IMG/VR virus record: IMGVR_UViG_3300022538_001454
Location: 1 to 41,987 of that record
Source of the DNA: a virus
DNA length: 41,987 bases
Direction: 5' to 3' (one strand)
The stretch's first letter is position 1; every line of letters starts with the position of its first letter. The position numbers were made by a program, and so were the translations under genes. Of the stretch, positions 1 through 41,987 are shown in pieces. The notes beneath the pieces were generated by a model. It was not told where the DNA came from. It did no database searches and saw only the letters and a list, made by a program, of their open reading frames with translations.

Positions 1-1065
1 ATGGCTTCTGCTGGCTCTGGCAAGACAACATTCTTGGTCAAGGAAGCGTTATCGCGGCCAGATAAGAGGATCGCAATACTCACATATACCAATAACAATA
101 TTAACGAGATCAAGAAGAAGTTCTGCGAAAAGCATGGCGGAATTCCCAAGGCTGTCGACGTGATGACTTGGTTTTCCTTTCTACTCCATGAGTGTACAAG
201 ACCGTATCAACGGTCGGTGTACTCAAAACGAAGAGTGAAAACGATTCACTTTCCTAAAGGGCGCTCGCCATATTATGCAGAATATTCTGCTACTGAGAAG
301 TACTATTTCAGGAATGGCGACGAGATATACTCGGATAAGATTTCTCGGTTTGTCATTGATTGTGAGAGCAAATCAAATGGACTTGTAACCAAGAGACTGG
401 CTGATATTTATGATGAGATTTTCATTGATGAATTCCAAGACTTGGCTGGTTACGATCTGGATCTTTTGGGAAAATTCCTGGAAGCCGGAATTCGTATAGT
501 AGTAGTAGGTGATTCGCGGCAATGTACCTACACTACGAACAGCTCTGCCAAAAATAGACAATATCGAGGCATTGGGATTATGAAGTTGATATGCAAGTGG
601 GAAAAAAACAGTCTTTGCGCGATTGAGAATCATGCGAAAAGCTACAGATGTAACCAGAGAATATGCGATTTTGCTGACCTGCTTTGGCCGGATATGAAGA
701 AAACGGTATCCCACCAAAACGCTACCACTGAGCATGATGGTATTTTCGTGGTATCTAAGGATAATGTGCACGAGTACGTTGATCATTACAAACCGGTTGT
801 GCTTCGATATAACAGGAATACCAATACTTACGGCTATCCTGCACTGAATTTTGGAAATGCTAAAGGCCTGGAGTTTGATAGGGTCCTGATTATTCCACAT
901 GGACCGATAAAGAAGTACCTTCAAAAAGGTGATGTGAAAGATGTTAAGGGGTCTCTGGAGAAATTCTATGTTGCTGTTACAAGGGCAAAGCATAGTGTTG
1001 CATTTCTGTATGATGGAAAATGTAACGTTGGTTGTATTGAGTGGCAGCCCACAACAGACTCATAG
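1..1065 (+). CDS. UvrD/Rep-type superfamily 1 DNA helicase, 5'-truncated by the window edge
   Basis: An ATP-driven DNA helicase of superfamily 1A. The first ten residues already hold the Walker A loop (AGSGKTT, residues 4-10). Family members carry a Q-motif 20-30 residues before it, so the true start almost certainly lies upstream and the ATG at base 1 is an internal Met. Other motifs follow in order: Walker B DEFQD (143-147), motif III VVGDSRQ (about 171-177), a SYRCNQ segment, motif V with GLEFD, and motif VI VAVTRAK near residue 328. The 1B/2B insertions of UvrD are small here, as in compact helicases of defence systems such as GajB of Gabija. Whether a partner lies upstream cannot be seen. 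An 83-bp gap separates it from the type III modification gene. The fold is secure; the biological role is inference. Confidence 0.85.
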   Translation: MASAGSGKTTFLVKEALSRPDKRIAILTYTNNNINEIKKKFCEKHGGIPKAVDVMTWFSFLLHECTRPYQRSVYSKRRVKTIHFPKGRSPYYAEYSATEKYYFRNGDEIYSDKISRFVIDCESKSNGLVTKRLADIYDEIFIDEFQDLAGYDLDLLGKFLEAGIRIVVVGDSRQCTYTTNSSAKNRQYRGIGIMKLICKWEKNSLCAIENHAKSYRCNQRICDFADLLWPDMKKTVSHQNATTEHDGIFVVSKDNVHEYVDHYKPVVLRYNRNTNTYGYPALNFGNAKGLEFDRVLIIPHGPIKKYLQKGDVKDVKGSLEKFYVAVTRAKHSVAFLYDGKCNVGCIEWQPTTDS

Positions 1066-1148
1066 AACCAAAACAGCATTTGACGCAGATTGAATGGGCA
1101 ATTGGTCGAACTGAATGTGGATTAGCAGGTTACAATGGAGCTTAATAT

Positions 1149-2849
1149 ATGGCAAGCAAGAGAACAAAACTCGAACTAACGTGGATTGGGAAGGAAAACC
1201 GGCCCAAGCTGGAGCCGCGGATTCTGATTGAGGATCCGGAGAAGTCTTACCACGCGGCGCAACGTCAAAGCGAAAACGATATTTTCGACAATCGGCTGAT
1301 CTTCGGTGATAACCTGCTGGCCCTCAAGGCGCTGGAACAGGAGTTCACCGGAAAGGTCAAGTGCATTTACATTGACCCTCCATATAACACAGGTTCTGCA
1401 TTCGAGCATTATGACGATGGTGTTGAACACTCACTATGGTTGTCGCTGGTGCGTGATCGGCTCGAGATTCTCAGGAAGCTTCTCACCAAAGATGGGTCAC
1501 TTTGGGTCAGCATTGATGATGTCGAATATGCATACCTGAGGGTATTGCTCGACGAAGTGTTTGGGCGGGCGAATTTTGCCACCACGATAATTTGGGAAAA
1601 ACGCAAGACTCGTGAAAACAGGAGAGTATTCTCGTTCAAGCACGACTACGTAGTGGTATATGCAAAGAACCGCAGGATTTTCGAAGGCACAAGGAATGCT
1701 CTTCCAATGAGCGAGAGCGTGCGTGCCCGTTACAGAAACCCGGACAACGATCCGCGAGGGTCTTGGCAATCTATCTCAGCACTAGCTCAAGCTGGCCACG
1801 GGACCGCGTCGCAATTTTACACCCTCACTGCGCCAAATGGCAAGGAACATGAACTACCCGAAGGGAACTGTTGGCGCTACACACAGCAAAGGATGACTGA
1901 AGCAATAAACGACGGTCGTATATGGTTCGGGAAGACAGGCAACAATGCGCCCAGAATCAAGAAATACCTGAGCGAAAGCGGCGATTCTGGGCTAACCCCG
2001 GAAACGATATGGTATGCAGACGAGGTTGGCACCACCGATACGGCAAAGAAGCATTCCCTTCAACTCTTCGAAGGCGGAACCGTTTTTGACACACCCAAAT
2101 CCGAAGAACTCCTGCAGCGAATACTCCAGATAGCCACCAACTCAAACGACATTGTTCTGGACTCATTCGCCGGCTCCGGCACCACGGGAGCAGTGACTCA
2201 CAAGATGGGCCGCCGCTGGATCATGGTGGAGCTTGAAGAAACATGCCACACGCACATCATTCCTCGCATAAAAAAGGTCATTGACGGCAAAGACGAGGGC
2301 GGCATCACCAAGGCCGTGAACTGGAAAGGCGGTGGCGGTTTCCGTTACTACCGGCTCGGCCCGTCGCTTATCATTGAAGACGAATGGGGCAACCCGGTCA
2401 TCAACTCCGAGTTCAACGCGGCGATGTTGGCCGAAGCCATGTGCAAGCTCGAGGGCTTCGAATACGCTCCCAGCGAGGAGGTCTACTGGATTCACGGCAA
2501 AAGCACGGAATGTGATTTCCTTTATGTGACCACCCAGTTTATGAGCAAGCAGATGCTGACACGCCTCAGCGACGAGGTCGGGCCGGAACGCAGTCTGCTG
2601 ATCTGCTGCTCCGCCTTCCGGTGCGATCCGAGCCAGTTCCCAAACCTGACCGTTAAGAAGATACCAAAGGCCGTGCTCAAGAAGTGCGAATGGGGTCACG
2701 ACGACTACAGCCTGGAGATCAAAAACCTCCCGAAGGCTCCGCCGGAGCCGGACCAACTGACGGAAGACAAATCTGCCAAACCACGGAGGAAGTTCGGCAA
2801 GGACAAACAGGTGCAGGCGACACTGTTCGACATGGGAGGTGAAAAATGA
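1149..2849 (+). CDS. mod: Type III restriction-modification system, DNA methyltransferase subunit (Mod)
   Basis: Methylates adenine N6 in the recognition site and supplies sequence specificity for the whole type III complex. The catalytic DPPY motif (residues 76-79) comes before the SAM-binding FAGSGTTG (340-347), the order of beta-class amino-methyltransferases such as EcoP15I Mod. The segment between them is the usual place for the target-recognition domain. At 566 aa it is in the normal Mod range. Start chosen at the ATG with GGAG 8 nt upstream (1137-1140). The stop codon overlaps the start of res by ATGA, so the two subunits should be made in fixed ratio. I saw no simple tandem repeat of the kind that gives phase-variable mod genes. 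Confidence 0.95.
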   Translation: MASKRTKLELTWIGKENRPKLEPRILIEDPEKSYHAAQRQSENDIFDNRLIFGDNLLALKALEQEFTGKVKCIYIDPPYNTGSAFEHYDDGVEHSLWLSLVRDRLEILRKLLTKDGSLWVSIDDVEYAYLRVLLDEVFGRANFATTIIWEKRKTRENRRVFSFKHDYVVVYAKNRRIFEGTRNALPMSESVRARYRNPDNDPRGSWQSISALAQAGHGTASQFYTLTAPNGKEHELPEGNCWRYTQQRMTEAINDGRIWFGKTGNNAPRIKKYLSESGDSGLTPETIWYADEVGTTDTAKKHSLQLFEGGTVFDTPKSEELLQRILQIATNSNDIVLDSFAGSGTTGAVTHKMGRRWIMVELEETCHTHIIPRIKKVIDGKDEGGITKAVNWKGGGGFRYYRLGPSLIIEDEWGNPVINSEFNAAMLAEAMCKLEGFEYAPSEEVYWIHGKSTECDFLYVTTQFMSKQMLTRLSDEVGPERSLLICCSAFRCDPSQFPNLTVKKIPKAVLKKCEWGHDDYSLEIKNLPKAPPEPDQLTEDKSAKPRRKFGKDKQVQATLFDMGGEK

Positions 2850-5560
2850 GTATTCAACATATCAATTCTATCAGCAACCGTTTGAGCCTGCGTCCCCCGC
2901 AACGGGATTCGCTGGAGATTCTGGCCCGCATTTGCGAAATCATCACACTTGAAAAGAACAGCGATACTGCGCAAGCCGTAGAAATAATCAAAAGTGAGTT
3001 CTCAACCGTTGAGGATTTCGAGCGTGATTTCCCGTCGCTTTGTTTTGCCCTGGCCACTGGTGTAGGTAAGACCAGGCTGATGGGCGCTTTTATCAGCTAC
3101 TTATACATGAGTCAGGGGATCCGTCATTTCTTTGTGCTCGCGCCGAACTTGACAATATATAACAAGCTGATTGCTGACTTTAAGCCGAACACGCCGAAGT
3201 ATGTCTTCCAGGGGATTTCTGAATTTGCAGTAAATCCTCCGGAGATCATTACCGGTGATGACTATGAGAGCGGCCGCGGTATGCGCGGCGGCAGGCTATT
3301 CGACATGGGTGAAGTGCATGTCAATATTTTCAATATCTCGAAAATAAACAGCGAAGTGCGTGGCGGAAAGTCGCCCCGCATCAAGCGTCTGAGTGAATAC
3401 ATCGGGCAAAGTTATTTCGACTACCTTGCCGGGTTGGACGACTTGGTGATGTTAATGGACGAATCGCACCGCTACCGGGCCAGCGCCGGAGTACGGGCGA
3501 TCAATGAATTGAAACCCATCCTCGGACTGGAGCTGACCGCTACGCCACAGGTGGAACGAGGCCAACGCGCCGAGCCTTTCAAGAATGTGATTTACAGCTA
3601 TCCTCTAAGCAGTGCAATGGATGACGGATTCGTGAAAGAACCTGCAGTTGCGACGCGGGAGAACTTCGATGCGGCAAACTACACACCGGACGGCCTGGAG
3701 AAGGTCAAGCTCGAAGATGGTATCCGAATTCACGAAAATACGAAAGTCGAACTAGAGGTATACGCCCGAAATAACGAAAAACAGATCGTCAAACCATTCA
3801 TGCTGGTGGTCGCCCAGGACACAACACATGCCAATGCCCTGCAGCAAGTAATAGAAAGCGAGGATTTCTTCGAAGGAAGATACAAGGATAAAGTAATCAC
3901 TATCCACTCAAATGTGCGCGGCGAGATAAAAGACGAAGTTGTGGAGCAATTATTGACCGTTGAGCACCCGGATAACCCCATTGAGATAGTCATTCACGTC
4001 AACATGCTCAAAGAGGGGTGGGACGTCACAAATCTCTACACCATTGTTCCATTGCGAGCTGCGAACTCCCGGACTCTGGTTGAGCAGTCCATCGGACGTG
4101 GACTGCGCCTGCCTTATGGCAAACGTGTGGGAATCCCGACAGTAGATCGTCTAACCATCGTGTCACATGACAGGTTCCAGGAGATAATCGACCACGCCAA
4201 CGATCCGAACTCGATTATCCGAACTGGAATAGTCATCGGAAAAGATATCCCCGAGGCCGGCAAGAAGGCGGTGATTGTCGAATCCGAGTTTGAGAAAACC
4301 ATTTCTGTACCTCCTGCGAAGGCAAGCGAAAAGGGGGAGGCAGCAGAAAGCCGCAGCCTATTCGAGAAGCCGGAGGAGCAAGAAGTGGCGAAGGCGACGT
4401 TTCAGGTTATTCGACAGTATGAACGCTTACGTGGGAGCGATCAACTTCAGCGTGAGGATATACAGGAAGAAATCGTCAAAAGTGTTGAAGAAATAGTTCG
4501 CCCAAAACAAGGATTACTCTTCGATGCTCTCGGCGAAAAGACTGTTGCAAAGATTGTGAAGGAAACCACAACATTATATCAGAACTTGTCTATTGACATT
4601 CCAAAAATCGTGGTATTACCGAAAGGGGAAGTGGCTGCAGGATACGAGGATTTCGATCTGAATACAACTAATATCAACTTACAACCAGTTTCCCAGGATA
4701 TACTTATTCAACATCTGCACGACATGCAAAGATATAAACTACGAGATGGGTCGGGGATTATTGAGGAGAAACGACCAGAAGACTACATGGTGCGCGGCTT
4801 GATCGATTTCAATGACATCAGTTATGATGACCATGCGGCATTGCTTTATAAACTGGCAGGGCAGGTCGTGACGCATCTACGATCTTATCTAACTGAAGAA
4901 GAAGACGTGTTGAATTCGCTGCAGTACCATCAGCAAATTCTTGTAAACCTGATTCATGCACAGATGCAAGACCACTTCGTAGAATCTGCCACATCTTATG
5001 AAGCCCATGTCACCAAAGGTTTTCGCACCTTGCGCCCAAATAGCTACACTGCCGGTGCAGATGAGGTGATTCGTAACTTCAGGACGCCAATCCCCGAAGG
5101 TAAAAAGAATAGAATTAGGAACATGCTATTCGGTGAATTCGAGCGGTGCTTGTATTCAGTCCAGAAGTTCGACACTGACTCGGAGAGACGCTTTGCAGTA
5201 ATCCTTGAGAGCGATGAGGATGTTCTGAAGTGGTACAAGCCGGCAAAAGGTGATTTTCAGATTCACTATAGTCACGATAAATCATATGAACCGGACTTCG
5301 TAGTTGAGACAAAAACCGACAAATACATCTGTGAGCCAAAGCGAGCCAGCGAGATAGAGGATGAGACTGTCTTGGCAAAAGCAGACGCGGCGACCGTGTG
5401 GTGTGAACATGCTACGATCCATGCGAAGACCTATGGCGGTAAGTCATGGACTTATCTCCTTATTCCGCACGACCAGATCTCGGAACAAATGAGCTTGTCG
5501 GGTTTGGCATCCAAGTGTACGCATAAGGAGAGAAATAGAAATGCCCGACCGGGACGTTAG
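2846..5560 (+). CDS. res: Type III restriction-modification system, restriction/helicase subunit (Res)
   Basis: ATP-dependent translocase and nuclease that, with Mod, cuts unmodified DNA carrying head-to-head sites. It starts with an SF2 helicase core: Walker A ATGVGKT (70-76), Walker B DESH (205-208), motif III LTATP (230-234) and motif VI SIGRGLRLP (about 415-425). The C-terminus has a PD-(D/E)xK nuclease signature: PD at 816-817 and ExK at 830-832. At 904 aa it is close to the family norm and looks intact. GGGAGGTG just before the ATG (2834-2841) is a strong ribosome binding site. The start overlaps mod by 4 bp, and the 3' end overlaps the next gene by 20 bp. Confidence 0.94.
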   Translation: MSIQHINSISNRLSLRPPQRDSLEILARICEIITLEKNSDTAQAVEIIKSEFSTVEDFERDFPSLCFALATGVGKTRLMGAFISYLYMSQGIRHFFVLAPNLTIYNKLIADFKPNTPKYVFQGISEFAVNPPEIITGDDYESGRGMRGGRLFDMGEVHVNIFNISKINSEVRGGKSPRIKRLSEYIGQSYFDYLAGLDDLVMLMDESHRYRASAGVRAINELKPILGLELTATPQVERGQRAEPFKNVIYSYPLSSAMDDGFVKEPAVATRENFDAANYTPDGLEKVKLEDGIRIHENTKVELEVYARNNEKQIVKPFMLVVAQDTTHANALQQVIESEDFFEGRYKDKVITIHSNVRGEIKDEVVEQLLTVEHPDNPIEIVIHVNMLKEGWDVTNLYTIVPLRAANSRTLVEQSIGRGLRLPYGKRVGIPTVDRLTIVSHDRFQEIIDHANDPNSIIRTGIVIGKDIPEAGKKAVIVESEFEKTISVPPAKASEKGEAAESRSLFEKPEEQEVAKATFQVIRQYERLRGSDQLQREDIQEEIVKSVEEIVRPKQGLLFDALGEKTVAKIVKETTTLYQNLSIDIPKIVVLPKGEVAAGYEDFDLNTTNINLQPVSQDILIQHLHDMQRYKLRDGSGIIEEKRPEDYMVRGLIDFNDISYDDHAALLYKLAGQVVTHLRSYLTEEEDVLNSLQYHQQILVNLIHAQMQDHFVESATSYEAHVTKGFRTLRPNSYTAGADEVIRNFRTPIPEGKKNRIRNMLFGEFERCLYSVQKFDTDSERRFAVILESDEDVLKWYKPAKGDFQIHYSHDKSYEPDFVVETKTDKYICEPKRASEIEDETVLAKADAATVWCEHATIHAKTYGGKSWTYLLIPHDQISEQMSLSGLASKCTHKERNRNARPGR

Positions 5561-7871
5561 GACACTGCGGGATTTAATCTGGTATCAATACGCGAAAATC
5601 ATCGCGAAGCGCGCTCTTGGCCCTGACGCGAAGCGGGAACATTACGGGTTCGTCAAGCAGACACTTCGTGACCTGCAGAGCGGCAGGAAACAATGGTCGG
5701 ACATCAGCCGGGAGGACTGGCAGTTCGTGGAATCCGAAAAACAGTGTATCTATTGTAGTTCCGTGGAAAATCTTAGCCGCGAGCATCTTGTCGCTAAATC
5801 GCTCAGAATCAACGACCGATGCGCGACGTGCGATGTGATACAATCCATTCACAACCAAGTCTGGTCGTGCAAATCATGCAACTCGCAGAAAGGAACTATG
5901 GGGTTGTATGCTTTTTATGCCAAGCGGCTTCATTCCGACAAAAAGTTTTACGACCGCATCCCGCCACTTGCGGAGAAAAAGTATCTAAAAACAATATACG
6001 TGTGCCTGGACAAATGCACAACCTACTTCAGCGAGACGCCCGGAGGCGGGAAGCAGCCGGATGTTTTGGCGCTCGATAAAACCTTACAGGTTATTGGGCA
6101 GTTATTAGAATACGACGGTCCAAATGCTCATCTCATCAGAAAATGGCAAGAGTCAAATACAGACGCTTCTATTCTGGAATATCTTAAATATCTGGACAGT
6201 GGTTATGAATTGACCGAGAAGCATCTTAATCAGGCATTCAATCTTTTTCTCCAAACAGCGGAAGACCCGCGTTGGGATACAGCGGGATATGGAGAAATTG
6301 AGCCAGGTCAACGCATATGCTTATCTGAAGCTTTTGAAGATAATCCTATCGATGATACACTGATATATTTTGAGAATGCAGATCTTTTTGAAGTATGGAA
6401 TCGCGAGGCCATCATGCAATATTGGATTGATGATGCTCCATTTTATACATTAGAAGAATTATCTCTTGTAACTCGAAAAGCAATTGAGCACTTAGAACGT
6501 AACCGCGAATACCTGTTGCAGTATGGTCACTCCCTATCTGTGTTTACTCGGTGTGATTTTTTAATGAGATTAACCGACCGTTTATATTATACAGATTGCC
6601 CTTCCTCTCTACACCGTGTACGGGCAAGTCAGCTTGATAAGAAAACATTAAATAAATTATTCCCACATGGGAATCTCCCGGAACCTTTTAATTTTGTTGC
6701 TAATGCTGATATGGCAATAAAAAATCCTTTTCATAAAATGGAACCAATTGATGAGATATCCCCTCAAGATAAAAAGATGCTTATAGATGGCCGTAATAGG
6801 TTTTTTTCTCTTAAACAGCAAATTCTGCAGGAGTTATTCCGCTCTATATGTTCTCGAAGCGCAGACGGCCTATGGGATAGGTGTGTTAATTTGATCCGCG
6901 AAGCAATTTCAGCCGAGGAGGCGGAATTTTATCTTCGAGTTGATAGAATATATGAAGGATACGATATCCAGACAGATGAAAACAATCCTGACTGTGGGTT
7001 AATCGCAGGAGGACTGACAAGACTTCTAGATACTATCTGGCATTACGAAAAAGAAATTACGATTGGAACAATTCATCATTGTAAATCAAAGCTGAATGAG
7101 GTTGGGCTTGGGGGTATAAGCGAAATAGGCCGTGGTGAATTGTATGTATCAACTGGAGAGCCCACCAAAAGTTACTATGCTTTTATTAATGATGAAAAAC
7201 GTAACATATTGGACGCCGCTCTTGATCAATTTATGATTCTTTATGAGAGAGAAACTAATCATTGGCAGGAGTATCGAAAGCGGGTCAATTATGTACTTGA
7301 GAATGAGCTTTATGTTGATATTACCATACATAAGAAAATCAAACGTCCACTGGCATATAAATATAAGCCGGTAGTAACGAGATTTGCAGAATATGCAAAA
7401 TGTTTCCTCGAAGCTAACCCCAACGCATCCTTACAGAATACATTAGGAGTATCAGCCATTACTTGTGTTCAACATAATGCAGGGGGTATAGATACTTCAA
7501 AATCGCCGGAACATATTGATGTGCAAGCAGATCAGGAAAGAAACGCGAAAAAACTGAATTACCAGGCTGCTATTGAAGGTAACGTTCTAAAAATCGAAGG
7601 CCACACCATTCCCGGGTTAACTCGAGATGAAGTACGAAAAATTTGGAAGCTACATTCCATAAAACCTGGAGCAGATGGGAAGAGACGACTAGACCATCAA
7701 AGCTCCGACTACAACCGCATGATAAATGCATTAGTTGGTAGAGGAAAAACAAGACCTGGGGCTATTGCCAAGATAAATCAAACTCAATACAACGGATTTA
7801 TTGCAAAAATAGAAGGAGAAGTCGCCTTCCGAATTTATGGAACTATCGAGCGCCACGACCAGCAAAGATAA
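5541..7871 (+). CDS. Large HNH-endonuclease-domain protein linked to the type III RM operon
   Basis: A 776-aa protein with an N-terminal HNH nuclease module at residues 69-117: CxxC (69-72), the EH pair (81-82), a second CxxC (94-97), then N105, CxxC (110-113) and N114/K117. This zinc-bound beta-beta-alpha-metal arrangement cuts DNA or RNA in known HNH proteins. The remaining 650 residues match no family I recognise; the C-terminal about 80 residues are basic and rich in predicted helix. AAGGAG (5525-5530) precedes the ATG, and the gene starts inside the end of res, so it is co-translated with the RM system. DNA of about 6100-7450 is clearly more AT-rich than both ends, suggesting the central part has another origin. 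Accessory nuclease or regulator of the RM locus is inference. Confidence 0.75.
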   Translation: MPDRDVRTLRDLIWYQYAKIIAKRALGPDAKREHYGFVKQTLRDLQSGRKQWSDISREDWQFVESEKQCIYCSSVENLSREHLVAKSLRINDRCATCDVIQSIHNQVWSCKSCNSQKGTMGLYAFYAKRLHSDKKFYDRIPPLAEKKYLKTIYVCLDKCTTYFSETPGGGKQPDVLALDKTLQVIGQLLEYDGPNAHLIRKWQESNTDASILEYLKYLDSGYELTEKHLNQAFNLFLQTAEDPRWDTAGYGEIEPGQRICLSEAFEDNPIDDTLIYFENADLFEVWNREAIMQYWIDDAPFYTLEELSLVTRKAIEHLERNREYLLQYGHSLSVFTRCDFLMRLTDRLYYTDCPSSLHRVRASQLDKKTLNKLFPHGNLPEPFNFVANADMAIKNPFHKMEPIDEISPQDKKMLIDGRNRFFSLKQQILQELFRSICSRSADGLWDRCVNLIREAISAEEAEFYLRVDRIYEGYDIQTDENNPDCGLIAGGLTRLLDTIWHYEKEITIGTIHHCKSKLNEVGLGGISEIGRGELYVSTGEPTKSYYAFINDEKRNILDAALDQFMILYERETNHWQEYRKRVNYVLENELYVDITIHKKIKRPLAYKYKPVVTRFAEYAKCFLEANPNASLQNTLGVSAITCVQHNAGGIDTSKSPEHIDVQADQERNAKKLNYQAAIEGNVLKIEGHTIPGLTRDEVRKIWKLHSIKPGADGKRRLDHQSSDYNRMINALVGRGKTRPGAIAKINQTQYNGFIAKIEGEVAFRIYGTIERHDQQR

Positions 7872-7886
7872 CCCTTTCAAGAATAC

Positions 7887-7927
7887 TTTAACCACAGTTT
7901 AACCAACCACTTAACCAATAGTTACCC
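7887..7927. repeat. Helically phased TTAACCA direct repeats (putative operator or arm-type sites)
   Basis: Three copies of TTAACCA start at 7888, 7899 and 7911, followed by a weaker TTACCC at 7922. Spacings are 11, 12 and 11 bp, about one DNA turn. A flanking ACCCTTTC occurs on both sides (from 7871 and from 7924). The array fills most of the 64-bp gap between the defence operon and the first phage-like gene. Phased direct repeats of this size are typical of protein-binding sites. Which protein binds is unknown. Confidence 0.5.
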
Positions 7928-7935
7928 TTTCTTTC

Positions 7936-8367
7936 ATGCCTTATATTTCCATTGCCGAGCAGGAAATTATGTCTGTTTCCATGGGCTTGGCGGAAACATT
8001 ACTCCATTACGCCCAAAGGTGCAAAAGAAGGTTCGGCATGACCGAAACAGTAAAATTCGATTCTCTTTCTCCCACAAGAAAAAGCTTAGTGAGACTTATG
8101 CAGGAAACCGGATTCGGTCGCCTCGAAGGGCTTGTCATCCGCGCGGGTGAACCGGCGCTTGACCCGCCGCCGCGCATTATACGTACGTTGAAATTGGGCG
8201 GCGACAACAGACCAAGGCCCGAGGTCGCCAAGAGGAACTTCATCCTGAAGGCACAGGTCGTCGAACTTTTCCAATGCATGGATAAAATGCAAAACGGCGT
8301 TATCGCCGTCATCGAAGTGAAACATGGTCTCCCATTCAAAATGGAAATCGAGGAAAACGCAGCCTAA
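7936..8367 (+). CDS. Conserved hypothetical protein of mobile elements, function unknown
   Basis: A 143-aa soluble protein with no signal peptide or membrane segment. The central and C-terminal 100 residues (from about residue 45: LSPTR, then GFGRLEGLVIRAGEP, DPPPRI, RPE, and LKAQVVELF with an EVKHGLPF end) resemble a small family I recall from phage and genome-island contexts in diverse bacteria. No activity is known to me. The start is uncertain: ATG 7936 has no clear ribosome binding site, whereas the in-frame ATG at 7969 follows AGGAAATT and would give 132 aa. It is the first gene after the TTAACCA repeats and lies upstream of the sigma-like gene. Confidence 0.6.
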   Translation: MPYISIAEQEIMSVSMGLAETLLHYAQRCKRRFGMTETVKFDSLSPTRKSLVRLMQETGFGRLEGLVIRAGEPALDPPPRIIRTLKLGGDNRPRPEVAKRNFILKAQVVELFQCMDKMQNGVIAVIEVKHGLPFKMEIEENAA

Positions 8368-8433
8368 TTCAAGGGTGGGTTCCCTTATGAAATTGTAGTT
8401 TTCGGAACCTGACAACAATCTGGCCACAAAGTG

Positions 8434-8479
8434 GAAGGCGTTGTGGGTGCCGCGGAAAGCGGTAATTCACAACGCCTTC
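8434..8479. repeat. 12-bp perfect inverted repeat upstream of the sigma-like gene
   Basis: GAAGGCGTTGTG (8434-8445) is followed after 22 nt by its exact complement CACAACGCCTTC (8468-8479). It lies in the 172-bp gap between the hypothetical gene ending at 8367 and the GTG start at 8540. No strong T-run follows, so a classical terminator is less likely than an operator or an RNA hairpin, but termination cannot be excluded. Apart from this repeat I see nothing in the gap. Confidence 0.6.
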
Positions 8480-8539
8480 TTTGTTGAGGGCTCCACTTCC
8501 CTGCGGCATCCACGCACACCTCCGGCCAAGGAGGCAAAC

Positions 8540-9127
8540 GTGAATGCCAACGGAAAACAGCATGAACTCAGTAAATGTATCGCCAATTTTATTCGTTTCA
8601 AAGCCCGCCAGATCGTGGGCAAGGCTGGTTTTACAGAAAGCGATATTAATGACATCGCGCAATCGATGACGACCGACCTTCTTTCGCGCCTGCCAAAGTT
8701 CGATCCGAACAGGGCCGCGCAAACAACTTTTGTCGCTCGCGTCATCGAACACAAAATCAGCAAGCTCATTCGTCACCGCAAACAGAAAAAACGTGACCAC
8801 AGGCGCGAATCCTGCTCTCTCAACGATTCTATTGAAGGTCTGTATGGAGAAACCATCGAGCGTGTTGCAACCCTTGATCAGGACGAAGTGGCCATTCGCA
8901 TAGGTAGGCGCCGTTGTACACGCGAAGAAGAGGCGCGACTTCACTTCGATGTCTCAATCGTAATCTCCCGCCTCCCCAATGACCTGCGCCCAATTGCCGA
9001 GCACTTGAAAACAGAAACCATAACCGAAACCGCCAAGAACCTCGGGATACCGCGCACGACACTATACGGAGCCATTCATCGTCTACGCGTTATCTTCGAG
9101 GACGCCGGCCTGAAAAAATATTTATAG
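8540..9127 (+). CDS. Sigma-70-family (ECF-like) RNA polymerase sigma factor homologue
   Basis: A 195-aa regulator expected to bind host RNA polymerase or act as a DNA-binding activator. The N-terminal half resembles sigma region 2: acidic helix, then a FDPNRAAQTTFVARVIEHK stretch and a basic patch. The C-terminal 55 residues form a region-4 helix-turn-helix: LPNDLRPIAEHL, then TETAKNLGIPRTTLYGAIHRLR. The reading frame is open from 8441, but the GTG at 8540 is chosen because AAGGAGG (8528-8534) sits 5 nt before it. That start removes a segment which includes half of the 12-bp inverted repeat. As the only sigma-like gene seen, it is a candidate switch for the middle or late phage genes. That role is inference. 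Confidence 0.78.
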   Translation: MNANGKQHELSKCIANFIRFKARQIVGKAGFTESDINDIAQSMTTDLLSRLPKFDPNRAAQTTFVARVIEHKISKLIRHRKQKKRDHRRESCSLNDSIEGLYGETIERVATLDQDEVAIRIGRRRCTREEEARLHFDVSIVISRLPNDLRPIAEHLKTETITETAKNLGIPRTTLYGAIHRLRVIFEDAGLKKYL

Positions 9128-9201
9128 GTTCCCCGTCATGTCGTCAATGCACGGTGTATGTATCCAATGGCGACATTTGCAGCCAAGAAAGGACAAGCGA
9201 A

Positions 9202-9519
9202 ATGAGCGCTAAATTATACCGTTACCAGTTTGAACCGGAAATACAGGCACAGGAAGTCGAGGAGACCTTGCACCTGGCCGTCCTTGCCGCCGAGTGCCTG
9301 CACGGCCAGTCGCGCGTGCGGCTCGACGCTTCTTATTTCATGGATACTGAAAAACGCATTTGCGTTATCAATGCCGGTACGGATGTAGGCCGCGACATCG
9401 TGCGTATTTTTACCGGCTTCGCAATCCGCGAATTCGGAGAAACCGCTTTCACGGTGCGCCGTGTCGATAGAGCGCCCAGGCCAGAGACGAAGGAAGGACG
9501 AGCCCATGAAGGTCATTGA
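9202..9519 (+). CDS. Conserved small phage/island protein, function unknown
   Basis: A 105-aa soluble protein. It contains EVEETLHLAVLAAECLHG, RLDASYFMD, a NAGTDVGRDIVRIFTGF segment and an FGETAFTVRRVDRAP end. I recall similar small proteins beside the same kind of 140-aa hypothetical gene in other mobile regions, without a known function. The start is the ATG at 9202, after AGAAAGGACAAG; the frame is open further upstream to 9154 but without a ribosome binding site. The last codons overlap the next small ORF by 14 bp, suggesting a translationally coupled early operon ending in the primase. Confidence 0.62.
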   Translation: MSAKLYRYQFEPEIQAQEVEETLHLAVLAAECLHGQSRVRLDASYFMDTEKRICVINAGTDVGRDIVRIFTGFAIREFGETAFTVRRVDRAPRPETKEGRAHEGH

Positions 9520-9586
9520 TATGAGCTTTATTAAAAGCCGTTTTCTACAACGTTCACACCAAGCATGGCGAGAGCCGCCATTTTAA
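9506..9586 (+). CDS. 26-aa leader ORF translationally coupled to the primase
   Basis: A short ORF (MKVIDMSFIK at the start, WREPPF at the end) preceded by AGGAAGGA (9491-9498), one of the better ribosome binding sites in this part. Its stop codon overlaps the primase ATG as TAATG at 9584-9588, while the primase has no site of its own. This arrangement suggests the peptide exists mainly to deliver ribosomes to the primase start. No homology recognised; the peptide itself may be non-functional. Confidence 0.5.
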   Translation: MKVIDMSFIKSRFLQRSHQAWREPPF

Positions 9587-11724
9587 TGATCGACTTGAAA
9601 AACCAGCTCCTCAACGCTGCGATCCATTACGCCGAGCTTGAATACCCGGTTTTTCCATGCGCGCCTGGTGGCAAAGTGCCTATAACCAAGCACGGTTTCA
9701 AGGACGCGACAACGGACATCGAGCAGATCGAAACGTGGTGGCGACAACGTCCGGACGCCAATATCGGGATCACTACAACCGGCCTCGTTGTGATCGATGT
9801 CGATGGCGCTGACAATCCCTGGCTCGCCGGCGATCCAGACATGTGCGCCGACCTGGCGCAGGGCGCGTTATCGTTCACACCCGGCGGCGGCCGGCATCAT
9901 ATTTTCCGGCAGCCTGAAAGCAAGAACTGGGGTAATACCTCGGGCAAGCTCGCTCCGAAGATCGACACGCGCGGCAATGGTGGATATATCATTGTTCCAC
10001 CATCGGTCATCGATGACAAGGCCTACACCTGGGCGGAAACTTACGAACTGGACGAGTCGCCGGAGCAACTTCCCGAACCACCGGCCTGGCTTGCCGAACT
10101 TCTCGACAACGGGCCGCACTTATGCAGCCAACGGCCGCGTGACGCGCCCACAGTCGCGCCGTGTTCGCCACAGGGCGAAGATTCGGCCGCTACTGGCAAC
10201 ATTATACCATCCGGGCAGAGGAACGCGACACTGGCACGCCTGGCCGGCGCAATGCGCCGCGTGGGGATGGGGTATGCCGAAATACGCGCCGCCCTCGCGC
10301 AGACGAACGCGGACCGCTGCAAGCCGCCGATGTCCATGCGTGAGGTGGATAAGATTTCGGCAAGCATCTGCCGGTATGAGCCGGATCAAGTTTCTGTCGC
10401 TGTTGCTGAGAACCACTGGGCGCAGGATTTTCAGGGCGGTGAGAAAGAAGAGGAACTCACCCCATCGCTCCCCGATCCAGGGCCGCTACCGGAAGAGCTA
10501 CTCCGCGTGCCTGGCTTTGTATCAGAGGTCATGGATTACTGCCTCGAGACCGCGCCGTACCCGAATACTGTCATGGCGTTCTGCGGCGCGCTCGCGCTCC
10601 AAGCCTTCCTGGCCGGGCGCAAGGTGCGCGATCCCGGAGACAATCGCACTAACGTCTACCTGCTCGGACTCGGGCATTCAGGCACCGGGAAAGACTGGCC
10701 GCGAAAGATAAACACGAAAATTATTCACGGAATCGGTCTCTCCGACTCGCTCGGTGAACGGTTCGCATCCGGTGAAGGCATTCAGGACGCCTTGTTCGGA
10801 AAGCCATGCATGCTGTTCCAGACCGATGAGATCGACGGAATGTTGCAGACAATCAACAAGGCCAAGGACGCCAGGCACGAGAATATTATGTCCACGCTGC
10901 TCACAATGTTCTCGGCGTCCAATAGCGTGTTCCCCATGCGCAGGAAAGCGGGGAAAGAATCGCCCGGGGCTATCGACCAGCCATGCCTCATCATCTTCGG
11001 AACCGCGATCCCGAACCACTATTACGAAGCGCTCTCGGAACGCATGCTCACAAACGGGTTTTTCGCCCGGATGATTATCCTCGAGAGCAACAAGCGGCCG
11101 GAAGGTCAGGACCCCAAGCTTATCGAGCTCCCGGACAGGGTTCTCGAAACCGCTAAGTGGTGGTCCGAGTTCAACCCCGGGACCGGCAATCTGGAAAAAT
11201 GGCATCCGGTACCCAAGGTCGTCGAGCATACCGATGAGGCCGTGGAAATCCTGACCGAGTGCCGTCGGGAAGCGGAAACCGAGTACTCGGCTGCTGAGGC
11301 ACGTAACGATTCCGTAGGCACGACCGTATGGAGTCGGGTCAATGAGCAGGCACGGAAGCTGGCCCTGCTCTACGCCGTAAGCGAAAACCACATCGAGCCC
11401 GTCATCGGGAAAGGTGCTACGGAATGGGGCAGCCTGTTTGCCGTCCACCAGACTAAGCGGATGCTGTTTATGGCCGGCGAGCATGTTTTTGAGAGTGAAT
11501 TCGATTCCAGGTGCAAGAAACTCTTGGCAATCCTGAAAAAATGGCGTGCAAAAAAGGGCAACCAATGGATGGAGTTCTGGAGAATCCGACGGAAACTAAA
11601 ATGGAATGATAGAGACCACGAGGAAGTTCGAAACGCTCTCATAGGCCAACGGATTATCGAATATGATGAACCTCCGACTGGAGGAAAACCCAAAAAATTG
11701 TACCGCTTAGTTGAAAGTTATTGA
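9586..11724 (+). CDS. Bifunctional primase-polymerase / helicase-like replication protein
   Basis: A phage/plasmid replication protein of 712 aa. The N-terminal prim-pol domain (about 10-190) has the catalytic DVD (71-73) and GGGRHHIF (100-107), giving primer and possibly DNA synthesis. A PriCT-like helical domain follows (about 210-265). The C-terminal half is a DUF3987-like P-loop ATPase: Walker A GHSGTGKD (363-370) and Walker B FQTDEIDG (411-418). Such proteins prime and unwind at the element's origin. ATG 9586 is chosen because it overlaps the leader stop; the alternative ATG 9565 would add 7 residues but has no ribosome binding site. Directly downstream lies the iteron-like AT-rich segment, which fits a self-contained replication module. 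Confidence 0.9.
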   Translation: MIDLKNQLLNAAIHYAELEYPVFPCAPGGKVPITKHGFKDATTDIEQIETWWRQRPDANIGITTTGLVVIDVDGADNPWLAGDPDMCADLAQGALSFTPGGGRHHIFRQPESKNWGNTSGKLAPKIDTRGNGGYIIVPPSVIDDKAYTWAETYELDESPEQLPEPPAWLAELLDNGPHLCSQRPRDAPTVAPCSPQGEDSAATGNIIPSGQRNATLARLAGAMRRVGMGYAEIRAALAQTNADRCKPPMSMREVDKISASICRYEPDQVSVAVAENHWAQDFQGGEKEEELTPSLPDPGPLPEELLRVPGFVSEVMDYCLETAPYPNTVMAFCGALALQAFLAGRKVRDPGDNRTNVYLLGLGHSGTGKDWPRKINTKIIHGIGLSDSLGERFASGEGIQDALFGKPCMLFQTDEIDGMLQTINKAKDARHENIMSTLLTMFSASNSVFPMRRKAGKESPGAIDQPCLIIFGTAIPNHYYEALSERMLTNGFFARMIILESNKRPEGQDPKLIELPDRVLETAKWWSEFNPGTGNLEKWHPVPKVVEHTDEAVEILTECRREAETEYSAAEARNDSVGTTVWSRVNEQARKLALLYAVSENHIEPVIGKGATEWGSLFAVHQTKRMLFMAGEHVFESEFDSRCKKLLAILKKWRAKKGNQWMEFWRIRRKLKWNDRDHEEVRNALIGQRIIEYDEPPTGGKPKKLYRLVESY

Positions 11725-11745
11725 TGTGCCTACTGCTCGAATTGA

Positions 11746-11956
11746 ACTTATTGACGAGCAAATAATTGGAAGGGGAAAAACCAAATGGACAATAAGACAA
11801 TAAGTCGTCAATTGGTTGAAAGACATAACTGTATATATGATAAAGAAATATATATTTTTATTATACTTATTGTCTTATTGTCTATACCCCCCTGTCTCTA
11901 TATTTTTCCCTGTTTTTCTGTGTATACGCGACCCCCTTGACAATTAGTCAATAAGT
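11746..11956. repeat. Iteron-like GACAATAAG repeats in AT-rich DNA; candidate replication origin
   Basis: The 299-bp gap after the primase holds an 18-bp perfect inverted repeat: GACAATAAGACAATAAGT (11788-11805) and its complement (11865-11882). Each arm is itself a tandem duplication of GACAATAA. A third copy in the first orientation lies at 11939-11956 with 16 of 18 matches, and a half copy (ACTTATTGAC) at 11746-11755. The 59 bp between the arms are very AT-rich. Iterons plus an AT-rich stretch beside a replication gene is the usual layout of phage and plasmid origins. A transcription terminator or operator is the main alternative, because the arms could form a hairpin. Confidence 0.55.
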
Positions 11957-12023
11957 TTTGCTCCGGATGGTTTTCAGGATTATTGCTCAGCCTAACCCAA
12001 TAACTTATGAAAGGACGGATTGT

Positions 12024-12263
12024 ATGGAACGCTGCTGTTACGACTGTGATTACTTTTACTCGTCGGTGGAACTGACCGGAAAAGAGCAATGTATCGATCA
12101 TGTTGAAGGCGAATGCCGACGCCAGCCTCCGGTTGTGGGCGATTATTTCAAAGGCTCTGGAGATGAAGATACAGATGAGCACGGCTTCGGTGAGTTCCCG
12201 AAAGTGCTCGGAGCCGACTGGTGCGGAGAGTTCGTGAAACGGGAGGGTTCAGGTGGACAGTAA
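12024..12263 (+). CDS. Small cysteine-rich (putative zinc-binding) phage protein
   Basis: A 79-aa protein that begins with ERCCYDCDYF, has further Cys in an EQC and a GECRRQPP segment, and ends with FPKVLGADWCGEF. The pattern of CxxC, then EC near RxxPP, then FPxV and DWCGEF is one I recognise from small proteins in phage early regions, probably binding one zinc ion. The function is not known. The ATG at 12024 is chosen because AAAGGACG (12010-12017) precedes it; the frame is open back to 11958 without a site. It overlaps the SpoVG-like gene by 11 bp. Confidence 0.65.
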   Translation: MERCCYDCDYFYSSVELTGKEQCIDHVEGECRRQPPVVGDYFKGSGDEDTDEHGFGEFPKVLGADWCGEFVKREGSGGQ

Positions 12264-12549
12264 ACTCCGCGACATTTTCACGATAACCGAGGTCAGGATA
12301 AGACTCGCGGATGAGCCGCGAGGCGGTCTCATCGGTTGGGCATCATGCGTGCTGAACGGGATGTTCCTCCTGGATAGCATAGCCGTGTTCCGAGGTGAAA
12401 GCGGGGAGTTCTTGCTCTCGTTTCCGAAAAAATCATCCCAGCATGGGACCGAGTACCATTTTTTCAAGCCGATTACACGTTCCGCCTACCAGCAACTTCT
12501 CGAGGCGATAGTAAAAAGGTTGGACCTAACCAGAAAGGACTTGCGATGA
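12253..12549 (+). CDS. SpoVG-like DNA/RNA-binding protein
   Basis: A 98-aa protein resembling SpoVG, a small site-specific nucleic-acid-binding regulator first known from Bacillus sporulation. Matching features are the ITEVRIRLA opening strand, a central strand-turn with LNGMFLLDSIAVF, the GEFLLSFPKK motif (SpoVG has a very similar F(V/L)xMPSK element), and the C-terminal helix ITRSAYQQLLEAI. Length equals the family norm. It starts with GTG, with GGGAGG 6 nt upstream (12241-12246), inside the end of the Cys-rich gene; its stop overlaps the next start as ATGA. SpoVG homologues are sometimes carried by phages; a role in controlling phage genes is inference. Confidence 0.75.
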   Translation: MDSKLRDIFTITEVRIRLADEPRGGLIGWASCVLNGMFLLDSIAVFRGESGEFLLSFPKKSSQHGTEYHFFKPITRSAYQQLLEAIVKRLDLTRKDLR

Positions 12550-12695
12550 AACCCGAAGAAGAAATCGACCGGATTTTGAAAGAAGATATACCTCTCACGC
12601 GTGAGATCAATGCCGTCCACAGGAGGATACGTGCGGAAACGGCAGTCAAACGCAATGAACTGCGGGAGATGTACGACAGGTTCGATATTGTGTAG
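12546..12695 (+). CDS. 49-aa charged helical protein, unrecognised
   Basis: A very short ORF starting at an ATG that overlaps the SpoVG-like stop (ATGA, 12546-12549). The product is strongly charged (KPEEEIDRILKED near the N-terminus, RRIRAE and KRNELREMYDRF later) and probably one or two helices. No homologue recognised. Tight coupling and the absence of rare-looking codons support real translation, and it closes the early operon. DNA-binding accessory or anti-host protein are both possible; nothing decides between them. Confidence 0.55.
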   Translation: MKPEEEIDRILKEDIPLTREINAVHRRIRAETAVKRNELREMYDRFDIV

Positions 12696-13138
12696 CCGGA
12701 AGGTTGTGCGGGTTCCGTTCTTGCTTTGAATGCCGCTTTCGGAGTTTTGACAGAGGCGGAATATTATCTTTCAGCAGCGGAGAGCTTTTAGCGGGAGGGC
12801 CTCCTGATCGTATATTCCTGGAACATGGGCGACCGTGGTGTCACACCCCACGGGGTGAAGTATCCACATAACGCCCAATATAATAAAGAGTTACGCGAGC
12901 GATGCCGGGCGGCTCGGTGACGGCGCAGCCTTTGCTCTACCCCTTACCCTTGTTTCCGTTAGGCAGATATGGCCCGCAACCCCCCGGCTACACTCAAATT
13001 ATGACGAGCTCAGTTTCGATTTGCCTTTTCCGGCGCTCTCGGCGAACTACGGAGAATTGACTTGACTTCTGGTGGCGGAAAAGCCCTCATGTATAATGAT
13101 TTGCTCTGGAATAGGTTACGCAGATTGGAGGTGCATCC
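12696..13138. other. 443-bp stretch without a convincing gene
   Basis: No ORF of normal quality. Visible items: overlapping small palindromes at 12833-12857 (CCGTGG/CCACGG at 12833-12838 and 12848-12853, and CACCCC-AC-GGGGTG at 12844-12857); a 31-codon ORF at 12825-12920 with no ribosome binding site; and TATAAT hexamers at 12879-12884 and 13092-13097 without a well-spaced -35 box (two TTGACT lie 24-29 bp before the second one). The stretch separates the early operon from the recombinase module and probably carries regulation, but no element is certain. Confidence 0.5.
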
Positions 13139-13310
13139 ATGAGCGGATTTTCAGGCAGATTGTACATTCCCGAAAACGAGTTTGACATCGAGGAAGGCAA
13201 TGAGCGAAACAGATAAAACCCGTGTCGCTGGTTATGGCTTCGCCGGTCCTCATCACGCCGTCGTGCTTGCGAAATGCCTTCCTGGCTTTTTCGTAGCTCT
13301 TGTTCTTCAT
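13116..13310 (-). pseudogene. N-terminal remnant of an AbiEi-type (type IV) antitoxin
   Basis: Reading the minus strand from the ATG at 13310 gives MKNKSYEKARKAFRKHDGV and then MRTGEAI before the frame drifts into unrelated sequence near 13230. The pattern of KAxxxFxKHxGVxRTxEAI is the start of the N-terminal winged-helix of AbiEi-family antitoxins, which normally continues with an IHPRTLYALRD-like segment that is absent here. The start has a GGAGGCG ribosome binding site on the minus strand. Full AbiEi proteins have roughly 200-300 residues, so only about one tenth survives. No AbiEii nucleotidyltransferase toxin is present. Most likely a scar left when the recombinase module or phage arm was exchanged. 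Confidence 0.45.
13139..13216 (+). CDS. 25-aa micro-ORF with strong ribosome binding site
   Basis: A possible micropeptide beginning MSGFSGRLY and ending EERG-like acidic/basic residues (EEGNERNR). GGAGGTG (13127-13133) lies 5 nt before the ATG, and a TATAAT lies 42 bp upstream, so translation is plausible. It could also be the severed N-terminus of a former gene, because sequence right after its stop reads better on the other strand as an antitoxin remnant. No homology recognised. Confidence 0.3.
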   Translation: MSGFSGRLYIPENEFDIEEGNERNR

Positions 13311-13358
13311 GGATAATAACGCCTCCACTTATTGACATTTGGAGGCATTTTTATCCAT
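13309..13358. repeat. 19-bp near-perfect inverted repeat between AbiEi remnant and recombinase
   Basis: Arms at 13309-13327 (ATGGATAATAACGCCTCCA) and 13340-13358, matching at 17 of 19 positions as inverted copies, with a 12-bp spacer. The left arm contains the antitoxin remnant's start codon and ribosome binding site on the minus strand; the right arm lies upstream of the recombinase. AbiEi antitoxins are known to repress their own operon by binding inverted repeats in the promoter, so this looks like the old autoregulatory operator. A recombinase site is an alternative. Confidence 0.6.
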
Positions 13359-13361
13359 ATC
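13332..13361 (+). promoter_or_regulatory. Possible promoter for the recombinase operon
   Basis: A perfect -35 box TTGACA at 13332-13337 sits in the spacer and right arm of the inverted repeat. The best -10 candidate, CATATC at 13356-13361 (18-bp spacing), is poor, so the assignment is weak. If real, binding to the inverted repeat would shut it off. The leader to the recombinase ATG is about 105 nt. Confidence 0.3.
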
Positions 13362-13469
13362 GGAGGAATTATCAAGTACTTTTTCGGGAATACTGGGAAC
13401 ACCCTTGCTATTTCGCCGGGAATACCCCCTCATGTGTGTAACCTTTTGAATGAAAGGAGGTTGCGCAAT

Positions 13470-14267
13470 ATGGTGATTAGCGAAGAAAACCCGATAACAG
13501 CGGCCGGATACATCCGCGTGTCGCAGGAGCGGCAGGTAAAGAACGGCTATGGCTTGGAGGCGCAAGAGCACGACATCAAGCGATTCGCGGAGTACAAGGG
13601 CTGGCAGCCCATTGAACTTTACCGCGAGGAAGGCGTGTCGGGTTACAAGCGAGACAGACCTGCACTGGAGCGCCTGCTTGCGGACGCCAAAGCGGGAAAG
13701 TTTGACGTGGTCGTATTTCCGTCGATAGACCGCACAGGCCGTTCCGTGAAAGACATAATCGAGATTGACACCGCGCTACGCGACGCCGGCGCGAGCATTG
13801 TGTTCCTTCGGGAAGGTATTGACACGTCAACGCCGACAGGTCAACTCTTTCGGAACATCATGGCCTCGGTCGCCGAGTTCGAAGGGCGCATGATCTACGA
13901 GCGACTTTCCAAGGGCAGGTGCCGCAAGGCTGCCGCGGGCGGTTACGTCGGCGGCTGGCTTCCACTCGGTTATCGTCGCGGCGAAGATGGCAAGGTTGCC
14001 GTCGTGCCCGAAGAAGCCAAAATTGTCAAGCGCATCTTCCGCTGGTCAGCCGAGGGGCGCAGGCTTTGCTGGATCGTGGGGCGTCTGAATGAAATGGCTG
14101 TGCCTACCCGCAACGGCGGCACCTGGCGTGTTTCCACGGTCCAAGGAGTTTTACGGAACAGGTTCTATACGGGTTACATCGTGATTGAGGGAGAACTTGT
14201 CCGCAGCCAGAACGCCGCTATTATTCCTGGTTCACTTTTTGAATCCGCAATACGCAAGGAGGGTTGA
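13470..14267 (+). CDS. Compact serine recombinase (resolvase/integrase family)
   Basis: A site-specific recombinase of 265 aa, expected to join or excise the element via a serine-DNA intermediate. The N-terminal catalytic domain shows YIRVSQERQ (catalytic Ser in the YxRVS motif, near residue 18), EEGVSGYKRDRP, the SIDRTGRSVKD arginine motif, and the helix-E start GQLFRNIMASVAEFEGRMI. A recombinase domain follows (RLCWIVGRLNEMAVPTR, then GVLRNRFYTGY). Large serine integrases run to 450-600 aa with a zinc ribbon and coiled coil; both are missing, and the protein stops just after the recombinase domain. ATG 13470 is chosen for AAAGGAGG (13453-13460). Its stop overlaps the next start (TGATG). Confidence 0.88.
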   Translation: MVISEENPITAAGYIRVSQERQVKNGYGLEAQEHDIKRFAEYKGWQPIELYREEGVSGYKRDRPALERLLADAKAGKFDVVVFPSIDRTGRSVKDIIEIDTALRDAGASIVFLREGIDTSTPTGQLFRNIMASVAEFEGRMIYERLSKGRCRKAAAGGYVGGWLPLGYRRGEDGKVAVVPEEAKIVKRIFRWSAEGRRLCWIVGRLNEMAVPTRNGGTWRVSTVQGVLRNRFYTGYIVIEGELVRSQNAAIIPGSLFESAIRKEG

Positions 14268-15055
14268 TGGGACTTACAATACACTACGGCTTCGAATTCA
14301 CGGGCGGCAAGCGCGCGCTTCTGAAAAAACTGGAATGGCTGAAAAGCCGGTACGCTGATTTTCCCGTGAATTCCGTCGGCGACATCCTCGAAATCAAACA
14401 GGCGAGGCTGGAGAAAGGATTCGGCAAGCACGGCAAGGAATTGTTTTCAGAGAACCACTTGGGTTTCATGATGTCGTTTTGCTATTTCCCTGAAACGAAA
14501 GTGGACAAAGCGCTGATGGATATTATCAAGCGCACCGGCGTTACGGCCAAGATTGGCGAACTGCCTCCGCGTGACCAGAAGCGTTTTCACCGCTTGCGGC
14601 GATTGTCGAGAGAGAATTGGGAACGGCGCGCCGAGCGCATCAGGAAATCAGCCAACGGCCTTCTGCTTGCCGTGGATGTCGGCGAAGGCTGTGAGAGTTT
14701 CGACATCATGCTCGGCCGCCTGGGCAATGGTAGAACTTGGCGAGGCCAGGATTTTACAAAAACGCAATACGCGACGCACTTTCATACGTGCCACCTTGCC
14801 GTCTGTGAAATGCTGGATTTCTGCGAGGATGCAGGTATTCTGAAACGCGTCCTTGATGACGGCCATTTCTACGAGAGCCGCGACATCCAGAAGCTTGCTA
14901 AGAACATTAACGCCTCGACCGAGATGATTCAGGCAGTAACCGGTGTGCTCAAAGGCACGGCCAAGAAGCGAGGCTTCAAGGTCAGCGCCAATATCGACCG
15001 CGCAGTCAACATCATGAAGGTCACCAGAAAGAAACCCCGTCCAAGCGACGGATAG
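14267..15055 (+). CDS. Conserved orphan protein, function unknown
   Basis: A 262-aa soluble protein starting MGLTIHY. It has a conserved-looking centre (LLLAVDVGEGCESFDIMLG) and a C-terminal part with TQYATHFHTCHLAV, LDFCEDAGIL, DDGHFYESRD and LAKNI. I recall a widespread family with the same opening and the same TQYA/RCHLAV/DEGxFxExRD features in many bacterial genomes, with no assigned activity. ATG 14267 overlaps the recombinase stop; AAGGAGG (14256-14262) lies 4 nt before it. Co-translation with the recombinase may hint at a recombination accessory role, but no DNA-binding motif is visible. Confidence 0.6.
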   Translation: MGLTIHYGFEFTGGKRALLKKLEWLKSRYADFPVNSVGDILEIKQARLEKGFGKHGKELFSENHLGFMMSFCYFPETKVDKALMDIIKRTGVTAKIGELPPRDQKRFHRLRRLSRENWERRAERIRKSANGLLLAVDVGEGCESFDIMLGRLGNGRTWRGQDFTKTQYATHFHTCHLAVCEMLDFCEDAGILKRVLDDGHFYESRDIQKLAKNINASTEMIQAVTGVLKGTAKKRGFKVSANIDRAVNIMKVTRKKPRPSDG

Positions 15056-15062
15056 ATTTTCG

Positions 15063-15149
15063 ACGAGACCCATACGAGACTTCCACGTTCGCAACCCGCG
15101 CTTCCAGAAGAAGCGGGAGCCCACACGAGAATTCTACGAGACCTCCACG
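15063..15149. repeat. ACGAGA phased-repeat clusters A and B (putative operators)
   Basis: Cluster A: ACGAGA at 15063 and 15074, then ACG at 15085. Cluster B: ACGAGA at 15125 and 15136, then ACG at 15147. Spacing is exactly 11 bp throughout, one DNA turn, and the two clusters are 62 bp apart. They share more than the core: both read TACGAGAC then one variable base and TCCACG. They lie directly before the small helix-turn-helix gene. Between them a short hairpin (GCTTC/GAAGC) is also possible. Three half-sites on one DNA face is typical for a multimeric regulator. Confidence 0.65.
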
Positions 15150-15189
15150 ATAAAAAAACATTTTTACTCTTGTTTCAGAAGGAGGTCAT

Positions 15190-15426
15190 ATGGCTTACAG
15201 AAATGCAACTTTTGTTTTACCACCGAAATTATTGAAGCGCGTCCAAAAATACTATTCAGGCTTATTATGGGTTCCGCCTGTCAGCACAAAAAGGCGCGAC
15301 AAGGAGATTCTAATGCTCAGCCGGAAAGGATTGAGAACTTCACAGATCGCGGAAGTTGTTCACCTTTCCATTCGCAGAGTTCAACAGGTTCTCCGCGAAG
15401 CCACGGAGAGGCGAAAAAAGAACTAA
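15190..15426 (+). CDS. Small helix-turn-helix regulator (CD3324-like)
   Basis: A 78-aa basic protein. The N-terminus (MAYRNATFVLPPKLLKRVQKYY) resembles that of CD3324-type proteins, a group of small putative regulators; the second half is a helix-turn-helix: KEILMLSRKGLRTSQIAEVV, then LSIRRVQQVLREA as recognition helix. AGAAGGAGGT right before the ATG is a very strong ribosome binding site. The gene is isolated, with about 134 bp upstream and 194 bp downstream, and is flanked by two pairs of ACGAGA clusters, which makes it the leading candidate to bind them and to control the head operon. Binding is inference. Confidence 0.7.
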   Translation: MAYRNATFVLPPKLLKRVQKYYSGLLWVPPVSTKRRDKEILMLSRKGLRTSQIAEVVHLSIRRVQQVLREATERRKKN

Positions 15427-15495
15427 TATAATTTCGTTGTCAAAACATTAGCAACCGTGTTTAATGAGATAGAAGACGAACGAAGTTTTTAATAC

Positions 15496-15585
15496 GCGAG
15501 AGTTCTACGAGACTAAAACGATAGACTTCCGCCCTGCGATAACAAGGGGCTGGGGTTCACGAGAGTACTTACGAGAAAGTACACG
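15496..15585. repeat. ACGAGA phased-repeat clusters C and D (putative operators)
   Basis: Cluster C: GCGAGA at 15496, ACGAGA at 15507, ACG at 15518 (11-bp spacing). Cluster D: ACGAGA at 15559 and 15571, ACG at 15583 (12-bp spacing). The clusters are 63 bp apart, nearly the same as A and B (62 bp), so the pairs look like two copies of one arrangement placed before and after the helix-turn-helix gene. Cluster D lies inside the loop of the terminator hairpin before the portal. Confidence 0.62.
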
Positions 15586-15607
15586 GTGAGCCTCAGCCCC
15601 TTTTTTT
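15544..15607 (+). terminator. Intrinsic terminator just upstream of the portal gene
   Basis: A 9-bp stem AAGGGGCTG (15544-15552) with CAGCCCCTT (15594-15602), continued by TCAC/GTGA (15557-15560, 15586-15589) and capped by GTACTT/AAGTAC (15565-15570, 15577-15582). A run of seven T (15601-15607) follows. It should stop transcripts from the helix-turn-helix gene. Only 13 bp separate it from the portal start, so any late transcript starting upstream must pass it; this suggests antitermination or a promoter inside the hairpin region. Confidence 0.8.
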
Positions 15608-15620
15608 ATTTGGTTGCGCA

Positions 15621-17072
15621 GTGGCGGAAATTATTAAAGCAACAATTCTCGGAGATGATGACAGCGGCGTTGACGCGGTCGGGCGGTCGACGCAGTTGCC
15701 GGAAGATTCCTGGGATTACGACAAGACCGGCGCGAAAGAGCCGCCGTACAACCTCGACGCGCTGGCGCTCTTCCTCGAAATCAATACATGGCATTACCGC
15801 TGCGTGAAGGCCAAGGCAATTAGCACTGCCGGGCTGGGGTTCGACTTCGTGGTCCCGGAAGGGATAAAGGACCCCGATACCGAACATAAGCGCGCCATCC
15901 AGAAGTTCTTCAACCACCCGAACGATGAGCAGACTTGGGGTGAGGTGCTGGAGAACGTCCTCACCGACTTCGAAGCGCTTGGCAACGGCTACTTCGAGGT
16001 CGTGCGTAACAGGTTCGGCCAGGGGCCGCCGAAGGCGATCTACCATGTCCCCGCCGTCACGATGCGCGTCCGCAAGGACAAGAAAGGCTTCATCCAGAAG
16101 CGCACCAACAAGATGGTCTATTTCCGCAATTTCGGAAGCGATCCGAAGTCAAGCGACTCGTTCGACCCGCGCGACAAGGATAAGCCGGAAGCCAAACGCC
16201 GTCTCCTCAACGAAATCATCCACCTCAAGAACTACCACCCGCGTTCAAGCTACTACGGACTGCCGGATTTCTTGCCGGCGCTTCGCGCGCTCGTGGGGAA
16301 CAAGAAGGCGGGCGATTTCAACATCCAGTTCTTCGAGAACAACGCGGTCCCGCAGTACGTCATAATCGTAAAAGGCGGCGAGCTCGCCAAGGGAACCAGG
16401 AAACGCATTGAGGAATATTTCCGTACGCACATCAAGGGCAACGCGCACAAGACCCTTATCCTGGAAGTCCTCCAGGATGAGGGCGAGAAGGTCGATCTCG
16501 AAATCAAGCCGCTCTCCGTGGACATCAAGGACGCATCGTTCAGGATGTTCCGCTCCGACAACGCAGAGGAAATCCGCGTCGCGCACGGTGTTCCCGGGCG
16601 GCTCATCGGCCTGACCGAGAAAGGCGGCCTCGGGGGTGCGGGCGAAGGCGCGACGCAGCAGGAGATATTCAAATACCACGTTATCGAGCCGAAGCAGACC
16701 CGCCTCGAGTACCGCATCAACAACTTCCTCGTCAAGCGCGGCTTCGGCTTCCAGGACTGGGAGCTGCGGTTCAAGGAGATCGATGTCACCGATGAGGCGA
16801 AGGTCGCGGAGATAATCCAGAAGCTGGTCAAGCTCGGCGTGCTCACGATAAACGAGGGCCGCCGCCAGATGGGCCAGAAGCCGCTGGAGCATCCCGGCGC
16901 TGACATCCCATTCATGATGACATCGATGGGGCCGTTGTCGCTCGACACGCTGGCCGAGGGTGGAGTCCGCCCGCAAATGATGCCGGCGGAAACCGGCAAG
17001 GCGTTGATGGATTCGCTTCTCTCTCTCAGGAAAGCGCTCCGCACCGAAATCGTGAGGAGGGAGGCGGTATGA
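15621..17072 (+). CDS. Phage portal protein
   Basis: Forms the dodecameric ring at the head vertex through which DNA enters and leaves. The 483-aa product shows the usual course of PBSX-type portals: an early WHYRCVKAKA helix, DFEALGNGYFEVVRN, the VPAVTMRVRKD region, then IIHLKNYHPRSSYYGLPDFL, the stem region FNIQFFENNAVPQY, and VAHGVPGRLIGL followed by a QQEIFKYHVIEP helix. Start is the GTG at 15621, without a clear ribosome binding site because the terminator T-run lies just before it. Stop overlaps the next gene by ATGA. The gene normally found before it, the large terminase, is not in the window. Confidence 0.92.
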   Translation: MAEIIKATILGDDDSGVDAVGRSTQLPEDSWDYDKTGAKEPPYNLDALALFLEINTWHYRCVKAKAISTAGLGFDFVVPEGIKDPDTEHKRAIQKFFNHPNDEQTWGEVLENVLTDFEALGNGYFEVVRNRFGQGPPKAIYHVPAVTMRVRKDKKGFIQKRTNKMVYFRNFGSDPKSSDSFDPRDKDKPEAKRRLLNEIIHLKNYHPRSSYYGLPDFLPALRALVGNKKAGDFNIQFFENNAVPQYVIIVKGGELAKGTRKRIEEYFRTHIKGNAHKTLILEVLQDEGEKVDLEIKPLSVDIKDASFRMFRSDNAEEIRVAHGVPGRLIGLTEKGGLGGAGEGATQQEIFKYHVIEPKQTRLEYRINNFLVKRGFGFQDWELRFKEIDVTDEAKVAEIIQKLVKLGVLTINEGRRQMGQKPLEHPGADIPFMMTSMGPLSLDTLAEGGVRPQMMPAETGKALMDSLLSLRKALRTEIVRREAV

Positions 17073-19189
17073 CGGAAGCGCTTCTCACTCCCTTCTCGAC
17101 GGTGGCTACTGCGGACCTCCGCCGCGCGGACGACCTGGTCGGCGAAATCCTCGGCGATATTCTCCTTGTCAAGGCTAATCCGGAAGGTGCCGCGATAGCC
17201 GGTTTCCAGACACGATACACCGGGGCGCTGGAAAAAATCCTCCACGGCCAGTTCGACAAGTTCGAGAGCGAAGGCCTGCGCGGCGAGATCGACGACATCA
17301 TGGCCTACGCCGAGACGACCTTCGGTAAAGAGGTTGCCGATAAACTCCGGCCCGACACTGAAAATTACCTGCGCCGCGCATTCCGCGCCGGGCAGGCATT
17401 GAAGTTTGTACCCGACAACATCGCCACGCTCTGGGACAAGCCGCGCCAGGAAGCACTGGACTGGCTGGTAAAGCACGACCGTTTCTGGATCGGCAAGGTC
17501 TTCCCGGAACACCTGTCGAAGGACTTCAGAGACACCATCGTCGACGGGCTAAACCGAGGCCTTGGCCGAAAAGACATCGGCCGCAGGCTTCGTGAATCAG
17601 TGCTGGGCAAACCCGGGCTGCCTGCGAAACAGGAGTATTACACCCGTATCGCGTCGACGAGCGTCAACCGTGCTCGGAACTGGGGAGCGGTGTTTTCGCT
17701 GCAGACCGCGGGCTTCACCGAGTACGAAATCCGCGCGGTGATGGACGAGCGGACAAGCCCTATCTGTCGCTTCATGAACGGCAAGGTCTTCCGCGTTCAG
17801 GAAGCGGTAAGCCAGGTGGAGCGAGCGCTCTCGTCTCCGCCATCTGCAATCGAGTCCATAGCGCCCTGGCCGCGTTACGATACTAAGCGGGGCGACCACT
17901 ACCTGACCGTTGGCGGCTCACGCCGCTACCTGTCCGGGAAATCCTCGCGGTGGATGGCTAACCGCGGGCTTTCGCTTCCACCATACCACGCGAACTGCCG
18001 CGCGACCTATATTGTAACACGCAAGCAGTCCCGGGAACTGGAGGAGCGCCCCCGGGAAGAGAAACAGATCGTCTCGGCGAAGGTGCCACCTTTCAAACCG
18101 TTTACGGAAAAAGAACTCGCCGGGAAAAAGGCCGCCGAGCTCCGCATGTTCGCTCGGGAGAAAAAGATCAAGTACTTCCGAGTGATGAACAAGAGCGAAC
18201 TCCGGATCGTGCTGACGAATCCGGGGCGCTGCGAGGAGATCGCGCGGATCGCCAAGGCGCGCTGGCAGCGCAAAACTATCCCGGACCCGCGTGCGGGCAT
18301 CGCGCGTCTGGCCGGGGCGTACCGGAAGAAAGCCGTCCGCGAGCTGATGGAGACCGCCAGGGCGAAAGGCATTAAGAACTTCCGGGTGATGACGAAGGAG
18401 CAGTTGGTCACCGTCCTTTCCGATCCTTCGAAGCACGATGAAATTCAGCGAGCTGTCCGTGCAAAGCTCCGGGCTGCGCGCGGCATACGTGGTAAAAAAC
18501 CGAAAACGACGCGAGCGGAAGAGTTCGGGCTCGAAGATGTCGTTGCGCGTAAGAAGAACGCGATACAGGAGGTCCTGTCCCAGGCTGACAGCCACGGCAG
18601 GACAAGCCAGAAAGCTTACAAACGCCGCCTGAAAAAATGGCTTGAGGATTTCAATCTCGATCACCTGGAAGCGGCTGCCGAAAAGGGCCTGGAAGTCGGG
18701 GCCTGGGACTCGTGGAAAAAGGTTCCGTGGCGCGGCCGGGCAAAGGAGTTCGCCGGGCTGTACTGGCGAGAGCGGTTCCGGATGGCGCTGATCTCGAAGT
18801 CGCGGGGCGTTTTCAATCACGAGTTCGGGCACTTTCTCGACGACATCCTGGTGGTAACCGGCCCCGGGAAAGGGAAGCTTCCCGTCACGGCCAAAAGGGC
18901 TGTCGGAAAAGCGCTCACTAATGCGAGGAAACGTGCTCTCGCCCAGATGATCAAGCGCGATTCCTCGTGGCGGAACATGTCTGTGTTCTGGGATACGGAC
19001 TGGAGGAGTTTCTGGAAGGTGCCCAACCTGGACACGGTCAGTGCCTACGGACTGAGCGACCCGGCGGAGTTCTGGGCTGAATGCGTGGAATCATATATGG
19101 CGAAAGGCAACCGGCTCCTGGTTAAAGAGCCGGAGATGTACAAGATCATCAAGAAGCATGTCTTCAATGGAAAGGAATTCCTGAAATGA
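17069..19189 (+). CDS. Mu F-like minor head protein fused to SAP-like repeats and a metallopeptidase-like domain
   Basis: A 706-aa minor capsid protein. Residues about 190-310 form the phage Mu gpF/SPP1 gp7 head-morphogenesis domain: IASTSVNRARNWG, MDERTSPICRFMNGKVF (from 225) and LPPYHANCRATY (near 305). Two related helical repeats follow, 68 residues apart (KKAAELRMFAREK near 350 and KKAVRELMETARAK near 418), each ending FRVM-K-E/L-V-L, similar to SAP/Rho-N modules that bind nucleic acid. The C-terminus carries a zincin motif HEFGH (584-588) and a downstream EFWAEC (667-672) that could supply the third zinc ligand. Extra enzyme domains on F-like proteins are known as polyvalent effectors. 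It follows portal directly (4-bp overlap). Confidence 0.85.
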   Translation: MTEALLTPFSTVATADLRRADDLVGEILGDILLVKANPEGAAIAGFQTRYTGALEKILHGQFDKFESEGLRGEIDDIMAYAETTFGKEVADKLRPDTENYLRRAFRAGQALKFVPDNIATLWDKPRQEALDWLVKHDRFWIGKVFPEHLSKDFRDTIVDGLNRGLGRKDIGRRLRESVLGKPGLPAKQEYYTRIASTSVNRARNWGAVFSLQTAGFTEYEIRAVMDERTSPICRFMNGKVFRVQEAVSQVERALSSPPSAIESIAPWPRYDTKRGDHYLTVGGSRRYLSGKSSRWMANRGLSLPPYHANCRATYIVTRKQSRELEERPREEKQIVSAKVPPFKPFTEKELAGKKAAELRMFAREKKIKYFRVMNKSELRIVLTNPGRCEEIARIAKARWQRKTIPDPRAGIARLAGAYRKKAVRELMETARAKGIKNFRVMTKEQLVTVLSDPSKHDEIQRAVRAKLRAARGIRGKKPKTTRAEEFGLEDVVARKKNAIQEVLSQADSHGRTSQKAYKRRLKKWLEDFNLDHLEAAAEKGLEVGAWDSWKKVPWRGRAKEFAGLYWRERFRMALISKSRGVFNHEFGHFLDDILVVTGPGKGKLPVTAKRAVGKALTNARKRALAQMIKRDSSWRNMSVFWDTDWRSFWKVPNLDTVSAYGLSDPAEFWAECVESYMAKGNRLLVKEPEMYKIIKKHVFNGKEFLK

Positions 19190-19467
19190 TCAGCGCGATG
19201 ATCGCCAAACGGATAAATGACAAGATGGAGCCGGTGGGAACCATCGACGTGGACGCGAAGGAATTCACGTTCGAGACGGAGGACAAGCGGCTCGCGCGGC
19301 TCCTGGAGAGCGCCCATGAGAAAGGCGTCGAGGCGATGGGCGGCGACGGCTTCGTGGACGAGATCTCGGTCGACCGTGTGGTGCGGGTAAAGATCACGGA
19401 GGCAAGCGTAGCGCCGCTGACCGACATGCTGCTCGATAACGGCTATCACTGGTGGGAAGAGGGATAA
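19186..19467 (+). CDS. Small phage protein of the head operon, unrecognised
   Basis: A 93-aa acidic protein (TIDVDAKEFTFETEDKRLAR, then GGDGFVDEISVDRVVRVKI and an LLDNGYHWW end). No cysteine motif, signal or membrane segment. The ATG overlaps the previous stop (ATGA) and the stop overlaps the next ATG (TAATG), so it is made together with the minor head protein and the methyltransferase. Beta-strand-rich C-terminus suggests a small structural or regulatory protein; function unknown. Confidence 0.6.
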   Translation: MISAMIAKRINDKMEPVGTIDVDAKEFTFETEDKRLARLLESAHEKGVEAMGGDGFVDEISVDRVVRVKITEASVAPLTDMLLDNGYHWWEEG

Positions 19468-21956
19468 TGGACGAGTTCGTGAAAATTGACAAGGACTGCA
19501 GCGTGCGCGAGATGTCGCCCGAGGCGCTTGAGAAAGCGAACTACCTCGGCAACAAACAGCGGCTTGCCAAGTACATTGTCGGCAAGTTCCCGGAAGGCGT
19601 GAAGACAATCTACGACCCGATGGCCGGAGTCTCCAGCGTCCTTATCGAGGCTGCGAAACGCGGCATAAGGGTGCGGGGCAACGACCTGTCGATTATTCCT
19701 TTCTGGTATTCGAAAGGCGTTTTCGAGGGCGCTCCACTTTCCGAGTCCGATGTCGATAAACTTGTCCAGGCCCCGCTCCATAACGGATGGTTGACGGAAG
19801 AGTGGAAAGGCATGTATCCGCGGCAACGCGATATCCGCCGCTACCTCGACGGTCTGGCTAAAAAAGCGCGTGCAATCCAGGGCGCGAAAGGCTGGACTGC
19901 GAAAGCAATCGCATCGCTTACTCTCCAGCGGCTTTATTCTGAATCAGGTTCCGGCTACTCCACCATCAAGTACGAATCGGTGGATGCAGTTCGGAGAGTC
20001 GTCGAACGCGCCGCCAAGGATATCAACGTTATCGTAGCCGAGGTATCGGGCAAGGGCACGATAACAAACGAGGACTCGCGCACGATGAAGTTCCCGAGCG
20101 CGGATGTCGTTTACTTCGACCCTCCATACTTCAAAAAGGATAAAGGCGCGGTCCAGTATTTTCAGACGTACCGGATCACGAACTCGGTCCTGCTCGGCAA
20201 GGAATGGAAGGCAAAAAACCTCAAGCCGGAAGACATTCCCGCGATCCTGGAAAATCTCTGTAAATCCTGCAGGCATATTTTTATTTCGACCAGCTCGAAC
20301 GAGGTGATGCCATATGCGAAGGAATTATCCCGCCATAAAAGAACGATGAAACGGTTCCGGCTCTCTTATCGGGTTACGAGCGGTTTCGGCTCAAGAGATG
20401 AAGAGCAGCACCAGCATCTTTACGCGGCGAAGGCTGAGAAACAGTCCGACCCGTTCCTGCGCATGCCTGAAGAAGATGATGTTTACCGTTACGTAGTGCA
20501 CGAGCACTGGCGCGGCAAATCGCTTCATGCAGATTTCAGGATCGAGAGCGTTGGCAAAAAAAACCTTATCGGTTGGACGCTGAACACGCTTATCGCGGAT
20601 GCTGTCAAGGAGCCTGTTGAAACGGTCGAGGCCGCAAAATCGCTCAAGTTCAGTGATTATTCAAAGATCGACTGGGACACGGGCGAGTTCGCCGGTAAAA
20701 ACGCTCAAATCCTCTCCGAGCAGAAACCGAAACCTGCATCCACGGACTGGCTTGAGTTCGAGGGCATTATAGAACCGGGTGAAACCGGTGCGCTCGAAGA
20801 TGCACCCGGCGTCATCCGAATCGTCGACAAAGGCGAATGCGAATACGGCGCGCAGAAGCGGGGTTTCCACGAGTACTTCCCGCGCTCCGCCAGAAAATCC
20901 GGCGGCCTCAGTTACCGCGTGGTTTTCGTCGAGTTCAAGGATGGTGCATGGCTGCTCTCGAAGCCGGAAGACCAGACGCCATACGTGCTTTCCGGGCGCG
21001 CAGTAAAAGACGGTTGGGTGCCGCCGGAAGGATTCTCAGCACTTCCGAAAGCCGTCCGCGAGCAGGTGCCGGAGGAATACCGCTACTGGCTGAAGGAGAG
21101 TGAATCAGAACGGCGCAAACTGCGCGACGTGCTCGTCGATGCGCTCGACAAAAACGGTGGCTTCCAGCCTGATGATATTCAGCCGCTCGATTTCGAGAAA
21201 CGTAAACTCATCCCCTTCAATCAATGGGGCGGCTCGGCGAAGTATGCAAAACTCCTGGCGGAGCGGTTCCCCGAGCACAAACGATATATCGAGCCCTTCT
21301 GCGGCAGCGCTGCCGTGTTTTACGCAAAGGACAAAGCGGCCGAGGCGATCCTCGCCGATCTCGACCCGGAAGTGGTTTTCGCACACAAGTTTATCCAGGG
21401 CCTGACGCGGCAGGCATTCGAATCTCTCAAGCGATTCAACTGGACTGTCTCGCGTTCCGGTTTCCAGAAGGTTCGGGAATGCAAGCCGAAGTCCGATACC
21501 GAGCGTTTCTGGAAGATGGTCTACACCCGCCTCTGCGCCTGGGGTGGGAAGCCTGATGCAAGCGGTTATTCCACAATAAACGATGGCAAAACATACGGCC
21601 TTGAAGACCTCTGGCGCTTCCATGAAAAACTCGCAGGCGCGAAAATCATTGTCCAGGACTGGCAAAAAACACTTTCCGAATACGACAGCCCCGGAGCACT
21701 ATTTTTTATCGACCCGCCTTATGTGGACGAGTGGGGATCGAAAGAGGAGATCAGCCCGGAGGATATTGCAAAAGCAGCATCAGGCCTGAAAGGTAATTTC
21801 GTTATCGCTTATACCGATTCGGCAAGGGCCAGGAAAGCATTCGCCAAGACTGGAAACCAATTCAAAATGAAATTCATGGAAGCCAGGCATGCAGGCCTGT
21901 GGCAAAAGCGAAGCCGCCTGTTCGTGGCATCCTTTGACGTTAGAAAGGGGAAATAA
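19467..21956 (+). CDS. Double D12-class DNA adenine methyltransferase with a central LigD-phosphoesterase-like domain
   Basis: An 829-aa three-part enzyme. The N-terminal part (1-330) is a DNA N6-adenine methyltransferase: SAM motif DPMAG (50-54) before the catalytic DPPY (218-221). The middle (about 335-540) has YVVHEHWRGKSLHADFRIE (from 342) and a GWTL segment, matching the core of the LigD 3'-phosphoesterase fold (H-x-H-like then HxDFR and GW). The C-terminal part (about 580-829) is a second Dam-like domain: EPFCGSA (609-615) and DPPY (749-752). Both methyltransferases look catalytically intact. ATG 19467 is chosen over the GTG at 19452 because it overlaps the preceding stop and follows GAAGAGGG. 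Role in protecting packaged DNA is inference; an enzyme this large in the head operon is unusual. Confidence 0.85.
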   Translation: MDEFVKIDKDCSVREMSPEALEKANYLGNKQRLAKYIVGKFPEGVKTIYDPMAGVSSVLIEAAKRGIRVRGNDLSIIPFWYSKGVFEGAPLSESDVDKLVQAPLHNGWLTEEWKGMYPRQRDIRRYLDGLAKKARAIQGAKGWTAKAIASLTLQRLYSESGSGYSTIKYESVDAVRRVVERAAKDINVIVAEVSGKGTITNEDSRTMKFPSADVVYFDPPYFKKDKGAVQYFQTYRITNSVLLGKEWKAKNLKPEDIPAILENLCKSCRHIFISTSSNEVMPYAKELSRHKRTMKRFRLSYRVTSGFGSRDEEQHQHLYAAKAEKQSDPFLRMPEEDDVYRYVVHEHWRGKSLHADFRIESVGKKNLIGWTLNTLIADAVKEPVETVEAAKSLKFSDYSKIDWDTGEFAGKNAQILSEQKPKPASTDWLEFEGIIEPGETGALEDAPGVIRIVDKGECEYGAQKRGFHEYFPRSARKSGGLSYRVVFVEFKDGAWLLSKPEDQTPYVLSGRAVKDGWVPPEGFSALPKAVREQVPEEYRYWLKESESERRKLRDVLVDALDKNGGFQPDDIQPLDFEKRKLIPFNQWGGSAKYAKLLAERFPEHKRYIEPFCGSAAVFYAKDKAAEAILADLDPEVVFAHKFIQGLTRQAFESLKRFNWTVSRSGFQKVRECKPKSDTERFWKMVYTRLCAWGGKPDASGYSTINDGKTYGLEDLWRFHEKLAGAKIIVQDWQKTLSEYDSPGALFFIDPPYVDEWGSKEEISPEDIAKAASGLKGNFVIAYTDSARARKAFAKTGNQFKMKFMEARHAGLWQKRSRLFVASFDVRKGK

Positions 21957-21959
21957 TCC

Positions 21960-23165
21960 ATGCTCCTTGTCGAATTCGAATATCCGGTCGAGATCGCGAA
22001 AGCATACGAAGAGAGTGGTCGCTTCATCGTCGAGGGCTATGCCGCGACGAGCGATTTCGACATGCAGGAAGACATTATCACCGAGGAAGCTATCCGCTCT
22101 TCCGCGAAAGACCTGATCGAGAATTCGACAGTCCTGCACAATCACAATCCGGATGAGGCTATTGGACGAGTGCTCGAATCGAAGGCACGCCCGGGCGGCC
22201 TTTACCTGAAAATCCTTATCTCCAAGACAGCGCCTGACATCTGGCAGCAGGTGAAAGAAGGAGTGCTTAACAAGTTCTCGGTACGCGGCAAGATTCTCGA
22301 AGCACGCAAGGAATGGGTTCCGAGCCTTAATAAACACGCGCGCCTGATTCTCAAGATGCGGCTTGTCGAGGTATCGCTTGTCGCGGTCCCGGCCAATCCC
22401 AAGGCGCGGGCTATCCGGTGGTATGTGGAAAAAGCGCTGGCCGAGTTCGAAAAATCAGGCGGCGATATAGGCAAAAAATCATCAACCGAAGGAGGGTTTG
22501 AAATGGATGAAGACATCGTTATCGAGGAAGAGCTTATCGAAGCATCAGGCGATCCCGATGCTGGGGATCAGCCGGGAGAATCGGACAAGCCGGACGACAA
22601 CACTCCGCCTGAAAACGTGAGCAAACAGGAAGGGGAAGCGCAGCCCGACAACCGGATGGTTCAGATCATCGCTCTCGTGGCGAAGCTTCTCGCCGTGGTC
22701 GAGGACGAGAACCAGAAGAAACTGCTTACCCAAATCCGCACGATAGCAAGCGGCGCGGCCAATGCCGGGCCGTCACCCCAGAAAGGTGAGCCATCCGACA
22801 GCGGACCCGGGGACAGCGATGCTGAACCAGATGTTCCGTCATCCACACCGGCTGCTGCGGAGGGTGAGGCCAAAGTCGAGAAGGCGGGCCGGAAGATTTC
22901 ATCCGCGCGGATCGCGCGCCTGAAAAAACTTCTCGACGAGCTCAAGGGCTTTATCGAGGAGGTGGACGCATCGGCGGCGGCACAGGGCGATAAAAAATCA
23001 GGCGGTGATACCGGCGCTTCAGACGAGCTCATGAAGACAGTTCGTAAACTTACCGAGCGGCTCGATGCGCTCGAAGGCGCGCCGGGCGCGCGCACATCCC
23101 TCGACGGCCAGGAAAACCTCGCCGGCGAGCAGGACACGAAATCAATCTGGAAGGGAATGGTCTAA
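21960..23165 (+). CDS. Prohead serine protease fused to a scaffold domain
   Basis: Residues 1-170 form a capsid maturation protease of the HK97/XkdF-like group: VLHNHNPDEAIGRV with candidate catalytic His near 60-62, FSVRG with candidate Ser near 107, and EVSLVAVPANPKA typical of these enzymes. Residues 182-401 are acidic, rich in Asp/Glu/Pro/Gly with helical stretches, as in scaffolding proteins, and should fill the procapsid and then be digested. AAAGGGGAA precedes the ATG. An internal in-frame start at 22503 probably makes the scaffold alone. It lies right before the major capsid gene, the usual place. Confidence 0.85.
   Translation: MLLVEFEYPVEIAKAYEESGRFIVEGYAATSDFDMQEDIITEEAIRSSAKDLIENSTVLHNHNPDEAIGRVLESKARPGGLYLKILISKTAPDIWQQVKEGVLNKFSVRGKILEARKEWVPSLNKHARLILKMRLVEVSLVAVPANPKARAIRWYVEKALAEFEKSGGDIGKKSSTEGGFEMDEDIVIEEELIEASGDPDAGDQPGESDKPDDNTPPENVSKQEGEAQPDNRMVQIIALVAKLLAVVEDENQKKLLTQIRTIASGAANAGPSPQKGEPSDSGPGDSDAEPDVPSSTPAAAEGEAKVEKAGRKISSARIARLKKLLDELKGFIEEVDASAAAQGDKKSGGDTGASDELMKTVRKLTERLDALEGAPGARTSLDGQENLAGEQDTKSIWKGMV
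22503..23165 (+). CDS. Nested in-frame scaffold protein (internal start)
   Basis: Same frame as the protease-scaffold gene, starting at Met182. GAAGGAGG ends 7 nt before this ATG (GGAGG at 22491-22495), a better ribosome binding site than that of the full-length gene, and the start falls exactly at the junction of protease and scaffold parts. The 220-aa product would be scaffold only, in excess over the protease. Lambda C/Nu3 has the same design. Seen directly: site and frame. Inferred: the separate product. Confidence 0.65.
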   Translation: MDEDIVIEEELIEASGDPDAGDQPGESDKPDDNTPPENVSKQEGEAQPDNRMVQIIALVAKLLAVVEDENQKKLLTQIRTIASGAANAGPSPQKGEPSDSGPGDSDAEPDVPSSTPAAAEGEAKVEKAGRKISSARIARLKKLLDELKGFIEEVDASAAAQGDKKSGGDTGASDELMKTVRKLTERLDALEGAPGARTSLDGQENLAGEQDTKSIWKGMV

Positions 23166-23197
23166 CGACTGAAAAACCATAAAGGAGGATACAACCG

Positions 23198-24148
23198 ATG
23201 AAGCAGAACGAGCTTTTGCAAAAGGCGCTTGAGACCGCGGACCTTATCGCGGGCGGAGGCGATCTCAACCCCGAGCAGTCTGAGAAGTTCATCACCTACC
23301 TGCACGACCTTTCGGTGATGGCGAAAGACGCCCGCCTTATCCCGATGAAGTCGAAGAAGCGGGAGATCAACAAGATCGGGATCGGCCAGCGCGCAACCGT
23401 GCCCGCGTCCGAAGGCATCGACCCGGGCGTGCGCAAGAAACCCACCTTCTCGAAGACGGTGCTCGACACGGTCGAGCTGATGACACCGTTCGAGATCACC
23501 TACGACGTGTTCGAGGACAATATCGAGGGCGACAACCTCGAGAACTCGATCATCAAGCTCTTCGCCACGCAGATCGCGATGGATCACGAGGAGCTCTACA
23601 TCATGGGCGACACAGCGTCCGCCGACCCGTTCCTCGCCCTGACCGATGGCTGGCGCAAGACCGCGAACGCCGGCGGGCACGTCTACGACCACGAGGGCGG
23701 CGGGATCGTCGTCGACATCCTCGGCCAGCTGCTCGACCTGGTGCCGGAGAAGTATCTCAGGGACTACGGCGACCTGCGTTACTACGTCAGCCCGAAGTTC
23801 GAGCACGCCTACAAGAAGATTCTCGGCCAGCGGCCGACACCGGCGGGCGACAAGTTCCTGCTCACGGATACGCCGGCGACTTACGCGGGCATTCCGCTCA
23901 CACGCGTGCCGATGGTCCCGTCGAACCTCGCGGCGGACATCGGAGGGACGCCGTTCACCGATCTTACGTTCGCCATCCTCACGCTCAAGAAGAACCTTAT
24001 CGTCGGCGTCCACCGGCAGATGAGCCTCGAGCGCGATAAGAACATCTTCGCTCGCATGAGGCAGTACGCGTTCACGAGCCGCGTGGACTGCACCTACGAG
24101 GAAGCGGACGCGGTCTGCATCGCCGAGAATATTTCGGTCGGAGCATAA
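23198..24148 (+). CDS. Major capsid protein (HK97 fold)
   Basis: The main shell protein, 316 aa. An N-terminal helical segment is followed by KKREINKIGIGQRATVPASEG and a P-domain-like stretch with FEITYDVFEDNIEG and the spine helix LENSIIKLFATQIAMDHEELYIMGD; the end carries FTSRVDCTYEEADAV. This is the course of XkdG/P2-like capsids. AAAGGAGG (23181-23188) gives a strong start. Codon choice is markedly more GC-rich and uniform than in neighbours (many GAC, CTC, GCG), as expected for the most abundant phage protein. It follows protease and scaffold by 32 bp. Confidence 0.9.
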   Translation: MKQNELLQKALETADLIAGGGDLNPEQSEKFITYLHDLSVMAKDARLIPMKSKKREINKIGIGQRATVPASEGIDPGVRKKPTFSKTVLDTVELMTPFEITYDVFEDNIEGDNLENSIIKLFATQIAMDHEELYIMGDTASADPFLALTDGWRKTANAGGHVYDHEGGGIVVDILGQLLDLVPEKYLRDYGDLRYYVSPKFEHAYKKILGQRPTPAGDKFLLTDTPATYAGIPLTRVPMVPSNLAADIGGTPFTDLTFAILTLKKNLIVGVHRQMSLERDKNIFARMRQYAFTSRVDCTYEEADAVCIAENISVGA

Positions 24149-24150
24149 TC

Positions 24151-24918
24151 ATGGCGGATGAAACAAAAGAGCCGAAGGCTGCCGGGGAAAAACGGCAGCC
24201 GGTGACAGGCAGACAGATTCGCTGCCCTGTCTGTGACAGCCCGGGAGATGAAATCCCCGCTGAGAAGCGCACCTGCCAATGCGAGGAATGTGGCGCTCTG
24301 TTTCTGAACCCGCGGCCTTCGGTCGGCGAGATTCGAAAGCAGCGGGAGAAACGTTTCGAGGGCAAGGACGCGCTCGTCCTGTCCGCGGCGATCCGTCATG
24401 ACTCCAACGCGGCAGTCGAGGTGATGCGCGGCTATAACCAGCTTGCATCGGGGAAAAATGCTCCCCTGAATGCTTTTGGCAAGCGAATCCTGGACATTGG
24501 CTGCGGCTTCGGTTACCGCATGCGCGAGTTCGAGAAGTACGGCTGGACGGTTATCGGAACCGAGCCGAGCGCAAACGCGAGGAATTATGCCGCCTCGATG
24601 ATGCTCAATCTTATCAAAGCCGACTTCGAGGAAATCCCGTCGGGGTTGTACAACCTGGTTCTTATCGAAGACATCATCGAGGAAGTGCCGGAGCCGAACA
24701 AGCTGGCGGCGGCAGCCCAGGCTGCCCTTTCACCGAACGGGGTAGTTTGCGTTTCCGTTCCTGCACCTGCCGAGGATGAAGTCGTCGCCGAAGGTAAGCT
24801 CTACCGCTTCGGCGAGGATTCGCTTCGCAGGCTGTTCATGCAGAACGGGTTCGACATGCCTCGTGTAAAGACAGACTCGAAACTCAGAATGTGGTTTCGC
24901 TTGAAAAGGAAACTTTAA
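24151..24918 (+). CDS. Zinc-ribbon class I SAM-dependent methyltransferase
   Basis: A 255-aa enzyme. A zinc ribbon lies at the N-terminus (CxxC 25-28 and CxxC 44-47). The Rossmann methyltransferase core follows with motif I LDIGCGFGYRMREF near 113, an acidic end of strand 2 (GTEPS), LVLIEDIIEEV as motif IV region, and a Methyltransf_23-like LSPNGVVCVSVP. The substrate is unknown; relatives methylate small molecules, sugars or proteins. Such genes are not standard between capsid and connector genes. It starts 2 bp after the capsid stop and should be co-expressed at a high level; modification of the capsid surface or of a glycan is possible but unproved. Confidence 0.8.
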   Translation: MADETKEPKAAGEKRQPVTGRQIRCPVCDSPGDEIPAEKRTCQCEECGALFLNPRPSVGEIRKQREKRFEGKDALVLSAAIRHDSNAAVEVMRGYNQLASGKNAPLNAFGKRILDIGCGFGYRMREFEKYGWTVIGTEPSANARNYAASMMLNLIKADFEEIPSGLYNLVLIEDIIEEVPEPNKLAAAAQAALSPNGVVCVSVPAPAEDEVVAEGKLYRFGEDSLRRLFMQNGFDMPRVKTDSKLRMWFRLKRKL

Positions 24919-24921
24919 CCA

Positions 24922-25314
24922 ATGCCTGCTAAATCACCGGAAGACATTATCCAGGCCCTTTACGACGCTGCGCAGAACGGACTACGCGTTTCTGTAGTCA
25001 GCGGCGGCGGAGGTGGCGATGCTAGCGAAGCGACGCTTTTAGCCCTGCTTGCACTCATGATGCCGGGAGTTCCGGAGCATAGGGTCGGAACGGTCGGGAC
25101 AACTCCGCAGCAGATCACTTTCTCCGGGCCCACCAAGTTCATCATCGTGCAGAACATCGCCAAGGAGGAGTATCTGGAAGTTTCCTTTGATGGTGGAAGC
25201 ACGTACATGGTTGTCATCAGTGGAGGCCAGATTGCTTTACCTTGCCGGATTACTGGATTGTATGTCCGGTCGAGCGTGGGATCTTCAGGTTACGAGATAC
25301 TGGCGACGGTGTAG
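24922..25314 (+). CDS. Putative head decoration or fibre protein
   Basis: A 130-aa protein with a short helical N-terminus (EDIIQALYDAAQNG), a glycine-rich linker (SGGGGGDA) and a C-terminal part of alternating strand-like segments (KFIIVQNI, EYLEVSFDGG, YMVVISGGQIAL, GLYVRSS). The look is that of a small beta-sandwich on a flexible arm, as in capsid decoration or head-fibre proteins. No family recognised. AAAAGGA precedes the ATG at short distance. Position between capsid and connector genes fits a virion protein. Confidence 0.5.
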   Translation: MPAKSPEDIIQALYDAAQNGLRVSVVSGGGGGDASEATLLALLALMMPGVPEHRVGTVGTTPQQITFSGPTKFIIVQNIAKEEYLEVSFDGGSTYMVVISGGQIALPCRITGLYVRSSVGSSGYEILATV

Positions 25315-25322
25315 GAGGCAGC

Positions 25323-25976
25323 GTGGCGACTTATGCGAGCTTACAGGATATACGCGACCGCGGCGTCGACCAGGCGGCTGCGGACGATGCTGCTGTTGAG
25401 CGCGCGCTCGCACGGGCGACGCTCGTTATCGACGCTTATTGCGGGCGGGATTTCTGGAAACGTGATGAAACGTACCTGGTCGATGGCACGGGAAAGGACG
25501 CGATTTTTCTCGATGACCGGCCCGTGGTTCAGGTGACCGAGTTGAAAGTAGATGAACAGGCGGTCTCGCCTGATAGTTATCTGGTTTACAGCCAGGCGGG
25601 ATACATCCGTTTGAACGGAGGCATTTCGCTTTTCGGAACTCACCCGGGCGTTTTCCCGAAGGGCGCGCAAAATATCGAAGTGCACGGGTTTTTCGGCTAC
25701 GAGGACGTGCCGCCGGAGATCGGAGAAGCGTGCATCCTGCTTGCGCTAATGTTCCTGCGCACCGCGCAAGCTGAAGCGAACGTATCCGAGTCGCAGGCGA
25801 ACACGACGGACAAGGCAGTCGGGATCAAGCGCGTGAAGATCGACGAGTTGTCGGTCGAGTTCGAGTATCCGAAAGACGTGGCAATCAGCACTTCGAAGCG
25901 GCGAACAACGGGTCTTGTAGAAGCTGATCGGCTGCTTGCGCGTTTTCGGCGTGACCTGGAGGCAATGGCAATCTGA
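25323..25976 (+). CDS. Head-tail connector protein (gp6-like)
   Basis: A 217-aa adaptor that docks under the portal. The N-terminus (ATYASLQDIRDRG), the helix with ARATLVIDAYCGRDFW, a strand-rich centre and the helix EIGEACILLALMFLR match the HK97 gp6/SPP1 gp15 connector family. The frame opens at 25242, but GTG 25323 is chosen because AGGAGG (25314-25319) lies 3-4 nt before it and the product then begins at the conserved YASLxDI element. Its stop overlaps the next ATG (TGATG). Confidence 0.78.
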   Translation: MATYASLQDIRDRGVDQAAADDAAVERALARATLVIDAYCGRDFWKRDETYLVDGTGKDAIFLDDRPVVQVTELKVDEQAVSPDSYLVYSQAGYIRLNGGISLFGTHPGVFPKGAQNIEVHGFFGYEDVPPEIGEACILLALMFLRTAQAEANVSESQANTTDKAVGIKRVKIDELSVEFEYPKDVAISTSKRRTTGLVEADRLLARFRRDLEAMAI

Positions 25977-26386
25977 TGGGTTTGAAAGACGGAGTCAACG
26001 CAGCATGGGATAAGGCGCTGTCCCCTCTCTTCGAGGAATTCAGTACCGAGGTCCAGGTTCAGTCTGTGGATAAGGCAGCTACCACCGTCGACCCGCTCTA
26101 CGACGAGCCGGTTGCTGAAAAAGTTTTTACCGATCCGGTGATGGTGCATGCCCGCGTAAAACTCAAGAAGGAACGACTCGTACTTCCCGGCGGCGAAGAC
26201 ATCGAGATCGACGGGAAGGTAACTGTCCGTTCCGATGAGCTCGATGCAAAAGGGATCGCGCTCGACATCGGATCGAGAGTAATTTTTCAGAGCGAGCGAT
26301 ACACGGTTGTCCACCGCGAGACACGTGCGCAAGTTGGCGAAAAATTCCTGCTTGTCCGTGTTGCCGTGGTTAGGGAGACGGCGTGA
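25976..26386 (+). CDS. Head completion/closure protein
   Basis: A 136-aa protein, mostly strands, in the slot usually held by the head-closure protein (XkdH/YqbH or gp16 type). Features: a helical start (GVNAAWDKALSPLFEEF), VMVHARVKLKKERLVLPGG, a GKVTVRSDELDAKGI segment and SERYTVVHRETRAQVGE near the end. Identification relies on order and general look rather than a sharp motif. Overlaps both neighbours by 1-3 bp (TGATG at each end). Confidence 0.55.
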   Translation: MGLKDGVNAAWDKALSPLFEEFSTEVQVQSVDKAATTVDPLYDEPVAEKVFTDPVMVHARVKLKKERLVLPGGEDIEIDGKVTVRSDELDAKGIALDIGSRVIFQSERYTVVHRETRAQVGEKFLLVRVAVVRETA

Positions 26387-26919
26387 TGGCTGGCGAAGGC
26401 AAGACAGGCGATTGGAAAAAACTTCGGAATATCATGGGCGAGTTTGGCGAGCGCCTGCATCGCAACGCTGAAAAAACACTTCGCCGGGCAGGCGAGGAGC
26501 TCGCGTCCGACATGAAGACCCGAATACTCGACGGCAAAGATATGAAACCGCTTCACGGATTCACAATCGAGCAAAAAGGCTCCAGCAAACCGCTTGTCGA
26601 CGATGGCGACATGCTTGGCTCTATCGGTGTGCGCTTTATCGAGGAGCTTGCCGTGTTCGTGGGCGCGCACCGGAAAACCGAGGACGGCCGCGACCTGGTC
26701 GAGCTTCACAACCGGGAAAACGGAACCCGCGTGAAAGTGACGCCGAAGATGAGGGCTTATTTACGTGCCAGAGGTTTCAACCTCAAAAAAGAGACGACTG
26801 AGCTTTTTATTCCTGGACGACCGTTTATAAAGCCTGCTTACGAGGATTTCAAGGATCGGAAAGTGGCCGAGAAGCTCGCGCTACAGATGGTTGAAGACAC
26901 GCTGGAAGGCAAGGGCTAG
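26386..26919 (+). CDS. Virion morphogenesis / tail completion protein (Mu gpG / HK97 gp10-like)
   Basis: A 177-aa protein. The N-terminal helices (LRNIMGEFGERLHRNAEKTL) and the centre with KPLVDDGDMLGSIGVRF followed by VFVGAHRK, then a C-terminal FIPGRPFIKPAYED, are the pattern of phage virion morphogenesis proteins that join the tail to the head. The typical xLxxTGxLxxSI motif is present as LVDDGDMLGSI. ATG 26386 is used in preference to GTG 26383 because of the TGATG overlap; AGGGAGAC lies 7 nt upstream. Confidence 0.75.
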   Translation: MAGEGKTGDWKKLRNIMGEFGERLHRNAEKTLRRAGEELASDMKTRILDGKDMKPLHGFTIEQKGSSKPLVDDGDMLGSIGVRFIEELAVFVGAHRKTEDGRDLVELHNRENGTRVKVTPKMRAYLRARGFNLKKETTELFIPGRPFIKPAYEDFKDRKVAEKLALQMVEDTLEGKG

Positions 26920-26921
26920 CA

Positions 26922-27470
26922 ATGCCTGATGAAAACATCATCACTGGAATTGAAGCATTATTGAAGGCAGGCCTAGAGGACCCGGTAAACGTATCGCTGG
27001 GCGGAGAACCTGTTCCCGTGCGCGTGGTAACACCTGACCCTGATCTGGTGGAGCTTATGCTTCCGGTTACGACGCTCCAGCTTGTCGATGTGCGCCGCGG
27101 CCTGGACAGGTCGAACAACGAGTTCCTTGTCGAGAAGAATATGCAGGACTTTACGGCGCGGGTCGAGTGGCCGGAAGCGCCCTACAACCTGCACTACACG
27201 GTCCGCGGCCATACTGAATCGAGCAGGCAGGACAGGTTATTGCTCGGGCAATACATGAGGTTCGTGGATGCGCATCCGGTGCTCGTCAGTGCAAGCGGGC
27301 GGAAATTCTATCTTTCGCGGAGCCTGTCGTTCCGCGACAGAAGCAGCGAGCGCTCTTTCGAGAAAGCGCTTACATTCGTAGTGAAGGCGCGGCTGCCGGT
27401 GGGAGTGGAAGAGACCGTGCCGCTAGTGCTTGAACACAAGCTGAACGTTAAAGACGTCAACGACGATTAG
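26922..27470 (+). CDS. Probable tail terminator protein
   Basis: A 182-aa protein with a helical start, a PVPVRVVTPDPDLVELMLP segment, ARVEWPEAPYNLHYTVRGHT, and a helix RQDRLLLGQYMRFVDAHPV followed by strands. The fold impression and its place immediately before the sheath gene match tail-terminator proteins of contractile tails (Pvc16/DUF4255-like), which cap the tube at the head end. No unique motif, so the call rests on order and on the RGHTxxxxxDxxLLGxxM pattern. Confidence 0.6.
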   Translation: MPDENIITGIEALLKAGLEDPVNVSLGGEPVPVRVVTPDPDLVELMLPVTTLQLVDVRRGLDRSNNEFLVEKNMQDFTARVEWPEAPYNLHYTVRGHTESSRQDRLLLGQYMRFVDAHPVLVSASGRKFYLSRSLSFRDRSSERSFEKALTFVVKARLPVGVEETVPLVLEHKLNVKDVNDD

Positions 27471-27483
27471 GGAGGTAAATCCA

Positions 27484-28974
27484 ATGTCGAAGGAATACTT
27501 GCGGCCCGGGGTTTTCATGGAAGAGGTCCCGTCCGGCGCATTCCCCCTGGAGGGCGTCGGCACAACGACGGGCGCTTTTATCGGGATAGCAGAGCGGGGC
27601 GCCTTGAACGGCCCGCAGCTTATCACCAACTGGACGCAGTTTACGAAACACTTCGCCTCGTACCGCCGGGATTCGTTTCTCGCCTACGCGGTGAACGGGT
27701 TTTTTCTCAACAAGGGCAAGCGCTGCTATATCGTGCGTGTAGCGTCCGACACCGCAGCCATTGCCAGTGCCACCCTCAAAGATCGAAGCCCACTGAAGGT
27801 ACCTACATTGCTCGTTCAGGCCCTGAACGAAGGCGAATGGGGAAACTCGCTGTACGTCGAAGTGACTGACAACATTTCCGATCCGGTAAACAAATTCGAT
27901 CTTATAGTGAAAGATAACGAGAAGATATTCGAAACGTGGGAAGGCCTTTCAATGGACCCGGATGCGAAAGACTATGTATGTACACGGGTTAATGGCCGGT
28001 CGAATTATATCCAGATTACCGATCTCGAAAGTGATACCCCTCCGCCTGATAATCGTCCTGTAGTTAAGACAGAGCATATTAAAGACGGGGCCGATGGCGT
28101 AAGCGACATCAGCGATTCCGATTACATCGGCGATTCAGCCCTTCGCACCGGTCTTTACGCCTTTGACACTGTGGACGATGTGAACTCGCTTTCGATTCCC
28201 GGCAAGTCGAGCGCGGCGATTGTCCAGGCAGGGATCGATTACTGCGCAGGGCGCGCCGACCTCGGTTATATCGTCGATTCAGTGCCCGGCTCGACGCCTC
28301 AGGACATCAAGACCTTTCGTGAGGGTTTCGACAGCTCCTATGGCTATCTCTATTACCCGTGGATCAGGATAAACGATCCGCTGACGGAAGCGCCGAAGCT
28401 GGTGCCGCCGTCTGGCCATATCGCCGGTATTTTCTCGCGCAGCGATACCGAGCGCGGCGTCCACAAAGCGCCGGCGAACGAGATCGTCCGCGGCGCGGTC
28501 GGGCTTGAGTATCCCGTCACAAACGGCGAGCAGGAAGTATTGAACCCCGCCGGCGTGAACTGCATCCGCGCGTTTCCCGGTCGAGGGATTCGCGTATGGG
28601 GCGCGCGGACGATGTCGTCCAACCCCAATCTTCGCTACATCCACAAGCGCCGGTTCCTGATGTTTGTCGAAGAGTCTATCGCCGACGGTACGCACTGGGC
28701 CGTATTCGAGCCGAACATGCCGCGGCTCTGGGCGAAGGTTATCCGCACGATTACCGGCTTTCTGCGCCGCCAGTGGCTCGAGGGCGCGCTCTTCGGCAAG
28801 AGCGAGGAAGAAGCGTACTACGTCAAGTGCGACGAGGAGACGAATCCGCCCGAGGTGCGCGCCGCCGGCCAGGTGGTTACCGAGATAGGTGTCAACATCG
28901 TCGAGACGGCCGAGTTCGTGATCTTCCGCATCAACCAGTGGGACGGTGGGAAGTCAGTTACGGAAGCGGCGTAA
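27484..28974 (+). CDS. Contractile tail sheath protein
   Basis: Forms the contractile outer tube. The 496-aa protein starts YLRPGVFMEEVPSGAFPLEGV and has TTGAFIGIAERG, then QFTKHFASYRRDSFLAYAVNGFF, a variable middle domain, and the conserved C-terminal domain: GIRVWGARTMS, RRFLMFVEESIADGTHW, FEPNMPRLWAKVIRTITGFLR and FVIFRINQW. This is the standard phage/eCIS sheath (phage_sheath_1) pattern. GGGAGGT (27471-27477) gives a strong start. The gene proves a myovirus-type tail. Confidence 0.95.
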   Translation: MSKEYLRPGVFMEEVPSGAFPLEGVGTTTGAFIGIAERGALNGPQLITNWTQFTKHFASYRRDSFLAYAVNGFFLNKGKRCYIVRVASDTAAIASATLKDRSPLKVPTLLVQALNEGEWGNSLYVEVTDNISDPVNKFDLIVKDNEKIFETWEGLSMDPDAKDYVCTRVNGRSNYIQITDLESDTPPPDNRPVVKTEHIKDGADGVSDISDSDYIGDSALRTGLYAFDTVDDVNSLSIPGKSSAAIVQAGIDYCAGRADLGYIVDSVPGSTPQDIKTFREGFDSSYGYLYYPWIRINDPLTEAPKLVPPSGHIAGIFSRSDTERGVHKAPANEIVRGAVGLEYPVTNGEQEVLNPAGVNCIRAFPGRGIRVWGARTMSSNPNLRYIHKRRFLMFVEESIADGTHWAVFEPNMPRLWAKVIRTITGFLRRQWLEGALFGKSEEEAYYVKCDEETNPPEVRAAGQVVTEIGVNIVETAEFVIFRINQWDGGKSVTEAA

Positions 28975-28990
28975 CAGGAGGATATAAGCA

Positions 28991-29449
28991 ATGCCGAACG
29001 CAAGAACCGATCCTTTTCCGAGATACCATTTCCTTGTCGAGATCGACGGGATCAGCCGGGCCGGGTTTATGACCTGCTCCGGCCTCGAAGAGGAAACCGA
29101 AGTCCGGACCTATCGTGAAGGCGGCGATCAGAGCACTGAGCGCAAGCTCGCGGGGCTCAATTCGTATGCTGCGATTGTTCTCGAAATGGGCTCGACGGCA
29201 GACAGCGAGCTCTGGGAATGGCGGCAGCGTATCAAACGCGAGGGCGCGCAGGGCAACCGCAAGGCGATCACGATTATCCAGCAGAACGAGGCGCGCGAGG
29301 AAGTCAAGCGCTGGCTCATACTCGATGCATGGCCGTCGAAGTTTACGGCACCGGAGTTCGATGCGACCTCGTCGGACAATGCTGTCGAGTCAGTCGAAAT
29401 CCAACACGAAGGCCTGCAGCTTACTGTAAGGCCTGCGGCATTCAGCTAA
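28991..29449 (+). CDS. Tail tube protein (T4 gp19-like)
   Basis: A 152-aa inner tube protein. It opens RTDPFPRYHFLVEIDGISRAGF and contains CSGLEEETEVRTYREGG, LAGLNSYAAIVLEMG, ELWEWRQRI, and an EIQHEGLQL end. This is the T4_gp19/Hcp1-like family shared by extracellular contractile injection systems and some myophages, distinct from P2 FII. AGGAGG precedes the ATG. Position directly after the sheath is normal. Confidence 0.93.
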   Translation: MPNARTDPFPRYHFLVEIDGISRAGFMTCSGLEEETEVRTYREGGDQSTERKLAGLNSYAAIVLEMGSTADSELWEWRQRIKREGAQGNRKAITIIQQNEAREEVKRWLILDAWPSKFTAPEFDATSSDNAVESVEIQHEGLQLTVRPAAFS

Positions 29450-29463
29450 AGGAGTGAAAAACC

Positions 29464-29850
29464 ATGACAGCGGAAACAGTCAGAACCGATTACACCTTCG
29501 AGCTTCCGAAGGGCTACGTCGACGAGAAAGGCGAGGTCCACAAGGAAGTCTCGATCCGCGAAATCACAGGCGCTGACCAGGAAGCGATGCTCAGCCCGCA
29601 GCTTCGAAACAACCCGGCGAAAATGCTGACTGCGCTCCTCGCCCGGGTGATCGTTAAGCTCGGTTCGCTCGAGGGCCGCCAGGTCGATACCCGCGTGGCG
29701 GCCGGCATGTACAAGAGCGACCGCGACTTCCTCATCATGAAGTTGAAAGAAATCGACTCCGGGCCTGACATGGAGATCGATGTCGAGTGCCCGGACTGCG
29801 GTAAAAAATTCAAGGCGATGCTGGACATCTCGGATTTTTTTACACAGTAA
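29464..29850 (+). CDS. Tail assembly chaperone, short (G-like) product
   Basis: A 128-aa protein that should bind the tape measure during tail assembly. It begins with a strand-rich part (DYTFELPKGYVDEKGEV), has SIREITGADQEAML, and a helical core; a CPDCGKK zinc-knuckle lies near residue 110. The coding sequence ends DFFTQ right after a run of seven T (29835-29841). The gene lies just before the tape measure, where dsDNA tailed phages keep the G/GT frameshift pair. GGAGTG precedes the ATG. Confidence 0.78.
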   Translation: MTAETVRTDYTFELPKGYVDEKGEVHKEVSIREITGADQEAMLSPQLRNNPAKMLTALLARVIVKLGSLEGRQVDTRVAAGMYKSDRDFLIMKLKEIDSGPDMEIDVECPDCGKKFKAMLDISDFFTQ

Positions 29851-30083
29851 CCGCTGATCTCGGGAAGGTAGCAATTGAGTTCGCCGGGTTGCTGCCGGCC
29901 CTGCAGTCATTCGATTGGCGGCCCGAGCATGTCCGCCGCGAGATCGCGGTAATCGCCTACCACTTCCACTGGAGCCGCGCTGAGTGCATGGGACTGTCGC
30001 GGCGGGAGCGAGCCGCGTGGATCGAAGAGATCAAGCGGATCAATAAGGAGATCGAGAAAGCGATGAAAGGGAAATCGAAGTAA
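29841..30083 (+). CDS. Tail assembly chaperone T part, expressed by -1 frameshift (GT product)
   Basis: The -1 frame is open from the T-run to 30081 with no stop. Slippage on T-TTT-TTT (29835-29841) would join the first 126 residues to 80 more (YTVTADLGKVAIEFAGLLPA, then a helical end with RAAWIEEIKRINKEIEKA), giving a 206-aa GT protein. There is no ATG or ribosome binding site for independent translation of this segment; the first possible start is a TTG at 29889. Its stop overlaps the tape measure start (TAATG). Lambda and many tailed phages use the same device. Confidence 0.75.
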   Translation, partial: YTVTADLGKVAIEFAGLLPALQSFDWRPEHVRREIAVIAYHFHWSRAECMGLSRRERAAWIEEIKRINKEIEKAMKGKSK

Positions 30084-32644
30084 TGCCGGATTCTATCGGC
30101 CTGGGCATAATCATCCGATTGAAAGACGAGGCGACGCGCGGTGTGCGTGCCGCGCTCGGTGGGATCGAACGTCTCGGCGACGAGGCCGACAAGACGCATA
30201 AGCGCGTGGCCAAGCTGGAGTCCGGGTTCCGCCAGTTGCGAGATGCCGGCCTTGGGCTGACCGTCATGGGTGCGGCCGCGGCCGGCGCGCTTTATTCCGT
30301 GGTGAAGCCTGCGGCCGCCCTCCAGGAGCAGGTCAAGAACGCACTCACGCTCACGGGCGAGACCGGCGACGCGTTCGCGCGCATGGAGCGCGACATGACA
30401 AAGCGCGCGCTGGAGCTTTCCACCGTGCTCGGGATATCCGCGGCGGACGTCGCCGAGTCTTTCTACCAGGTGCTCTCGTCCGGCGCTGAAGCGCTTTCAC
30501 CCCAGTTCGATGCACTGACGGTCACCGCGCTCAAGATGGCGAAGACGGTCGGCCTGGCTCCCGCTGATGCTGTCGAAATCCTTTCTGACACGCTTCATGC
30601 ATTCGAGATGGATGTCTCCAAGGCTGAGCGGGCCGCGGACGTGTTTTTCGCTACTTCAAAATTGACAGCTACCACGGTCCCTCAGCTTACCGAAGCCATG
30701 CGCGAGGCAGGTCCGGCTGCCGCCTCGGTTGGGTACTCGCTGGAAGCGACTTCCGCCGTGCTCGCGGGATTTGCGGCGAAAGGCGTCAAGGGCGCGAAGG
30801 CTGGGACAGCGTTCAGGATGATACTGACCAGGCTTGCCAAGCCGCCTGGGGACGCGGCAAAGGCGCTGCGCTTCCTCGGCGTATCGGTCTACGACGCCTC
30901 CGGCACGATGCGGCCGATGATCGACATCCTGAAGGACATGCAGAAAGGAATGAGCCGGCTCACGGGTGCGCAGAAGGCGGCTGCCCTGAAAGCAATCGCA
31001 GGCGAGGAAGCATTTTCCAAACTCGGCGGCCTGCTCGAAGGCAACCTCGACACGCTGGAATCATGGAGGCAGGAGCTTACCAAGAGCGGCGCTATGGAGC
31101 TCGCGTTTTCGCAGAAGATGGGGGCGGCAAGCGAGCAGGTCAAGGTGCTTTGGATTTCGATCAAGAACCTGGCAATCAGTATAGGCCATCCGCTTCTCGA
31201 ATCCCTTTCCGGCGCTGCCTCATGGCTTGGCAAAGTGATGCAGAAATTCGCCGGTTTCGCAAAGGCACATCCGATCCTCGGGAAAGTAGTCGGCGTGACG
31301 CTCGCGGTCGTCGGAGTGTTCGGGCTCCTGGCCGGCAGCGTGCTCATGGTAACGGGCATGATGGGCCTGTTCGCGCTCAAGTGGATACCGCTGGTTAAGG
31401 TTGGCATGTCCACGCTTTCGGGCGTGGTGACGCGCGCGATCCCGACATTTATTGGCTGGGGCAAAGCATTAATCGCCAGTGCGCGCACAGGCAAACTTCA
31501 TGCGCTTATGACGATGAATGTTGGCAGGGCGCTGAAAGTCGCGGCAGGGGCGACGTGGGGCGCTGTAAAGGCCGCTGTCGCGTGGACTGCCTCCACCGTT
31601 AAGAACATCGCAGTAAAAGCGGCGCATGTTGTCTCGATTGTAGCCGGTACAGTCGCAACCTGGGCGGGTATCGTAGCGTCCAAGGCGGCAGCCGTCGCGC
31701 AGTGGTTGTGGAACGCTGCGATGACCGCGAACCCAATCGGCCTGATTATCGCCGGTGTCGCAGCGCTCGTCGGCGGCATTGTGCTCCTCGTCAAGAACTG
31801 GGACGCGGTGACCGGCGCGGTAAAGGGCGCTTTCAAGTGGTTCAAAAACCTGCTCGGGAAAGCACCGGACTGGCTGCTGGCGATTATCTTCCCGTTCGGT
31901 CTCATTATTAAACATTTCGACAAGGTCAAGGCGGTCGCGCTCAGTGTTTTCGGCGCGATCAAAAAAGCAGTGTCTTCGGTCGTCGGTTGGATCGTCTCGA
32001 AATGGGGAACCATCAAGAAAGTTCTCCTTATCGCGCTCGGCCCAATCGGTCTCATAATCGCTTATTTCGGAAAAATCAAGGCAGCCATCGGGTCGGTCGT
32101 GACCTGGGTGGCTTCCAAGTGGGGCGCGATAAAGGATATCTTGCTTGCACCGGTTGAGCTTGTCATGAAAGGCTGGACCGCCGTGAAGGATGCGCTCCTG
32201 GGCGTGTTCACTGCCGTCGCCGATACTGTCTCCGGCGTGTTCGGTGCTGTCAGGAAATCCATCTCCGGTGTGATCGACTACATTTGGGGCAAGATCACGT
32301 GGGTGATCTCGAAAATACCGGATGTTTTCCTGCCGGAGAGTTTGGAAAAAATCAAGTACGCACGCAAGGCGCAGGAAAAAGGTGCTCCGGTTGGAGGCCA
32401 GATTATGGTTGCGGCTACCGCTTCTGCAACTGAGCGTGCGGTTGCGAGGCCAAGAGTGCCGCGCGACGCCGGCGAGCTTCCCGCATACGCGATGGCTGCT
32501 GCGCCAAGCGCTTCGAGCAGCCAGTCGGTCGTGATCCAGTCCGGCGCGATCCAGATACACGCGGTCCGCGTGGATGAAAACGTTGTCCGCCGGATCGATT
32601 ACGAGCTTGCAAAACTTATCCGCAGAAGGCAGGAGCGGCGATGA
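30083..32644 (+). CDS. Tail tape measure protein
   Basis: An 853-aa protein that sets tail length and is ejected into the host. The N-terminus (IIIRLKDEATRGVRAALGG) leads into the TIGR01760-type core: VLGISAADVAESFYQVLSSG, TVGLAPADAVEILSDTLHAFE, GYSLEATSAVLAGFAAKG and GTAFRMILTRLAKP. Several hydrophobic helices follow (IGLIIAGVAALVGGIVLLV and others), then related Trp-containing units VVGWIVSKWGTIKKVLL and VVTWVASKWGAIKDILL. At about 0.15 nm per residue the length predicts a tail of roughly 120-130 nm. ATG overlaps the chaperone stop. Confidence 0.93.
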   Translation: MPDSIGLGIIIRLKDEATRGVRAALGGIERLGDEADKTHKRVAKLESGFRQLRDAGLGLTVMGAAAAGALYSVVKPAAALQEQVKNALTLTGETGDAFARMERDMTKRALELSTVLGISAADVAESFYQVLSSGAEALSPQFDALTVTALKMAKTVGLAPADAVEILSDTLHAFEMDVSKAERAADVFFATSKLTATTVPQLTEAMREAGPAAASVGYSLEATSAVLAGFAAKGVKGAKAGTAFRMILTRLAKPPGDAAKALRFLGVSVYDASGTMRPMIDILKDMQKGMSRLTGAQKAAALKAIAGEEAFSKLGGLLEGNLDTLESWRQELTKSGAMELAFSQKMGAASEQVKVLWISIKNLAISIGHPLLESLSGAASWLGKVMQKFAGFAKAHPILGKVVGVTLAVVGVFGLLAGSVLMVTGMMGLFALKWIPLVKVGMSTLSGVVTRAIPTFIGWGKALIASARTGKLHALMTMNVGRALKVAAGATWGAVKAAVAWTASTVKNIAVKAAHVVSIVAGTVATWAGIVASKAAAVAQWLWNAAMTANPIGLIIAGVAALVGGIVLLVKNWDAVTGAVKGAFKWFKNLLGKAPDWLLAIIFPFGLIIKHFDKVKAVALSVFGAIKKAVSSVVGWIVSKWGTIKKVLLIALGPIGLIIAYFGKIKAAIGSVVTWVASKWGAIKDILLAPVELVMKGWTAVKDALLGVFTAVADTVSGVFGAVRKSISGVIDYIWGKITWVISKIPDVFLPESLEKIKYARKAQEKGAPVGGQIMVAATASATERAVARPRVPRDAGELPAYAMAAAPSASSSQSVVIQSGAIQIHAVRVDENVVRRIDYELAKLIRRRQERR

Positions 32645-33513
32645 GCCTGGTCAAAGGATCAATCACTCCTATCGACCCCGAGGGCGACCCGGTCTTTTTC
32701 GAATACAACCCGTCCGAGCTCGAGGTCTCGAAGGAAGTCAACTGGGCGGAGATCGGCGTGCCAGGACTCGATTACCCACTGCAGCAGTTTATTCGGGGGC
32801 AGCTCAAGACGCTATCGCTCGAAATCTATCTCAACCAGGATCACTACGAGCGCTCCTATGATGTGCGGGACGCGGTCGAGCGGTTCGAGTCCCTGGTCGA
32901 GAGTACTGAAAAAACCGGCGCTCCGCCGATATGTTTTTTCCACTGGGGTAGGTTCGACTTCATATGCGTCATCGGCTCGATCTCGACCCGGTACACGATG
33001 TTCAACATGGCCGGCGAGGCAATCGAAGCGACTGTGCGGCTGACGCTTCGCCGTTACGTGGAGAAGAATGTATCGTTCCGTCCGCCACGGCACGAGGTCG
33101 CGTTACCGCTCCCGCGAAAGGCGCAGAAACCTGCTTTCGAAGGCTGGCAAAAGGGAAGCGGGTCTGTGTTCTCACCACCCGAGGAAAAAACCATTACGAG
33201 CGCTGATGAACTTATCGAGATAGGAGAAGTACGTATCCATATCGCTAAAGAAGGCGAGACTTTCCAGAGCATTGCTGCACTACATTATGGCGACCCCGCG
33301 CTCTGGCGCGCAATCGAATATGCTAATCGTAATCGGATAACAGATAATGTTCGGGTAATACGGGCAGGTGAAAGGATTGTCGTACCTGATATCGAAAATG
33401 CTACCACAGTTACCGAGGCGTTGACCAACTTCCCACCGGAGACAAAGGAGGCGCTTCGCTCAGGTAATGCCGGGAACTCACAGGCTGAAACTTTGTTCAG
33501 GGCAGTGAAGTAA
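32641..33513 (+). CDS. Baseplate hub adaptor with LysM domain (CIS tube/gp53-like)
   Basis: A 290-aa protein that links the tube to the baseplate hub. The N-terminal part (ITPIDPEGDPVFFEYNPSEL, ending ATVRLTLRRYVEKN near residue 140) matches the CIS-tube family of injection systems. A LysM domain lies at about 198-250 (HIAKEGETFQSIAALHYGDP, then NRNRITDNVRVIRAGERI). In relatives the LysM part anchors the hub or binds peptidoglycan. Overlaps tape measure by ATGA and the next gene by TAATG. Confidence 0.85.
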   Translation: MSLVKGSITPIDPEGDPVFFEYNPSELEVSKEVNWAEIGVPGLDYPLQQFIRGQLKTLSLEIYLNQDHYERSYDVRDAVERFESLVESTEKTGAPPICFFHWGRFDFICVIGSISTRYTMFNMAGEAIEATVRLTLRRYVEKNVSFRPPRHEVALPLPRKAQKPAFEGWQKGSGSVFSPPEEKTITSADELIEIGEVRIHIAKEGETFQSIAALHYGDPALWRAIEYANRNRITDNVRVIRAGERIVVPDIENATTVTEALTNFPPETKEALRSGNAGNSQAETLFRAVK

Positions 33514-34631
33514 TGACAAGAACAATAAACCCAACTCGCAGGATCATTATCGAGGGGCAGGACATCGGGAAACTCCTGAGCGACGATGCGATTTCGCTTT
33601 CGGTCGAGGATCATATCGAGGAAGCGGACGCTGCATCCTTCGAGATCACGAACCGCAGAAACGAATGGATCGACCATCCGCTTTTCGAGCAGGGCAATTC
33701 GGTCGAAGTCTATCTCGGCTACGGAAAGCAGCCGCCAAAGATTTTCGAAGGCGTGATTGCGGTCGTGGAGCCACACTTCCCGCAGGATGGTGTGCCGGCG
33801 CTTTCGATTACCGCTTACGACCGCTCATACCTCCTACGCAAGAAAGGCGACAAGGATAACGCGTTCCCGGACCGGACGGCGAACGAACTCGTGCGTGAGA
33901 TCGCGCGTCAATACAGGTTCCGCGAGAACGAAATTATCACGCCGGATACGATCCTGAAGAAGCGGTACTTCCAGCAGAATTCAAAGAGCGACTGGGCGTT
34001 CCTGAAGGAAGTGGCGAAAGACATCGGGTTCGAGCTCTACCTGGAACTCGGAACGCTCTACTTCCGAAAGCCTCAGACGAAGCCCGAGATAATCCCCGGC
34101 ACTTTCGCTTACCGGAAAAACCTTCTCAGCTTCGAGCCTTCGCTTTCGGTCGAGAAGCCTGTCTCGAAAGTCATCGTCCGGGGTTGGGACTCGATACTGA
34201 AACGGCCTTTCCAGGTCGAGGTGGATGATCCATACGCGGGCGAGCGCGATGTGCTCGGCGAGCAGGCGGGAAGCGGTTTCGGCGGGTTTGGTGAAAGCGT
34301 TCGCATATTGCACGATGTCGTTGCAGATAACCAATTCCATGCCTGGACTATTGCCGAGGCATATTTCCAGCAGAAGGAGTTCGAGCTGATTACCGCGACC
34401 GGCTCGTGCGTTGGCGAGTCGGAACTGAAAGCGAAGCGCCTGATACGGGTCGGCGGCGTCGGCCGGAAGTTTTCGGGGCTTTACTACCTGACACGCGTGA
34501 CCCACCGGCTTGACGACGGTGGCTACATCTGCGAGTTTGAGGCGAAACGAAACGCGATCTCGCGCATCGCGGTCGAGGACAAGAAGGATATCGAGCGGCT
34601 CGAAAACGAAGGCTATGCGGTACGGAGATAG
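33513..34631 (+). CDS. Baseplate hub protein (gpD / late control D family)
   Basis: The 372-aa hub that carries the central spike. It has an early LSVEDHIEEADAASFEI, GNSVEVYLGYGKQPPKIFEG, ITAYDRSYLLRKKGDKD, and SDWAFLKEVAKDIGFELYLE followed by LYFRKP, all standard for P2 gpD/T4 gp27-like proteins. The C-terminus contains YYLTRVTHRLDDGGY, the usual closing motif. Its order between LysM adaptor and spike is that of contractile injection systems. Confidence 0.9.
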   Translation: MTRTINPTRRIIIEGQDIGKLLSDDAISLSVEDHIEEADAASFEITNRRNEWIDHPLFEQGNSVEVYLGYGKQPPKIFEGVIAVVEPHFPQDGVPALSITAYDRSYLLRKKGDKDNAFPDRTANELVREIARQYRFRENEIITPDTILKKRYFQQNSKSDWAFLKEVAKDIGFELYLELGTLYFRKPQTKPEIIPGTFAYRKNLLSFEPSLSVEKPVSKVIVRGWDSILKRPFQVEVDDPYAGERDVLGEQAGSGFGGFGESVRILHDVVADNQFHAWTIAEAYFQQKEFELITATGSCVGESELKAKRLIRVGGVGRKFSGLYYLTRVTHRLDDGGYICEFEAKRNAISRIAVEDKKDIERLENEGYAVRR

Positions 34632-34633
34632 GA

Positions 34634-35344
34634 ATGCCTGGTGTGCTTGATGAAATGACAGACGAGTACCTGGAACGGTTGAAACGGAAGCGGTTCGGCC
34701 TGTACCGGGGGATTGTGCGCGACGTTGACGACCCGGAAGAGAAAGGCCGCGTGCGAGTCGAAATCCACGAGCTACTCGGTGAAGGCAAGCTAACGGATTG
34801 GGTTTCATATTGCGCACCGTTCGGCGGCGGTGGCGCAGGATTCTTTATGCTCCCGAAGCTGGGCGACGGCGTCTGGGTCATGTTCGAGCGCGGCGAGCCT
34901 TCGAAACCTGTGTGGATCGGTTTCTGGTTCAGCGAGGAAGATGCTCCACCGGAGGATGCCGGCAAAAATGTCCGGGTGATCCAGACAAAGAGCGGCCATA
35001 AGATTGTTTTCAACGATGAGAAAGGCAGAGAGTCTATCGAGATTACTGACCCCGCTGGCAACCATGTCCGCATCGATACGAAGTCCGGCGAGATAATTCT
35101 CAATGTCAACCTGATGCTTCGGTTGGGTTCAGAAGGCGCTGCTGAATCTGTTGTGCTCGGCGATTCGTACATGTCGTTCTGCAATACGTTCGTGGGCCTG
35201 GTCAATGCGCTGATTGCATCGTTCAACAGTCACACTCATATCGGCAACCTGGCGCTGCCGACAACACCGCCATCTGTTCCGTTCGCACAGGTGCAGCAAC
35301 CGATGATGCAGGCGCTTTTATCTACGAAAGTGAAAACAGAATGA
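34634..35344 (+). CDS. Baseplate spike protein (gpV/VgrG OB-fold)
   Basis: The 236-aa central spike protein. The N-terminal OB-fold shows GLYRGIVRDVDDPEEKGRVR and VSYCAPFGGGGAGFF, then KLGDGVWVMFERGEPSKPVW, the hallmark of gp5/VgrG-type spikes. A triple-stranded-helix-type part follows (VRVIQTKSGHKIVFNDEKG, then repeated short strands), and the end contains NSHTHIG, a His pair that can bind a metal in such tips. GGAGATAGG precedes the ATG. No separate PAAR tip gene is seen, so the C-terminus may form the tip itself. Confidence 0.9.
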   Translation: MPGVLDEMTDEYLERLKRKRFGLYRGIVRDVDDPEEKGRVRVEIHELLGEGKLTDWVSYCAPFGGGGAGFFMLPKLGDGVWVMFERGEPSKPVWIGFWFSEEDAPPEDAGKNVRVIQTKSGHKIVFNDEKGRESIEITDPAGNHVRIDTKSGEIILNVNLMLRLGSEGAAESVVLGDSYMSFCNTFVGLVNALIASFNSHTHIGNLALPTTPPSVPFAQVQQPMMQALLSTKVKTE

Positions 35345-35368
35345 GCGAAATCAATCTGAGAGGGATAG

Positions 35369-35755
35369 ATGCCTGAAACGTTTCTGGGCAGAGGATGGGC
35401 TTTTCCCATCCAGGTGGACAATGCCGGCGGCATCCTGATGCGCTCCGCCGAAGACGACATTCGAGAGGCCGTCGGCATCGTCCTGACTACGCGCCTGGGT
35501 GAGCGCGCGATGCGGCCGGAATTCGGCTGCGCAATCGGCGACCTTGTTTTCGATTCCAACGATGCAGGCCTCGCGGGCCGGATCGAATTCTTTGTCCGCA
35601 AGGCGCTCGAACGCTGGGAGCCGAGGATTACTGTCAAGGAAGTTTCCGTCGGCAACTTCGGCGAGCGGATCGAGATCGATGTGCGATACGTGATCCGGAC
35701 GACGAACCGGGAAGATAACGTGGTGGTGCCGTTCTTTACTGGTGGGCTGCCATAA
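35369..35755 (+). CDS. Baseplate wedge protein gp25-like (gpW)
   Basis: A 128-aa wedge subunit. FLGRGWAFPIQVD at the start, then SAEDDIREAVGIVLTTRLGERAMRPEFG and IEFFVRKALERWEPRITV are the hallmark of the gp25/lysozyme-like wedge family (T4 gp25, P2 gpW). These proteins start sheath assembly and have no enzyme activity. GAGAGGGAT lies before the ATG. Confidence 0.93.
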   Translation: MPETFLGRGWAFPIQVDNAGGILMRSAEDDIREAVGIVLTTRLGERAMRPEFGCAIGDLVFDSNDAGLAGRIEFFVRKALERWEPRITVKEVSVGNFGERIEIDVRYVIRTTNREDNVVVPFFTGGLP

Positions 35756-35765
35756 AAGGAAATCA

Positions 35766-37658
35766 ATGTCAGTAAAAGGAAGACTCATTCCTGTTCCCAA
35801 TCTTGACGACCGCGATTGGCGGGCGGTCAAGGATGCGATGATTCTGGCGATCCCGGATCGGACGCCTGAATGGACCGACCACAACCTGACCGACCCCGGC
35901 ATCACGCTCATCGAGGCATTCGCGCTCCAGGTCGAGCAGCTCATCGTCAAGCTGAACCAGGTGCTGCCGAAGCATATGCGCGAGTACCTGAACATGATCG
36001 GCGTCACACTCACGCCGCCGTCGGCTGCCAGGGTAAATTGTTTTTTCCGCACAACCACGAAACCGACCTTCGACATTACGGTTCTGAAAGGCTTCGAGGT
36101 CGGCACATCCGGCGCGAGCGGTGAAAAGCCTGTCGTCTTCACGACCGACCAGGACTTGGTGATTCACATTGCGATGCTTAAGAAATTCCTGGCAGACCAG
36201 GCCGGAATAATTACTGACTTCACAGATGACGCTCTCGATGCGGGCACCACGTTCAATCCGCTGTCATCGGTCGCCCCTGGCGACGCGCTTTATTTCGCCT
36301 ACAACGAGAATAATTACTTTGAGAAGTTAACCGTGGATGTCGCTGTCGCCGCTTCAGGTATTTCCGGCGTATGGGAATATCTCGAGGCCCAGGCCGATGG
36401 TACGACTTCATGGGAGCTGCTTGCGGTTGATGACGGGACACAAGGATTCACACAATCTGGCGACCTAACTTTTGAAGTCCCGTCGCGCTGGGATTCGACT
36501 TCGGTCGGCAGCATCACCGCCACATGGTTGCGCTTCCGCATTACAGATGTCGCGCCAGGCGGTTCATTCGCCACGCTGCGCACGCTCGACATCGACAATA
36601 TCCTGGGGCGGGTTTCCTGCTCGAATGCAGTCACCGTAGCCGAAGAGACTCTCGGATCGAGCGATGGCTCTATCGACCAGCGCTACTTCCTCGCCAAAGT
36701 ACCTGTGCTCGACATTACCGTCGTCGTAGACGAAGGCACAGGGTTTCAGGATTGGACCGAGGTCGACGACTTCTCAGCTTCCGACCCGGAAGACCGTCAC
36801 TACATGTTGAATCGCGGAACCGGTGAAATCCTCTTTGGCGATGGACGTCACGGCAAGGTCCCAGACAAGGGAACCGGCAACGTGCGCGCCAGGCCATACC
36901 GCTACGGCGGCGGCAGCAAAGGCAACGTCGGTGCGGGTACGATTATCAAGCTCCGCGAGACGCATCCATTCATCGCATCGGTGGTAAACAAGGAGCCGGC
37001 CTCCGGCGGCGGCGATGAAGAGACTATCCAGGAGGCAATTGTCCGCGGGCCTGCCGAGGTGCTGCGCACGCGGAACCGTGCCGTCACTGCAGAAGATTTC
37101 GAGACGCTGGTGCTGGAAAGCTCGACCGGAATCGCCCGGGCAAAGACGCTTCCGCTCTTCGATCCCGCGGAGCCGAATGTGCCGAAGCCGGGCCTTGTCT
37201 CGGTAATCGTGCTTCCGAAAGGCGGCGCGCCGCTCTCGCTCGCGCTGCGGGCGCAGGTGCGTGAATACCTCGATGCGCGGAGGCTTGTCACGACGACGAT
37301 CTATATCGTTGAAGCTGAGTTTGTTCCCGTTGACATTGGCGTGACCGTCGTCAAGACCCCGGAAGCTAATTCCGCCGGGCTCGAGGCCAGAGTGCGGGAC
37401 GTTGTCAGTGAGTTTTTCGATCCCGAGTTCGGCGGCAACCCGGCGCTGGCGGTTTCTTACGTCACAGATATTTCCAGCGAGCGCGGCCCTGGCTGGGAGT
37501 TTGGCCGCGATGTTTACCGCTCGGAGTTGTTCGAGCTGCTTGAACGCATTGATGGCGTGGATCACGTGGATGAAATCACTTTGCCGGCGGCAACGATTCA
37601 TATCGAGGAATACCAATTGCCGGAACTGCAGAATATTTCGGTAACGATAATCACGTAG
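35766..37658 (+). CDS. Baseplate assembly protein J-like
   Basis: A 630-aa baseplate wedge protein. An N-terminal WTDHNLTDPGITLIEAFAL segment leads into a large middle domain with several strand-rich insertions; the conserved core GTGEILFGDGRHGKVPDKG, then YRYGGGSKGNVGAGTI and NRAVTAEDFETLVLES belongs to the putative baseplate assembly family shared with eCIS (Afp11/Pvc11-like, TIGR02243 type). ATG 35766 follows AAAAGGAA; the frame extends upstream to 35742 but without a site. The variable middle region (residues about 140-290) is longer than in P2 J. Confidence 0.9.
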   Translation: MSVKGRLIPVPNLDDRDWRAVKDAMILAIPDRTPEWTDHNLTDPGITLIEAFALQVEQLIVKLNQVLPKHMREYLNMIGVTLTPPSAARVNCFFRTTTKPTFDITVLKGFEVGTSGASGEKPVVFTTDQDLVIHIAMLKKFLADQAGIITDFTDDALDAGTTFNPLSSVAPGDALYFAYNENNYFEKLTVDVAVAASGISGVWEYLEAQADGTTSWELLAVDDGTQGFTQSGDLTFEVPSRWDSTSVGSITATWLRFRITDVAPGGSFATLRTLDIDNILGRVSCSNAVTVAEETLGSSDGSIDQRYFLAKVPVLDITVVVDEGTGFQDWTEVDDFSASDPEDRHYMLNRGTGEILFGDGRHGKVPDKGTGNVRARPYRYGGGSKGNVGAGTIIKLRETHPFIASVVNKEPASGGGDEETIQEAIVRGPAEVLRTRNRAVTAEDFETLVLESSTGIARAKTLPLFDPAEPNVPKPGLVSVIVLPKGGAPLSLALRAQVREYLDARRLVTTTIYIVEAEFVPVDIGVTVVKTPEANSAGLEARVRDVVSEFFDPEFGGNPALAVSYVTDISSERGPGWEFGRDVYRSELFELLERIDGVDHVDEITLPAATIHIEEYQLPELQNISVTIIT

Positions 37659-37665
37659 GTTGAAT

Positions 37666-38286
37666 ATGCCTGAAACCGTGCAAGATACCTTATTCAGATC
37701 GCTGCCCGGAATCTACCGCCGGGAAGAAGAAAGCGGATTTACTTATCGCCTGCTCGGCCTGTTCGCGGGCGTGCTGGAAGATTTGGAGGATGAGGTTTAT
37801 GGTCTGCATCGCCAGATCAACCCGGCACAGGCCGAGGCGCGGTTCCTGGCGTGGCTTGCATCATGGGTTGCGCTCGTGCTCGACGAGACGTGGGAGGAGT
37901 CTAAGCGCCGGGAACTGATTGGTCGCATGGTTATTCTCTATACGACTCGCGGGACGGTGGAAGGCATCCGCGAGTTCGTGGAGATCTATACGGGTATTAA
38001 ACCGGAGATCGTTGAGGAGTGCAATGCCGGCTGGCGGATCGGCGTGCGGTCCACCGTTGGGGAAGACATGAAGATCTTCGGCACGTGGGAAGAGAACGCA
38101 CACCGCTTCAGCGTGCTGGTCAAGACGTTCGACGAGTTCGACCTGGAGCGCCGGGAAAAAATCCGCGACCGCGTCCTGATCGAGAAGCCGGCACATACGC
38201 AACTCGTCCACGTGGGGTGGTTCGCTTCGTACTGGCAGATCGGCATCCGTTCCACTGCCGGTGTTGATATGAAAGTTGGAGGTTGA
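37666..38286 (+). CDS. Tail protein I-like (baseplate wedge / fibre attachment)
   Basis: A 206-aa protein of the phage tail protein I/TIGR02242 group that closes the wedge and carries fibres. Key segments: LFRSLPGIYRREEESGFTYR, LLGLFAGVLEDLEDEVYGL, FLAWLASWVALVLDETW, and GTVEGIREFVEIYTGIKP. The C-terminal part has two similar GWRIGVRSTVGEDMKI and YWQIGIRSTAGVDMKV strand pairs that look like an internal duplication. ATG 37666 is chosen over the TTG at 37660; AGGTTGA lies just upstream. Confidence 0.88.
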   Translation: MPETVQDTLFRSLPGIYRREEESGFTYRLLGLFAGVLEDLEDEVYGLHRQINPAQAEARFLAWLASWVALVLDETWEESKRRELIGRMVILYTTRGTVEGIREFVEIYTGIKPEIVEECNAGWRIGVRSTVGEDMKIFGTWEENAHRFSVLVKTFDEFDLERREKIRDRVLIEKPAHTQLVHVGWFASYWQIGIRSTAGVDMKVGG

Positions 38287-38287
38287 T

Positions 38288-40099
38288 GTGGCACTCAAGA
38301 GACTCAAGTGGCTCAAATACCTGTTCGTGAACCGCGTCGAGGCGGAAACTGAGCAGCAGTACTGGAACGATAAACGCAAGAAGCATCTCGCCGGCGAGCA
38401 TTCAGAGGGCGTGGTTGCGGGGCTCGATGTAGCCGAAACTGTTCCGCCCTCGCTTTCTGTTGATATGGCTGCCGGCCGTTCACTCGATACCGAGGGCAAC
38501 GATCCCGAGGTCGAGTCGCCACAAGAGCTCGACTGTGCAGGGCTGGTTCCCCCGACCGGCGAGGTTACTGTTTACGTTACACTTCGCTATAACACCACCG
38601 AGACCGAGCCATACTTTGTCGACGAGATCGGCGACTACCAAAATAAGTACACGCAGGACAGTTACATTTTGGAAGCCACGACGCAGCCGCCGGTTGCGCC
38701 GCAGGCGGAGCTCGCACGTTTCCGCCTGGGTGCGGGCGCGACTGAAATCCGCGATGCTGCCGACCCGAATAATCCCGGCCTGAACGAGATCGACCTTCGC
38801 AGCGTGAAATATTCCGGTAAAGAGGTGCTTGCCCTGCGCGACCTGTCCGATGTGGACCCCGATGAAGCCGATGCCTTCAATAACATGAACTCGCCGTCGG
38901 CGTCGAACCCGGTCGCTACCGCAGCAGACGTGGAAGATGCTGTCGCTCCGGTTCGGGACGAGGTCGAAGCTGCGCGCGGCTCGGAAGCTTCCCTGGACGG
39001 GCGGCTCGACGTGATGCTGAACGAGGACGGCTCATTCAAGGGGATTACGCAGATTACACCTGCAGCCCCACTCACCGGTGGCGGCACGGCTGGCGATGTG
39101 CCAATTGGAATCGCGGACGCTACGCCGGCGGAACGAGGCGCTATGTCGTCGGCCGACAAGACCAAGCTCGATGGAATAGAGCCGGGCGCGACCGCAGACC
39201 AGACGGCGCAGGAAATCCTCGACGCGCTTAAAACTGTCGACGGTGCCGGCTCCGGCCTCGACGCCGACCTGCTCGACGGCTCGCAGCACAAAGGGCTCGG
39301 CGGAAGTGAGCACGCTATTGCAACCCCGTTTTCAGCCGGATTCATGGGATCTAGCGACAGATTCAAACTCGATAACATTGAGTTCGGCGCTACCGCTGAC
39401 CAGACGCCGTCTGAAATTCTTACTGCGATAAAAACCGTCGACGGCCCGGGCTCCGGTCTCGATGCGGACACGGTGGACGGGAAACACTACAACGAGCTTA
39501 CTGTCGATCCTGCCACAATAGACCACAATTCTTTGGCGGGATTATTTGGCGGCTGGCAGTATAACCACCTCAGCAGCAAACAGAACAACATTCTTAATAG
39601 CGGCTACTGGAAATGGTATCAGGCCGGAGAAGATAGCCCGATCCAGTTCGCGGGCTCTTTCCGCCTGGCCTTTATCAAGAATAACTTTTTATTTTTCGGC
39701 ACACGCACGTTCCGCATTCACCTCGAGCGCGACGGTGGCGAAATGGGGAACCTGAGCGAGCTCGGCACTATCCTCGCCGACTGGGATTTGGATTACATCC
39801 CGAACCCCGCGTGGATCAGGGATTTTTACGTTTCCTTTGCAGGTATCTGGGATGCTGGAAACCCGAGTTGGTGGGCTTTCAAAATCAACTGGCTCCAGCT
39901 TGTGCCTTCAGATGAAGTGTCAACTCTGAACCTCACCGGTCTTCCCGGTGATGATATCAGGCAGCTTTCCACGCGCCATTGGGATCTGCTTGTTAATTTT
40001 ACTTTCCGCGGTCCTTCCGGTGGTGGTTGGTGGGGTGCTGGCCCGGACTGGGCCACGGCAAATGTCTATTTCACTTATTACAAGTTGCCGCTGATCTAG
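38288..40099 (+). CDS. Tail fibre protein with phage tail repeats
   Basis: A 603-aa fibre. The N-terminal part, with LKRLKWLKYLFVNRVEAETEQ, should attach to protein I. A strand-rich stretch, a helical linker (residues about 210-240) and two 67-residue fibre repeats follow. The C-terminal 190 residues (from about LAGLFGGWQYN) carry many aromatics (WYQAGED, WWAFKINWLQL, WWGAGPDW) and are probably the receptor-binding tip. GTG 38288 is selected because GGAGGT lies 4-5 nt before it. No tail-fibre chaperone gene of a known family is visible next to it. Confidence 0.82.
   Translation: MALKRLKWLKYLFVNRVEAETEQQYWNDKRKKHLAGEHSEGVVAGLDVAETVPPSLSVDMAAGRSLDTEGNDPEVESPQELDCAGLVPPTGEVTVYVTLRYNTTETEPYFVDEIGDYQNKYTQDSYILEATTQPPVAPQAELARFRLGAGATEIRDAADPNNPGLNEIDLRSVKYSGKEVLALRDLSDVDPDEADAFNNMNSPSASNPVATAADVEDAVAPVRDEVEAARGSEASLDGRLDVMLNEDGSFKGITQITPAAPLTGGGTAGDVPIGIADATPAERGAMSSADKTKLDGIEPGATADQTAQEILDALKTVDGAGSGLDADLLDGSQHKGLGGSEHAIATPFSAGFMGSSDRFKLDNIEFGATADQTPSEILTAIKTVDGPGSGLDADTVDGKHYNELTVDPATIDHNSLAGLFGGWQYNHLSSKQNNILNSGYWKWYQAGEDSPIQFAGSFRLAFIKNNFLFFGTRTFRIHLERDGGEMGNLSELGTILADWDLDYIPNPAWIRDFYVSFAGIWDAGNPSWWAFKINWLQLVPSDEVSTLNLTGLPGDDIRQLSTRHWDLLVNFTFRGPSGGGWWGAGPDWATANVYFTYYKLPLI
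39122..39505 (+). repeat. Two 67-residue tail-fibre repeats
   Basis: Two tandem protein repeats inside the fibre gene, offset by exactly 201 bp. Shared elements: G-x-MSSxD-x-x-KLDxIE-x-GATADQT, then EIL-x-A-x-KTVDG-x-GSGLDAD-x-x-DG-x-x-H/Y. Both belong to the common collagen-free phage fibre repeat. DNA of the units is diverged, so the duplication is not recent. Confidence 0.8.
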
Positions 40100-40109
40100 G
40101 AGAACCAGA

Positions 40110-40808
40110 ATGACATATTACTTCCTGGACATCCTTCAGAAATGCGTGATTGCCAGGCTCACGGACGACGAACAAGCACAGGAAATCATCGCCGCCCTCG
40201 GCTCGCGCTACGGCGTGATCGAGACCGAGCAGGCATTCACGGAAAAGGAGATCACGGTTCCCACCGGGCCGGCGGCCGGCGGCATGGACACCACACCGGA
40301 CTACGGCCCGCTCGTCACGCGGGAAATTGCCTACGAGCCATTCGTGGTCGCGGATGTTTTCACCGACTACGACATCCCCGCTGCCGAAGTCAATTACAAC
40401 GCTTCCCGTTACGATCCTGAAACCGACGCCCAGGGGTTCGTAAGGGATTTTACGCGTATCTTGAATACGCCGCCGCCGAAGGATTTCCTGCGCGTTACAA
40501 CGGACGCTACCGACGACAACCCGCCGGACGGCTACCCCGATATTCCGGCGGACGGCGCTTCCACCTGCCGCATCATGATCCAGAAAGCCAACGGCTGGAC
40601 AGGCGAAGACATGACCGGCCCGGAAGATAACGAGCTTATTCAGATTTCCACGGAGGCCGGAAGGCTGTCCGCTGTCCAGGCGAACCTGGTGGACGGATAC
40701 GCCGAGGTGATTCTGACGAGTTCCAGCGACACCGTAATCACACAGGTCCGCGTTCACGATCCAACGGAGACGCTCGCGGAAGGCTCGATTCAGATTCAAT
40801 TCGCATGA
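40110..40808 (+). CDS. Virion-associated protein with C-terminal Ig-like (invasin-type) domain
   Basis: A 232-aa protein. The N-terminus (YYFLDILQKCVIARLTDDEQAQEI) and an acidic middle part are unrecognised. The C-terminal about 90 residues (IPADGASTCRIMIQKANGW, then ISTEAGRLSAVQANLVDGYA and SSSDTVITQVRVHD) resemble a Big-1/invasin Ig-like domain, which often decorates phage fibres and capsids and binds carbohydrate weakly. AGGAGAACCAG precedes the ATG. Position after the fibre gene suggests a tip-associated or adhesion subunit. Confidence 0.6.
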   Translation: MTYYFLDILQKCVIARLTDDEQAQEIIAALGSRYGVIETEQAFTEKEITVPTGPAAGGMDTTPDYGPLVTREIAYEPFVVADVFTDYDIPAAEVNYNASRYDPETDAQGFVRDFTRILNTPPPKDFLRVTTDATDDNPPDGYPDIPADGASTCRIMIQKANGWTGEDMTGPEDNELIQISTEAGRLSAVQANLVDGYAEVILTSSSDTVITQVRVHDPTETLAEGSIQIQFA

Positions 40809-40816
40809 GGTGAATA

Positions 40817-41050
40817 ATGACGCCGGGGAAAAAAGAAAAACTGGAAGCTGAAGTCGCAGGTCTCGAGGCACGGATGGATGGTGTCCAGCAGGGCCTCGAG
40901 AAGAACACCGAGGCCACTTCCGCCATGCGTGAGGATGTCGCCCGGCTTCGCGGAGAAATCAATGGAACTCTGCCGCGTATAGAGCGGAACGTAGAGCGCA
41001 TCTTCGACCGCCTTGAGCACAACCAGGAGGCGGTCAAATCGTACCACTAG
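40817..41050 (+). CDS. XhlA/holin-accessory-like coiled-coil protein, ended by an in-frame amber codon
   Basis: A 77-aa coiled-coil protein (KKEKLEAEVAGLEARMDGVQ, then heptad-like EDVARLRGEI and RNVERIFDRLEHNQEA). It ends YH and TAG at 41048-41050, but the frame continues without another stop to 41230 and encodes a further segment with a membrane helix. XhlA-type haemolysin/holin helpers have exactly this order: coiled coil, then C-terminal TM. So the TAG probably truncates a former longer gene, or is read through at a low rate. AGGTG lies before the ATG. Confidence 0.6.
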   Translation: MTPGKKEKLEAEVAGLEARMDGVQQGLEKNTEATSAMREDVARLRGEINGTLPRIERNVERIFDRLEHNQEAVKSYH

Positions 41051-41230
41051 AAAGTGCATACGCACAGCCATGAGATTGGCCTTATCTTCACCGCTCTCCA
41101 GCAGAAGGCGGACGACAAGGGCAACTCTGAAGCGCATAACCGTATCTGGCTCGTGATCAGGATTTCCCTGATTGCGATATTTGGCTTGCTGGCTGCGCTC
41201 CTGATAGCGAAGGCAGTCGGCTCACTTTGA
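41051..41230 (+). pseudogene. In-frame continuation behind the amber codon, with a membrane helix
   Basis: Same frame as the upstream coiled-coil gene: KVHTHSHEIGLIFTALQQK, a charged stretch, then a TM helix (WLVIRISLIAIFGLLAALL) and the stop TGA at 41228-41230. No good ribosome binding site exists for the first internal GTG (41054). Together with the preceding ORF it makes a 137-codon gene broken by one codon. Confidence 0.5.
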
Positions 41231-41242
41231 TGGAGGTATCAC

Positions 41243-41458
41243 ATGAAACCCTGGTACAAAAAAAAGAAAGTATGGGCAAGCATTATCGGGGCGCTTGCCG
41301 CCGTGCTTACGGTTTTCCTGGCCCCGAAGGATATTGAGACAGCAAAGGTCGTTACCGCGGCAGTTCTCGAGGCGGCGATTGCCATCGGCTTGGTGACCGC
41401 GGAAGCCTCAATTGACAAGGCTGCGGTCGGAAATGCTGAAAAGGAGAAGACCCCATGA
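41243..41458 (+). CDS. Putative holin-like small membrane protein
   Basis: A 71-aa protein with a basic N-terminus (KPWYKKKKVWA), a first hydrophobic helix (IIGALAAVLTVFLA) and a second (VVTAAVLEAAIAIGLVTA), ending in a charged tail. Size and topology fit a class II holin or phage membrane protein. GGAGG precedes the ATG. The following lipoprotein gene overlaps its end (ATGA), as in lysis cassettes; no endolysin is within the window, so function is provisional. Confidence 0.6.
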   Translation: MKPWYKKKKVWASIIGALAAVLTVFLAPKDIETAKVVTAAVLEAAIAIGLVTAEASIDKAAVGNAEKEKTP

Positions 41459-41694
41459 GGACAATTGACATTATTATTGCACTGCTTCTGGTATTTATAC
41501 TCACCGGCTGCGCTTGGGCACCGACGATGGATGCGGACGTGGCGGAATCAATCGTCCACCTGGACAAAATGGTTGTGCGCGTGGTCAAGAATGGCGAGGA
41601 TGATCCCGCTCTGAAAGAGGCGACGCTGCTTCTCTCGGAGCGTCTGCGGAAACTCGCCGAAACAGAACTCAAGATTCAAGGAGCCGAAAAATGA
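41455..41694 (+). CDS. Small lipoprotein (possible o-spanin/Rz1-like)
   Basis: A 79-aa protein with a lipoprotein signal: basic start, hydrophobic stretch (DIIIALLLVFIL) and lipobox LTGC, giving a mature protein beginning at Cys19. The mature part is helical and charged (VHLDKMVVRVVKNGEDD), without the proline-rich stretch of many Rz1 proteins. It lies in an overlapping operon behind a holin-like gene, so an outer-membrane spanin or a superinfection-exclusion lipoprotein are both possible. Confidence 0.65.
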   Translation: MRTIDIIIALLLVFILTGCAWAPTMDADVAESIVHLDKMVVRVVKNGEDDPALKEATLLLSERLRKLAETELKIQGAEK

Positions 41695-41987
41695 AAGACA
41701 TCCTCGATGCCGCGAAGCGTGCAAAAGAATTCATCGACAAGCACAAGGACGACCCGGAGGTCAAGGCAATCTGCGCAGACCTGCGCGACCTCTACGCCGC
41801 TTTCGCGGAAGGCGATGAAGAAAAGCTCTCTCATATTGCCAGTGTTGATCCCGACGTGATCAAGGCAATCGAACTTTCAGAGAAGCTCGACACGTTGCGA
41901 CAGAAGCGCGAGAAGGCCAACGCCTTCTTTCGTTTCTGTGCCGACGTAGTGAAAATCGTGCTTGCTGCCAAGGGTTTCAAGCTGTAG
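41691..41987 (+). CDS. 98-aa helical protein at the window end, unrecognised
   Basis: Begins inside the lipoprotein stop (ATGA) after AAGGAGCC, and ends with TAG on the last bases of the window, so it is complete. The protein is charged and almost wholly helical (ILDAAKRAKEFIDKHKDDPE, then IELSEKLDTLRQKREKA) with a more hydrophobic end (FCADVVKIVLAAKGF). No signal peptide or motif recognised. Coupling to the lysis-type genes suggests a lysis accessory, but nothing else supports this. Confidence 0.5.
   Translation: MKDILDAAKRAKEFIDKHKDDPEVKAICADLRDLYAAFAEGDEEKLSHIASVDPDVIKAIELSEKLDTLRQKREKANAFFRFCADVVKIVLAAKGFKL

Follow-up and report, generated by a model that had tools for sequence, protein, structure and literature searches.

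A candidate replication origin of alternating iteron blocks behind a Prim-Pol/DUF3987 helicase gene in a virus of uncultured Planctomycetota

The DNA analysed here (the window) is the complete 41,987-nt stretch of IMG/VR record IMGVR_UViG_3300022538_001454, a virus record with contractile-tail phage genes, encoding portal, prohead protease, capsid, tail sheath and baseplate proteins. Positions 4565-14052 also occur, with 7 mismatches, in a contig (L132) of the MAG Planctomycetota bacterium E44_bin39, and the virus is one of uncultured Planctomycetota bacteria. Six of the seven differences fall within 97 bp (9059-9155), a cluster that runs from the end of a sigma-like gene into the beginning of the following one. 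Near the left end, a DNA methyltransferase beside a ResIII-type helicase (1149-5560) resembles a type III restriction-modification pair. The locus of interest comprises a primase-helicase gene and the non-coding repeats that adjoin its 3' end (Table 1). Just behind them lies a gene for a SpoVG-family protein (12253-12549; PF04026, 5e-9), followed by a stretch without a clear gene (12550-13331) and a serine recombinase gene (13332-14267) whose 311-aa product looks truncated, its Recombinase domain running to the end; the MAG contig stops inside this gene, at window base 14052.

Table 1. Positions of the putative initiator gene and of the elements of the candidate origin
Feature	Position	Strand	Remarks
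Putative initiator gene	9565-11724	+	Prim-Pol, PriCT-1, DUF3987 AAA+ helicase and C-terminal winged helix; 719 aa
Winged helix (residues 641-719), putative repeat-binding domain	11485-11721	+	
Whole candidate origin	11725-12023		299 bp; intergenic, from initiator stop to ATG at 12024
Outer half copy GTCAATAAGT	11746-11755	-	Fits class word NCAANARG
Iteron block 1 GACAATAAGACAATAAGT	11788-11805	+	Two tandem 8-bp units GACAATAA
AT-rich core, putative DNA unwinding element	11806-11864		51 of the 60 bases from 11827 are A or T
Iteron block 2	11865-11882	-	Perfect inverted copy of block 1
Alternating pyrimidine-purine tract TGTGTATACGCG	11919-11930		
Iteron block 3 GACAATTAGTCAATAAGT	11939-11956	+	16/18 identity with block 1; tract offsets as in relatives

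An earlier note, based on the letters of the window, had proposed a candidate origin here on the strength of a perfect 18-nt inverted repeat with tandemly duplicated arms, a third copy and a half copy, all in AT-rich DNA just behind the prim-pol/helicase gene, and each of these elements was found where it had been placed. With one mismatch allowed the arms grow to 21 nt (11785-11805 and 11865-11885) with 59 nt between them. The note's view that such a set is unlikely to arise by chance also held: among 2000 dinucleotide-preserving shuffles of positions 11700-12010, a perfect inverted repeat of at least 18 nt was reached in 5 and an 8-mer occurring at least four times over both strands in 6. 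No further copy of GACAATAAG exists elsewhere in the window; the GTCAATAAG form recurs once in isolation, with a single mismatch and on the minus strand, right where the recombinase gene begins (13328-13336). The GC content is 27% at 11801-11900 vs 54% for the whole window. As in iteron origins, several short iterons are thus clustered in non-coding DNA, with an AT-rich region, the putative unwinding site, between iteron blocks. Use of the TTG start of the next gene would move the end of the candidate origin to 11957.

The protein encoded directly upstream has Pfam matches to PF09250 (5.5e-40), PF08708 (5.6e-11) and PF13148 (9.1e-8), its PHROG matches are primases, and NCBIfam gave no match. 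Modelled by itself from a single sequence, the winged helix gave a weak result (pLDDT 66), and an alignment-based AlphaFold model was therefore used. This covers the helicase and C-terminal region (pLDDT 79), and the end of the chain forms a winged helix of the order helix-helix-helix-strand-wing-strand, with pLDDT mostly 85-91. In Foldseek comparisons the model resembles MCM proteins, the C-terminal region of NrS-1 and SCCmec Cch at modest TM-scores of about 0.2-0.4, and a profile search of PDB sequences returned only winged-helix regulators at E about 0.4. The helicase, DUF3987 in Pfam and matched in Foldseek by MCM-like AAA+ proteins, NrS-1 and Cch, is not clearly of the SF3 type. By its predicted fold the putative initiator belongs with the replication AAA+ helicases that carry a winged helix and, again as in iteron origins, the repeats adjoin the 3' end of a gene whose predicted structure and fold matches indicate an AAA+ helicase joined to a C-terminal DNA-binding domain. 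The N-terminal primase part (window 9565-10400) is replaced in the homologues at loci L141, L143 and L123, where it is 15-21% identical to that of the window, whereas the helicases of the same three proteins are 64-91% identical to the window's despite this apparently unrelated N-terminal part. The protein is a mosaic at both ends.

A search for the repeats next to homologous primases, which the earlier note had put forward as a check, was strongly positive, with the qualification that relatives keep the anatomy and differ in the word. Relatives of the protein were taken from viral contigs and bacterial genomes. In a first non-redundant set, an 8-mer repeated at least three times in both orientations within 400 nt behind the stop was found at 42 of 54 loci, and at most of these, shuffled sequence and other windows from that locus rarely did as well; the other 12 lacked such an exact 8-mer, several of them having degenerate copies by eye. 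Nothing convincing was seen behind the gene at L118, L144 and L179. The exact 17-mer was scanned for in viral contigs (88 stretches), and the word itself is not what the relatives conserve. Most carry GGTGAAAGAAG-like words; GTGACGGATT occurs at L125, L148, L150, L153 and L156, and single loci have GGACAAAAGG (L123), GGCCATAAG (L128), TTGACGGATT (L141), GGCAATAGGT (L225), GGCCAAAAGG (L198), GCAAGAAG (L226), GGAATCGAGT (L131) and GCGCAATATT (L143). Repeats of this kind are not a rule that holds for every Prim-Pol/DUF3987 phage, since 5 of the 9 distant annotated loci inspected are without them.

What most of the 96 non-redundant loci encoding relatives of the enzyme share, in the same place and with different words, is a set of blocks that alternate in orientation, an AT-rich core whose minimum GC over 30 bp has a median of 23%, and an alternating purine-pyrimidine tract. 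Alternating runs of at least 12 bases are present in 78 of the 96 origin regions vs 59 of 1768 control windows; the tract of the window is only just at this 12-base threshold. The tract is centred a median of 78 bp 3' of the AT-rich minimum and lies on its 3' side in 47 of the 52 loci with both features clear. Relative to the tract, blocks are usually placed near -120 (plus), -45 (minus) and +22 (plus), and the window's offsets are -132/-124, -55/-47 and +18/+26. The minus block is nearest the tract at 45 of 53 scored loci, and the full plus/minus/plus order is followed exactly at 30 of them; at a further 12 loci the chosen word had no copy 3' of the tract. A G/C-rich hairpin of many relatives is absent from the origin region of the window. 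Our guess is that the tract serves as a second melting or structural element.

This conserved layout bears on two explanations that dispense with an origin. The repeats could be an operator through which transcription downstream is controlled, by the primase-helicase or by some other regulator of the phage; a gene does follow on the same strand, regulators also use winged helices, and there is a weak promoter-like match at 11837-11864. Promoter-like matches are at chance level, however (2 found vs 1.4 expected), the presumed binding domain forms one protein with a helicase and a primase, and the AT core and block geometry are kept though downstream genes differ among loci, and we regard an operator as very improbable. 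A recombination or packaging site, whether pac/cos or an attP for the serine recombinase close by, is more doubtful still. The recombinase gene begins only about 1.4 kb downstream, but the repeats accompany the primase-helicase gene across relatives, and to our knowledge serine-integrase att sites do not take the form of multi-block iteron arrays with an AT core. No terminase is recognised nearby, nor was a terminase large subunit recognised among the window proteins scanned, which represent part of the ORFs.

Further evidence comes from the words themselves, which co-vary with the winged helix of the neighbouring protein. Across 95 loci, word similarity correlates with winged-helix identity (residues 650-716) at r 0.663 and with helicase identity at r 0.369. 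The partial correlation with the winged helix, helicase controlled, is 0.595 (0 of 2000 permutations as high), that with the helicase, winged helix controlled, 0.070 (360 of 2000 as high). When winged helices are divided into classes, GTGAARS occurs at least three times at 54 of 70 loci with the LLKRMK type, TGACGGAT does so at 5 of 5 with the ADFDQI type and NCAANARG at 10 of 16 with the window type, and no locus in any of these three classes has three copies of another class's word. The classes were set by protein motifs alone, but these were picked after the sequences had been seen, and the permutation test is therefore the cleaner of the two. Three natural swap pairs (the window copy and L141, L149 and L150, L176 and L200) combine helicases 93-95% identical with winged helices 24-38% identical and word similarities of 0.01-0.04. 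There are 38 pairs with helicases more than 80% and winged helices less than 45% identical, and in the 15 of these whose helicases are most alike the words have a similarity of at most 0.22, mostly below 0.05; pairs with winged helices at least 60% identical (n=155) average 0.49. The comparison shows winged helix and word travelling and matching as a pair. This supports binding and does not prove it, since winged helix and origin are neighbours that a single recombination event can move.

The pair closest to hand is the window and L141, which was binned in the same MAG as the near-identical copy of the window phage. Their DNA is homologous (87%) up to 11508, the homology is broken through the winged helix and the origin, and it resumes at 12277 in the SpoVG-like gene. 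The AT/tract part is inverted in L141, window 11821-11942 matching L141 6475-6360 on the opposite strand. Further downstream, positions 12765-13206 are 86% identical to L141, in which a 2.4-kb segment lies between the SpoVG-like gene and this match.

A core that can be inverted fits a function at the DNA level better than one at the RNA level, and this matters for the reading of the repeats as a terminator of transcription, or as some other hairpin acting in the RNA, downstream of the primase gene. The perfect 18-bp inverted repeat and the folding energy of the single strand (z = -5.95) would suit such a hairpin. An intrinsic terminator would present a GC-rich stem with a short loop followed by a T run; here the loop is 59 nt long, a T tract is lacking and no terminator-like site was found in the repeats, and Rfam gave no match. 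The words also change along with the winged helix of the protein, and in pRN1 replication needed only the large stem-loop and not the terminator (PMC4234260). A role as terminator only, which the earlier note had named as an outcome that would tell against an origin, is thus disfavoured, and we consider any such RNA-level role very unlikely. The GC-skew check that it had also proposed gave no clear sign change at the repeats.

The layout matches three known systems, namely the annotated Sfi21 origin, the annotated P4 crr/ori and the mapped pRN1 origin, which supports the origin reading of the earlier note. In Streptococcus phage Sfi21 the origin, a phage-encoded resistance element, occupies a 302-bp non-coding region directly 3' of the primase gene, with tandem 8-bp units forming inverted pairs around an AT-rich core that contains a TATATAGAGAGAG stretch; it has been described as an independent origin switched on by infection (PMC6356513). 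Its word is AGTAACTA, primase and helicase are in separate genes, and no purine-pyrimidine tract like that of the window was noticed. In P4, crr lies directly 3' of the alpha gene, its 8-bp type 1 repeats being arranged as tandem and inverted pairs, and alpha is likewise a helicase-primase fusion with a C-terminal winged helix, which is stated to bind the P4 repeats (PMC4234260). Unlike the window, P4 has a bacterial-type (Toprim) primase and the word GGTGAACA, and its annotated origin is found on the other side of alpha, over 4 kb away from crr.

The origin of the Sulfolobus plasmid pRN1 has been mapped experimentally 3' of its primase-helicase gene, and the authors suggested that bacteriophages share this type of origin (PMC4234260). 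As in the window, the gene encodes a Prim-Pol/helicase/winged-helix protein, arms of 21 bp surround an AT-rich loop (58 bp, vs 59 in the window), and origins of this type keep structure while sequence varies, as the window's relatives do; pRN1 itself has an SF3 helicase, and no third block was noticed in it. The authors describe one stem-loop, not iterons. The pRN1 arms (L251, 285-305 and 364-384) contain two imperfect tandem GGACA units, so the pRN1 origin might also be read as an inverted pair of iterons and not simply as a stem-loop. In SaPI Rep and SCCmec Cch2 the C-terminal domain recognises iterons just downstream of the protein's own gene (PMC7581432), an arrangement of initiator helicase and repeats like that of the window, with Cch among the fold matches, although primase or polymerase are in separate genes and the iterons are others. 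Kazlauskas et al. (PMC5862659) put forward origin recognition as a possible role for the C-terminal winged helices found in related primases. We found no description of origins of the DUF3987 phage family in the open-access literature, which is weak evidence of absence.

Because the anatomy is conserved beside homologous genes and the word tracks the winged helix, we consider the repeat cluster to be a replication origin of the phage or prophage, with a probability of roughly 0.87. Replication origins of this kind are known, and the present one would be a variant in which the blocks alternate, a purine-pyrimidine tract is present and the word is matched to the winged helix. As for mechanism, we infer binding, melting, priming and a bidirectional start. 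The C-terminal winged helix of the adjoining upstream protein would bind the 8-bp iterons, arranged as tandem pairs of alternating orientation, and facing complexes on blocks 1 and 2 would assemble AAA+ helicase rings that melt the AT-rich core between them; the Prim-Pol domain would then prime the exposed single strands for extension by a host or phage polymerase. Iteron binding is the simplest mechanism given that the C-terminal domains of SaPI Rep, Cch2 and P4 alpha recognise or bind repeats, and the SpoVG-like protein is not needed to explain the cluster.

The interesting parts are the word swapping and the purine-pyrimidine tract. A candidate origin could be placed from sequence alone in phages of uncultured bacteria, and each origin word linked to a domain of roughly 80 residues. 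On balance we lean towards the hypothesis that origins of the DUF3987 phage family are exchangeable cassettes of winged helix plus origin, which recombine in the space bounded by a conserved helicase core on one side and conserved downstream genes on the other. Some ten initiator-origin specificities would then exist in nature as a library built on an almost constant helicase. The hypothesis includes the alternating purine-pyrimidine tract as a conserved element, not remarked on before, whose distance from the AT core is fixed. Near-identical helicases that differ in winged helix and word open the DNA-recognition code of this initiator class to direct testing by domain swaps. Where the word changes together with the binding domain, cross-initiation between related elements that share a cell may also be avoided, as might apply in the MAG above, whose two elements have helicase cores about 91% identical and different words.
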